Shown: positions 1-64,000 of the stretch, one piece after another
Numbering within the stretch: position 1 is the stretch's first letter
Layout of the letters: every line of letters starts with the position of its first letter
The notes under the pieces: model-generated
Database searches by the model: none
Told to the model about the DNA's origin: nothing
Seen by the model: only the letters and a program-made list of their open reading frames with translations
Assembly: GCA_905250025.1 (NCBI GenBank)
Contig: CAJNOJ010000219.1
Location: 111,909-175,908, forward strand
Direction of reading: 5' to 3'
Origin: Adineta ricciae
Taxonomy: Eukaryota > Rotifera > Eurotatoria > Adinetida > Adinetidae
DNA length: 64,000 nt
Translations under genes and position numbers: made by a program

Positions 1-269
1 TTGATAGATTAATTATTGATGTTTACTACATAGAATCAATTCGAAATTCGTCAGTTATATGTTCATTAAATAGATGTTAACAATGAATTCGTTTTTAAGG
101 GTAGAGGTTTGTGAATGGAATTTAAAAAGAGGGTCAACGTACACGTTAGACATGGTTTAGTGTATGATTCCATTCTATTTAAGTAGAATCCAATATAAAT
201 TCAAAAAGAAAAACGCAAGAAAAACGTATTTTTCAAATCATGTCTCATCTATGATGTTGATTGCTCTTC
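1..269. other. No gene seen; 3' flank of neuropeptide gene
   Basis: AT-rich sequence downstream of the stop codon of the - strand neuropeptide precursor. I see no further open frame, RNA gene or repeat in it. It probably carries the 3' untranslated region of that gene. Confidence 0.5.
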
Positions 270-1318
270 TCAAGACATATTCTCTTGAGCGGCGCCATCA
301 TTGTTCGATGTACGTTGTGCTAAGTATTGTTCAATAACTAAAAAGAAACACATGTCATCAGATAACAATTGATATGAATAATACAAAGTGTCTTACTTTC
401 ATTGTCAATTGGATATCGAGGATAACCGTATTTGTTGAAACGTGCTTGTTGATAGAGATCTTGAAGAAGATGATTGTAGAACTCTTCACTATCACTTTCA
501 CCTCGTTTTCCCCATGCGGATGACATACGTTTTCCCCACGCTGATGACATGCGTTTACCCCACGCGCTGCTCATACTAGAAAAACAAGATCAACAAATAG
601 TTAACCAGATTCTAATCAAACAGCAAGATGCGAGGCAGTCGACTTTCTTGTGTCCTTCTTTTTGTTACCAAAAGATTTCAAATACATTACTAATGACATT
701 GACTTCCGTTTGTCAATATTTTCACAAAACAAATACAAAGTGAATATATGTTTGTTTTAAATTATTCTCTGCTGAGCAGCGACGTTTTTTTTTTGAAAAT
801 AATTGTGCTTTATGATGGCTTTTCCCTCCGGAAAATTGCCGAGTTCTACCTGAGAAAAACTTGCACGCATTCGAAAATGATTTATGTGTCAAGAGACTAA
901 TTTGGTATTCATCAACGGCTTGATTTCATGTCGTGTAAAAGGTTTTGCTTTTCACATCTTTGAGATTAAAATAAATATATATATCCTATTCTTTTTCAGA
1001 CTGCCATTTCCAAAAGCAAATAGGTTCGATGATTGTAATAAATAAAGACGAGACGACAATTCGGTAAATGTGTATGACACTTCATAGAAAGACAAAAGGA
1101 CAAAAAACGGGTATCTCGTCATTAATCGGAAATACTGTCTGACAATGTAAGAAAGCAAAGCTCGAACGTCCCTATACCACAGGTGGTCTTTTAAGTTCAA
1201 TTCAGACGTACCGCTTAAGATTGTTATTGTCCGAAAGACTTTGCGTGAGCATTGGTTGACTAAGAATTGTTTGTATCAAGACCAATAAGATGCCGAAAAC
1301 AATGACGTATATCTTCAT
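270..1318 (-). CDS. Neuropeptide precursor with three MSSAW-amide repeats
   Basis: Three exons, 1318-1212, 575-397 and 337-270, join in perfect phase to give 117 residues; each intron has GT-AG ends. Residues 1-20 form a classical signal peptide (basic start, hydrophobic core with IVFGILLVLI, cleavage near ILS/Q). A 15-residue spacer ends in a dibasic KR whose Arg codon spans the first splice junction. Then come three exact copies of MSSAWG-KR, the standard layout for prohormone-convertase cleavage followed by amidation through the Gly. The predicted product is MSSAW-amide, three per precursor. An acidic C-terminal propeptide (GESDSEEFYNHLL...) follows and ends at a TGA. The first intron (636 bases) is long for this window. 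It loosely recalls Trp-amide peptides such as myoinhibitory peptides, but it lacks their W-X6-W spacing, so I do not assign a family. The signal, repeat and cleavage layout is seen directly; secretion and hormone function are inferred. Confidence 0.85.
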
Positions 1319-2762
1319 GTTGACAATTGACAAGGCAGAAGAGAAAAGAATGAAGACGGAGATGAAAACTTAAGGAGTACCTTTGAATCTAAAACGGTTT
1401 TATGAATCTATATTCATGAGGACTTGTATCTTGGGGAAGGGATCAAGGAGAAAGAAGAAAACAATCGAGCTTTTCCCTTATCTACTCGGAATGAGATGGT
1501 CTGATGTCGTCAAGGTTTGATGATAGATTATAACTTATCTTTATTTTTGTTTGAAAATCTCCTAAGACTAAGTATGGGCGACAGATATTAAGGAACGGAT
1601 GTGTCGATGTGCGTGTATAAAAGGTGAATGAATAGCATTAAAGGAAAGAAATAGACAGAGGAAAAAATAGTCTACAGTTTTTTCTTGGTTTCTATCACTT
1701 CTCTTCTCTCCATCGCGCCCTCTCGGTCTCAGCCTCCCCCTCTCATTCTTTCTCTTCTATCAATCTCTATTTTCTTAATAGCGTTGTTTCGTTAATCAAT
1801 ACAAGACAATTGTGTCGAGTTTCTCACGCTCTATTTCAGATAATTTCGACTTGCTCAATTAAAATCGTCAATGCTGATCGGAGATTCGAAACGAGATCTA
1901 AAAATGAAATGAACTCCTATCTGGATGGCAGATTTTCGTCTAAACGCTAAGATTCTTATCCTACACGATCGTGTGTTATTTATGTCTTTCTCAGATAAAT
2001 ATTACCGTGAAATGATTTTGTTAATTTTCACTTTTGACTTTTATCACAATTTGTTGCTATTTATTAGTGAATCTTGAAAGAAAAAGAAGAAGAAGAATGT
2101 TATTTTTAGTCAACACCATTATTTTCAAAGGAAAAATAGCTTCTAATGATCCATTTTTCCTCGAAGAAAATGTCTCCTTTGTTAAAGACAAACTCGCCTT
2201 CACCTTGTAAATACAATAGATCAAACCATTTGTATATCTTACGATTATCACAAACTACAGCAGTCGATTTGATCTCAATCGTTTTGATGATATATACAGG
2301 ATCTTATCTTCTGAACAGAATCAATAATTGTTCCATATGTTCGTCAGAATGAATCATGTTTGACATATTACGACATTTCTAGGATGTATCATTCTTAATT
2401 TGTCCGGTTAATTCGATAGATAGCGACAGATGGAAAAACATGAGGTTTTTTGTTTTCTTATTAATCAGCATTTCGACTAGATCATGCGTTGTTAATATTC
2501 CAATTATGTGCTAATTAAAAGAATTTTAACGACTCTCATTTCGGTTTCTGTTGATGTAACTCTTACGCTTCAATGTATGCATACATATCTGCTTAACAAA
2601 TCCCTCATTAAAGACAAAGACAGATGCTTTTTCTGCCTATCCAATCAAGCGCCAATTCTATTTATTTTTTTGCATTTTTTTATACAAAATAGAAGAAATA
2701 TTCTCATCCGCCTACGCAGATCGAATAGTTAGGTTCGTTTTTTCAAACAACGAGATCTCACG
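1319..2762. other. Intergenic, no gene recognised
   Basis: Upstream region of the neuropeptide gene and of the ubiquitin-like gene, which are transcribed divergently. A pyrimidine-rich stretch lies around 1675-1770. The short open frames here look like chance ORFs: low-complexity, with no splice context or domain. Confidence 0.4.
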
Positions 2763-3026
2763 ATGTCAACATCGTATCCCAATAATACCCAAGCAACCGT
2801 TGTTTATGTTTCATACGAAGGTTGTTGTTATGAAGTACGAATACGTAGCGATAGTGATGCACGAATACTTGATATTCTGTACGGTTTACAACGTGCTCTA
2901 TGCATTCCACAGTATGAAATGATGCTATGTTACGCTCAACAACGAATTGATTGTCATCAGTTTTGTACACTTCGTTCGCTTGGAATACCTGAGGGTTCAA
3001 CACTCCATTTATATCGATGTTTATAA
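2763..3026 (+). CDS. Single-exon ubiquitin-like protein lacking terminal Gly-Gly
   Basis: An 87-residue intronless frame that reads as a ubiquitin fold. It has a beta-hairpin start (VVYVSYEGCCYEVRIRS), a helix (ARILDILYGLQRAL), and then a segment resembling the ubiquitin pattern of hydrophobic strand, turn, L-x-x-L-G-I and STLHL, here SLGIPEGSTLHLYRCL. The chain ends just after STLHLYRCL, so the di-glycine needed for conjugation is absent. It is probably a non-conjugated ubiquitin-like domain protein. The start codon follows an in-frame-independent CACG context and the frame ends TAAAG. It is cysteine-rich for a ubiquitin fold (5 Cys). No partner is evident in the neighbourhood. The fold is inferred from pattern only. 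Confidence 0.6.
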   Translation: MSTSYPNNTQATVVYVSYEGCCYEVRIRSDSDARILDILYGLQRALCIPQYEMMLCYAQQRIDCHQFCTLRSLGIPEGSTLHLYRCL

Positions 3027-3474
3027 AGCAGACATTTCATGTGAAGTTATTTCCTTTTCTTTGAATAGTTGTTGAAGAACAGAAGAAAATATAAGAATTT
3101 GATAGCAGAGAAAAAAAAAGTAGAAGTAGAAGAAGGAAAAGATAATGAACATACAACAAACAACAACAACAAGAATAGTAATATTGAATCATCAATAGAA
3201 AAAAAAAGAGAAAGAAGGAACATGATAAATGATCAAATTTTCGACATTTTAAACGTTGAATGACATGAAAGAAAAAGATCATCATCATCATCATCATCAT
3301 TATTATCATTCACTTTTTTGTGTTTTTTGTTTTCGATACATACATATACATAGACAACCACAATTAAGTTAAGAATAAAGGTAAAAAGTCTAACTCTCTA
3401 TGTACACACGAATAACATGAAGGGAAAAAAAAAGAAGCAAAAATGACGAGAATGGTTCGTTTGGTGCGATGTTT
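3027..3474. other. Intergenic with simple repeat
   Basis: Space between the ubiquitin-like gene and the convergent 3' end of CLASP. It holds A-rich sequence and a CAT/ATC trinucleotide run. I see no gene. Confidence 0.5.
3278..3303. repeat. ATC trinucleotide microsatellite
   Basis: About eight tandem ATC units interrupted only at the right edge. It is a short simple repeat in an intergenic region. Confidence 0.8.
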
Positions 3475-6400
3475 TTAGGCTTTATTTGAATTTCCATTGA
3501 ATGTTGCTGATTTCTCTAGATTGCTTGTCTGTTGTTGAGCTTTGGATATATAGACATTCAAGAGTTTGAGCTAAAACATCGAATAAGAAAAGTTTAGCAT
3601 GAGCAAAGATCAAGTAAAGTTCATGTCAGCAGGCATAGTACTTAGATTGAACTATATGTGCGTTTTTCTCTTTGTATAATCTCGTCACGACTGATGAAAA
3701 GGTCTATGACATATTTCATATGATCTGAAATCTGATCTCTTGCTGAAGAATAATTCATCGAAGATAACATTTGTAAAATCAAGAAGAAAACTGAAGCAAG
3801 CAGCGGAATCAGGCCATCCCGCAAAATCTCCGTTCGGTCTTACCAAAACTTCCTTCGAAAAGCGAGGCTAGATGAAAATAAATCTCAGATTTTTCCCACA
3901 ATAAAATACGTCAATTGACTCAGTTTGTTTGTACAGTTTTGCATTTGATATTTACCTTGCTTGCACTTAATTTATGTAAATGCGTACGTAAACTATCACC
4001 AACAACTAGGTAAATCGAAACCAAACAGAAAACTGCCGCTTTGCGTACACTTGATGTTTCACTATCCCATGACTAAAACGAAAGAAAAATGTAAATTTTA
4101 TTCGAATATAAAGACGGATTCAATAGAGATTATAGCATTTGGTCACATTGTAGATATTCCATGCGATATTTCAGAATCAAAGGAAAGCGTTGGCGTTAGA
4201 AGAAAAACAAAAGATCACCAATTCTTACGGCGTTTCCGCTGATGAGAGTTTGGGAATGAAAATCCCATGCCTTGTTTTTTTTTAGTCAAACGTTCCAGAT
4301 GACATTTCATGTGAGTTTAAAAAAAGACAAGTCAACTTACGGTCAAAAGTGCTGGAATCATTTCAGCCATTAGTTCTGTACAAATATCTTTGTTCATGAA
4401 TTCAATTGTCTTTTGTAGCATTGCAATTGCTGATTGATTCATGGGATATTTGGCTTGTTCAACGATTGGTTTAAGTACACGAACGGTATTTTCAGCAGGA
4501 AGATATTCTGCTGCAGCATGAGCAGCTTGTTCCGCTGAACGCGTGATCTACAGATACAGAGAAGAAGGAAAATGTCTCTTTGAAACACATTAGTATTCAC
4601 ACTTACTTCACTTTCGGAATCGCTTTGTGCTTTTAAGATTCGAAAAATGGTCAATTCGATATAATTTTTAAATAAACTTGCATGATGTGTTAATAATTCC
4701 CGTATGATACGTAAACTATAAACTTTATACAAGATTTCATCTTGCTCATTGTCAAGTATTTGTGTTAAAATATTCAACGTTTTACTAAATGCTAAGTTCC
4801 ATGTTTCTGTATCATTTAATTTCGAAAATTTCAAGATACAACGTAGAGCATGTTGTCGTTGTTCTTTGCTCAATGTTTGTTGATTAGCCATATTCAAGGC
4901 AACATCGATTGCAGCCGGACGATCGGCAGCATCCAAAATACTCTATTTGAAAATAGTGATTCATTAAAAGTCGGCTAAGGACGTTATGAAATACATACAT
5001 CTGACGCTTCTGTTGCGTTGCTTTGCGATTGATTAGAACGATATGCTTGTGGTGTATAGTGTCGAATTGAATTTGCGCGTAAATCTGAAAGTTAAATGTA
5101 AGATTTTGAAGTTAATTTCAAGAATAGTTTTACCTTGATAACCTGTTTCTTTTAATGAATGAGGATTTGATAATAATAGATCGTCTTGACGATGGTTGAC
5201 ATTTAATGCTTGCATATTTTCCATCAGAATACGCATGTCCGATGCATAGGAGGGTGTTTGAACATCGGAATGCATAGAGCTTGTTAATGAAGATGTTAAA
5301 CCGCTACTACTTGATCGTTGAAGGAAATCAGATCTAGGCAAGAACAAAGACAGATGAAAGAGATAAGAAGAGCTTTATTCATACTTCGAATCGAGTTGAG
5401 AATGAGTGGAAGATTGCATATCATTTGTAGGACGAAGAATCTTTGCAGCAGCATCCTACAGTAATTAATTAGAATTCAATCTTATCGTTGTCATTTTGGG
5501 AGAAAAGAGCACTTCAACCTACCTGGTAAGTTTGTGGTAAGGCAGTGAGCATCAGTGTAAATTCTGGTCGATTCAAATTGTAGAAAGCGAGTATAACACC
5601 CTGCGCAGCCTAAATTGACGTCACAATGGTGAAAAGTATGTATGCATTGATTGCACTCACCTTTCTCATCTCGATACTTTTCGGTTCACTAGACCAATTG
5701 ATAATTTTCGACAAAGCAATGCGAATATCTGCATTGTTGGCAATATCAACCGGTTCCATATGTTGAATGATCTGTTGGAGGTATCTCAAAAGTGTTTCTT
5801 TGGCTTTGATACCTGGTGCCGATGAGTTGTCATTTATAAAACGAATAAGGACAGTAAATTGAGCATGAACGTCAAATGATGTGTTCACAATTGTTAAACA
5901 TGTCTTTAATTTTTTATAAACGGAATCAAGTAGATCAGGTGCACCCAAACGAATCAATAAACGTGTTAATAATGTATAGAGCCACTCATTCAATTCACGT
6001 TTATACGCTGTTATAAATTCAGGTAGGACATCAAGAAATGCAGTAAAGACTTGTGAGTGTGGATCATAAAAACGTTTTGTTAATAATTCAGTTATACGTT
6101 TCAATTCATGAGTACTATATAAAGAAAAAAAAACAAAGAGGATAATGTCAATCAGATAATTCATCAAGATCTGTTCTCACCTGAATACACGACCTGATCG
6201 AATCATGTGGTATAAACCAGCGAGACTGTCTTTTCTTTCGGTCCATTCATTGCTTTGCATTCGACGCAAGATATCTGCTACATCCTAATAGCCAACGAAC
6301 ACACATGTATGGATTGTGCTTCAATAGGAAAATACATACTTCAAGGGATCGTTCTGAACATATGCTAGACGTTTCTGATGCATCGTCGCCGCTATCAGCA

Positions 6401-9400
6401 CCCCAAGCACCATTGACACGGCGTGCATGATCACCGTAATCACTTCCTGGTGCTCGATATCCGTAGGGTCCTAAACATATTATGGGATTGTTATTTGCAT
6501 TCGAAATAAATCGAAAAGAATTTATCGATTAAAGTTTCTTTTACTACATGAATCAAACAAATGAAAGAACAAGTATCTACGGCGTTAACATACACATACA
6601 ATATTCAGATACATCTACAAACTTACGACAGTATCGACGTCTATTTCCACCGCCACTAGCAGTCACCGCTGAAAAAATTTATGTTCACTCATTCGTGATG
6701 AAGTTTTACTCAATTGGAAAAAGCAAAAAAAGGCAATGTGTCTGATTTAACGTACGTGTTCGTCCTGGACTTGATTCTCGACTTGATATTCTGGAACCGC
6801 CACTTGAACCGACTGGTATTCTTGACCGTGTATTCGTTGGTGTGCGCAACGCCGACGATAAATAATGGGATGTTTTCAAGGAATTTGGCGATGTTGAACG
6901 GCTGCCTGGTTGGGATTGAGAAACAGTGTGATTTGGGCGAGTATTAGTTGTAGATATTTTTGCACTAGTTGTTACTGCTGTTGACTGAGCAAGAAAGCGC
7001 GGTCGACCTAAACGATCAATTCGTGTGTTTCTCTTACTATTTACAATGTTAGTAATACGCATACCGGTTGTAGATTGAATCGTAGGTGTCGTCAAGTCTA
7101 AAATCGAGGGAAAGTCAAATTATTCGTAATAGATCTCATTTTTCAAGGTATATCTCATAAGTTATGATCTTTTATCTATTATTTATAAACAAGGTCTTGT
7201 TTCGTAGTCTACAGGTGTTCATTGAACTTCATGCATGTAAACCTTGAAGTGATGATTCAATACTCATACGATTAAATGAAAGACTAATCCTTCTCAGCGA
7301 GCTCGTCAACATTCATGAATGAATAGAAGTGAACATAACTTCGGTGGACTAGAAGAAATCTTACTTGATAGATTATTTTTTCGTCGTAGCGCAAGTTCAT
7401 TCGCACTCGAAGATCGTGCCAGGCTACCTGGAGATTGCTGTTTATCTGTAAAAGAAAAACAGAGATGTCTTGAAAGAGCATTTGTATAAACATACCATGA
7501 ACTAATGCTCGAGCTTGTCGTGGTGTAGCACTGAAATAAATGTGATATTTTGATAGATAAAAAGATCAAACCAAACCAAAAAAAATAATATCTTACTCTT
7601 TAACACTACGTAATTTCGAAGTGCCTGCACTTGCTAGTGAATGTGTACTCGATGAATTACTCATTTCACCCTAATTTATTGATAAATAAGAAAAAACAAA
7701 AAATCGATTAAAAAAGAAACCTTTCCCTTTAAATATTTAACTAACCAATAAAGTTTTCTTTTTGGAAGCGTCAAGTGAAGCAAGCAAAGCATCAGCTAAT
7801 AAAGAAAAACGGTCCCGGAAATGTCCAAATGCTTTTCTTGCATATGAACGAGCGTCAGCGTCAGCATCTGATAGACCTTTCTTTATTGCATTATGTATTA
7901 ATTGACCATGTTTATCCAGGTAAACGGAATCCCATTGGGAAAGCATAATAACCAACAATTCAAACGTATGTCTAACGATCAATATGAAGATTTAGAGAGG
8001 AAAAGAGACAGTTTCGGTGCTCAAACCTTCGAATATCTTTCGATTTTGATTCGACTCCAGCTAGTATCAATGGAATGATTTTACTTGCTTGTGTATGACT
8101 GATAATAAAACGCATAGCAATAGCACCACTTGTTGCAATGACTTTTGCACTATTTTGGATTAAATTGAGCATAGCCGGTAGGACACCTTCTGCTGTACGT
8201 TCAAAGCGATTGGTCAAACGTACGGACATGTATGCTAATGTGATACAAGCTTCACGAACAATTTGTGAGCGGAGATCTTTGACAGTCGCAACTAGTGGTA
8301 GATCAAGTTGACGGAGAGCACGAATAAATTCATCATATTGATCACCACCACCGGCTATGATGGAACGTAATCGTTTCAGCTAAAATATATGAACATAAGA
8401 TGTTCAAGGTCGACTCCTTCTTTTTCTCGATCTTTCTTACCGCTTCTACACGTTTCTCCCAATCATTATTGGTATCAGCAAGAGTATCGCGAATAATGAC
8501 TAATTGATTTTCAACATCTTTCGCCGATGATAACTAAATCAAAGAGAAGAATTGAATTTGTATGCAAAGTCAACATTGATTAGTTTACTGGTATAGCATG
8601 AGATGCATTGAATGCTTCTTCGAATATCGCTTCATCAACAGCACCACTGGCAGCAGCTAAATTAGACAAAGAAAACGTTATTTTTTTATTGAATATCTCT
8701 TTTATTCTATTTGATACAGTACTATTTGGCTTACGATTCATGAACAAATCTTACGTCATCAACGACAGAGAAAGAAAGATATAGATGTGTATGTGTGCAC
8801 ACACAAAATGAATAATGTGACTTGGTGAAACAATAACACATATACATATATATGTTTCACCGAATGTAAAGGAATAAGAAAAGAAAAGGAAGAAGAACGA
8901 CTGGTGCAGAAATATATACGACAACACAACAGCAGTTGAGTTTGATTAATGATGATATACGAAAAGATGACACAATACAACAAAGGATATGATACCTCCG
9001 GTTAATATTGTAGATGAATGTGGACGAGGTATACCCGATGAAGAGCGTGAACGACGATTCATTGGAGCAGAAGAAGAACAAGAAACTGTATCTACATTCA
9101 TTTCCACACTCGATTGTATATTTCATTTACACGAAAAATTCAATTAGTTAAAACTGAGTTCATTACCTGCTGACACTGGAGTTGTACTTGCTGATGATAT
9201 TCCTGCACGTGATCGGGCTGTTGCTGCATTATCCTGGTTGAATCGGGATTTCACACTCGAAGTCGGCGGTTTCGGACGGGCTAAAAGAATAGAATGATTT
9301 TCCATTAAAACATGAAGTAAACAATATATTTACTACGCAGAAGAGTGGAATCGAAAGGAAAAGTTTCTTACGAGGTTTACTAGCCAAAAACATCACATTC

Positions 9401-12400
9401 GTGGTGGGCATCATCTGTAAATGTGATGCACATTCTTTTTCGTCTGCTTTTTTCATTCTTTATGGTCGTGTATATGAAGTTTGAATATCAATGAAAACTA
9501 CACATACATCACCATCTTTTTATCGTTTGTCATCGCTTCGAATTGTTAAAAAATTTCAAACATATAAACTCGAGCACACACGAAATAGAGAGAAGGACAG
9601 AGAAAGAGAGAGCGAGAGAAAAACGATCAATTGATAAGTTCAATAAACCGATTAATACACAACGTGATCGAAGAAAAAACGATCAGAAAAGGAAAGGACG
9701 AAGAAACGTTGACCAGTTGCTTGATGAATTCAAAGGAATAACTCGAAGAGGGTATCCATTCAGTACATTAAAAGTATTACACTTTCGAAAGATTTGATTG
9801 ATAGGTTCATTTAATTTATAATTACCAGCGAACATTGATATGTATCCTATGATTGCAAAGTAAGAAAAAAAAATGGGCTATTTCGATCGAATTTACTCGC
9901 AAATTTATCATTGAAAAGATATGAAATCAAAACATAACATTACCGAATCATTTCTCGATGCTCTTTATAAATAATATCGAAAAGGAGAAGAGATTGAACG
10001 AATGCAGTCACAAATAGTTTAATAAGTACATGTAAAGAAATGAACAAGACCTTGAATATGTATATAGTATTTACCTGGCAACGATTTCCTCGCGTAACTT
10101 AACCGTTGAAATCCAGTCGTCATCAATGGATGAACCTCATCATTCTCATCTTCGGTCAACGGTGGTAGTTGAAATTGAGTCGATGATGGACCAAGAAATT
10201 GCTCCAGCAAGGATGGATCCATAGTCTTTGAAATTTATCACTTCGTTTTGAATATAATCAGAAAAAAAGAAGGCTTCGCGACGATCAAGTACGATGGTAT
10301 CGGATTGTAAGGTAGTTAGTAGTTAGATACACACATATGTATATGTATAAATGTATATGTCCCTCACACACTTATATACTCGTCTTTCTCTACTGCATAC
10401 AGGGTTTTTTGTCACTTAGATATATACCCGGTGACAATCAACTTATCTTTCATTTATATCTTACGTCGTGTGATGAGCACACATATACATATACACCTTA
10501 CACATTTCGATGAAGCTGATGACTGAGTTAATACAATGCAAATATGATCTTCCATTTCGATTAACGGTCAGCAGTAGTAAAAGATGTTGGTGACAAAAAA
10601 AAAGAAGAAAAGAAGAAAAGCAAATCAACGATCGCAGTCAGGCAGGTCACCTCTATTCACACTACTATTCAAATCGATCGAACATCACTTGACGCACTTA
10701 TTACGTATATTTTCTCTCTTTCGCTCTTTTTTCTCCTTTGTCTCATACCCATAAGGTGTTTGAACGAAGAGAGAGAAAAATCGAAGAAAGACGTCGACGA
10801 CGAATTTCTTTCAATACAAAGAAGGAATATATGAATATGTATATAAATATATATACACACGTGCAAGTCTAGATGAACAATAAACTATAAATACCTTGCT
10901 AGACACTTATTTATGATATCTCTAATACATAATCTTATTGAATTTTTCTTACCGCTAACTACAGAAGAAGATGAAGCAGTGCCATCCGTTGTGTCAGTTA
11001 TTTTAGCAATCATTCGTCCGCTAGCAACAACATCATCAAATTTATCGTACAGTTGTTTTAATCTGAAACAATAACAAATAATTTGATGAGAATGACAAGC
11101 AAACAGATAGATATATAATCATTTACTTTGCCTCTGGTATGTCTCGTTTAGCTATATCACCTCGAACTTTTTCACCCACATGACGATAAATTTCGACGAG
11201 TGTATCAATCGCTTGTTGACGAACCTAAATCAATTGTTAGTATTTATCGAAAGGAAACTAAGCAACTACATACAGTGCCATTAGAATCAGAAACAAGTTT
11301 ACAAATTAATGGAACGAGTTTATTCAATTGAATGGCCGATCCACCGAACCTAAAAACAACAAAAAATATAACATTTCTCATTTTATTAACATCGCGACTT
11401 ATAACTTGAAATGTTAGAGCGAATATCGAGTCTTTTCACTTACTTATCATTAATGATCTGTGTTGAATAAGTTCGTTTCATTGCGACTAGACAAGATAGT
11501 AACAATGAAAGATTCTAATCCGTTCTCTCTTTTTTATTCTTTCTCTTGTGTGTTGACTACTATCAACAGTAAACGGAAATCACCTGCTTATATACAGATT
11601 GACTAACGGTCGTCAATACACATAGACGCAAACACAACGCGAAGAATAGATCTATAATCCGTTCGATGACAATAACAACAGCAACACTCATTTAGACAAA
11701 ATGGATAGTGGCGATGGTGATAGTGATCGTTAGCAAAAGAGATATGTCATTCTTTTCTTATGTAATGTACTCAAACGATCAATACACATATTCCCTATCT
11801 CTTTGTATTGTATATTTTACGTTGTCTTTTTTGATACGTACGTGTATACACGTAGAATGGAAGTTACATCTTCGTGCTCGAACGAAAAAGAAGGAAGACG
11901 CAAGATATCCTATGGTTACGATACGATACTTAGATTAATTGAGAATATAATATCGACGAACAAATGATTCATTAATCGTAAAGATCTGCACATGACGAGG
12001 ACATTTCTACTGTTGGCTAATCGATATTCTTCTTCTTCTTCTCCTTTTTACATCAGACGTGAAAGACAAAATGATCTGAACTTACTCTGTAATGGAAGGA
12101 TATTTAATTGTGAACGTTTTGGGCTGATTCGTCAGCATAGTTTCAATCGTGTAGATAATAATTAAATAGATAACAATAATAATATTTATCTGTTATTCTT
12201 AAATATGTTTTTCGTTTTGGTGAATAACAGTGTAAGACACATGAGGGGAAACAAAAGAAGAAAAAAGACTAAAAGCAACAGCCTCTTTTTTCTGCGTCTA
12301 CACTGAGTATGTGAACACGAACAGACAGTGAGGATAGACTTTTTTTTTCTTTCCGCGATGTATACATTGATGGTAGTGCATGTTGCTACTCACGGCCATT

Positions 12401-13687
12401 GACCGTCGGGCAGCTGTTCGTACATTTGTTTCTTCCTTTTTTTTCTCGTGCTTTCTGTTTTTCTTTTTTTTACTACAGCATCATTTTAATTATGGATGGC
12501 AGAAGGACGCATACACACGCATAAAAGTGTCTTCAAGTGTGAAAGTGAAGTAGAAAAGTCCGTTTGACTGTCAGTCGACTATACGTATGTTCAAACAGAA
12601 GACATACACATATGTTTATTTACCGTTCAAGTAATTCTTCGCCTTCAGCATCACCATTTTTCTCCTTGCCAGAAACGCTAACGAGCATTATAATAATAAA
12701 CAAACAGCAAGAAGTTGATTCTTACTACTCCTACTACCGCGACCAAAAAAAAAGAACAAAATTTCAAGGTCGATTGTTAATAATATACCGCCAAATGACA
12801 TTCTCTACATCATAGTTGAATCGAAGATAAAAGAAGAAAAGAAAACTATTTTTTCTCGCTCCCTCTCTTTCCTTTTTTTTTACTTGGAAGAAGTCGTCTT
12901 CTTCCGCTTAGTTCTCTATCATACATAATGAACAATGTCATCTATTTGTAAAACCATTCAGAAACGGTACGTTTACATACTCGTTTAATGTTCGAACGAT
13001 TAATCGTTGAAGTTCTTCTTTGATGCGAAATTGTTTGTTTTCAAAAGCTAATGGTTGGAGGTGATCCCAAATACGCTAAAAATTCAATTCATGTAAGAAT
13101 TTTCGATTTGATGAAACCAATACTTGAGGTGTGAATTTTTTCATCAATTTTAATAGAAGTTGACTAGCTGCTTCTCGTACCTAATGAATACAAATAAAAG
13201 TTTGTTTTGTGAATTTTCAATGAGTTGTTTACTTGATCTTTTCCATCGCCTAATCGATCGACAGTCACCGAGATCACTTAACAAAAAAGCAATCGAATAA
13301 TAACTAAATAAAGAAGTTTCTCGTTTCTTCACTTCACTCTTACCATTGTCAAGATAATGTTCGAATTCATAAGAATCTAATCGTTCAATCAATAATTCTA
13401 ATATTCGAAGGCCGTTATGGGAAATCTAAATCCAATGTTCCATTCTTAATTCATGTCATCTAAATTGACAATACTAATCATACTCGATAATTGCTGCCTT
13501 CAATCCATTTCAATAAACCTTTGATAAAACCATTCAAGTCTTCGCAGTCCGTGCAATTATGTACATCAGATAAATACGCTTCGAGCAATGGAAAGCATTC
13601 TAATCGAATATGGGGTTCTTTAGATGTAACATGTGAATAAAATTGATCGAGAGTTGGATTCTCGCCTATTGCTGATGTATCTGCCAT
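3475..13687 (-). CDS. CLASP: CLASP: CLIP-associating microtubule plus-end protein
   Basis: Thirty exons (13687-13484, 13425-13344, 13276-13233, 13180-13124, 13075-12981, 11349-11274, 11224-11127, 11062-10953, 9280-9167, 9091-8996, 8656-8589, 8533-8441, 8379-8027, 7971-7746, 7670-7597, 7530-7496, 7445-7365, 7097-6756, 6668-6627, 6470-6340, 6284-6181, 6114-5661, 5609-5523, 5455-5385, 5333-5134, 5084-4999, 4942-4607, 4547-4341, 4072-3956, 3570-3475) close one 1392-residue frame. TOG1 is about 1-220, with the conserved VRQQAIDTLVEIYRHVGE. A Ser/Arg-rich linker follows. TOG2 is about 326-572, then a Ser-rich region with two SxIP EB1-binding motifs (SGIP in exon 10, SRIP in exon 18) and the CLASP signatures SSRESSPGR and DASETSSICSERS. 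TOG3 starts near 841 and the C-terminal CLIP-binding helical domain is about 1050-1392, ending KLLNVYISKAQ. It stabilises microtubule plus ends at cortex and kinetochore. Length matches animal CLASPs (about 1300-1540). Confidence 0.95.
9372..9456 (-). other. CLASP: Candidate alternative first exon of CLASP (c)
   Basis: Starts with ATG (MKKADEKEC...), stays open for 28 codons and ends in a GTAAGA donor at phase 1. That is exactly the phase needed to join the exon at 9280. Inserted as an internal exon it would hit a stop, so it can only act as a first exon. It would give a CLASP lacking TOG1, like the shorter mammalian isoforms. Inferred, with no transcript evidence. Confidence 0.45.
9826..9835 (-). 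other. CLASP: Candidate minimal alternative first exon of CLASP (b)
   Basis: ATG-TTC-GCT-G followed at once by GTAATT: three codons plus one base, phase 1, compatible with the acceptor at 9280. So short a match could be chance. I list it because two other phase-1 ATG exons lie on either side. Confidence 0.25.
10075..10222 (-). other. CLASP: Candidate alternative first exon of CLASP (a)
   Basis: ATG-initiated open stretch of 49 codons plus one base (MDPSLLEQFLGPSS..., acidic, with PPLTEDENDE) ending in a GTAAAT donor at phase 1. It can splice to the exon at 9280 and replace exons 1-8, that is TOG1. The composition looks like real coding sequence. Confidence 0.55.
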
Positions 13688-14298
13688 CTATCTTTGTAAA
13701 ATGACAAGAGAAGATTATCACCAGGAAAAACCAAAGCAAATCAAATACTAGCAACTAAATCTATCTGGATATATCTATTGCATTGGATGATTCTGTAAAC
13801 AAAGACAAATAACTAGACTTAGAACTAAACAAATAGAAAGAAAGAAGAAGAAAAAAGGACAATCAATTTAAAGATTTATTAGTCATTTCAGTCTGAGAAT
13901 TCTGTTTTCCAGTTCATTATTGGACGAACTTTTATACCAATAGAATTCATTCCTATCCACTACTATTGAATTCATTCTAAACGGAGACTCTTGAATATAA
14001 GAAGTTCTAGACTTTTTTTCTCTCATTCCTAGTGTGTTTAATAATACATTAGGTATTAGATGTCGCTTATGAAAAGACAATCTTTTTCTTCGAACAAACG
14101 CACGAACACGATGCGTCTGTTATGTTAACATTTATTCTAATCTTTAGCCTTGATTTCCGGAGAAAAATTTGTTTGCTTGAATCAACATTATGTGCGTTGA
14201 TAGTTCCGATTTCGAAGCATCGATTTTATTACTATAAAAAAATAAGCTATACATATATTCGACTAAAATACTATTGCTGAATTAAGATGAACGAGATT
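13688..14298. other. Intergenic between MGS and CLASP
   Basis: About 600 bases upstream of the CLASP start codon. Probably the CLASP promoter/5' UTR and the methylglyoxal synthase 3' UTR. One small open frame near 13883-14080 has no domain or splice context. Nothing else seen. Confidence 0.4.
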
Positions 14299-14778
14299 CT
14301 ACTGGTTCGTTTTGATATTTCGTTTCAAATAATGTTCAAAAGTTGGAACGATTCGTTGATAAGTACTATTCATGTACGGTGACGTGAGAAGAAAGTCAGC
14401 TGTAGAGAGATTACATGCCATGGGAATGTTCCAAACACTTGCTAATCGAGTTAACGCTCGAACGTCCGAATCATGTGGTTGAGCTTGCAGTGGATCAGCG
14501 AGAAAAATCAACATATCAATACATTGTTCAGCGATTTTTGCTCCAAGTTGTTGATCACCACCTAATGGACCTGATTTGTATTTGATTACTGAGATACCCA
14601 AGATTGATTCTACCAGAGATCCTGTTGTGCCAGTTGCATGAAGTTCATGTTTGAGTAACTGATCACGATTTCGTTTGACCCATTCGAGCAATTCACTCTT
14701 CTTGTTATCGTGAGCAACGAGAGCGATGCGCTTTCGTTGGCCTATTTCGAACGTTTGATTTTGATCACTAGAAGCCAT
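14299..14778 (-). CDS. mgsA: Methylglyoxal synthase, bacterial type, intronless
   Basis: 159 residues without introns. It converts dihydroxyacetone phosphate to methylglyoxal and phosphate. The whole family pattern is present: KRIALVAHDNKK at the N-terminus (catalytic-site His-Asp), the phosphate-binding ATGTTG, SGPLGGDQQLGA (catalytic Asp), DPLQAQPHDSDVRAL (His and Asp of the active site), and VWNIPMACNLSTADFLLTSP. The length equals the bacterial enzyme (about 150). I chose ATG at 14778 because the conserved domain begins 15 residues later; a longer frame runs up to 14841. The enzyme is typical of bacteria and not of animals, which together with the lack of introns suggests lateral gene transfer. 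Codon use looks like its neighbours. It is third in a - strand run after ATAD1 and a small membrane protein, with a CTAG acceptor-like site 19 bases upstream of the ATG. Confidence 0.93.
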   Translation of the reverse strand: MASSDQNQTFEIGQRKRIALVAHDNKKSELLEWVKRNRDQLLKHELHATGTTGSLVESILGISVIKYKSGPLGGDQQLGAKIAEQCIDMLIFLADPLQAQPHDSDVRALTRLASVWNIPMACNLSTADFLLTSPYMNSTYQRIVPTFEHYLKRNIKTNQ

Positions 14779-14797
14779 AATCTTCAGCGAAAGATAT

Positions 14798-14816
14798 CTA
14801 GAGTATTTAAAAAAAA
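14798..14816 (-). promoter_or_regulatory. Acceptor-like site upstream of methylglyoxal synthase
   Basis: On the - strand a T-rich tract runs into TACTCTAG, 19 bases before the start codon. No matching donor or coding exon lies upstream in the 136-base gap, so this may be a spliced-leader trans-splice acceptor. Inference. Confidence 0.35.
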
Positions 14817-14914
14817 ACAAATGAACACACTCAAGACTCAATCAGTCGCTGGGATATTTTGATCATTCTGGAATAAAGAGAAATTTTGCTAAAACTATGG
14901 CATCACAAAAATGA

Positions 14915-15163
14915 TTATGTTTGTTGAGATTTCGATCTACGTTTCGATATGTATTGTCCTACAGGACTATCAGCAAAGACAAACCCGAGTACACCGCCAA
15001 TACCAGCACCAGCCATAAATCCAAATGAGAATCGAAATAAGCCTTTGTACATATTTAATAAACCAATAAGAACAACGGATCCTATGATGATATATTGTGT
15101 TGGTATCCATGATGACAATGTATATCGTCTTGATGGCGACGAATTCTCCGAATTTTGAGACAT
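14915..15163 (-). CDS. Small unknown membrane protein with glycine zipper
   Basis: 82 residues, not recognised. A polar Ser-rich N-terminus of about 18 residues is followed by a hydrophobic helix (YIIIGSVVLIGLL, about 27-39). A second hydrophobic stretch is glycine-rich (GFMAGAGIGGVLGFVFA, about 50-66, GxxxG-like spacing), and the basic tail is SKRRSKSQ. Probably a two-span or hairpin protein of an organelle membrane. I use the ATG at 15163, because the apparent longer start is not ATG. It lies 135 bases after the ATAD1 stop with TTCCAG 17 bases before its start, so it may share a precursor transcript with ATAD1, which would fit a mitochondrial or peroxisomal membrane role (inference only). 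Confidence 0.6.
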   Translation of the reverse strand: MSQNSENSSPSRRYTLSSWIPTQYIIIGSVVLIGLLNMYKGLFRFSFGFMAGAGIGGVLGFVFADSPVGQYISKRRSKSQQT

Positions 15164-15179
15164 TGTCAAGCAATTCTAT

Positions 15180-15195
15180 CTGGAATACAATTATC
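15180..15195 (-). promoter_or_regulatory. Acceptor-like site between ATAD1 and small membrane gene
   Basis: After the ATAD1 stop the - strand shows an AATAAA hexamer near 15265 with A-rich sequence, then T-rich sequence ending TTGTATTCCAG, then 16 bases to the next ATG. A polyadenylation signal followed by an acceptor within about 100 bases is the usual intercistronic layout of trans-spliced operons. Confidence 0.4.
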
Positions 15196-15298
15196 CGTAC
15201 AAAAAAAAGATGAATTAGTGTTTTTTTGTTTATGATTATAAAGTAGATATGTGCTTTTTTTTTTATTAAAAAGAACACGGACTATTACGAAATTAAGA

Positions 15299-16561
15299 TT
15301 AATCAAGTGTTAATCTGTTAAATGAGTGTTGTTGTTGTTGATGATGACTATCGTGGACTTTTCTCAATGCTTCGAGAAAATCAGCGCGTGTGATAGGTCG
15401 CAATTGGGATAGATGCTCTTCATTATCATTGGTCGTTGACCGATTGTTACACAATTCAACAATACGTTGCATGGCTGCTTGACGACAGATTTCATTGATA
15501 TCACTACCTGTATAATTGGATGTTTGCTTTGCTAATTCTTCTAAATCAACATCCGTGTCAAGATCTTCATTACTTAAGATCAATTCAAAGATTTTAACGC
15601 GTTGAATGATGTTTGGTGATTGAATATGGTATCGTGTCGGCATGCGGCGAAGAATGGCTGCATCTAAATCTTGCGCACGATTAGTTGCACCGATAATAAG
15701 AATACGATTCAACGTTGGATCGCCATCGTCTGTTTCTAGGCCATCCCATAAGGTCATGAATTGTGTTTTGACCTAAACAAATACGTCAAAGCGCTGTAGA
15801 GTAAATACTTTTCTGTACCATTCGTGTACATTCGTGATCATCGTTCTGACGTGTACGCATAAATGAGTCGATTTCATCAATGAAGATTATTGTGGGTTGA
15901 AGCTTTCTAGCTAGAGAAAATATAGCAGCTGTTCGCTTTTGCGACTCGCCATACCATTTATCCAACAATGATGTTACCTAAAAGGCATCCGAAGCGGAGA
16001 TATCATCACATGTTCAAGATTTACACCTACTTGAAGATTGATAAAGTTAGCTCCTGCTTCTCGAGCAATGGCTTTCGCTAACATTGTTTTACCGCAGCCC
16101 GGTGGTCCGTAGAGAAGAACACCTTTTGGGGAAGTTAATAGTTTCGATCGCGAAAACAATTCCGGATGTTGTAATGGATAAATGACAGTTTGTCGAATAT
16201 TATCAATAATCTCATCTAAACCTCCAATATCTTGCCAAGTGACTTTAATATCGACGGGATTGATCAAATCTGCGAGAACACACATTTCGTATTCGTTGAA
16301 ATTATTTACAATTGCCTTCGGTAAGTTCATTTTTTTCGAAATCATTTCGGCGAGTTCTTTCTGACGTTTTTTCTCTTCATGAGTTGGATCCAGATGTTTC
16401 ATAGCGTAACGGATGAGTAAATAACTGAATACCATCGAACCAACTAAAGCCAATGTACGTGTTCCCAGCGATAGAAGCATTGAACGAACATGAGGATCTT
16501 TCAGGTTCAGTACACGTGAAGTTTCGGTTAAATCTTGGGCGAGTTTTGAAGGTAAAACCAT
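15299..16561 (-). CDS. ATAD1: ATAD1/Msp1 membrane-protein-extracting AAA ATPase
   Basis: Exons 16561-16031, 15977-15819 and 15772-15299 give 387 residues in one frame (human ATAD1 has 361). A membrane span near 36-53 ([18 protein letters not shown]) anchors it in the outer mitochondrial or peroxisomal membrane. The AAA core follows: [11 protein letters not shown], Walker A GPPGCGKT near 150, pore-loop KWYGESQKR at the start of exon 2, Walker [10 protein letters not shown], and the ATAD1 sensor/Arg-finger segment [10 protein letters not shown]. It extracts mistargeted tail-anchored proteins. Exon 2 must end at GAATG before GTACAG: reading further would break the conserved [12 protein letters not shown], which only forms with this donor. 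It heads a three-gene - strand run. Confidence 0.95.
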
Positions 16562-17390
16562 TGCAAATTTGTTCTTCTAGAAGAAAACATACCGATTAAA
16601 TGTAATATATGACAGCAGAAAACAGAAGTTCGTTATTTCAAGCAAAACTAGCACCGAATAATTGAAACTGTAGTCAATAACAAGTGAAGGTATCTAAAAT
16701 ATATCTAATTAATATGCTTCAGTACGAGCAGTCGTCGCAACTATTATTTACCCCTGCTGAATGGAAAATGGTTGGCATAGCCATGCATTCAAGGAGATTT
16801 TATCAGACAAAATAAATGGAAATATGTCAGTAGACAATCTGACAATCTTCTAGACTTAATTCATCACTTTCATTTGTCAACCGAGTGACATATGTTCACA
16901 CGGTTCAAGAGTCTTCTATGCACTCAATGTCCTTGTAAGAGATTTTTTTAAGAACCAAACTTTTGTTCGTAAACTCATTGGATATAGAAAGTGATTGAGT
17001 CATAGTTTTCATCATTGCTACGTCAGTTCGATCGATATATGTCATCTGAGTCCAAGATCTCGAATTGCTAATGCAAGGATCTAAAAGAAAAACTAGAATA
17101 AATATACACTTCATAAAGGATTATGTTGAGCTGGTATTGAGAAGAATTTCTATAACATTATAGATAAATATAAATCGATAAACAAACAACTGCATTCACT
17201 TAGACTCAGATTGTGTAAATGCTAAACTGCATATACGAATGGAAAATAGAGTAGTGGAAATAATTCAGATTGGTTAGAATGTCAGAAACTAATAAAAGTA
17301 TCATCATGATAGATGTCGTCGTGTCTTGTGGGAGTTTTTGTTTTACTTTTATCTTGAAAGCAAATTTATTCATAATTATAATGTAAAATA
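16562..17390. other. Intergenic; one weak small ORF
   Basis: Region between ATAD1 and the TIR gene. A - strand frame at 16905-17114 starts MKCIFILVFLLDPCIS and could be read as a 69-residue secreted peptide. It has no dibasic sites or repeats, and its start overlaps a TTTCTTTTAG acceptor-like string, so I do not call it as a gene. Confidence 0.35.
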
Positions 17391-19869
17391 TCACGAAAGC
17401 ACACATAAAGCTGAGCGAGGTACATTTGTTGGATCAGACTTTTCAATTGAAGCTGGCACGAAAGATTTTGTCTCTTCTAAAAACTGCAAATATTCACTGA
17501 GAGTAAGTATTTGTCGTTTTTCCTTCGTGTTCGACATAACTAATTCGTTATTCAGAGATTGAAACATCAGCGGTGAATTTACCAGACACATTTTATACAT
17601 TGCCAATAGACGCGTTCCGGTCATTTGCGAACATATCGGTAGTAAACTTTCAAGATGTTGTTTGAGAAGAAATTGTTGCACATCATCGATTGTCCATTGT
17701 TCAATATTCGAAGGTAGACGATGATCACTACAATTTATACAAAATCATCAACATGCTATCTTTTCATTTTCATCTTACGTTTTTGCCTGGTACGTTGATT
17801 GTAGTTTAGTCTTCTCCTCATTGACTGGTGGTGTATTTTTACTCGGCATTTCATGATGCATACTCGTTAGAGTTGATTTCAGATCCGCTTTTTTCTCTTT
17901 ACGAGTTCGATTGATTTCAACTATTAACTTTTGATAGGCATCTTCAAAGCCATATTTAGGAAAATCAACACGCATGCGACCTGTAACAATAATTCCAAGC
18001 CATCCATCGGGTCGATATTGTGCCTTTACAACCAGTGGAATAATTAAGCATTGCCGTTCTACAGCATAATACGCTTCCATTTTGCAATAACCACTCTGTT
18101 TATAACCATCAGACATACAAACCAAGACGAATTCCGAGTTTTCAATCGCGTTCGACATCGCTTCGAGTGGTGTGCCATGCATTTGATCGCGATCTATCCA
18201 TACACGAAAATTATCTTCTTGTAAACGATCATAGAGTTGGAAACATAAATCTTTATCCTTATGACAATAGCTGATCATGATGTCATAAGTTGTTTTAGAC
18301 GATTGATCTGTTGAATGAGATGATTCTGAGGTTTCCTCCTTGGTTAAAAGCCAAAATAAACTTTCGCTAGCACGTTGTAAATCGACATTTGTTGAAGTCT
18401 CTGACATATTTTTAATATATTCAAGAAAATCCGTGTTTTGTTTCAGTTCGTTCTGAACATTTTTATTGAATGACATTATCAACAGATTTTCTAATGCACG
18501 CTGTTGAACAAGTGGATCATTTTGTGACGAATTAGCACATTGAATAAAGAGTGAAATGCCTGATTGTTTATATATTTCATCACGAATTTGATCATGTTGT
18601 AGTAAAGCTAAACACATTTGGCAAATGATATTATCTATGTAGTTATTCAACAGGTTATTTACTTTTTAGACTGGCTAAGAGGTTTTTCAACCGTACTACC
18701 CATACTGAATCATGCATTATGCTTCGTAAACAATCGAGAAAGACTCGAGCTATCTTTTCTGGATCTGCAAGTCGTTTGATATCATCTTCGGTCATAATAG
18801 CAGCTAGAATTCGATAGATATTGAATTGAATATCCGATTCATTCTCATATTTAGTCAATAGTTTTAACATTGTTGGTGTTAACTTTTCGCTTTTTAAATG
18901 ATCCAATATTTTATCATTCTGTGTGCCCAGATAGACATATTGAATACAATGTTTGTGAAATTCTATCGATCGACAATTTCCTGGAAGAATCTTGATAGCC
19001 GTATCAACCAGAGAGATTTGCACATCAAGATCTTGATCACTTGTTTCAGTCATTTGAACGTAATAGAGAAATAATAGTGTTGCTTCTTCTAACATTCGAA
19101 TTGCCGATTCTGACCAATGTTCACCTTCCGATGCGTAACCTTTGACTAATTCACAAACGGATGGAAGCAGATGTTTACGAACAATCCATGCTTGTTGCTC
19201 AAGTCGATCTCTATTCATTAGCATGAGAAAGTCGAATAATCCGTCAAAGACAAATTGTTCGGCTGGTGAGCGGTCTCCGGATTTTGCAGACGCTTTCAAC
19301 TGAGTCACAACTTCGGCTGTGTACGGCGCAAAAAGACATTTGAATATTGCATCTTCAAATGGTGAATCGTTAATAAGATAACCTCTGTTATGACTGTGAA
19401 TAATGGTGTAGTTAATAAAAAGACTGCTGATAACTTTCATATTGGAATGAATATACATTACTTTTCCAAGGCGAGCAATAGCGAGTAGACATTGGTTAAA
19501 TTCTTCAATGAATGATTCATTTTGTGAGTAATGAGAATAATTGGAGTCTGTGAATATTGTGCATAAGTTTTCACATGTTTCAGAATCGTATGAGACTTTG
19601 AAATTTTCTGATTCACGCCATTGTTTTAATAATTGTAAAAAATCATTCATGAGAACGGTCAATATGGATTCATTTAAATAGATGATATTTTCGGACAACA
19701 ATTTCGTCACTTTATTCATCTCTCGACGGAAACTTGTCGCATTTGACGATTGAAGACGCTCTAATTCCGTAACAATATCATTCAAAATCGAATCGTCAGT
19801 CTGATAAAATTGACCATTTTCTTTCCATTCTTCTAATTTAGCACAGCTCTGTGCGATCAGTTCACTCAT
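17391..19869 (-). CDS. ARM-TIR protein with a frameshifted C-terminal SAM exon
   Basis: Exon 1 19869-18663, exon 2 18607-17779, exon 3 17728-17391. The 55-base intron between exons 1 and 2 (GTAAAT...TTTAG) removes an in-frame stop. Residues 1-500 are all-helical armadillo-like repeats. A TIR domain spans about 509-640 (YDIMISYCHKDKD, FRVWIDRDQM, FVLVCMSDGYKQSGYCKMEAYYA, LIIPLVV). The Glu of CKMEAYY sits where the SARM1 NADase has its catalytic Glu, so NAD cleavage is plausible. Exon 3 encodes a SAM domain (QWTIDDVQQFLLKQHLESLLP...GTRLLAMYKM), but with the obvious donor it is one base out of frame around 17700, which would stop the protein at 17683 (693 residues). An alternative phase-1 donor at 17842 would restore the frame. 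Start chosen at MSELIAQSC; the longer upstream frame looks non-coding. The family is common in rotifers and lophotrochozoans (from memory). Confidence 0.75.
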
Positions 19870-20523
19870 CGTCAAAATTTGATGCTTTGAAAAGTTGAGA
19901 TCGGTGAAAACATTCTGACAGTTTCTATGCAACACGTTCTTTTTCTTTCTCTTTCTTAACGTTCTTACAGTGGCAGTCTCAGTGTGACATAGAAATGTTG
20001 TAATCATATTTGCCTTTCTCGAATTTTACGCTGCGTTCTGCAGAAAAGATTTCACTGGTGGGTAATTCATTTCATAACATAAGTGTTTAACTTTTTGTTA
20101 CCCTCATGAGAAAATGTATCTACATATCTGTATAGTCGAAGATGGACGTGCTTGAAACGTCAGAATTCGTATTAAGATTATTTTTCACGACATGAAGCAA
20201 TGTATGAACATGCCTGAATAAGATTTTTTTGCATCTGCTTTGCAATTTATTTTCGAAATAATCGCTAATGTTCATAAATTAGAAAAGACGTTTACAAGCT
20301 ATTCGATTACGGCATTTATTGGTTTGTGCTAGCTAAGAAGAGATACTACTACAGACATAGTTTTCACAACAAACACGAACATAAACATGACTAAATTATA
20401 TAAATAACCGGTGAGATAGATTCTGTTCTCAGAGCGTATAGTAGATAAGAGGATAAAAAGCAAGAAAATTTCTTGGTTTTCGAGATGCGTATGTGGACAT
20501 GTATACAATCATGATGATGATGA
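19870..20523. other. Intergenic between ninjurin and TIR gene
   Basis: About 650 bases holding the likely ninjurin 3' UTR and the TIR-gene promoter. An in-frame extension of the TIR gene to 20007 is Lys/Arg-rich and not supported by domain content. Nothing else seen. Confidence 0.4.
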
Positions 20524-20669
20524 TTAAATAGCATGAAAGATTGAATAAATAATATTCAAAATAAATAAGAAGAAGACAAAGATCAAGCCAAAGTTTTGGA
20601 GAAAATCAGTTTTACGGTGTTTGAAAACATCCTGATCATTGATTGTTATCATATACATAAGATAAAAGC
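20524..20669 (-). other. NINJ: Ninjurin alternative last exon 3
   Basis: Follows TTCTTCTAG and opens G-FYLMYMITINDQDVFKHRK, then the helix FGLIFVFFLFILNIIYSIF, stop TAA (47 residues after the shared Gly codon). It aligns with NINJ1 VLLIFLVKYDLNNPAKHAKLDFLNNLATGLVFIIVVVNIF in order and spacing. Confidence 0.85.
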
Positions 20670-23600
20670 CTAGAAGAATAGAAATTTCTTGTTGTTTATA
20701 TTTTGCCTAAACGTATGTGAAGACATGAGGAAAAAATTATAATTTAGTATTCATTAGAAGAGAAGAAAATATTCTAAAAGCCTACTTAGAAGATTGTTCA
20801 CGAATACAGATATGTTTGTTAAAGAAAAATAAACTGAACGCCAAAGAGAAAGAGAGAAGTTTTAGGAAAAGACGGTTAAATTAGCTGCACGCGGCAATGA
20901 AGATGTTGAAAATGGCAAGAATGAATAGGAGACAAATGACACAATTGTCGATATAATCGAGTTTATGTTGTTTGTACTGATCGTTTATGTCGATTCGCAT
21001 CACATACATAAGAATTACACCTAGAACAGAAGGAAAAACGGATCATTCAGAACTCGTACAGACATAAATTAGTATATAAAAAAAACGCAGCACGAACTAA
21101 TTTACATATTAGTACAAGAGAATACACAAACGAACATGTCTCGAATCATATATATGGACAATTTTAGAGTTTAAACATGATAATTAGAAAAGTAGTATTG
21201 AGTATGAATAAAACTAGAACTAATACAGCCGGTAAGATGAGAAGAATTCGTTCGTAGCGTGATAAATTTTCCGATGGTGATACCAATGGGAATTGATCGA
21301 GCCGCGTACACAGAAATAAGTACAGTTGAACAAAGCCTAGAAACCGGGAAGGCAAGATAGTAACGTCGACTACATTGGAAAGACAATGAGAAGGATGAGA
21401 AGAAGAATGTGTACAAGTAAGGTTAGATAGAAGAATGAGTACAAAGATCGGAAGAGAAAAACAGATACGAGTGAATGAATACTCAGAAAATCTTCTAGTT
21501 TTTCATTGAGGAAACTTACCGATGCTAGCACACATGAGGATAGAGACAATGCCAAGTGTAACTTGAGTGCCATAGAATGTACTCGATGTACTTCTTGAGA
21601 GAACGTGCTTCAATTGTACACTGTTGCTCATGACGATAATCTACGAGATAAACATCAACAAAATGATTCAATATTTGAAGGTATATCTTATTTTGAAATA
21701 ACGCAATTGTCTTATCACGTCATTATTCTCATCTGTGGAACACATTAGTATCGTTAATTATCACTGCGGTTAAATGATCTGAATATACGACTAATATGAA
21801 AATCGTGACATACATAAAGTATAGATCTGCTTGTTCGCATAAATAGTCTCATTATTTCATTTAAAGACTTTTGTACATATGACAATTCGATATTTTTAAT
21901 CTGACTTACCAATAAACACAAGATAGTCATAGCTGTTTTCTTCATTGAATAAAATCGAGGATCTAATAGTGCAGCAGGCGGTTGCTGAAGAACAAACATA
22001 AATATTAACAAATCACACGGACAAACAAATGAAATTTATCCAAACCGATTTATCTTGAGCACGTAATGCCGATGGTACATAACGTTTCACGTCGAATCGA
22101 CGTCTGTCAGTTTCGGACTCGACACGTTCGCGATCGATCATAGGTGCCTGAAAGAAAGAAACAAATTAATACATTTAATCGCATTAAAGATATATCTGAT
22201 CTGATCACTAAGAGGGAAAACATGAGCAGAACTACTTACCTGTGCCAATTCAGCGGCATGTTGATCATCTACGGACATTTTCCCTCAAATATTCCTTTTT
22301 GTCCTATACTTGAAGCGTATCGAGAAGGAAAACCGTCTTAATGACTTTTATCTATAGATTCAATCAATTAATCAATTCAAAATATTGACATTATCTTTTC
22401 GACTAACAATCCTTTGTTTTCCTCTGTTATTATAAGCAAATCAGATCACGAATAACAATAAAAAACAAAAAAAAAAGAAACTACCGTAAACAATAAACCA
22501 CATCGTTCCATTATTATCTGTCTTAGTAAAAGTCATCGATAACTTTCTCTTTCTTCTAACTAGCTCGATTATTCCTTATGATCGATCACCAAATATCCAT
22601 ATCGGCATGATACGAACAAAAGCAGCAGACTAGTCTGATGAAGAACGATGCGAAAGTAGAGTGAGAGAGAGAGAGAGACGGAGAAAAAATAAGTGTAAAT
22701 GTGTGCACCATTTGCAAAGGACAATCCACAAGATAAAAAACAGAGAAAGAAAAATACATGTCGGATATTGAGAATGCTGCTTCGTCTTTCTTCGTCAGTA
22801 CATATAAATCTACAAATACAACATTTTTCAAGTCTATCGGCACTAACCATGCAAATATGTAGTTATGGGTCGCGCAAATAACCTTCTCGAACTATCTACC
22901 TATATACTACACACTCTCTCTTCGCTTTCTTCTTCTTGCTCTTTTTTTTTTATTATTAGTTTTCTTTCGTCTGTCATATATACTAAAATCATATCAAGAA
23001 GAGAACCATTCGTAAAGACAAGCGAGAAAAACTGATACACATACAACTACCCACTGGTGCAACTCATGATTGCCATTTTTATGTCTATATTATCCTTAGT
23101 CTTGTTGTTTTTTCACGATTGCTTATATAAAACGATCAAAAATAAAAACAATGCCATAAATGCACTGCATTAGTTAGAAAAATACTCGATTCATTCCTGT
23201 ACTTCATTAAACTTCTCAGCAGTTAGGCACACGAAAATATAAAGTAAAATAAACGAAAAGTGTCTCAGCGAGAGCATATCGTTCTATTTAACATTTTCTC
23301 TCGATAACAAACAAGGGTAGAATGTAAATGTGTGATCAAGATTTCGACAGAGAAGAAAGAAAACGATTGAATACTCGAGATAATGCATATGCTTTTTGTT
23401 TTTCAACTGCAGCTGGTATAACGTGTTTCTTTTATACTGCTACTATGCAAGACATACCAACATGTTTGACTTGAAGTATTCGTCTTTTTGATTACAAGCA
23501 AGTCAAAGTCGAAAAACAAAGATTTTTCGTTTACGTCTATCCATATACAAGATTGAGTTCGTTGTAAAACGAATGGCGAGCGAGGCAATAAAAGAAGAGA

Positions 23601-23894
23601 GCTACTTACAGCGTATTTGCCTTGTCGATCGATCGTTGCGATTTCGGTTGACGATTGTTTTGGTATTGTTGAGAGATTTGGCGGTGAATTGTTCAGATCT
23701 GTTGTAGTAGTCGGATATTGATTGTTGGGATCCATTGATAACGATGTTTGGTCTTTTGAATTGGTGGGTAAATCGCTTCGATCTGCAAAGAATGAATAAT
23801 TATCAGGATACAATGTATCAGGATAATAAATTCTTGTAACAAGTTGAGACTGAACAGGACGTTGATTGCTATTGTCTATTGTTTGAATACTCAT
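20524..23894 (-). CDS. NINJ: Ninjurin with alternative first and last exons
   Basis: Constitutive exons 22147-22046, 21984-21910 and 21640-21520. The encoded core matches ninjurin: FYSMKKTAMTILCLLIIVMSN, then VQLKHVLSR, then the first hydrophobic helix STFYGTQVTLGIVSILMCASIG, which parallels KKSAAESMLDIALLMANASQLKAV...VLISISLVLQIGVG of NINJ1. Two alternative 5' coding exons (23894-23610, 95 codons, Pro/Ser/Thr-rich; 22278-22240, 13 codons) both end at phase 0 before the exon at 22147. Three alternative last exons (21336-21164, 21020-20881, 20669-20524) all begin at phase 1 and each supply a different second transmembrane helix and stop. NINJ1 proteins oligomerise through amphipathic helices to rupture the plasma membrane during lytic cell death, or act in adhesion. 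Protein lengths range about 157-251. Every exon closes the frame exactly. Confidence 0.88.
20881..21020 (-). other. NINJ: Ninjurin alternative last exon 2
   Basis: Follows TCTGTTCTAG and opens G-VILMYVMRIDINDQYKQHK, then DYIDNCVICLLFILAIFNIFIAACS and stop TAA (45 residues after the shared Gly codon). It is the closest of the three to vertebrate NINJ1 (KLDYIDN versus KLDFLNN). Confidence 0.88.
21164..21336 (-). other. NINJ: Ninjurin alternative last exon 1 (divergent)
   Basis: Follows GGTTTCTAG and opens G-FVQLYLFLCTRLDQFPLVS, with a longer polar loop and the helix ILLILPAVLVLVLFILNTTFL, stop TAA after 56 residues. It shares position, phase and hydrophobic pattern with the other two last exons but little sequence. 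Confidence 0.8.
22240..22278 (-). other. NINJ: Ninjurin alternative first exon (short)
   Basis: ATG at 22278, 13 codons (MSVDDQHAAELAQ), GTAAGT donor at phase 0, 92 bases before the shared exon. It replaces the 95-residue Pro/Thr-rich N-terminus encoded at 23894-23610. Confidence 0.7.
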
Positions 23895-26138
23895 GATGTT
23901 AAATGAAATATTTTCACGTGATGACGATATTTCATAAAGGCAGGCAGAGAAAAAAAATCAAATACTTGATATATATGCAAGTATTTGTCGGCGAATGATT
24001 TTGTTGCAAACAATAAAAGACGCAAAGAAAGTAGTGGTTTCGTTGTTTTTTTTCTTCGTTCCGTATTTCGTTAACTCGATCGATGTAGCTGTGTCAGAGA
24101 AATGCCAATTGATCACAACGATCGATAGGGTTGCTCGATATTATTTATCTGAGCTCGTGCGGTACAATTGTTACTTCAGATCAAGGATATGACGATCTTT
24201 CTAGCTTCGATCCAATAAAAAATCATCATGTAAGGGAAGAAGACAGAGAGAGTGTGTGTGTGATGTACGATGGAGATCGGTATATAATGCTGCTCTTAGG
24301 GCAAAAACTCACTTTTATTCAATGTTTGAAATTTGACAATGCTTACAAAGTTTTTCTTGGAAAATTCAGCCATAACTACCCTAGACAAAGACCGACAGTC
24401 GATGAGGATCTGATCATGAAGTCAAGCGCGCATTTTCTTTCCTTCGTCAAAGGTATACACATAATTAAACATCACGATCGAAAGGATTTGTAAAGTCTTT
24501 ACATCTTTGTAATGTATATACATATATAGGTATATATGGGCGTGTGTCCTTTGAGAATTATCAATGTCGAGATTGACATTTGATGTATTAGATATTTTTG
24601 TCTCTTGACAAACGATGAGATGCAGATTTGAATAGATTTATTTAGAGCTTACCGTAATGTTTCGAGTGTAATTTCTCTCGAATCGATTCTTTGATATTGT
24701 TCGAATGAGTAATATTAAACTAAAGAAAACAAAATCAGATGATAATGATAATGATCGTTTACGAATAAATCGATGTCGAGAGGCAAGGATTTAAGACGCA
24801 ATTGAATGAATATTATTCTATGGTACGTTAATGTGTACAATAATGACAGGGAATTATTTGTTATTTTTTGTTGTTGACACCGTGTTATGGACAGTGATAT
24901 GTCAGAAGAATAAACATCGATGCAAATCTACGATGTGATTATCAATCGCAAGAAAACAGGAGATAAACAAGCATTTTCTTGTTCTCTAATCGACTATTAT
25001 TAATATCAATCTAACAGTATGCGATATTCTATAATGCACAACTTGATTGACGCCTCTCGTCAACTGATGCACCTGCTGATCTTATTCAATAATGAATGAT
25101 GGAGAATAATATATATTTTCATGATGATTGATAGTAAACAGTTTTATATCGAGAATACAACGAGGAGGCAAAGGATTCGACGTGGATATTACTTCGATTA
25201 GTTTGAAAATCCGGAATTGAGAGCAAAAACTTACCTTCATGAAATGAAAATAACATGTTTGACAATCAATGAAAGAAATGTTGAGAATGTGGATTTCTAC
25301 TGGATAATATCTCGATCGATTGAATAGAAATAAAATGTAAACTTGAGTCTGATTATCAATTGAGAAAAAGAAGAGGATTAGAACGTGGATGTAATGTATC
25401 TGAATTTCTTTTTCTTTCTTTGTATCTCGTCAAGATGAGACAAGGATGAATGATAGTCTAATGAAGTAGATGTAAGTTCAACAATTGATCGATTCATTGT
25501 GCGAATAATTAGTCTCTTGCGTATAGAGACATGTTAAATAAGAATTTATACAGATTACAAGAGAAAAGATAACAATTTGGTTATTCGTGAATGTTCTCAG
25601 CTCGAGATAACACGTTAATTCAGAGTACTATGAAATAGGACAGTACACGTTCGTTTGTTCTATTAAAAGAATATTTATTGCGACAGATTTGGCCCTTGAA
25701 ATTTAGAATAGAATATTATTATCTAAATGCAATGAACATTCTCTCTTTTATAAATGATTCAGATTGGAAATGTCAAAATTGCTTTATCTTATCTAATCTC
25801 TTTTAACCAATGTACTTTTTCGATTACTAACATTTGTGACGCAAATTTGACTTAATAATGACTGTATGGGTTGACTCCGATTTAAATACATCAAGGAATT
25901 TTAAAGTGTCTATGTCATAGATTAGAAAATCGATGTAGTCTGTATGCGATCTACTCAAGAGCAGAAAATACCAGCCAATCATCAGAAAAGTCTAATAATC
26001 GACGCGATTGGTGCGTGTGAAAACCAATGTAAATAAAAGAAAATTCTATGTCTTGGGTTTTTGAGCGCGTCTGTCTGACACTTTTTTCTTCCGAGATCAG
26101 TTTTTTCTTTAAATTCACGTCTCGATTAGCGAATCTCA
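23895..26138. other. Divergent intergenic region, possible 5' exons of ninjurin
   Basis: About 2.2 kb between the ninjurin (-) and TOM70 (+) starts. On the - strand two strong donors without obvious internal exon context occur: ATGAAG before GTAAGT near 25230-25240 (phase 0, could join the exon at 22147), and a GTAAGC near 24650. These may be further first exons. Open frames at 23995-24493 on the + strand look non-coding. Confidence 0.35.
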
Positions 26139-28498
26139 ATGGCTTCGATCCTTCGAGCAGTAGCAAGTAGTTCTTCATCGAGTATCGATTCAACAAATCC
26201 CACGAATGACATCGGCAAGCGTTTAGCTAAATGGGCACTTGTTATTGGTGTACCAACAGCAGTTTGTGTTGCAGCTTATTTAGTTTATCGGCAACAACAA
26301 GATCTAGCGAAGAAATCTGCCACGCGCCGTTCACCTTTACCAACTCCTCTGACAAGTATTACAGGCACAACAATCCAACCCACGCCGACGAAAGCAGCTG
26401 GCGATACACTTTCGTCGCCGAATAATCAAACTAAAGTAACAATTCAATTAACAATAATTGAGTTACGAATAATAAAGGATCGCTCTTTAGAATCGTTTAA
26501 CTCTAGCAATCGAATTAAAAAACGAAGGCAATATCAAGTATCGGGAAAATAAATTCAATGAAGCTATCGACGCTTATACAAGTAGATCTTTCTGGTTTGT
26601 TTTCCTTCTCGTACATTCTATTGTATGTGTATGTAGAAGCAATCGAAGCATGTCCAACAGAATCAACTGAAGAACTTTCGCAATTCTATCAAAATCGAGC
26701 GGCAGCTTGGGAATCATTGGTAAATATTGAGTCTGTTGTGTTATTGCCGAAAAGCTTCAGTGTTTTCATCTAGAAAATGTATGATAAAGTAATTGAAGAT
26801 TGCTCACGAGCCATTGAACTCAATCCAAAATACATTAAATGTATTCAACGACGTGCACGTGCTGCTGAATCTATCAAAAATTTTGAATTAGCTCTCGAAG
26901 GTCTGTTATCTCTACTCTTGCCTTACAACATTCGATCACATCTCTTTCTAGATTACTCAACGGTCTGTTTTCTCGACTCCTATCAACCAGCATATATTAT
27001 GGCTGCTGATAAAGTTCTCACCGATCTTGCAAAACGTTACATTGAAGCTTTACCACCCGTAAAAGCACCTCATGTATTCTTTTCTTCCGAACTTCTATGT
27101 TTCCATTTAAAAAGAGTACAGCGGAATTGTCCAAAGATTATGTTCGCACATCATTGAACGAATTCGAAGATGATCCAATATTGAATCTCGCATTCATCGA
27201 TGAAGTTCATACCAATCGATCAGATTCGGCATTAGCCCGTGCATACCAAGCGTATGATGAATGTCGTTTCACAGATATTTCATCCTTATGCACACAAGAA
27301 CTCGAATTGTCTCTTCCATCACCCTATAAACTACAAGCAACACTACTTCGTGGTTCATTTTATTTACTGATGGGTGATTATAGAGAAGCATTAGCCGACT
27401 TTAATACAGTGATCAATGACCCGAATGCGACAGAACAGGTTTGTCATATTTCTTATTAAACTTTTTTTGTGAGTTCTTCATGCACAATTCTAGATGAGAA
27501 TTGTTGCCGAACTAAAACGAGCCAATGCAAAAATTCATCAACGTGACCTTGAAGGAGCCGTCTATGATTATGATCAATGCATCCGCGCACATCCGAACGC
27601 ATGTGCTCCACTTGTTCATCGGGGCATGGTTTGTTACATCCGACTTGTTTTCCGATTGTTCAACTAGAATCTTTCCATTTCAATAGTTAAAAACACTAGT
27701 AGAAAGTTATTCTGAAGCTCACGATGATTTCAAAGAAGCACTGAACATCTCACCGTCAAATCTTCGAGCAAAATATCAACAGCTGATAAACGATGCCAAA
27801 ATTGCCAACAAAGCTAACAGACCCGAACGTGTTGAGCAAGCGTTGAAAAACTTCGAGGAATATTTCGATCAATGTAAAAATGACATCTACTATGCACTTG
27901 CCTTAACATCTGTAAATAAACAAACGAAATTCAACGTATATTTCAAAAGAATTCCTCTCTCTCTCTCTTACAGTGCTATTTGGAAAATGATCGAAAAGAC
28001 AAAGCGTTGGATTACCTAAACAAATTCGTAACAGAAATTCCAAATAATCCAACATTATTAGCGCTCAAAGCGTATGTGCAATTGAACGACAATTACTTTT
28101 TCATATTGACTTTCATTTAGCAATTGTCTCATGGCGAAAGATCCGTCGAATAATTTCGAAGCTGAAAGATTGTTTCTCCAAGCGCTAGAAATCGATCCAT
28201 CCAGCGAGACGGTTCTAACAATGTTTGCCATGTTCAAATGTAATCGGTAAGTCGATCTTCATTGTATCGATTCTCGTTTCGAGTACCTTTTTTCAGTAAT
28301 GAATTTGAAGAAGCTGCGAATCTATATGAACGCGCAATACAATGTACACGTGGAGAAGAGAAATTGATGCAATATGCTGCCTTACTCTATGCAATTCGTG
28401 CGCAAGGTCGGGCGATGAAACGACTCAAAATCAATTTTCCAGGTGGATTTCCTCAAGCCAATGGCTCCTTACCGAATTGGCTGGGTGCAATGAATTAA
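26139..28498 (+). CDS. TOMM70: TOM70, mitochondrial import receptor
   Basis: Eleven exons (26139-26435, 26491-26581, 26637-26719, 26774-26900, 26952-27073, 27115-27438, 27494-27628, 27687-27911, 27974-28071, 28121-28246, 28297-28498) give 609 residues, equal to human TOM70 (608). An N-terminal outer-membrane anchor spans about 29-47 (WALVIGVPTAVCVAAYLVYR). A Ser/Thr/Pro linker is followed by TPR repeats from about 105: LKNEGNIKYRENKFNEAIDAYT, FYQNRAAAWE and AIELNPKYIKCIQRRA form the Hsp70/Hsp90-docking clamp. The remaining TPRs form the preprotein-binding groove, and the C-terminus keeps KRLKINFPGGFP. It brings chaperone-bound precursors to the TOM channel. The donor after PPVKAPH yields a short 41-base intron and is the least certain junction. 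Confidence 0.93.
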
Positions 28499-31425
28499 AG
28501 AATGAAATTCTTTTTCTTATAGAGATTATTGACTGTTATAGTGTACTGTTCTTTTTCTTTCTTTTTGTCTCCGTCTAGTTTATTGTTTTAACAAAATGAT
28601 TTTTTTTTCTTACTTTTTCTCTTACACTTTCTTTTATTACATAAAAATTAATCTGTCGAAGTAAGAGATTACGAGTAAGAAAACTTCATCTCGACTTTTG
28701 TGCCATTGAAAATTGATCAAGTTTGAAAAGAAAATCGTCTATCTGAGGATTATGATCTTTTGCATTGAAATCCTCTGGTGAAAACTGAAAACTTAATCGC
28801 ACAATTCTCGTCTTCATAATCCCCATGGACTGTTATTAATAATCTTTCGGAGATAAATCAGTATCTTCGATGATTTTCATTGAACATTCACTTGATTACG
28901 ATCCAAATCAGATCTGTCGATAGAACAATTTCATTGGTATTCTCTACTCATCTGATCTATGTCACTTTTTTTTATTACATCCGAAGACGACAAACAAGAG
29001 AGTTCACTAAACTCTCACACTGTCAAATATTTGTAACTAAGAGATAATAAAAAGAACATAGTATTATGCTATTTTAGGAACTCTAAATGGGTCATAGAGG
29101 GTTAGGACTTTTTTTTCTCCATTAGTTTTCTCTTCACATACGATGTAAAAAGAAAAACCGAAAAAACGTGCCTAAAACACTTTTATCATCTTGTGTATTC
29201 TTCACGTTAATCCAGTGTGCATGAAGATAGATATTCTTTTTTTTTCTATAACCTAACGAGTGCAAGAGAGAAATAGAAAAAGAAACGACATGTTTAGAAG
29301 AATAAATTTGTTCCACTAGTTTGATTTAGTAGTTCATCTTGGATATATTTTTCTTTCTTTTTTTTCTAAGTAGACTATGTGAATCTGCATGCAATGTAAT
29401 CTGATCAAAAATAGATTTGTCACTTGAAGAATAAAATCATAATCAAACCTTTGCTGTCTGATAGAGATAATTCTCTTACCTGCATTCAAGCAGCTAGATG
29501 AAATGCTGAGCTTGGCTTGTTCTCGCTAAGCAGTTTTTGTTGTGATGAAAAGAAGAATGCCTTGATTGTGATGTTTCTTGTGTTAGATGTCAAAACAGTG
29601 ATTCTTTTTTTTTCTCATCAACTCCCATTGAAATGCAGACGTATGTGCATGTCAATGTTTCTAGTTTTTTTAACGGTTGACGAACGGAAACGACACTATC
29701 GTTACGATGAATGAATATATACATTCGATTCAGCTCTTCCATACACATCACATATCTGGGTACAATTTATGGGTTAAATCAATTGAACAAATCTTCTTTA
29801 TCTCACGGGATGGAACAATAAACAGCATGTAACTTATGCTAGCAATAATAGTTCTTTCATGGGGAAATGTAACAATTATTTATGAATGTTCATTTGACCA
29901 ATTAGGAAAACTTCAAGAAAAGAATGCTCTGGGCATTTAGCAATCGCTGTCAGATGTATTTTGTATGTCTACGCTTATGTGTCAATAGAAACCAATGTGA
30001 AGTTAATATAGTCTAATCTAATAGAGATTATCTTGAGTTATTCGTATTGGAATCTGATTATGATCTGGTATGATATAGATACATGCATTAGATAATTAAT
30101 GAATTAATATTGGTTAATACTGACACCTCAAATCGTGATGTCTTGACAGATTTTCCGGATGGTTGATAAATCGCTTTTCCTTTCTTCTCTTTGCATGTGA
30201 TTTTCCGCTTTGTTTCGCTTCTTTACTTATTCTTTCTTTCTTAATAATTTTTTCTTCTATTTTCTAATTTCGAAAAGAAAACTACCCCGAGAACGTGAAT
30301 TATGTTCATACGCTTTGCTTTCTTGCGTGCGGTAGCAGAAACATCAGCAATGGCTTGTACTCGCTCGTGTTCTGTGCTATACATCACGCAAAGAAATATG
30401 GGAAAATAGCAAGAGAAGACGACGACGGCAACGACGAGACTGAAGACAGTAATAGGGAGAGCAAAAGAAGAAGGAGAAGAAGAAGAAGAGCTGGCTTGCC
30501 AAACTCGTCACCGCCCGCCTTGTCGTCTTTTGTATTATTCTTGCATGCAATGGAGTTTAGTAACCAGCTATCCTTTTCTTCCTGATGTGACACAGTGAGG
30601 AAGAAGAGAGACAGAGAAATCGAGAGATGAAAGAAGAAGAGAAACGTAGAGTGACAAACGGGTAGCTAACAAAGTTGTAGAGAGCGAGAGCACAACAAGA
30701 AACAACAATCATTTTTATTATGATTATAATTTAGCTTGCTGCAACTATATATCTATAGTCATCATTGTCGGTCTCTTTTCTATATCTGCTAGTGTTTCGG
30801 TCTCTTGTCATTACGACACTGATGATGATGTAAATAAGAGAAGTGATAGTGATCTTCTTATGAGTCTATGAGGTTAAATAATTTGTAAATACCGAAGTCT
30901 ATTCAAGTCAAGAATTGAAATGCGCAGGTTCTGTTTTCTGCTAGTCAAATATCGTTTCGGTCAAGAGTAAATATGAAAACATAGCGTTTTCTAACGTTGA
31001 TCAAGGTGGATTAGAAGGAGAGGTAAAAGAAAAGAGCAAAAGATTTTTTTCACACCAGGTACGTTCGAGAACTTTCGACACGCATCCTTTTTTCTCTCTT
31101 TCCTTCAGATAATAACTTATAGTTAACTTACATATTATTATTGCCAATATTCTCCTTCTTATTATCTGTTTTTCATTCGATGTCAACGATAGTAATGAAA
31201 CAAAGAGCAGACTTATTTATGCTCATATAAGATCAACAAGAAAAAAAAAGAGAAAAAGAGAAGATAAAATGAATACCGGGTATCGATTTCACTAATTACT
31301 TCCTTTCCTAAACCTCTTAGATCAATTCTTGTTCTGATTAGCATATTAACTCGCTCTTCCCTCTTAGATCTAGATCAAATATCAATTTCAGATCTCGACA
31401 CTTTCTAGATTATTGACTGATTGTC
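28499..31425. other. Intergenic, nothing recognised
   Basis: About 2.9 kb between TOM70 and the exchanger gene, both on the + strand. It contains T-runs and purine-rich stretches. One Arg-rich frame near 30295-30585 comes from an AAGAAG-type repeat and is not convincing. No RNA gene or transposon signature seen. Confidence 0.4.
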
Positions 31426-33586
31426 ATGATTCGCCGACAATTTGTCCTGCTCGTTCTGTTCACAGTTATCTTCCAAATATTTTTCGCGCGAACGAATACT
31501 CTTTCATTAAATGAAGTCAAATCCACTGAATCACCAATAATAAGCAATCCAGCGAATAAATGTGAGCCAGCATCTATCGACGAATTCCCACCGTTATTTT
31601 TCACTAATGATCAACGTCGCCGTGGTGGAGTTCTTGTACATATTCTTCTCATTCTTTACTCATTTGCAGCAATCGAAATCGTTTGTGATGACTATTTTGC
31701 TTCGGCACTAGAACGAATCAGTTGCAATTTTAACTTAACACCAGTACGTATTTCAAAGCTAATCAGATCCGAACATGCAATCTGATAAATATGCATTCGT
31801 TTCTTTTAATAGGATGTAGCAGGAGCGACTTTCATGGCATTGGCGACATCAGCATCAGAATTTTTTACATCCATCGTTGGTGTCTTCTTTGTTAAGTCGG
31901 ATATTGCTTGTAAGTTAATAACACATTTTTCTCCCTCATAGTTGAAAAGAAAAGGTGTTTCAGTGTATGCTACAATCGAATGAATATTTAACGTCTAATT
32001 TAACAAGTAGAATATAAACAGAAACTTTCGTTGATGAATTTTGTGTGAAATGAGAAAGAAGGAGGAAAAGACACTCATTTTCTCTTCGACAAGTACCAAT
32101 TTTGATTAAGAAATTGATTCGATAATTACTTTTCTTTAAGTGGGCACAATTCTCGGCTCAGCTGTATTCAATATACTGTTTGTCATTGCTCTCTGCGCAC
32201 TTATATCGGCCAACGTGTGTCAAATTGATGCGTATCCAATTGTACGAGATGCCGGCTTCTACTGCATTGCTGTTGCTGTTCTATTCGTAATTATCTTCGA
32301 TCAACGCGTTTATTGGTTTGAAGCGCTCGCACTAGTCTTACTCTATTTCGTCTATGTTATTATCTTGAAATTCAATGATCGTCTCTCGCGTCTTATGCAT
32401 AGAAGCTCACCAAATCAAAAGTCAATAGGAACGAATTCGAATGAGGAACATCAAGAGCAATTGCAGTGGTTAAATAATACTGTTGAATTAGAACAAAACT
32501 TATCGGCACGCGCTCGGTCAGTGTCGGAATCAGTCATTATGAATGCAGGTACACATGCAACCACGACAATGGGCAACGAAATAGAAGATATAAAACATCA
32601 TGGCCCTTACAAACCATGTAAAAAGCCGTTGAATGAAACAGCAAACGATCGAAATATAGTCTCTGATGCAACTGAAATCTTCGATCCGTTGAAACTGCCA
32701 AGTAAACGATACAAAATCTTTAAATGGGTTATCATGTACCCTGTTCGTTTGCTAATGCACATCACTATACCCGACTGTCGAAAAGAAGTTTTTCACAATT
32801 ATTATATGCTCACATTCGTCATGTCAACTATTTGGGTAAGAAATAGAGAGTAGAAGGAAAATGTAACAGGGACATTTTATACTGACAGATAAATAAAGAA
32901 CTTCCTTTCATATTTCTAGAAAATCACAAACGATGAATGTAATTGCTTTTCTTTTTTGATTCAAGGTTGCTGGCCTTGCTTATCTTCTTGTGTGGCTTGT
33001 TGTCATTGTTGGGTTTACTTTGAATATACGAGATAATATTATGGGTTTAACGTTATTAGCATTTGGCTCATCGATAGAAGAGATCTTCTCTGCCATTGTT
33101 ATGACGCGGCGTGGCCATCCAGAAATGGCCATTGCAGGCTCGATTGGCTCGAACGTCTTCGACATTCTCATGGGTTTAGGTATCCCGTGGCTATTTCGTA
33201 ATCTGATGCGTTTTACTTATCAACCACCAGCGATTGATGCCATCGCCATCATAGGCGATTCGTCTTTAACCGGTTATCCTACGGGCTCGTCGGATTCCGC
33301 TGATGCGTCAGCTGCGCATATATCAACATCTATGAATGACAATGGACCATTTTATGTTGAAATTCATTCTCGAGGTTTAGTTTATTCAACGATTGTTCTC
33401 TTCAGTGCACTTATTACTTTTCTTCTTACATTCTTTCTCAATCGATGTCGTCTAACAAAATTCTATGGGGTTTTTCTAATCGTTGTTTGGTTGTCTGTCA
33501 TTACTGTCATGTGCCTATTCGAATTGAATTTCTTTAGCCTTGTTCATTTTCCAGCATGTCTGAGCAAGAGCATAAGTTCTGTTTAG
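31426..33586 (+). CDS. NCKX-type (SLC24) Na+/Ca2+(K+) exchanger
   Basis: Exons 31426-31743, 31813-31909, 32141-32835 and 32966-33586 give 576 residues. A signal-peptide-like N-terminus (RRQFVLLVLFTVIFQIFF) comes first. Hydrophobic segments and the alpha-1 repeat follow (DVAGATFMALATSASEFFTS), then LGTILGSAVFNILFVIALC. A cytosolic loop of about 150 residues is Ser-rich and polar. The alpha-2 repeat is MGLTLLAFGSSIEEIFSAIV...AIAGSIGSNVFDILMGLGIPW. It exchanges Na+ for Ca2+ (and K+) across the plasma membrane. Two usually invariant Pro residues are missing: SAPE reads SASE, and SVPD reads SIEE, so the Asp that binds cation in alpha-2 is Glu here. The Asp of NVFDIL is kept. The gene ends 89 bases from the convergent MOCS2 stop. 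Confidence 0.9.
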
Positions 33587-33646
33587 TATGTTTTCTTTTC
33601 TTCTTTTATTGTTTGTATCGGTATGTATGTGAAGTCAACATAACAG

Positions 33647-33652
33647 AATAAA
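33647..33652 (+). terminator. AATAAA polyadenylation signal of the exchanger gene
   Basis: AATAAA 61 bases after the exchanger stop and only 24 bases before the stop of the convergent MOCS2B frame. The two 3' UTRs must therefore overlap. Confidence 0.6.
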
Positions 33653-33675
33653 ACATCAAAACATGTCACATTGTT

Positions 33676-34362
33676 CTATTTATTTTCTTTCCAACAAGAT
33701 GAAGTTGTTGTTGCATCGCTATTAGTTTGATCATCTTCATAGAACTCCTACAAGAAAAATAATTGAATTGAACATCGATGCTAATAAATGTATATATGAT
33801 AAGGAAGATGAAGAAGGAGAAGAAGAGGGAGGAGAAAAAGGCAACGAAAATTACTTTTTTCCATATCGGAACATTGGCTTTGAGTTGCTCGATGAGAAAA
33901 GAAACGGCGTCCAATACATCGCGACGATGAGCTCCCGAAACATAAATAGCAACGGATGCTTCGCTAATGACCACTTCACTAATATCCAAGAAAGACAAAA
34001 GAAGAGTTTAACTTTGTTTTCAATCTTTTCTAAGATTGTTAATTTGAATTCATCAAAGAATACATTGACTAGTTTCTTCTCAGATCGATTTATATATTTT
34101 CCCTAATCTATTCTCGTCGATGAAATGTCATTAGTATTAAAATTCTACATTGACATAGTGTTCTGTTTCTTTTCTAAAAACGAGAGATGCTCTTAATCGT
34201 GTGCTAACCCTAAACGATGGCAGATGGCTATATGTTTAATATCTTGAAATTGTCGTCGAGCATCAGCACACAACCGATGAAGTTCTTGCAAAACCATAGG
34301 TTCATACGCTTCGTAGAAAAGACGAGTTACTTGCCGACCTTCGAAATTATCTCTTGTCACAC
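33676..34362 (-). CDS. MOCS2: MOCS2B/MoaE, molybdopterin synthase large subunit (N-terminus missing)
   Basis: Exons 34362-34209, 33978-33855 and 33747-33676 give 116 residues plus the partial first codon. They cover MoaE from GVTRDNFEGRQVTRLFYEAYEPM through HIAICHRLGEVVISEASVAIYVSGAHRRDVLDAV to IPIWKK-like VPIWKKEFYED and a stop. The catalytic His-Arg (HRR) and the Lys of WKK are present. About 40 N-terminal residues (first strand and the GA-x-x-F-x-G start) that every MoaE has are not found anywhere between this exon and the MOCS2A stop. The sequence has a lone N at 34412, so the exon is most likely lost in an assembly gap. It pairs with MoaD to convert precursor Z to molybdopterin. Confidence 0.85.
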
Positions 34363-34411
34363 CTAGAGAACGAAAGAGGGAACGTTCATGGATAAGACAT
34401 CGGTCTGTTTG

Positions 34412-34412
34412 N
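34412..34412. other. Ambiguous base N, probable collapsed gap
   Basis: The only N in the window. It lies 9 bases beyond the MOCS2A stop, exactly where the start of MOCS2B and its first exon should be. Confidence 0.6.
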
Positions 34413-34420
34413 ATTTGTTT

Positions 34421-34866
34421 TTAACCACCACCAAACGGTGGAAGAAGTGCTACTTCGCTTTCTTTACTAAATTGAATTAAATCACCCTCAAGAAGATACT
34501 GTTGATTAACAGCCAAACGAAATGTATTTGTGACCAGAAACGATTTCAATCTAATTGAGGGAGAGGGAGAGAAAAAAAGAAAACAAATGAATGCATGTTA
34601 GCAGCAAACAAGAGGAAGAAACTTGAGATTAAATTCATTACATCGGACGATGTTCAATAATACGATCAAGGATACTTTGCTGCGTGTAGGAAATTGAAGA
34701 ATCAAAATCAATTTTTTCACTCGATATACCAACTAATTCCCGCAGACGACCAAAATAGATTATTGCGACCTGAAAAAAGCTAGGCTTTTTTATTTGATTA
34801 TTCAATCAGGCGAAGTAAATCATTCGTAAGCATTTCCTACTCCCTACCAACCTGTATAGTTGACAT
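34421..34866 (-). CDS. MOCS2: MOCS2A/MoaD, molybdopterin synthase small (sulfur-carrier) subunit
   Basis: Exons 34866-34852, 34769-34642 and 34550-34421 give 90 residues (human MOCS2A has 88). It is a ubiquitin-fold sulfur carrier: VAIIYFGRLRELVGISSEK at the start, then LAVNQQYLLEGDLIQFSKESEVALLPPFGGG. The C-terminal Gly-Gly that is thiocarboxylated is the last codon pair before TAA. It lies directly upstream of MOCS2B on the same strand, as in the bicistronic animal MOCS2 transcript. A TATTTCAG acceptor-like site ends 18 bases before the ATG. Confidence 0.95.
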
Positions 34867-35097
34867 TTCATTGTTCAACGTGATCTGAAATAGAACTTCC
34901 ATTACAAAAAACACAAACATTTCCACGAAGAAATCGTTTGTCGTTTTCTATTCGATTAAAAATCAACCGAAACACGCACGAATATACACAGAGAAAAAAT
35001 ATATATTAGTAAAAACAATCTTGTAGCTCTATGAATTCTTGTTCGTGTTATACTATTTGGACGGAATTCTAACATAGGAATAAAAATACGGGATCAG

Positions 35098-35934
35098 CTA
35101 AATGATGCGCGATATTTGTTTATAGGAAGACAGTCGTTGACGATTATTCAGAAAGATCAATCGATCAGTTACAAAGTGTCCGAGTCGATTGAGGAAACGA
35201 CATGGACTTGTTTCAATCAGATATGTCCACCACGTCGAAAGAAAATCGGATAAAGTAAACGGCGGGTAACCACCTGAAAAAGAAAATCTCTCTTTGAACG
35301 TGACCAAAAGTTTATCTCATGTCTTACCATTGATATAAAGAGCAAAGCAATACCCATCTTGATTATCTCCTGTAATACAATAGTAATACGGTAAGTGTAT
35401 TCGATATTGGAAATTTTTCGATTGATAAAATCGTATTGCTTGCTTGTTCGAATGCAAAACATGCAAATAAATAGCTTTGCAAGTTGCCTGTTTATGTAGC
35501 ATGTTTAACAGTTGCTGTAAAAGAATACCTGCTAAACCTTGCCGTCGATACTCTTTACCAACGCCTAAGATTAATATATAACAGACAGGTGTCGTTAAAG
35601 AAAATGATCGATGTAGGATCGCTTGGTCTTCACGATTACAGTCACCTAATGCTAGAATATCAGCAACGACCAAACCGATGATGCGTTGTGAATGTGTCCC
35701 GTATGCGGCTAGTGAAAAATATTTCGGATCATGCACGATGTCGTCATACCATTGATCGGGATATTCAATCGGAAACCAATCACAACAAAGAGCTTTGACT
35801 TCAGCTTGATCACCCGGACGTAGAAAGCGAAAGGATATTGAGGTGTTATTATTCAGTAACACGTGAAACTGTTCAGTAGCAAATCCATCCGAGGCGTTTA
35901 AACTCACTGCTATGGATTGAGATGATACTTGCAT
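35098..35934 (-). CDS. NAA60: NAA60, Golgi N-alpha-acetyltransferase 60
   Basis: Exons 35934-35328 and 35273-35098 give 260 residues. The GNAT domain matches NAA60: ISFRFLRPGDQAEVKALCCDWFPIEYPDQWY, then FSLAAYG, then YILILGVGKEYRRQGLAGILL (the RxxGxA acetyl-CoA loop), AIYLHVLHSNKQAIRFYQSKNF, HLPYYYCITG and YINGGYPPFTLSDF. The C-terminal amphipathic helices (about 215-250) are the family's membrane-binding part. It acetylates N-termini of transmembrane proteins facing the cytosol. The N-terminus is uncertain: the frame is open upstream to an acceptor (ATTAG at 35996), and a tiny upstream exon near 36050-36072 could add residues. I used the first ATG in the main exon. Confidence 0.92.
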
Positions 35935-36181
35935 ACGATATTTCAAATGCTGTTCGGGATCCAGAGGATTCGTAGCTGAGTCTTCCGTGACTAATTAATG
36001 AGTAAAAATCAAATTGGATTCTGTCTAATGCTGATTATCTAGCTACTTACTTAACAGCTTTATGTGTTCCTAGAAAATGATAATAAATCGTAGATTATCA
36101 TCTAAAATTGAGAAAATATCTATAGGAGATTTTTGTTTTCAGCAACTTTAATGTACAAAAGAGAATAAAGATGACATATGA

Positions 36182-37930
36182 CTAGTTTTCATCAATATGA
36201 GTTATCACTGGTAGCCGATCGTCTGAAAAAAATCGTATCATCATTGTTGAATTCACACGTTCCATCTCTTGACCGAATCGCTTTAAGCGATCATTGAAAT
36301 CTGTTTGAAGTTGACGCTTTTCTACGTCGGTGCGACATGAATTTCGTCGAGCGAGTAACTCCGATCCAGTCATTCCAAGGCGTTCATTGAGAAACTCTGG
36401 TGCTAATCGTACTTTGATGCATTCACTTCCATCATTGAGCAAAACTTCTAATTCAAAATCGTTTTTCACTACGCGTGGGTTTGATACGATGGTTGAAAAA
36501 CATCCTTTGATAACAAAATCCTCATGGTCGATGATTAGTGATAGTTGCTCCTGTCGAATGGCAGATAAGTATGTAAAAGGTAGACATATTTTTATCGTAG
36601 GTGGTACAACAGGAGCACAAGGAGGCGATTGGTTGTGGAAAAACGACGCGGAAAGATGCATATCTGATAGACGTGTTTCTTCGTCATCAGAAACATATAT
36701 AAGTTCATTAGGTTGATCAAATACAGGTGCAATCTGATTGCTTGTCGTACTATTTGTAAAGTCAATGGAAGGTGGATCGTAATTAGGAGGATTGGATGTT
36801 AGTTGGCTATTATCATTGATGACACCATCCGCGTAGGCCTGACGAATGAATTCATCCATTTCGTCCTCATCTCCATGAGGTAACTAAATAGTGAAGAAAG
36901 AAATCGCTGTGAATAGTTGAATGATAAGTAGCAAAAACGAACTGCTCGATCGGTTGTTGGACCAGACATTTCCGTAGTTGGATCATCGAAATTAATTTGG
37001 ACATGAACTTTAACATTCAAGCGATTAAATCGCATTCGACTTTCATCCAAATGCGACGCTGTTTTCGATCTGCAAGATAATGTCTACGTTTTTATTCGAA
37101 TAGTTCAATTAAACTCACAACGATCCTAAGGCTATTTCTAATGATGAGTTTGTATTAACTAAATTTTCTGCGTAACCACCAAGCACTTGTGTGTTTTTCG
37201 ATGTCAAAAGTAACATTCCTCGCCGAAAGAACACAGGCCCAGAAACGAAAATCTGTTAAAAAGACTCACGTGTTCAGAAAAGTGAATCTTAAAAGTTACT
37301 TTTGCACCAGGTAACGTTGTATCTCGATCAAGACCAGTGATTGGCTCGTATTCCAATCCTCGAAGTAGCGTCTTTCCATCAGTTAATTCCAAGTACAAAA
37401 CACGTTTAGGTGGTGGTGGCTAAACAAAGCAACAAACTTTTTTCTCTTTCCTACCATTCGCAAATCAATACACGATAATCGAACACACTTACTCACTTTC
37501 CATTGTTGAGTTTCTGTGATGTCTGTATCGATTCGTTCATTATCATTCTGATCACCATAGATGTCCAACACTTGAGTATAATAAGGATCTGATATACATG
37601 AAATACTATTGATCTATACGAATAATGAAGAATTCCACGTTCAATTCGATAACACAAGAAGATGCCTACTTGTAGTGCATACTTTCCAGTTAGTTGAACT
37701 TTTTTGGCATTTAAGTCGAGATCACTAGGTAAGCAAGATGCGTCGGCAAGCAGTGCAATATCTGTATGGAGCCATTGATTATATACTTTTTCCAGAGTAC
37801 AATTGTTGGTTAAATTAGGTAGTTGAAATTGATCACGCAACCAAGTAAGACATGCTTGGAGCCATGTCGATGGAACATCGAACGAATATTTGGAACGAAA
37901 TGCTCGACGAACATTATCAGTAACGTTCAT
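36182..37930 (-). CDS. RMI1: RMI1, BLM-dissolvasome scaffold
   Basis: Exons 37930-37670, 37613-37497, 37419-37300, 37252-37119, 37069-36943 and 36883-36182 give 486 residues. The N-terminal helical and OB1 domains (about 10-210) are typical: WLQACLTWLRDQF, VYNQWLHTDIALLAD, GKYALQINSISCISDPYYTQ, LYLELTDGKTLLRGLEYEPI, LPGAKIFVSGPVFFRRGMLLL and VLGG. A C-terminal OB2 (about 350-450, LPFTYLSAIRQ...DFVIKGCF...VLLNDGSECIKVRLAPEFL) is the RMI2-binding module. It partners topoisomerase III-alpha and BLM to dissolve double Holliday junctions. The donor GCA-AAA before GTAACT is fixed by the conserved KIFVSGPVFFRRG join. Confidence 0.93.
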
Positions 37931-38281
37931 TATACTAAAATATTGAACAGTAAAGAAAACATGTTGAATGTGCTTTGTGTGCTATAAACATGAGTAATGT
38001 TTATTTTGTCAAATAGATTAGAATGTACAAGAAGAAACTGATTGAAAATAAAAGTTTAAAAACAAACAACAGCAACAAAGAAAACAATTTCAATTCTATG
38101 GTTTAATTACTGTCTGATAGATTTCGTGAAAAATAGAAGGCTTGTTTGTAGGATATTCAGCCTGTGTATTAGAATATATATGTGACTTGGTAACGATAAG
38201 AGTAAAAGCAATTGGTTTCTGTTGGAAAACATCTGACAAAAAAACATTTATTCAATGGGTTTGTATTTCATTTTGAATCAT
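37931..38281. other. Intergenic between LRR gene and RMI1
   Basis: 350 bases of AT-rich sequence between two - strand genes. Probable 3' UTR of the LRR gene and 5' region of RMI1. Nothing else seen. Confidence 0.4.
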
Positions 38282-40357
38282 TCAAGCTATTGGACGTTGG
38301 TCGCCGTACATGATTAAACGTTCGGGTTCATTGATAAGATCATCATCGTGATCTAGATGTTGGCCATGAAATGTTCCGATGCCTCCACTTAGTTGACCAC
38401 CAGTAATCGCGGTGTCATTGTCTACTTTAACCGGTTGATTGAAATTATTTAATGCTAGTAGAACAGAATTATCTGCAGCATCAAGTTGACCAATACCGGA
38501 TGCGTTCACTGCCATTGTTAGCGATGTATGTCCAACATAAGGTGTACGATCCACTGATGCCATCAATGATGTGGATTCAATCATTGATTCATCTTCTTCG
38601 CTGATCGTTGCGATATGAGTGTGGCGTAAATGTGATACAGATATTGGTGAACGACGTTGTAAATCATGTAGTTGTTGTTGTTGATACAGATACTGAGCTG
38701 GAAGTGGATTGCCCGTCGTCACACCACAGTAATCACGTAAGGAGTTAACCTGTGTTGTTAACATATTCATACCGGCACGCATTAAATGACCTGGATTACG
38801 TATGGACGATAAAGTTTGTACACGCATTGTGTTTAAACGTTGCTGACTCGATTCACGGAATGAATGTAAATAAGCAGCCGACCTAAAATATAGTTTTAAA
38901 TTGAAATATCTGTCTTACGAGAAGAAAAACTTTTACGTTTCAGCGGCTTGTCGAATAGTTCCACCAGCATGTTGTACACCGTAGTTGAATAACTCTGTAG
39001 CTCGACCCATTGTTTGTCCCATATGTTCACTAACTTGTTGTACACCCAGTCGAAGTTTGTCACGGACTTGCTCAAGTGTACCACTAATGTTCGCTGCCGC
39101 TAACGATAACCACTGATTTAATTCAAAATTTGGTGGAGTACGAGCAGCACTATTGGGTGCCATTGTTGGATAAATTGGTGGGGTTTTTAAATGATCACCA
39201 TTATAATAAGTGCGCTTTAATGTTACACAAAGTGCACCTGCGACAAGTGACATGAAAAGTCCAAAACTAGCTGTGTACATCAACTGCCATAAAGCACGAT
39301 TTTGAACGTGACTTTCAATAGTAAAATTAAATTCATAAGTGTAAACTCCCAACATATTTATACCAGAACAAAATATGCGATTCTGTAAAGCAGCGCGTGC
39401 TTTTGTGACTGATAATTGTCGACCGCTAAATGCATGCAAAGTGTGCTCAGTTCGAGCTGTCAATGGACCAGCTAGTGCTTGAAGTGTCACATATATAGGA
39501 TCATCATCATTATTAAACGATAATAGATCCACATAGCTAGAATTCATCGATGTTAAATTGCCGAATGGTGTCGACCAGATGATGATTGGTGGTGGCTGAG
39601 CATTGATAGGGCAAATAAGAGTAAAAGTTGAAAAACGATAGTAGGATTGTAGAGGAGTACCCATCAGTTGAGGATCATAATATGGTGCCAAGCAATTGTT
39701 ACTTTCACTCTAAAATGCAGAAAAAAGTGATAAAAATAGAGATGGATCTTAATAATCTACCGGCTTTCGTCTGATATTTGTAGCTCGTTCACATGCGAGT
39801 CGATAATCTTCTGTTGTACATTGGCAATCAAGAGGATTATTATTCAATAGAACATTTCTGTTGATCAACAATTCAGGCAGAATGCGTTTTAATTGATTGT
39901 GTCTTAGATCAACTTCTTTCAAATTCTTCAAATGAAGAAAGATTCGAGCATCAATAATTTTCAATCGATTATTTGCTAATGAAATCTTTTCTAATCTTTC
40001 AGGTAAAACAATTCGATCCATATTGAAATCTTCGAGACTGTTGGATTCGAGTATCAATTGTCGCAGATCCGATGTATAACGTTGTTTAGATGTGATTACT
40101 ATCGATTGAATTTGGTTTCGACTTGCATTCAATAGACGAAGTGTCAATGGATAAATATCAAGTTTGAATAGGTCTAATTGATGATTGAATAGAAAGAAAT
40201 TCTCCAGATATTCATGAGTTAGGACGGACTGATAAGATATATTATTCGTTTTCACATGGGCATCACATATCCAAGTTGTTGATAATGTCGAATAACATTG
40301 ACTGTCGACAAGATTTGGAATGATGAATAACGAGAAGAGAATATAGAAAATATACAT
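38282..40357 (-). CDS. LRR/Ig-like single-pass membrane protein
   Basis: Exons 40357-39761, 39709-38937 and 38882-38282 give 656 residues. A signal peptide (MYIFYILFSLFIIPNLVDS) precedes leucine-rich repeats (LRQLILESNSLEDF, LEKISLANNRLKIID, LKEVDLRHNQLKRI) and an LRR C-terminal cap with CQC...C (NPLDCQC, LACERA). Then comes an Ig-like or related beta domain (FTLICPINAQPPPIIIWSTPFGNL ... RIFCSGINMLGVYTYEF, two Cys) and a transmembrane span (LMYTASFGLFMSLVAGALCVTL, about 385-405). The cytosolic tail of about 250 residues is amphipathic and Gln/Ser-rich. It resembles LRR-Ig cell-surface receptors and adhesion proteins of neurons or epithelia; I do not recognise the orthologue. The YAE1 stop is 33 bases upstream, and a TTTTTCAG acceptor abuts the ATG. 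Confidence 0.8.
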
Positions 40358-40380
40358 CTGAAAAACAAATCAAAAACAAA
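40358..40380 (-). promoter_or_regulatory. Acceptor abutting LRR-gene start codon
   Basis: A T-rich tract ending TTTTTCAG lies directly against the ATG, with only 33 bases between the preceding YAE1 stop and this ATG. There is no room for a promoter, so a trans-spliced operon junction is the best reading. Confidence 0.5.
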
Positions 40381-40390
40381 ACATTTATGC

Positions 40391-40810
40391 TTAGTTTGAG
40401 TTCATTGATATCGATTCGAGTTTAATTTTCAATAGAAGTTCATCAAATTGTATTCGTAGTTTTTTTACACTCTCAATCTGTTGTTCTTCATTGATTTCAT
40501 CAGGACTTTTCAATTGAGTGATCGTCAATTGAAATTCATTTTCAAATTGTTGAATCTCTTGAATCAGTGCAGAATTTCGCAGTCGCAGACGTTCTTTTTC
40601 GAAGTTGTAATCATAAACTAACGATGCTATTAGCGAATAACTACGAATAAATCCACTCTCGAATGCATCTTGTTCACTCGTTTCAAGTCCTTCACGAAAT
40701 CCATCTTTATAACGACGGGATTCGATTAACTCCGTTTCGCGCCGAGCAATAGTCAAATCATCACTTGTTTGGTCGAATATATCGTCCATATCTGAAAGTA
40801 ATACACTCAT
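40391..40810 (-). CDS. YAE1: YAE1-domain protein (Fe-S adaptor)
   Basis: 139 residues, single exon. The YAE1/LTO1 motif, with Gly at every fourth position, is visible at about 33-55: RRYKDGFREGLETSEQDAFESGFIRSY. A coiled, Glu/Gln-rich C-terminal half follows. With LTO1, YAE1 recruits ABCE1 (Rli1) to the cytosolic iron-sulfur targeting complex. A second ATG at MDDIFDQ is possible; I keep the first. It starts 44 bases after the ARMC7 stop and ends 33 bases before the LRR-gene start, so it sits inside a compact - strand run. Confidence 0.75.
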   Translation of the reverse strand: MSVLLSDMDDIFDQTSDDLTIARRETELIESRRYKDGFREGLETSEQDAFESGFIRSYSLIASLVYDYNFEKERLRLRNSALIQEIQQFENEFQLTITQLKSPDEINEEQQIESVKKLRIQFDELLLKIKLESISMNSN

Positions 40811-40822
40811 GAGATTTTCTCG

Positions 40823-40846
40823 CTAAAGAAAGCAAAGGGAAGAATT
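40823..40846 (-). promoter_or_regulatory. Acceptor-like site between ARMC7 and YAE1
   Basis: The 44-base gap contains CCCTTTGCTTTCTTTAG ending 12 bases before the YAE1 ATG. A pyrimidine tract plus AG in an intercistronic gap this short suggests trans-splicing. Confidence 0.45.
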
Positions 40847-40854
40847 GGTCGAAT

Positions 40855-41397
40855 TTACGACAAGTAATCCTGTAAAAATAATTGAGCCATATTTGCCAAA
40901 CGTTTATCTTTCGATTGTGAATATTTTTCAATGCATTGTCGTATTTCATTTCTTTGTCTCAAATCAACTTTGATTTGTTCTTTAAAATCGCATAGAAACA
41001 TCAATGTTAATAATGCATTGACAACGACATCGAAACGAGTGGAAAATAAACATTTAACTAAGCTGATAACAATCGAGGGAGTTTTGTGGAAAACGATTTG
41101 ACAATTTGCTTCATCGGCACATATATTACACAGGCCAGCTAGTGCATAATGAACGAAATCATCTTCGGTGTGCATTTGCAAACAATCGAGAAATAAATCG
41201 ATGATATTTAATTGTCGCAAGTGATTGTAATTGATTGGATCGTAGGAGAAATTCGCGAAGTTAGCGAGAATTTGTAGTTTGCTTTCATTGTTTGCTGAGT
41301 CGTGTTCGTATTCGTTTAATAACTGTTTTAGATATTCGTAACGGTCGACACCGAAACGACCTGTTCGACGTTGTAATGACTTTGGCGTGCTGAACAT
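40855..41397 (-). CDS. ARMC7: ARMC7, armadillo repeat-containing protein 7
   Basis: 180 residues, single coding exon. It matches ARMC7 end to end: GRFGVDRYEYLKQLLNEY, then LQILANFANFSYDPINYNHLRQLNIIDLFLDCL, VHYALAGLCNICADEANC, and RLANMAQLFLQDYLS. It is a small ARM-repeat protein linked to the spliceosome (family knowledge). The start is the ATG six bases after a TATTTATTTCAG acceptor at 41404; the frame upstream is open but hydrophobic and non-homologous, so it is 5' UTR or intercistronic sequence. The Dishevelled stop lies 193 bases upstream. Confidence 0.9.
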   Translation of the reverse strand: MFSTPKSLQRRTGRFGVDRYEYLKQLLNEYEHDSANNESKLQILANFANFSYDPINYNHLRQLNIIDLFLDCLQMHTEDDFVHYALAGLCNICADEANCQIVFHKTPSIVISLVKCLFSTRFDVVVNALLTLMFLCDFKEQIKVDLRQRNEIRQCIEKYSQSKDKRLANMAQLFLQDYLS

Positions 41398-41403
41398 TTC
41401 GAC

Positions 41404-41420
41404 CTGAAATAAATAAGAAT
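41404..41420 (-). promoter_or_regulatory. Acceptor-like site before ARMC7
   Basis: TTCTTATTTATTTCAG ends six bases before the ARMC7 ATG and follows the Dishevelled stop by under 200 bases. Same type of junction as before YAE1 and the LRR gene. Confidence 0.45.
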
Positions 41421-41590
41421 TTAGAGAACATACTTGACTACAAAGAAAAAGTATTGAGATTATTTTTATTGCAAAAAAAATGTGTGAGACGATAAGAAAA
41501 ATGAGGGTAAAGAAAAGGGAAGATGTTTCGCAGCACCGTTGACATCTGACAAATGCTGAACAAGCGTAAATATTGAATATCCACATGGAG

Positions 41591-43886
41591 TTAAACTTCC
41601 ACAGCTGATGAAGATGTTGTGAGATCGTTCTCGTGATTAGCACTGCATATAATCGACGGATCCATACATGAATGATGTCGAGCAGAAGACGTTTTTGTTA
41701 GCATACCTAGAGAAATGATCGATCAAAAGAACGATTAGAAAAACGATTCAACTAACTTGAGTGGTGTGTCTCAGAAAATAATGAATGAGATGGAGATTGA
41801 AGTGGTGCATTGTTTTTATCGACGAAGCCAAATGTCGTTACTGTATTTTGTCGACTTGCTGTTAATAGAGAATCTCCACTGCGACGGTCAGTGCTGGTCT
41901 GATCGGAGACAGACTCATAATCTTCGGGTTCTTCGTCAAGTGTTAATTGAGAGAGACCTTGTGCATAGAGATCTCCGAAGACATAATAGCACTGTTCGGA
42001 GAATGTTAATTTATGAACTGTGTGACGAATATAACCTGCTTTGAGCATGGACGATGCATATTTTCTTGCATCGTTTCGATTAACAAATCCATCAACATGT
42101 TCGAACAACCAATTAACCAAATCCGATCCCAGAAACGATTTCGGAATAGGTATCTTCAGCCAAATACGGTCACGTATATCCAGACCAGAATCAGGTTCAG
42201 CCATGGCTCGGACAATTGTGTCCATATCCGAATTTACAGTTAGATTAAGGTCAAGACCAAAACCTGAATAATTCCTCAGTAGAAAACAAGACATTAGAAA
42301 AGAATTGTGTTCCTACGTTCATTATCGATCATTGTATTACTTGTGCTTGATATAGTTGAGCTCATATTTGTTGTAGAATTCAACAATGACGGTCGAAGAT
42401 TAGGTGGCTGATGAAGCAACAGTTGATGTTGAGGATTGTTGTATGTGTTTTGTACTGCTTGAGTATGAGCAAGCCACGATAATGGATCAACAGGATGTGC
42501 TTGTTCATGACGTGGTAAGGAAAAATAACCACGTGGTGTGGGATCCCAACATTTAGCAACAACTAGCTTGATAGGACTGAAATCAAAAATAGAAAACTTT
42601 GGAAATTTAGTCATCGAAGAAGGGCTTTACCCTGGCTTTTGCACAGTTTCTCGAAGAATTTTCACCGCATCATCATTAGATAAACCTTCAAAACTAATTT
42701 CATTAACTTGAAGTATCATATCTCCAGGTTCGATACGACCGTCCTGTGCAACAGCACCACTAAAAATAAATATTACTATTTCAATTCAAAACAAAGACGC
42801 TATCCACCCTTTCATGATTGATCCCACATAGATTCCTCCATCATTTCCACCTTTTCGATCACTTTGTCCGACAATACTTATGCCTAAGAAATTCACAGCA
42901 TCTAAAACGCATTGAAATGTATCACATGTGATGTTGAAACCGAAAATACCCATGTACAAACCTAGATTTAGTGTTACTGTTATGATATTTAATGTCATTG
43001 TCGAATCTGAATTGAGACTGCTGAATGACGAGGCCTACGCAATTTCAAATATGACAATAAAAAAACCCGGATAATTTTAGATATCGAAATAAATTTACTC
43101 GATCGAATCCTGCCGGCGCTCGATATTTACGTCGACGGGGACGATTTCGCCCATGATATCTCGATGATACCGCTGTCGAATCAGTAACTGTTGAGTATCT
43201 ATATGAGACAAATGTTGTCAGTAGTCAAAGAAAGCGTTATTCAATGAAATAAATACGAACCTATCGTCTTCCGTTTCATCTAGAAATGTCGTTGACTCTA
43301 GATCACTATTTGGAAATGATGATAATTCATCGTTGACTGCGCGTTGTTGCTTAAGAAAATATTTTTCGTGATCAGCACTATTTCCTGATGCATAGCGTCG
43401 GCTTGTTCGTTGTAAACGCGGTTGTTGAATATTCAATGAGCTATTCGTTGTTGAGATTGTCATTGTATCATCTCGATCGTGATGATAATGTTTTGATTGT
43501 CGACTTCCTCCTCCGCCACTCGACGTTGTACTACCTTCGATTGAAACAAGATAAGCAAGAATACGATCGGGTGTATCGAATGGTAAAACTTGTTCGTCAT
43601 TTGTTATCTCTTCTTTGACTTTACCCATCGATGGATCATTAGTTGCGAAGAAAAATTTATATTTTGTACAATTACGATCCAAAGCATTTTTGAAGTCTTT
43701 TAAACGTGGTGTGCTTGTTAGATTTAATTTCGTCAGATAAGGCGGATCTTGATCATCAATGTAATAGAAGACTTTGATTTCGGAATTGTTAAGAGTTAAA
43801 CTTGATGATGACGCTGCTGGCAGTGGTAGTGGCGAGGTAGGAGATACTTGCTCAACAAACGGAGTTCCGTCCACATTATCATTCAT
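41591..43886 (-). CDS. DVL: Dishevelled, Wnt pathway scaffold
   Basis: Eight exons (43886-43261, 43198-43099, 43034-42962, 42901-42808, 42759-42631, 42576-42317, 42263-41757, 41706-41591) give 634 residues. The DIX domain is about 37-118 ([17 protein letters not shown]...[19 protein letters not shown]), followed by a Ser/basic linker (RPRRRKY). The PDZ domain is about 253-345 ([69 protein letters not shown]). The DEP domain is about 440-525 ([23 protein letters not shown]). It relays Frizzled signals to beta-catenin or planar polarity. The PDZ is split by a short intron (42961-42902) just before [10 protein letters not shown]. The C-terminus ends SSAVEV rather than the vertebrate tail. Confidence 0.95.
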
Positions 43887-45036
43887 GTTTTTCTTCCTAA
43901 ATTTGAGATCTGCGCAATTTATTATTAGACATTCTGAAAAAAAAGAAAAACAAATTTGTTTTTGAGATCAACGAAAAAATTTTAAAAACGCGACATCAAG
44001 ATATAAGAAGATCAGATGACGAACAATGAGCAAGCATCTTACGGGCATTGCTATTGACTAATGGCGAAGAGGAATCATTTTTCTTCTTTTCTACTATACA
44101 CATATCAGGATATATATGTGTATTCATGTGTACTTTTAAGATCAATAGATGGCGTTAGTCACCAAACATTGCATCTTGAGCCTTATTTCTTCTCTTCTCA
44201 GTTATGGTATTATACACACATCTATCATTATCAAATTAACTACCATAATCAATCTTCTATTGGATAAATGTTATGCATTACAGGATAAATCTTCATGACG
44301 TCTTCTGTTACTCAATAAAATTGGTAAATGAAGCAGATAAATGGATTATCTAATAAGATTGTAAATTGTGAAGCTTGAATGAAAGAAAGTAATAATTGCT
44401 GTGCGAACAATAATTGTCTTCGTTTCATAGTATTTTATGGCTGAATTTTATCGACTGAATGAGTTCGAACATACTTAGAAAGCGAGTGCTATTAAACTTT
44501 AAATGGTCATTACGAATGCACAAAAGAACAATCGAATTCAGTGAAAATAATAGATCTGTTCAATAATGAGCGAATGAATTCGTCTGACAATTTGGGACCA
44601 TTCAAAACATTTTGTATTGCAATAATTGAGAAATAAATCTGAATGTATTACGTAATAAAAAATTATTGAAGCACAGTGCGTAACAAACAGAGGAGGCATG
44701 GACCGACTACAGACTTGTAATTATACACATTCTACTAGGAGTTCCATCGAATACTGAGAATGAGCAATCCTGTGGAGGTCAAACGTGTTACTTGTGAGAT
44801 ATATATATATAACAAAACCATACTCCTACTTTCTGTTTTGATCGCGACTTATCTTCTCAGTTGGCACTCACTAACACACATCCTTAATCATAGATTAATC
44901 GTTAGAATTTGTCTACGGCGTATGGTATCGGTCGAGATCGTATCGATGACGTTCGTTGCTGCTGCTGCTTATGTGTGAACATAGTTGTGTACTCTTGACA
45001 AAATTCAGTAAGTGTAACAAAATACAATGGAAATTA
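43887..45036. other. Intergenic upstream of Dishevelled
   Basis: About 1.1 kb. AT-rich; contains an AT dinucleotide run near 44801. I see no gene; probable Dishevelled promoter and 5' UTR. Confidence 0.4.
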
Positions 45037-45790
45037 TCATATATGATAGGTGTAAAGTACATAGTCGAGTGCTTGTAAGCGTGTAGCATCTGCTGTCGAA
45101 TAAAAGAATGCAAGCGAAACAGTTGCGGATATAGTCATCAATAGGAACAGAAAACTTGTTAGCAGTAATGCTGTCGATACAGCGCGGTCTTGAACGTGTG
45201 AATTTGCAATTAAACTCATTCGACGAAGGCGAGCTAAATGATAGATTATATTGCTGTTGAATAGAATCATCATGATTAATGGTACACATTTATATACAGT
45301 AAGGTTGATAAAATCCAACGATAGACAAATAGGATATTGGTGGAACGTTAAGATTGATCTGTCCATCATTTTTATAGAAACAAGCAAAGAAGATAATATG
45401 AAAATTGCACAGAGCATCAATCATGATAATGCAGAAAATATAAACTACGCTATATTTCGACCGATTGAGTAATATTTGATGCGTACGGCGATCGAAACAC
45501 ATAAATGTGCAAAGCCATGCTGATGATTGAGCAGGAAAATAATTGGGAAAAGACAAAAATTTGCATAGAAGAATCGAATGTTTTTGAAGAAGAAATCCAT
45601 GCCCGTTGTCGATGCAATGATCAAGACTCCGCCCATATAACATAATAATATCGAAGATCTCTATAGTACGCATATAGTCGATAGTTGATTGTTCTTTTTG
45701 CATCATGAAATGTAGGCTGACAATGGTCAATAAATGTTAATAGATTAAGAATTGTTCCAAGAACAACGAGAGTCAATAGGTGAAAAGCAG
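45037..45790 (-). pseudogene. Decayed rhodopsin-like 7TM receptor
   Basis: Three overlapping frames together cover most of a receptor of the same family as the intact copies. TM1 (LLTLVVLGTILNLLTF) is in one frame, TM2-TM4 (STIDYMRTIEIFDIIMLYG, QSSAWLCTFMCFDRR, CNFHIIFFACFY) in a second, and TM5-TM7 (VPLIMMILFNSNIIYHL, ALLLTSFLFLLMTI, DYVLYTYHI) in a third. At least two frameshifts are needed, near 45725 and 45345. The LDRYLSLSR motif has become FDRRTHQI, no start codon is seen, and the C-tail is cut off after TYHI. Not a functional gene. Confidence 0.8.
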
Positions 45791-46495
45791 CAAGGAGATG
45801 ACCTGTTCTATGTGAACTGATGCGTGTTGTGTTATTTCACACAACAATCTTTTCATTTGCTCCTTTCAAAAATTAAATATGAAATATAGAGCAGACATGA
45901 GAGGATGTGTTAATAAGAACGATAGTGCTTTCTAAAACACCTGTTACACATGTCTTCGAATGTCAGGTCATCAGTAATTTTGTTGTTCTTTAAGATTGAG
46001 GATTTTGACCCTACTACGCATTCTCTTTGTGTTTCGATCATTGCAATTGAATTTTACGACATTATTATGACGCATATTCCTCAATTCACGTCACTGTTTT
46101 CTTAATCTCCTTACACTGTTTGTATGCGTAGTTAATTTTCATTGCATTTCTCTTGCAAAACATAAGTCTTATCATTGACAGATGTTTCTACTCAGATAAC
46201 AATTGGCTTTTGTATGTTGAAGATTTCGTCATCTACATACTTTCTTTTGATATACCATATAGAAGACTACCCCAAGCACACGAGCCTCAAACAAACTTTT
46301 GTCTCATTTCAAATTCTTACGTAATGTTACATATTAGACCATAAATAATACAGCTATATTGAATATGAGAGTATTACTGAGAGCACTTTCGTTTATTAAT
46401 ACACTACTGTGTCGGTGCTCGAGCGCTGCCGAGTTCGAACACTAGGATTTTACATAATAACAGTAAACGACATGAAAATACATGCAAGTAGATAT
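45791..46495. other. Intergenic, nothing recognised
   Basis: 700 bases between the receptor pseudogene and the first intact receptor. A GTTCGAAC palindrome near 46430 is not part of a tRNA that I can fold. Nothing else seen. Confidence 0.35.
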
Positions 46496-47475
46496 GATAG
46501 AATACAGTAGGTTATAATAGTCTAGCGTACCGAATTTCTAGTGTACGATAAATGTCTCGATTAAATTGTTTGTAGTGGAACTTGGGTTTGTGGTTGAATT
46601 CTGCGATCCCATCCCTTCAGTCCAACTATTGAAATACATTCCTCACGAAATTCAGGAAAGGTCAGCATGTACAATGGAAATGAAAGTACATAGTACGAAT
46701 AAAGAAAACTGTCGAAGAATTTCAGAAGCGTGTCATTGGCATCAGAAAAGAAGGCAAATGCTATAGCCGATGGCATCGTCATAGCCAGAAAGATAAATGT
46801 TGTGATGACCAGAGTAATCGAGATTGCTCGATGTTGGATGCGCGGATTCTGCAAAGTTGTGGTCCGTCGAAGAATAATGAGATGATATATAACACCGCTG
46901 TTGAATATCACCATCAGTATGAAAGGCACAATGTTGCAAACACCTAGATTGACATAGTCCCATAGTGGATAGACATCATACAACCAAGACAAAGCACTTA
47001 TTGTCCCGTTCTGTCGATAATAGCAGACAAACAAGAAAAAATGAAGGTTGAGAGCAAAGAGAATGACTAATATACATGCGATTATCATTAGGGTGTGCTT
47101 GGAATTACTAAACCATGTTCGATGAAGTCGACTCAATGATAAATACCGATCGAGAGAAACAAAAACACGCAGCCATGCTGACGATTGAGGTGCGAAATAG
47201 CTGATGAACGAAACGAATTTGCATGAAACCAAGGAATAACGTAAAATATAGAAACTCTGAATGGTTGTTAGATAGTGATCGAGGTTCCATCCATACAACA
47301 TAAAAGTATCGAGGATGGCCATTGTGCGCATATAGTGGAGCATGGGTCTTGCTCTAGTATTTCTAAATCTTGGTCGAGACAGAATAAGGAGCGTTGTAGC
47401 ATTGAGTACAGTACCAACGATAATTAAGGTGAATGAATAATTGGCAACAATAAGAGATTCGATTGATGCCATATG
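46496..47475 (-). repeat. Recent receptor duplication, copy 1
   Basis: This segment is almost identical to 49628-50607, including about 60 bases past the stop codon. Identity breaks off a few bases before the ATG (after CCATAT on the + strand) and at GATAGAATACAG on the other side. The unit is therefore about 980 bases: one coding region plus a short 3' flank. Confidence 0.9.
46561..47472 (-). CDS. Rhodopsin-like 7TM receptor, copy A of recent pair
   Basis: 303 residues, single exon; ATG at 47472 chosen because the twin gene starts there. Seven hydrophobic helices: TM1 SFTLIIVGTVLNATTLLIL, TM2 YMRTMAILDTFMLYGWNLDHYL, TM3 VSCKFVSFISYFAPQSSAWLRVFVSLDRYLSLSR (DRY present), TM4 LMIIACILVILFALNL, TM5 LGVCNIVPFILMVIFNSGVIY, TM6 AISITLVITTFIFLAMTMPSAIAFAFF, TM7 YSYYVLSFPLYMLTFPEFREEC. 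The canonical TM7 NPxxY is replaced by FPLY. The N-terminus is short and the tail is about 30 residues. Ligand unknown; the family recalls peptide (FMRFamide-like) receptors expanded in rotifers. Confidence 0.85.
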   Translation of the reverse strand: MASIESLIVANYSFTLIIVGTVLNATTLLILSRPRFRNTRARPMLHYMRTMAILDTFMLYGWNLDHYLTTIQSFYILRYSLVSCKFVSFISYFAPQSSAWLRVFVSLDRYLSLSRLHRTWFSNSKHTLMIIACILVILFALNLHFFLFVCYYRQNGTISALSWLYDVYPLWDYVNLGVCNIVPFILMVIFNSGVIYHLIILRRTTTLQNPRIQHRAISITLVITTFIFLAMTMPSAIAFAFFSDANDTLLKFFDSFLYSYYVLSFPLYMLTFPEFREECISIVGLKGWDRRIQPQTQVPLQTI

Positions 47476-49627
47476 AATGTTTTTGTACCGAAATTGATTT
47501 GAACAGATAATTGCTCGATGCGTTGTTGAAAATGAAAACAAACAAGTTGCTCTTTACTTCTTATGGTTTTTTGCTTTCTGAATGACAGTGGAAGACATTG
47601 AAGATAATTGAAACATCATTTCTCGTGATTAAGATGGAAGAGAGATTTTTTAATTAATAGAAACGAATGGCTTCTGGAATCCCTCTAGATAAAACTCTTA
47701 TCAAATCTTAAGAGTTGGTCCACGGTTACACTCAGCATTGCTACAAGAAACTATTTCGCACAATAGTATTGTCCTTCCTCGTGTATAACTATAGATTAAA
47801 GATCATCCGAAGAAATCCGTAAGATCGCATTTTCAGCTGAGATTAGCCATTTTTTCAATGCACGGTTCAACAGAATATTCTGACAAAACATCCACATTCA
47901 GCTGTTTTTATTAGCTTTAGAATATTGTGTAATTTAGTGACGTATGAGTTGTTTCTATTTTTTATAGTTTTACTTAAAAAAAATAGAATAAATCTAATCT
48001 GACAAATGTGTTCTTCAATCTGCAAATCTTGCCATTTCGCTTTTTCATGTTCTTGCTTGTTCAAAGGATTGCTAACGGAAATTCATGATTGACAAAAGCT
48101 TTAACGTCTTAGTATAAGTTCACATTATTTATAGAACAAAGTACCCTGTTTCAATATCGAGATTGTGTGGTTATTCAATCCTTAAAAGCCGAAGAGAGTT
48201 CCTTGGGAGAAACGAAGGAGTAAATCGCTCAAAAAGAGATCCTAGACCATCATTCAAACTGCTGGGTGAGACAAGGGTGCCATCTATTCGAGGTTGAAAT
48301 GGGGTGCATTGACAGGTGCACAGTATTTTTCTGAGTAACAATAACTGTGAACGAAAAATCGCTTTTGAACACCAGCTTTATGCTAATAAGATTATTTTCA
48401 ATTTTGCCTGTTTTGAAAATTCTACTCAAATTCTATTTTTGATATTAAAACAACTGATTGACAAATGCATATTTTCTCACAATATCTATTTGTTCCAAAA
48501 TTATTTAAAAAATATCGTTCAAAAGTCGATGCTCTTTATTTCCATTAGCTAATGAAAAATTTTTACACAGCTTTAGTTTTGTTTGATGTTAGGAGATTTT
48601 ACCAACTCGGAGTAAAATAGTGCAAATGGGTATCTTTGCATTTTACGTTGCTATTTATTTAATCGTCTCATTTTTCCAGTATCGACTGGTTTAAGTGCCA
48701 TTTTTTATGATAGAACATTGTTTGATAAGGAGCAGCATTTTATTTCGATGGTGTGAATAAAAATGGAAAAGACAAGGAGGCAATAATGCTAAAAATAAGA
48801 ACATCAATATGATGCCTAGGTCCTTAATTTAACTAACCGAATTGAGATTTCGTGTCGTTGTGCAAATGAAAGTTATAGCTAATAAGTCGATTAATTATGA
48901 CAAAAGATGATTGAATCTCACACAGAAAGAAATTATCCAGAATGGGGTACAGATGGCAGCCTTGGAGTGAGACTCAAAATTTTTTCCGTTCAGAAGATTT
49001 GAGTGATGTATGATCTTTGTAAGATTTTGTCCGGATGGGTTTCTTTTATGTTTTAGAATCATTTAAACTTCATTCAAATGATATTTTAAATCATCTCCAA
49101 TTAGCTTTTAAACGAATAATTCTAAATAGCTTTGCTTACAATCTCTCAAAGATACCCCGAAACAGCATTTTTTGGTAACGTCAAGGCAACTTATTCGAAG
49201 AGTTGCCTTATTTTACAGCTTGGCACTATTTCTAATCATTTCACTCAGAATTCATATTGCATGTATTATCAGGAAGAAATATCCAAGTATACAATTGTGA
49301 TGGTAAAACTGCATATTTTAAAAGTTATTTAAGGTGTTTGGTAATTATTTTAGCACAGCGTTGTCACGATCATGCTTCCACTCTGCCTATTTCGGTTCCA
49401 GAAAATAGCAGCTTTCGTGGATCAGCATTATTTCCTTTATTCTATAATAAATTATACAATGTCTCTTGGAAAAGACATCTCGAATTCAAAAGCTTAATAA
49501 TTCTTTTGTTTTCTACTTTAGTGTTATGCACTTCTTTGTCTTGTGTTACTACGTTTTTACCTTTTCATTTAAGAGGGACTAAATTTTTAATTCATATCAG
49601 CACGCGACAGGAAACATAAGCTCACAA
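47476..49627. other. Spacer between duplicated receptors, no gene
   Basis: About 2.15 kb of AT-rich sequence. Open frames here are short and lack any receptor helix pattern. No repeat ends or terminal inverted repeats that would explain the duplication are evident. Confidence 0.4.
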
Positions 49628-50607
49628 GATAGAATACAGTAGGTTATAATAGTCTAGCGTACCGAATTTCTAGTGTACGATAAATGTTTCGATTAAATTG
49701 TTTGTAGTGGAACTTGGGTTTGTGGTTGAATTCTGCGATCCCATCCCTTCAGTCCAACTATTGAAATACATTCCTCACGAAATTCTGGAAAGGTCAGCAT
49801 GTACAATGGAAATGAAAGTACATAGTACGAATAAAGAAAGCTGTCGAAGAATTTCAGAAGCGTAGCATTGGCATCAGAAAAGAAGGCAAATGCTATAGCC
49901 GATGGCATCGTCATAGCCAGAAAGAGAAATGTTGTGATGACCAGAGTAATCGAGATTGCTCGATGTTGGATGCGCGGATTCTGCAAAGTTGTGGTGCGTC
50001 GGAGAATAATGAGATGATATATAACACCGCTGTTGAATATCACCATCAGTATGAAAGGCACAATGTTGCAAACACCTAGATTGACATAGTCCCATAGTGG
50101 ATAGACATCATACAGCCGAGACAAAGCACTTATTGTCCCGTTCTTTCGATAATAGCAGACAAACAAGAAAAAATGAAGGTTGAGAGCAAAGAGAATGACT
50201 AATATACATGCGATTATCATTAGGGTGTGCTTGGAATTACTAAACCATGTTCGATGAAGTCGACTCAATGATAAATACCGATCGAGAGAAACAAAGACAC
50301 GCAGCCATGCTGACGATTGAGGTGCGAAATAGCTGATGAACGAAACGAATTTGCATGAAACCAAGGAATAACTTAAAATATAGAAACTCTGCATGGTTGT
50401 CAGATAGTGATCAAGGTTCCATCCATACAACATAAAAGTATCGAGGATGGCCATTGTGCGCATATAATGGAGCGTGGGTCTTGCTCTAGTATTTCTAAAT
50501 CTTGGCCGAGAAAGAATAAGGAGCGTTGTAGCATTGAGTACAGTACCAACGATAATTAAGGTGAGTGAATAATTGGCAACAATAAGAGATTCGATTGATA
50601 CCATATC
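49628..50607 (-). repeat. Recent receptor duplication, copy 2
   Basis: Partner of 46496-47475, same orientation, 3.1 kb away. Only scattered single-base differences are seen (for example CTCGATTAAA versus TTCGATTAAA just past the stop). Confidence 0.9.
49693..50604 (-). CDS. Rhodopsin-like 7TM receptor, copy B of recent pair
   Basis: 303 residues, differing from copy A at only about ten positions (for example ASIES to VSIES, SFTL to SLTL, RPMLHY to RPTLHY, YRQNG to YRKNG, SWLYD to SRLYD, TTFIF to TTFLF, NDTLL to NATLL). All helix landmarks, DRY and the FPLY variant of TM7 are kept and the frame is intact, so purifying selection or very recent origin is likely. Its upstream flank is unrelated to that of copy A, so the two genes may have different promoters. 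Confidence 0.85.
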   Translation of the reverse strand: MVSIESLIVANYSLTLIIVGTVLNATTLLILSRPRFRNTRARPTLHYMRTMAILDTFMLYGWNLDHYLTTMQSFYILSYSLVSCKFVSFISYFAPQSSAWLRVFVSLDRYLSLSRLHRTWFSNSKHTLMIIACILVILFALNLHFFLFVCYYRKNGTISALSRLYDVYPLWDYVNLGVCNIVPFILMVIFNSGVIYHLIILRRTTTLQNPRIQHRAISITLVITTFLFLAMTMPSAIAFAFFSDANATLLKFFDSFLYSYYVLSFPLYMLTFPEFREECISIVGLKGWDRRIQPQTQVPLQTI

Positions 50608-52845
50608 AATAGCTGTGTCTAAAATGCGCCCTTATACGTTAGAAGAAAACTTCTTAAACGGGTTGTTCAGGAATTCAAAGGTATAAGATAGTGGTGAACT
50701 TTGTATGTTTTGTTCTAGTGTATGCTATGTCGGGAACATCACGTATGATCGCAGTACCGTTTCTAATGAACGTATCGGAAGAGAATTTTTCTAATTACCG
50801 AGAATATCTAGTTGGTGGATGTCTCCGGCGAGCAATCGTGTCATATATTTATTTTACACGACACATGATACGCATATGACTTGAATAGCAAATACTATTG
50901 TAGAATAAAGTACAATATATAAAACATGCTGAGTTCGCTCCATCATATTGTACTTTTGGAATGAACTCGACAGTTGTTAAATTAGAATCTTTCACAAAAG
51001 CATTTCAGTATTTATAAGTAATGAAAGGCGTCTTTTAAAATATTGATCAACTAAAATAGATATGGGTATGATATTTGTTTAGGTTTATTGGCCGTTTCTC
51101 TACATGGCTTCAGCTCCTGAAAGTGCTAAATATCATCATAAGAAGTGAATACGCCCAATTCACGCAAAATAGAACGCATCCGTTTGCCTTGTCTCGTGAT
51201 TATTTACACGGCTATCCCATCTAAGAAGTTCATTTTATCAAGATTATACTTGGGAAAGCTTCCTCTTTTAACTGACTGTAGTTAAAAAGTACTTCATATG
51301 TAAAGCTCTGAGAACTGAATATTGGTTGTAGCATCCATATCTGGTCGAACTTTCGGCAGTGTCGGATTATAAAAGTTTCTTTTCTATAGAATAACACTGT
51401 GGGGTATCATCGGAATGTGATGACGAAGACTTTATCTCAACACATACCTATTTAGACGCTCATTTCCAATTAAAGGAGAAAAAAATTTCGTCTGATTGTC
51501 ACGTCGATAACACTAGTTACGTCTCAGTAACTCATACAAATAAAACTCTGTACAACTGACTTTATCCAAATGTTCGCCTTGTCTCAGTATTCATTCTGCG
51601 CAGATTCGTTAGATTGAGATGCATGTATCACGATTTCAAGAAATGATATCGCAACTAAATTCATTCTGCTCACATGTATCCCATTTGTGATTAAGTATAC
51701 TACGAAAAATTCGTTGGTTTAAGTACATTTAGAAAATTAGAAAATAATTAGTTTATATTTTTGTGCATTGTATAAAACCGAATTTGATCAAATTGTTGAG
51801 CACAGTGTCTCAAGATGTTCTATTCATGTTTTAATTATATCATTGTTACAGATCTTCGAAGCGGTAATTCTATAGTGCTCTTGTCTTTTTAAGTACGGTT
51901 CGAAAAAGGTGAAATGGACGTGGTAGAACTGAAATCACATTTGATTAAAATCTCTATGTTCTTGTGTAATCGGATGACTAAGCATTTGATTCTACTCGGG
52001 GAAAACAAGTAAGCGCCTTGTATGTTGTTGAAATGTGTTCTGCTCTCAATATCATTTAATTATATAACAAAGGATCACACGAATTAAAAGTTATTATTCG
52101 ATCTATTAATACTTCTTTGATATATTTTGTCTTTTTCAAGCATTTTTAGGTAGAAATTCGTAATTCTTGAATGAAATAGCCGCAAATACGTGCATTATCC
52201 AACTGTATTTCTTCTTTGATCTATGCCTACTTAGTACTATTCAAATTTTCATGCAAATTTCAGTTAAATGAACATTCTTGCGGTATTTGTCTGAGCCTAT
52301 CTATTCAAAGTTGACAGTTCCGAACTTCCCACCAGGAGGTATTCATATCTTTGCCACCCAAGTCCTTTTCTTTCATCACTCATCTTATTATGAAATAAAA
52401 TATGCATTGTGTTTGAATTTTACATGAAGGATACTAAAGTTTGTACGATTTGCCGTGATCAGTTTGCAGATTCTTCTGCCTTTTGCATTTTAAATTATAT
52501 GTTTTAAAGGACCTGGTGTTTACTCAACGTATACCGACGTAGTGCATATCGATTGCTGAGAAAACGCAAATTAAAACAGCATTAAGCAGAAAAATGCAGT
52601 AGGAGGTATATCAGCAACTGCGTTTTATCCTACCTGGTAGATATCATCAGCCAAAGAGAACTCAAAATAGCATATCTCTTTTTCCGATGTAATTAAGTAG
52701 AAACTCAAATGACTCTCAGATACGACGCTCTACGCGTTTCAGAATATTTCTCCGGAACGTCATATTTTCAGTGCACTATAAAAGCACGGTAAAAGAAGTG
52801 TTATAACCAAAAAGCTTTTGTTAAAGATCCACACTCATACAGATC
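50608..52845. other. Intergenic between divergent receptors
   Basis: About 2.2 kb between a - strand and a + strand receptor gene. A TATA-like box lies near its right end (annotated). Nothing else recognised. Confidence 0.4.
52777..52784 (+). promoter_or_regulatory. TATA box of 7TM receptor gene
   Basis: TATAAAAG lies 62 bases before the ATG at 52846, in a good position for a core promoter with a short 5' UTR. Confidence 0.5.
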
Positions 52846-53820
52846 ATGTCTACTGCTAATACCACACAAGTGAAAGCTAATGGTCCTACCACAGAAGTTA
52901 TTATCGTCGCTTATTTTTCACTTTTTCTCGTTATTGTTGGCACAACATTCAATTTTTTAACATTTATTATCTTTTGTCAACGAAGATTTCGAGATACAAG
53001 AGCGAGACCTGTTCTACATTATATGCGAGTAATTGCCATCTTCGATATTCTCATGTTATATGGATGGAACCTCGACCATTATGTCTATCCAATCTACGGT
53101 TTCTATGTTCAACGACTAACTGTAGGGTCTTGCAAGCTTCTCTCATTTCTCAACTACTTCGCGGCTCAGTCATCAGCTTGGCTTCGTGTGTTCATCTGCC
53201 TTGATCGATACCTGTCATTGAGTCGACTTCATCGAACATGGTTTAGTGATTCTAAGCACATTCTGATGATCATTACAAGTATCATGGTGTTTTTCACCTT
53301 GCTCAATTTGCATTTCATCATCTTTGCTTGTTATTACACTTCGAGCGGTACGGTGAGCATCAGTTCATCGTTGTTTGTTTTATATCCAACATGGGACTAT
53401 GTTAACTTGACGTTTTACAACTTCTTACCATTCATACTTATGGTCACTCTCAATAGTGGTGTCATCTACCATCTCATCAACCTTCGACGAACAACCACTT
53501 TGCAGAACTCACGCATCCAACATCGAGCAATCTCGATTACTCTGGTCATTACAACATTTCTCTTCTTGATGATGACTGTACCATCAACGGTTGCATTCGC
53601 ATTTTTCTGTTGTGACAACATGGTTCTTCTACGATCGTTGGATTGTATATTGTACTCATATCACATACTATCATTTCCATTATATATAATTACATTTGAT
53701 GAATTTCGACAAGAATTCATTGCAATCATTTTGTGTAAGAAAAACTATCGAAGAATCGGTCCACAAACTATTACAGTAACTCAATCGTTATATAGAAAAT
53801 CATATGCCATAAAGGAATGA
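52846..53820 (+). CDS. Rhodopsin-like 7TM receptor C
   Basis: 324 residues, single exon. The N-terminus carries an N-glycosylation site (NTT) before TM1 (VAYFSLFLVIVGTTFNFLTF). TM2 is YMRVIAIFDILMLYGWNLDHY; TM3 ends LDRYLSLSRLHRTW; TM5 is FYNFLPFILMVTLNSGVIYHL; TM6 is SITLVITTFLFLMMTVPSTVAFAFF; TM7 is YSYHILSFPLYIITFDEF, again FPLY in place of NPxxY. A TM3 Cys (GSCKLLSF) and an extracellular-loop-2 Cys (FACYY) could form the usual disulfide. It shares long identical tracts with receptor D, while the N-terminus, loop 2 (TSSGTVSISSSLF) and tail differ. The tail is longer than in D, with Ser/Thr/Tyr sites. Confidence 0.85.
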   Translation: MSTANTTQVKANGPTTEVIIVAYFSLFLVIVGTTFNFLTFIIFCQRRFRDTRARPVLHYMRVIAIFDILMLYGWNLDHYVYPIYGFYVQRLTVGSCKLLSFLNYFAAQSSAWLRVFICLDRYLSLSRLHRTWFSDSKHILMIITSIMVFFTLLNLHFIIFACYYTSSGTVSISSSLFVLYPTWDYVNLTFYNFLPFILMVTLNSGVIYHLINLRRTTTLQNSRIQHRAISITLVITTFLFLMMTVPSTVAFAFFCCDNMVLLRSLDCILYSYHILSFPLYIITFDEFRQEFIAIILCKKNYRRIGPQTITVTQSLYRKSYAIKE

Positions 53821-55545
53821 ACTCTCTTGATCCCCTCAATTACTCCAGTGGTAGCACTGTCACGTTAATTACATAATTGACTAGTACTTAGAGCATTGTT
53901 GTATACGTTTAAATGTTCTCTTCATGTGCAAATGTGTGTATTTGACTTTCTGTTGTATCTCTCTTCGTAAATAAAATTCGTATTTCGATTGCAATGCGTA
54001 TGATCATTAGAACAAGTATGCAAGTTATTGTGCGATAACAATAAAACAAAACCATGTTAAATCAGAGATGCCATTCATTCGATCTATGATCAGACAGTGT
54101 GCATGCCACCCGTTGTTCTACCATATGCTCGAATGAAAAGACTCCTGTCGGATGTTATCAATAGTTATTAGAACGAAGGTCGATCTAAATGATTCCTTTA
54201 CTGCCACCCTCTCGATAGTTGACTTCTGAAAATGTTGTGATGAAATGGTGGTTATCAGATGTTATCTGCGTAGAAATATGCAAATAGCATCGTGATTACA
54301 TCGGCAGTCAATCGTTTCGGTCAAGATTTCTTTGTTTTATTGTCTATGATGAGTGTCAAGAGGAAGTACTGAATAACATTACTTTTTTATACATCTCATT
54401 AGATTGACACTTGTGCAAGTGCCGAAAAATATTAAAAATGAAAGCTTCATTCAATCGTAATTATTTGACAGTATCAGTGTACGTATTAATAATTGTTTCT
54501 CTAATGATATAAGACGGCGAATGTAAAATAGGATGGGTTTACAGTGAAAGAAGCACGCAAATCCTGTTACCTCCTACTAATACTCAATCTTAAATGCTAA
54601 TACTCTTTGACAACATTTTAGTGCTACGTGAAACAATATCAAAATGGCCTCGCCATCTTAGGGGTTTAATGAATAATTGTATCATGAGATACATGGTTTG
54701 AATCGATGACGCTTGACATGCAATTTTCTGATCATTAATAGGGATATCGAAACATTCGAACATGATTAAGAGTATGGATGAATTATCTTCTTTTGTTTTA
54801 CTCAATATATTGGCATCGATATAATCCTTCGACCAGCGAAGACAATAATTGCTACCACCAGATCATTGTTTGTTTGTTTACTGAATTAAATAATGCATTC
54901 AATCCTTGATAAGAACTGAGAATATATTCAATAATTCTATAGTTTTGAAAAAGTATTCGTCCAAATTGACAAAACTTTGCAATGTTCTTCTTTGGTTTAT
55001 ACAAGTTGTCATCACACATAAGTTCGTTTCCGCCATGAATCTCTTATCTTCTATAGTTTATCTGCTGAGCGAAGCATTATTTTAATTAAATATTTATCAA
55101 GACCGTGAGAAACGAAGTATACCGAATAAAGTAGACCACTGAGACACATTTGGATTGGTTGATCATATCGCACAAAATCTATGACGTGCGCTGTTAACTC
55201 AAATTTTATTCTTCCGGCTCACGTAAATTATTCACTGAATTCAGTATGTATAGAAATCATTTTAGAATAAAATGACGTGCTTTAGAGTGATGTGTTGTTT
55301 CTCAGATAAAGCTCTATACTCAATATTCTTGTGCTTTCCTCAGAATTTTAATTCATACTAACCTTGCGTATTCATATATACATTTACATATCTCTACAAC
55401 TAGCCTAGCTGCTAAAGACTTGCATTATGTTAGAGAAACAACCGAATACCCACCTTTCAGTTCCTTATCCACACCGAATAAACTCAGCCTTCTGTTTACT
55501 TTCTAGTATCATTTCTTCAAGTGAGTATCGATATTCGTGTTTATC
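53821..55545. other. Intergenic between receptors C and D
   Basis: 1.7 kb. An AATAAAAC-type polyadenylation signal for receptor C lies near 54040. Nothing else recognised. Confidence 0.4.
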
Positions 55546-56505
55546 ATGTCAACCAACATTACAACAATAGCGAAAGCGGCTAGAAATGTCCCTTCAACAG
55601 AGGTTGTTGTCGTCGCTTATTTTTCACTTTTTCTGGTTATTATTGGCACAACATTCAACTCTTTGACTTTCCTCATCTTCTGTCGACAAAGATTTCGAGA
55701 TACAAGAACGAGACCTGTTCTACATTATATGCGAGTAATTGCCATCTTCGATATTCTCATGTTATATGGATGGAACCTCGACCATTATGTCTATCCAATC
55801 TACGGTTTCTATCTTCAAACTCTGACTCTGGGCTCCTGCAAATTTCTTTCATTTCTCAACTACTTCGCTGCTCAGTCATCAGCTTGGCTTCGTGTGTTTA
55901 TCTGCCTTGACCGATACCTGTCATTGAGTCGACTTCATCGAACATGGTTTAGTGATTCTAAGCACATTCTGATGATCATTACAGGTATCATGGTGTTTTT
56001 CACTTTGCTCAATTTTCAACTTTTCTTTGCTTGCTATTATGACTCCAATGGATATATCAGCAGTAATTCTAACATCATTGTTTTATATCCAACATGGGAC
56101 TATGTTAACTTGACGTTTTACAACTTCTTACCATTCATACTTATGGTCACTCTCAATAGTGGTGTCATCTACCATCTCATCAACCTTCGACGAACAACCA
56201 CTTTGCAGAACTCACGCATCCAACATCGAGCAATCTCGATTACTCTGGTCATTACAACATTTCTCTTCTTGATGATGACTGTACCACCAACGGTTGGATT
56301 CGCTTTTTTCTGCTGTAACAACATGATCGTTCTACGATCGTTGGATTGTATATTGTACTCATATCACATACTATCATTTCCATTATATATGATTACATTT
56401 GATGAATTTCGACAAGAATTCATTGCAATCATTTTGTGTAAGAAAGCTGGTGGGAGGGTTGATCCGATGGCAAGCACCGCAGTTCAAACCATTAACACAA
56501 AATAA
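55546..56505 (+). CDS. Rhodopsin-like 7TM receptor D
   Basis: 319 residues from ATG 55546 (MSTNITT; the longer apparent start is GTG). Same fold and landmarks as receptor C, with a glycosylation site NIT, LDRYLSLSR after TM3 and SFPLYMITFDEF in TM7. Bases over TM2-TM4 and from LYPTWDY through TM6 are practically identical to receptor C, whereas loop 2 (DSNGYISSNSNII) and the tail (KKAGGRVDPMAS) are different. That is a mosaic pattern of gene conversion with diversified ligand-facing parts. Confidence 0.85.
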   Translation: MSTNITTIAKAARNVPSTEVVVVAYFSLFLVIIGTTFNSLTFLIFCRQRFRDTRTRPVLHYMRVIAIFDILMLYGWNLDHYVYPIYGFYLQTLTLGSCKFLSFLNYFAAQSSAWLRVFICLDRYLSLSRLHRTWFSDSKHILMIITGIMVFFTLLNFQLFFACYYDSNGYISSNSNIIVLYPTWDYVNLTFYNFLPFILMVTLNSGVIYHLINLRRTTTLQNSRIQHRAISITLVITTFLFLMMTVPPTVGFAFFCCNNMIVLRSLDCILYSYHILSFPLYMITFDEFRQEFIAIILCKKAGGRVDPMASTAVQTINTK

Positions 56506-57393
56506 TGGAATGATGATGATTTGGAAGTACAGTATGGAACAAACTAAGTAACTTTTATGATGCAATCATGAGCTGAACTGTATATTGTTTAGTTGTTGTA
56601 TTTGTGTTGTTTGTTGTCTATTTATCTAATCGTCAAACTGCTTTTGTGCAATAAAAACAAGACAAAACTGAAATGTCGCGCATTATTAGTTTTTCTTTCA
56701 ATGAAAATACTATTGAGAAGCATGTAGTTGATGTCTGGAAGTCATGTCAAAGACCATTCTAGCATGTATTTTTAAAAGACTGCAAGAAGCTTTAGAATTT
56801 TCTTAGATTAGATATATCAGCGAGTAAGATCTGATTCAAAGTTATATGTTGCAAAAATGTGCTTGAATCTAATCAAGTATTAATACAGAATGATCTTTCA
56901 GTGTCACTAGTAAGAGTTCCATGTACTTTTCCGTAGTATTTCAAAACCAAAAGGATATGCTGAGCAGTTTTTTAATCTTATGTTAGATTTATGTCTTCTT
57001 CAGGGCAAAAGAGCCTATGAATTGAAAGTTACATAAGAAATTTGGCTACATACAAAAGCCGGGAAACTCTACTAATCTGGATTTCTTTTCTGATTATTTA
57101 GATACAGGATATGAGAACTGTTTGAAATAATACAGAGCATATTATAAAGACGGCAAATTGTTTCAGAGGTTTCTGAAATAAATAGTATTCTTTATTTAAC
57201 ACAAACAAGTGGCTTCTACAATTCATTCGGATTTAATTTCCTCCATATTTTCCCTCCAGGCATTTTAGAGAAGTCAGAAACTTCAAATCTGTATGAGAAG
57301 ATACGTATTTGCGTATAGTTTCACTCTCACTACTTTACAACACGTATGAGGAGTCGTGGATTGAGATCTTTCAAATTGACGAAGGATTATAAA
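56506..57393. other. Intergenic between receptors D and E
   Basis: About 0.9 kb. AATAAAAAC near 56650 is a likely polyadenylation signal of receptor D. Nothing else recognised. Confidence 0.4.
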
Positions 57394-58335
57394 ATGGCAA
57401 ATGCCACGGATACCGTATCGGATAGCCAATCAGTGGAATCGTTATTTGCTGCTTACTATCCATTATTTCTCATGATTGCTGGTACAATACTCAATTCATT
57501 CACATTACTCGTATTGTGTTATTCATCATTCAAGAAAACCAAGAAACAACCGACTATTCATTACATGCGTACCATGGCTATCTTTGACATATTGATATTA
57601 TATGGATGGAATTTTCAACATTTTCTTTCGTCTGTCTACGGATTTACTCTGGAGCGATATAACATCCCGTCGTGTAAATTCTTTCTTCCTTTCGGATATT
57701 TTACTGTTCAAACAACAGCATGGCTTCGTGTTTTTGTCTGCCTGGATCGATACATGGCATTGAGTCGAATTCATCGAACGTGGTTTGGTCATTCGAAGAA
57801 TGTCATCATCATTATTTTACTTACTATCGTCATACTTCTGCTATTCAATCTTCATATAGCGATTTTCGGTTGTTTTTACGCGCCAGACGGAACAATCGAT
57901 ATCAACTCAAAACTTTACGCCATCTTTCCTCTATGGGATTATATTAACTTAGCCGTATATAACTTTATACCATTCATATTCATGCTTTTGTTCAACGTCG
58001 GGACCATCTATCATCTAATTCGTCTACAAAAGACCACAACAGTACAGAACTCTCGTATTCGACATCGATCGATTTCAATTACATTGCTCACATCAACATT
58101 TCTGTTCATACTTCTCACCCTACCTGCCAACATTATCTTCAGTTTTTTTCAATCATCAACAAGCTCATCTGTCCTACACTTAGTTGATGGAGGCTTATTT
58201 ACATACCATATTCTGTCATTTCCGTTATATCTAATTACTTTTAAAGAATTTCGAAAAGAATGCTTTGCATTAATTACATGCAGAAAGATTACAGCACGGG
58301 TGGCACCTGCAACTAACGCACTAACACTAGCATAA
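57394..58335 (+). CDS. Rhodopsin-like 7TM receptor E
   Basis: 313 residues from ATG 57394 (MANATDT); an in-frame ATG at 57346 would add 16 basic residues that the paralogues lack. TM1 FAAYYPLFLMIAGTILNSFTLLVL, TM2 YMRTMAIFDILILYGWNFQHFL, TM3 with CKFFLPFGYFTVQTTAWLRVFVCLDRYMALSR, TM5 LAVYNFIPFIFMLLFNVGTIYHL, TM6 SISITLLTSTFLFILLTLPANIIFSFF, TM7 FTYHILSFPLYLITFKEF. It is more diverged than C/D, so probably an older paralogue. Confidence 0.83.
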   Translation: MANATDTVSDSQSVESLFAAYYPLFLMIAGTILNSFTLLVLCYSSFKKTKKQPTIHYMRTMAIFDILILYGWNFQHFLSSVYGFTLERYNIPSCKFFLPFGYFTVQTTAWLRVFVCLDRYMALSRIHRTWFGHSKNVIIIILLTIVILLLFNLHIAIFGCFYAPDGTIDINSKLYAIFPLWDYINLAVYNFIPFIFMLLFNVGTIYHLIRLQKTTTVQNSRIRHRSISITLLTSTFLFILLTLPANIIFSFFQSSTSSSVLHLVDGGLFTYHILSFPLYLITFKEFRKECFALITCRKITARVAPATNALTLA

Positions 58336-58726
58336 GTAATTTTGTATGAAAGTTACCAGCCCAATTAAAGAGATGTTTTTTCTACATGTCAGAAGTAGGT
58401 CATAATGAGAAAAATTTCACTAATCTTTTATTTGTAATTACCTTGAACGCGAATAAAATGATTCACAAATAATTACAAGAGATTGTAGAATGATGCTCTG
58501 TAAAATACACTCGAACATGTAATAAAAAAAAAGTAATCTGAATTATGATATTATTGGCTGCTTCATACCATATTCCAGCCCGAACGTATAATATCTTTTT
58601 TAATTGCTGAAGATTTAATGTTGGATGACATTGTATCAGACGTTCATTAAGTAGAATGGTGATGTTATTGTCTTTTTGTGAAATATATACTCATTTGCCG
58701 ATCCTTAGACCATTATATATTCTATT
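58336..58726. other. Intergenic between receptors E and F
   Basis: 390 bases, AT-rich, with AATAAAA near 58455 as a likely polyadenylation signal of receptor E. No other feature. Confidence 0.4.
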
Positions 58727-59647
58727 ATGACGGTACAGAGTATTGCTGCATATTATTCGTTATTTCTCGTCGTTGTTGGTACAACGATGAATTTGTTAAC
58801 ATTGATCATTCTACTTCGACCAGTATTTCGACATCGAAAACTAAAACCAACGATCTATTATATGAGAGTGATCGTAGTTTTCGATATTTTAATGTTATAT
58901 GGATGGAATCTCGATCATTACCTGTCGGCCATACAAGGATTCACTATACAAAGATTATCGATACCAGTCTGTCGATTAATGTCTTTTCTTAATTACTTTG
59001 CTCCTCAGTCATCGGCATGGTTACGAGTTTTTGCCTGTATCGATCGATATTTCATTGTTAGTCGACCACATGAGACATGGCTCAGCAGTTCGAAAAATAT
59101 TGTCATCATCATTACATGTCTTCTCTCCTTCATTGCTGTACTGAATTGTCAATTCTTTATCCTCGGCTGCTCGTACAACACAAACGGTACCATTAGTGTT
59201 CTTTCTCCGTCGTTCAAAGTCTATCCCTTATGGGATTACATCAACTTAGGCTTTTATAATTGCCTACCGTTCATATTCATGGTTCTATTCAATAGTGGGG
59301 TGATCTATTACTTGTCTCATCTATATAACATCAATGTCATTCAACGTCGATCGGTATCGGTCACTTTGATTATCACCACATTTCTCTTCTTAGTGATGAC
59401 TGTACCAGCAACGATCGCTTTTGCATTCTTCTCCACGGCCAACTCAGCACTTTTAGCTTTTCTCGACAGTCTTCTTTATACGTATCACATCACATCATTT
59501 CCGTTGTATCTGATTACCTTCGGTGACTTTCAACGTGAATTCTATAAACTAATCACATGTCACAAAAATCATCGACAAGTCCTACCACAACATTTTATTG
59601 TTCAATACAAGAAACCAATGAATGTCAAGAGCAAAGATCCTCCGTGA
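58727..59647 (+). CDS. Rhodopsin-like 7TM receptor F
   Basis: 306 residues with a very short N-terminus (MTVQSIAAYYSLFLVVVG). TM2 YMRVIVVFDILMLYGWNLDHYL; TM3 CRLMSFLNYFAPQSSAWLRVFACIDRYFIVSR (DRY kept, following residues diverged); TM5 LGFYNCLPFIFMVLFNSGVIYYL; TM6 SVSVTLIITTFLFLVMTVPATIAFAFF; TM7 YTYHITSFPLYLITFGDF. The third cytosolic loop is shorter than in the paralogues (SHLYNINVIQRRSV). Its stop lies 168 bases from the convergent STRA6-like gene. Confidence 0.83.
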   Translation: MTVQSIAAYYSLFLVVVGTTMNLLTLIILLRPVFRHRKLKPTIYYMRVIVVFDILMLYGWNLDHYLSAIQGFTIQRLSIPVCRLMSFLNYFAPQSSAWLRVFACIDRYFIVSRPHETWLSSSKNIVIIITCLLSFIAVLNCQFFILGCSYNTNGTISVLSPSFKVYPLWDYINLGFYNCLPFIFMVLFNSGVIYYLSHLYNINVIQRRSVSVTLIITTFLFLVMTVPATIAFAFFSTANSALLAFLDSLLYTYHITSFPLYLITFGDFQREFYKLITCHKNHRQVLPQHFIVQYKKPMNVKSKDPP

Positions 59648-59815
59648 CTTGGTTGCTATTCAAGAAGAACTTCTTTCGGAATGCTGAAAATCTATTTTTT
59701 AAAAGAAGAAAAAAGACAAACTATAACAACAATCATGTACATATAACAACATCCAGAAGAAAAAAAAAAGAAGGCGACTGTTCGTTTTGGTTTCTGTATA
59801 AATTAATGTATTTCT

Positions 59816-62800
59816 TCACTGGCACATATCAATTGTAATCGTTCGATTAGACAATGACGAATCAGATAATGTCCGCTGATTCATTTTCGAATTGTTATTG
59901 ATCAGTTTTCGATGATGTCGTCGAGTTGATATCAACGATAAGTTGTTCATCAATGTGATCGATAAAAACCATCGAAAACGGATCGCTTTTCTTCTCTGCT
60001 GTTCAAGAATTTGTTTTTCGTCAATAGCTAAAAATTGCCGTTCTCGCCGTCGTTTATCCAATATATCCATATAAATAATTTGTGTAAATGCGATCAAAAT
60101 CGGATGCGTATGTATTGCTTCAACATAAATATACGATGTATACGCTGTATAACCATTGTCGATGCCCTCTAAACTTCGCCCGAATATACTATAATCGAGT
60201 CTGGGCATGTAGAGTATCAAAGCAATCGACGATTTGAACAGGCGTAGTATGCACGAGAAAATTCCAAGGAAACAATCGAAGAAGAAATTGAAATAAACAA
60301 ATAAGAAATATGCATGACGATTTTCTAGTGTGAATAATTGAGATTCGTCTTCGTACTCATCATCAGGTGATGAGGTCGAAGAGTTTGAGGAATCGACATA
60401 GATGGCTTGATCTAAATCAAAGCGTTCCGAATATAACGATCAGTGAATTATAGTGGTTCTTTTCTTACCTTGTCGTTCATTATAGATATCTTGTTGATGA
60501 CGTCGGTTTTGTTCGACACTTTGTCGTAGATTTCTGTGTGATCGTATAATTCGCAAGAAAAAGAATTTTGTTAAACAGTAAACAATGATATGCTTCAAAG
60601 CAAATAAAATAACCAATGGTGCCAAAACTTTCAACACGATTTTGACTAATAATGGATGAATAAAGAGAATTTTACATATCAAACAGACAATAAATAGTGC
60701 ATAGTTAATAATAACGAATCCATAGGCGAGATAGCCGACTTGATAGCCGGAATAATGAAAGGATCGTTGAAGGATACATGATGATGAGATTAGATCTCGT
60801 TGCTTTTTATTGTATTTGCCTCGATAATAATTTAACATATCCATTTGATACTTCTTCAAGCCAAGAAACAATTGGATCATATAGATAAAGAAGGATAATA
60901 AACTCGAAATGTAGATCTCACGTTGAAATGAGAAGTTTTCGAATGATTTCAATGAGAAATTCAAGTTTGTCAGATTAATTAACTTAATTAAAACATTTCC
61001 GGTTAATGTCATGACAATCTTCAGTGTAAATGTGCTGGAAAAAATGACCAAACATGTCAGATAATACAGCACAAGAAATGAGACTGTATAGGTAAATAAG
61101 ACCAATAATGAAAAACGAAAATATGCTCGTGGTTTGTAAAATAAATTAATCAAATTACAACAATTACTTTCTTCATACAACGTTTGAGTATAGAAATAGT
61201 AATTCGAACATGATTGTCGACGTTTTTTGTTAATCAATAAGCTTTTTGTATAGTACCAGTCATCATCGTATTCGATAGATGTTGTGTGGTAAGTCGAACT
61301 CGTGGATGAGTTCAACCGATCGCTGTTACCTGCGAAAGAAAACAATATATAACGACAATCGTATGGTTTGCATGCTTACCTTTGCAAAGAATGAGCAAAT
61401 TTCGTAGCGTTAGTGCATAAAATCTTCCGATGATATGTCCGAGTGCGACGTAGTGTGGAAGAAACTTCATGACTAAGTAGAATATTCGTGTTGTTTCAAT
61501 CTGTGCACGAGTTTCAAGGCTAACCAACGACATTAATGTTCCCACACAGTTGGCTTCGAAATAAACGGATAGATAGAGGTCAAATGTTAAAAATATCGAT
61601 GTGATAAATGTGGCTAGAAACGATGGAATATTTAATGCTAATAAAATTGGAAAATAACGTGAACCGTAGAGAATAATCAAGCCAAGACGACGGACTAAAT
61701 CGAATAGAATACCATGATGTAGATTTAAACTTGATGAAAATAAGATCTCGTATAATAATGTGATTAACTGATTGGAGATAATCGCGAATACAATAACTGT
61801 GTGAAAACGATTGGCTTTTTGAAATGGATTGACAATGATGGGAAATGATAAATTCTGACAAAAAGATTTCTTTCTATCCAAATTCATCGTTGTATGAATA
61901 AGAAAAAGTAATAGTGTGAGAAGCAGTGAAAATGGTAACATAAGGATGTTTTGATTGGAATTTGCAGTGCCAATTATTCGACATAGGTAAGGTTTGCTTG
62001 ATTGGTTGTTTGACGATTGTTCAATATAAATCGAACTTGTTCGTTGAACGCTGATATAAACGAGGGAAATCAATGCGACAGCAACTGTGATGAACGATTG
62101 AGCCAAGGTGAGTAAACCATCCATGTTTGGTTTTGGACGATGGCGTTTGGGTACTTTAGCTTGAGGCGGACGAGAGATAGGCAATGGCGGTGGAATTCCC
62201 GACTTTTTGTATTCAGAACGTGGTGATTTCGATGAAGTAAACAAAGACATGAATTTCTTGTAGAGACTTCGAAATAAACAATTTGATGAGCCGTCAGAGA
62301 GATAATTAGCACTAAATAAAGGCAAGAGAGAATGTAAATTAATTTCTTCACAATGGATAAAGAAGATTCAATTATAGATTTAGTTACAGACAAAAAAGAT
62401 CAATATCTTACTTGTGCTCGTTTCTTCGTTGTGTTTGTCTTCTTCGACGGTTAGCTTTGTATTTTTGTGAACGTTTACATAAACAAATAATCATACAAGC
62501 TATTGTGATAAATAGGCTAGCTGCGATCACTTGAATCGCCTCCGAACTATCTACAATAGAGACCGTCAAATCAGTGTGAATTCTCTTTCTCATCATTTCT
62601 GATCATACGTACATGTATCACAATAAACTCCGTCGTAGAGAAAAGTGCATTCGCAATGAAATGTCCCAACATCATTTTTGCATACGCCATGGATTCCACA
62701 TTGATCATTTTCAAAGCAATGATCGACTTCTGAATCAAAACAAACCGTTGTAGAAAAGATCAATGCGAATAAGTCATACGTACTTATTTTACAAAGGGCA

Positions 62801-63729
62801 CGTTCAGTTTTCGTGCATTCTTGTTGCATTAAACCAAACAGAACTGTTGTGTCATTCGGTCGTAATAATTCGACTTTGCCACATGGCTTTTGTTGTTCGT
62901 ATGGAAAAATAATGTTATTCGCAGCAATGACACTCGGTGGTGTTTCGAGAAAATTTACTTTTCGTCCATTTGACCATAGCCATGAGTCTGAGAAATAAAC
63001 GAGCTGAATAAAGATTAAAATTCGAATATTAACTTACGATTTTGATAGCTGAAACCGATGTAAGCTCCGAATTCCGTAGCTGATCGATTAAAATCTCCGA
63101 GAATTTGTCGAATGTAATCAAATTCATTTTCATCTTCGAACAAAGCTAAACCAGCTTGATTCTTGTTAGTACTACTATGGAAATGATTTTCACATAGATC
63201 ATCAGCTTGTGACCACGTTACAGCTTGATTAGTTAGCGAATAACAACTACCACGATAGGCAAATAGAAACACAGATGATGCTGGACCAAAATCTCGACAG
63301 TAATCTAAACGAGACACTTTCATTCATTAGCGATTCGATAGAAACAAGTAAATGCGCTTCGCACGTTCGTATATCTACATAGTCAATTGTCAATTATGTA
63401 TGCATAATTGCACACCGCTTGTCGTTCAAGTGCTAACCCAACAAATGAAGGTGACATTAAACGAGCGGCATGAACAGTATGAACTATCAATGAGGTGAAT
63501 CGGAGAACGGCTCGAAATTTCTCTATCTGTTAATAAGCCGTATCCATATGGAACAAAAGAAGAAAAAGTGTAAAAACACACCTTCAGCTACTGTCGATGT
63601 TGAGTAGATATTGCTGTCAGTAGCATGAGTAATGTTATTTGTGTTTGCCTGATTAACCAGACGCTTTTGTGCAGTATCAGATGTAACAATCGGTCGTTGA
63701 TATCGAGGATTATTATTTGAAAATTTCAT
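59816..63729 (-). CDS. STRA6: C-type lectin / EGF / STRA6-like retinoid transporter fusion
   Basis: Eight exons (63729-63582, 63304-63038, 62987-62784, 62729-62613, 62550-62412, 62311-61380, 61329-60469, 60411-59816) close one frame of 1087 residues. A C-type lectin domain is about 50-206 (YRGSCYSLTNQAVTWSQADDLC ... WLWSNGRKV ... CTKTERALCKI). One EGF domain is about 207-246 (CFENDQCGIHGVCKNDVGTFHCECTFLYDGVYC). A membrane span (QVIAASLFITIACMIICLC, about 252-271) and a basic, Pro-rich linker follow. The rest is STRA6-like: many helices, then the hallmark C-terminus MPRLDYSIFGRSLEGIDNGYTAYTSY and YVEAIHTHPILIAF, matching the retinol-binding-protein receptor tail. It probably moves retinoid across the membrane. 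No signal peptide is seen before the lectin; a 5' exon may be missing. Confidence 0.85.
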
Positions 63730-63858
63730 TTTTAAATTACGATATTCTGCAAAACATAAGCAAAGAATCAAATAACAAATTCAATAAAGAAATCTGATGA
63801 GTTTCAATGTAACTAATCATTCAACGTACGATGATCTTTTTTTTCTCCTTCTCTTCCA
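63730..63858. promoter_or_regulatory. Short divergent intergenic region, candidate bidirectional promoter
   Basis: Only 129 bases separate the - strand start at 63729 and the + strand ATG at 63859. On the - strand TATGTTTTGCAG ends 20 bases before the start, which may be a trans-splice acceptor or mark a 5' exon. Confidence 0.35.
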
Positions 63859-64000
63859 ATGGGAATGAATAACACCTGCTATGTTTATCATTTTCAACAT
63901 GCTAGTGGCATTCTCAATTGTATCTTGAATCTTTCTCTTCCCTCTATTACCTTGCCTGAAGCTGTTGTAGATAGTTCAGAGGCGATTCAAGTGATCGCAG
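63859..64000 (+). CDS. Start of a divergent paralogue sharing the STRA6-gene membrane exon (cut by window end)
   Basis: An ATG-initiated frame stays open to the window edge: MGMNNTCYVYHFQ..., 37 codons, then DSSEAIQVIA. The last 30 bases (63971-64000) repeat, inverted and with one difference, the start of exon 5 of the lectin-EGF-STRA6 gene (62550-62521) in the same reading frame. This gene therefore seems to begin with a short extracellular N-terminus with two glycosylation sites (NNT, NLS), directly followed by the shared membrane span and, presumably, a STRA6-like body outside the window. Alternatively the CTGTTGTAG before the repeat is a splice acceptor and the 37 codons are chance. Confidence 0.55.
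   Translation, partial: MGMNNTCYVYHFQHASGILNCILNLSLPSITLPEAVVDSSEAIQVIA

Follow-up and report, generated by a model that had tools for sequence, protein, structure and literature searches.

The stretch of DNA analysed here raises the question of whether a single ninjurin gene of a bdelloid rotifer can, by a choice among three last exons, give rise to subunits that share a front half and differ in the remainder of the protein. The window, a stretch of 64,000 nucleotides, is part of contig C219 of the 130-Mb assembly of Adineta ricciae, and the locus comprises one minus-strand ninjurin gene with constant exons followed by three candidate last exons, termed a, b and c. Three protein searches provided 39 different related proteins (P numbers below) in a list clustered at 90%, a clustering that hides further forms.

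Organization of the ninjurin locus

All exons lie on the minus strand. Two alternative first coding exons were identified. The longer (23610..23894) encodes 95 aa, ends at a GTAAGT donor in frame with the second exon, e2, and displays 99% identity with residues 1-95 of annotated protein P0013. The shorter, e1 (22240..22278), encodes MSVDDQHAAELAQ, the same kind of start being present in P0002, P0003, P0009 and P0015. The long kind of N-terminus is also found in Rotaria proteins P0006, P0008 and P0019, and Rotaria thus has both long and short N-termini. With two first exons and three last exons, the gene could encode 2 x 3 proteins. A third possible N-terminus, used by P0001 and P0014, comes from a first exon located further upstream (~24650-24719), with a start near 24719.

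The constant part continues with e2 (22046..22147), which is matched in both gene copies on contig C27 (see below), and e3 (21910..21984), which encodes most of the α1 equivalent, including the positions of NINJ1 K44, K45 and D53. Exon e4 (21520..21640) encodes the end of α1, α2 and the first part of α3, up to the equivalent of NINJ1 Gly95. The introns from e1 to e4 are GT-AG, and the phase-1 end of e4 leaves a single G ahead of GTAAGT, the one donor that the last exons share. Exons a (21164..21336), b (20881..21020) and c (20524..20669) are entered at acceptors 21336, 21020 and 20669, respectively. Each acceptor is preceded by CTAG, and the bases supplied (GC, GT and GC) complete a Gly codon. 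The three frames close at their own TAA after 57, 46 and 48 codons, leading to predicted isoforms a, b and c of 169, 158 and 160 aa. Exon coordinates, phase, Gly completion at the three acceptors and frame closure, all proposed in the first-pass annotation, hold on recheck.

Open frames of this length are confined to few sites. The interval from 21519 to 20300 contains 21 YAG sites, of which four (21369, 21336, 21020 and 20669) open a phase-1 frame of at least 45 codons; the frame of site 21369 comprises 68 codons and the next longest beyond these four sites reaches 41. Acceptor 21369 lies in frame 33 nt upstream of exon a and is used by annotated P0014, which thereby gains 11 residues (21337-21369). 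One donor is therefore followed by several phase-matched and conserved terminal exons, the arrangement by which alternative last exons are recognised. Downstream of the gene, also on the minus strand, window positions 18655-20025 hold a 456-aa open frame with a weak match to a ULK4-type HEAT profile (19.4 bits; cut-off 27).

Relationship of the three tails to the ninjurin family

Family membership was assessed with the Pfam Ninjurin profile (PF04923; cut-off 26 bits). The constant part joined to b and to c scored 54.7 and 46.5 bits, respectively, both above the cut-off, while isoform a scored 22.9 bits, below the cut-off and also below the constant part alone (24.9 bits). Among a-type relatives, P0013 scored 22.6 bits and P0015 of Rotaria sp. 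Silwood1 29.8 bits. The tails taken alone gave 28.3 bits for b and 19.8 for c, and the exon a tail gave no match to the profile at E values up to 10. Isoform b, in addition, matches the solved NINJ1 and NINJ2 structures over about 100 residues. A profile comparison with hhalign relates b to c (probability 96%, E 4e-9) and returned 3.7% for a against b (E 0.012, 11 columns) and 2.8% for a against c (E 0.016, 15 columns). When the tails were compared with NINJ1 residues 95-138, the score of a was reached by 51 of 2000 shuffled sequences and those of b and c by none of 2000, a result that for a is at best a weak hint of homology to the second half of NINJ1. Comparison of a predicted exon-a structure did not place ninjurins above unrelated helical bundles.

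On these profile and alignment scores, b is an ordinary, canonical ninjurin second half and c a diverged relative of b, while a, which has a longer loop, is not clearly homologous to either. The first-pass view that each exon encodes a version of the second half of ninjurin is thus borne out for b and c by profile and alignment; the a tail, in that annotation a candidate inhibitory variant, is conserved, yet sequence does not identify it as a second half of this kind.

The gene resembles the ninjurin family (NINJ1, NINJ2 and Drosophila NijA-C) by the PF04923 scores of isoforms b and c, and departs from it by its three alternative second halves, the unrecognised a tail and the loss of the D53 and Q91 equivalents. 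Drosophila NijA has four exons, and the portion of its description available (PMC3460944) mentions no alternative last exon. The first-pass annotation knew of no such switch in any ninjurin, and a ninjurin with alternative last exons was likewise not found in the open-licence literature, among the matches listed and as far as their accessible text extends; nor were open-licence papers found that treat ninjurin together with rotifers. Tandemly duplicated alternative exons, as outlined in parts of PMC9013439 and PMC9741552, are similar in that b and c are homologous, phase-matched, replaceable neighbours. In contrast to them, the exons described here are terminal, each with a stop of its own, and homology of a to b or c is not detectable. 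The splice isoforms of GSDMB, which tune a cell-death pore protein, provide another likeness, as splicing alters a membrane-damaging protein, but GSDMB is unrelated and its change sits in an interdomain linker rather than in membrane helices, as excerpted from PMC12547243.

The proposed exon choice would swap one side of the NINJ1 subunit contact

The Gly whose codon is interrupted by the intron is residue 113 of the query; in a gap-free alignment it falls on NINJ1 Gly95, which lies inside α3. The splice junction, previously placed after the first membrane helix, is therefore located within that helix. In NINJ1, α3 comprises residues 79-103 and α4 residues 114-138, and α3 residues pack on α4 of the neighbouring subunit; the pair F127-G95 presents the top co-evolution score and connects subunits across the filament contact (sections of PMC10307626). 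With the junction at the Gly95 equivalent, the choice of last exon would replace the end of α3, the loop and all of α4, which together constitute one side of the subunit contact. NINJ1 has its termini outside the cell (same source, in part), and the α3-α4 loop should therefore be cytosolic.

The mutations K45Q, D53A, I84F, Q91A, G95L, T123L, I134F and A138L reduced or abolished lysis by NINJ1 (PMC10307626, in the part available). Exon b keeps the equivalents of F127, I134 and A138, and exon c keeps those of F127 and I134 and has Ile at A138. Exon a has Leu, Thr and Ile at these three positions, although its α4 alignment is unsure. T123 is kept by no tail, being Ile in b, Leu in c and, with the same doubt on the alignment, Ala in a. 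Gly95 is present in all three isoforms, and its partner Phe127 is thus Phe in b and c and, on the unsure alignment, Leu in a. The constant part keeps the equivalents of K44, K45 and A47 and carries replacements at E49 (Thr), D53 (Leu), I84 (Gly), Q91 (Cys) and G93 (Ser). Leu71 in the D53 column and C109 in the Q91 column do not vary among 11 aligned b- and c-type proteins, and the α1-α2 stretch is mostly hydrophobic. With Leu at the D53 equivalent, the salt bridge that links K45 and D53 between subunits of the NINJ1 filament cannot arise here in its known form. Description of the products as pore-formers is weakened by these residue patterns, the equivalents of Asp53 and Gln91 being replaced by Leu and Cys.

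Conservation within the Adineta ricciae genome

A DNA search of the A. ricciae genome revealed two further gene copies on contig C27, about 15 kb apart. Both display matches to e1-e4, then a, then b, in the order found in the window, and the e4 donor, the acceptors of a and b, the phase and the stops were checked in each. Between window and C27, 27 of 57 aligned residues are shared in exon a and 39 of 46 in exon b. NG86 dN/dS of the window gene against the first C27 copy was about 0.11 for e4 (0.25/2.34), 0.21 for a (0.35/1.66) and 0.05 for b (0.07/1.39), and YN00 gave a ratio of 0.34 for a (0.38/1.10) and no value for e4 and b; these ratios are rough because silent sites are near saturation, and every defined ratio lies well below 1. 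Against the second copy, NG86 values were the same for a as with the first and 0.09/1.84 for b, and dS was undefined for e4. These substitution patterns indicate that exons a and b of the C27 copies are kept under protein-level constraint. The two C27 copies differ from each other at 3 of 121 sites in e4, 0 of 176 in a and 3 of 140 in b, with no amino-acid change.

The near-identical C27 copies, at ~126 kb and ~141 kb, are each followed by a similar conserved gene, which we take to be SNF5/SMARCB1-like, and the pair reflects either a recent segmental duplication or an assembly effect. Bdelloids are ancient tetraploids, and a synonymous distance of about 1.27 is given, apparently for A. ricciae ohnologues, in the available text of PMC5916493; on these grounds the C27 copies are probably ohnologues of the window gene. 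Exon c is missing from both C27 loci: a whole-genome search with c recovered, apart from c itself, nothing but the b exons of the three loci. Five more ninjurin-like loci (on C109, C33, C1, C27 at 543 kb, and C50) are uninterrupted across the position of the splice between e4 and the last exon. A weak match on C430 (E 0.16, two stops) gave just short weak pieces in tblastn.

Tail types in other bdelloid species

Sorted by their tails, the 39 related proteins comprise 15 a-type, 13 b-type and 4 c-type members, and 7 lack a complete tail (P0016, P0027, P0028, P0029, which is a truncated b, P0030, P0033 and P0036). The a type is found in A. ricciae, A. steineri, R. socialis, R. magnacalcarata, R. 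sp. Silwood1 and R. sp. Silwood2, and the b type in A. ricciae, A. vaga, R. sordida, R. socialis and R. sp. Silwood1. The c type occurs in A. vaga (P0011), R. sordida (P0009), R. magnacalcarata (P0012) and R. sp. Silwood2 (P0037, with odd extra residues). Two tail types are thus present in seven of eight species, one in A. steineri, and all three in none of the eight, as counted on the 90%-clustered list; all three are found together in the A. ricciae window gene itself. Both types follow the same constant sequence in two of the seven two-type species (A. ricciae and R. socialis). The other five (A. vaga, R. sordida, R. magnacalcarata, Silwood1 and Silwood2) have differing constant parts, from which it appears that the two tail types of these species probably belong to different gene copies.

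The tails were compared as 28 distinct sequences of more than 40 residues (14 a, 10 b and 4 c, the three of the window included), after removal of duplicates and of the truncated P0029. Mean identity within a type was 62% for a, 90% for b and 83% for c, against 24% between a and b, 25% between a and c and 36% between b and c, so that each last exon behaves as a separately conserved unit. The a type of the window recurs in 13 other distinct tails, one of which is P0022 of C27, and the c tail of the window gene shows 77-81% identity with the remaining three distinct c tails, which come from A. vaga, R. sordida and R. magnacalcarata. Lack of conservation in related species had been named beforehand as an observation that would speak against the three exons; the a, b and c tails are all kept there.

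Several individual tails depart from the general pattern. The a-type tails of Rotaria (P0019 and others) display serine runs of variable length, up to about a dozen, in the loop, a composition which suggests that the a-type loop may be flexible and possibly modified. In P0016 of R. sordida, the constant part is as in the c-type P0009 and the ending begins b-like (GVIL) and then diverges, reflecting either a mis-annotation or another splice form. In P0023, from a contig of 3101 bases, an a-like stretch continues into the b exon. The a-b order is thereby seen in another locus, and as no stop intervenes, exon a may be broken there.

The a and b exons were likely present before the two gene lineages, represented by the window and C27, parted. 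Exon c is either a duplicate of b gained in the lineage of the window before the Adineta-Rotaria split or an exon lost from the other lineage. A tree of the constant part, for which 22 proteins out of the 39 were used, has low resolution, with stars on 3 of its 15 inner branches, and the idea that c is confined to one ohnologue is thus based on the C27 loci and residue patterns rather than on the tree.

Transcript and annotation support

Relatives P0002 and P0004 present uninterrupted, complete frames from e1 to b on contigs of 1068 and 982 bases. The window gene spans 1398 bases from ATG to the b stop, including four introns, and the shorter contigs are therefore probably spliced b cDNA, the alternative being an intronless copy. 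Protein P0001, annotated on the same contig as the window, is 100% identical to predicted isoform b over 92% of its length. It ends in b, while P0014, annotated on this contig as well, ends in a, and the two have their first 181 residues in common. In R. socialis, similarly, one 40-residue e4 sequence is joined to b (P0005 and P0008) and to a (P0031). A further a-type protein, P0013, is annotated on another A. ricciae contig. Among the 39, none of the A. ricciae proteins ends in c, which is annotated in other species only, and the short cDNA-like contigs include neither a nor c tails. The a-type proteins P0032, P0034, P0035, P0038 and P0039 appear to be genomic sequence translated through the intron into exon a and have no bearing on splicing.

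BRAKER adds alternative forms mostly on RNA hints. It was used with aligned RNA-seq for gene prediction in A. ricciae, R. magnacalcarata, R. socialis and R. sordida, and prediction in A. steineri, Silwood-1 and Silwood-2 used the reads of a related species (methods portion of PMC7943196); P0001 and P0014 may come from this annotation. Alternative use of the last exons, for which the transcript support is indirect, is probable.

Probable use of alternative last exons and rival explanations

It is fairly likely that bdelloid ninjurin pre-mRNA is spliced from the shared donor at 21520 to one of three alternative last exons. Chance open frames are very unlikely because a and b recur in the same order and phase in both C27 copies and all tail types recur in other bdelloids, and they were rejected on this cross-species conservation. 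There is little probability that only b works as a last exon and that a and c are relics of exon duplication, rarely or never spliced. The relic reading would fit b being the best Pfam Ninjurin match, cDNA-like contigs that show b only and C27 loci without c, but in three loci of the genome the frame, stop and acceptor of a are intact (dN/dS 0.21-0.34), a recurs in 13 other distinct tails, and c is 77-81% identical to three other c tails; such open frames across the Adineta-Rotaria split would not be expected of relics. A division of the tail types among gene copies, each ohnologous copy mainly expressing one tail, agrees with the annotated types sitting on different constant parts in five of seven two-type species and yet is improbable: the window gene carries all three exons, annotation on its contig joins a and b to one constant part, R. 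socialis joins a and b to one e4, both C27 copies carry a and b, and 90% clustering hides other forms. The proposal of three phase-matched alternative last exons on a ninjurin gene is, in sum, supported by frames, splice sites and conservation.

How the messages end bears on the kind of splicing involved. Between 21640 and 20000, the window copy presents canonical AATAAA signals only after c, at 20320 (20315..20320, minus strand, the first downstream of e4) and 20251, with none between a and b or between b and c, so that the three forms may share one 3' end. The exons would in that case be entered by alternative 3' splice sites and all messages would end at a common distal poly(A) site, the exons downstream of a and b being retained as 3' UTR in their respective messages. 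This arrangement is possible but tentative, as both C27 copies have an AATAAA about 30 bases past the exon-a stop, ahead of exon b, and non-canonical signals may operate in the window copy.

Under alternative last-exon splicing, the cell would select among acceptors of one gene, and a constant α1, α2 and first part of α3 would be joined to different α3 ends, loops and α4 helices. The resulting subunits would have a common face and differ in their partner faces and loops. Isoform b would serve as the default subunit of ninjurin-like kind, c would be a diverged duplicate whose α4 is altered, and a would be a form with a strongly divergent tail. The forms would most likely differ in self-assembly or partners, with c and a most likely modulating or replacing b assemblies in particular cells or stresses; candidate outcomes are membrane rupture, adhesion or something else. 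A lytic/anti-lytic switch, in which b makes NINJ1-like membrane-rupturing filaments and c and a cap or poison them, is unlikely. The swap takes in all of the protein past Gly95, and with it the equivalents of T123, F127, I134 and A138, and b keeps the last three, while c and a have Ile at A138, a position where A138L reduces or abolishes lysis by NINJ1 (PMC10307626, accessible part). Against this, all forms have Leu and Cys at D53 and Q91, where D53A and Q91A also reduce or abolish NINJ1 lysis (same portion), as well as Gly and Ser at I84 and G93, and T123 is Ile, Leu and Ala in b, c and a, the α4 alignment of a being unsure. Adhesion or membrane-organising variants without lytic function are a conceivable reading, short of a favoured one: ninjurins are also homophilic adhesion proteins (PMC11664169, in part), the α1-α2 stretch is mostly hydrophobic and the E49 and D53 equivalents are Thr and Leu, but those of K44, K45, A47 and Gly95 are kept. 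More speculatively, and with low probability, splicing at Gly95 might set the filament interface and the cytosolic loop and so control rupture or other ninjurin assembly, perhaps tied to drying and recovery, through at least six co-assembling forms of which c and a modify or poison b.

The final step of lytic cell death is carried out by NINJ1, and the determinants of rupture in ninjurins are still being worked out. The gene described here, found in an animal that tolerates desiccation, provides natural, conserved swaps of exactly the part that follows Gly95, while the front half stays constant. Comparison of its isoforms would separate the contribution of α4 and the loop to assembly from that of α1-α3. 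The locus also suggests that ninjurins may diversify through the choice of a terminal exon, and the meaning of that choice for membrane rupture is a testable hypothesis.
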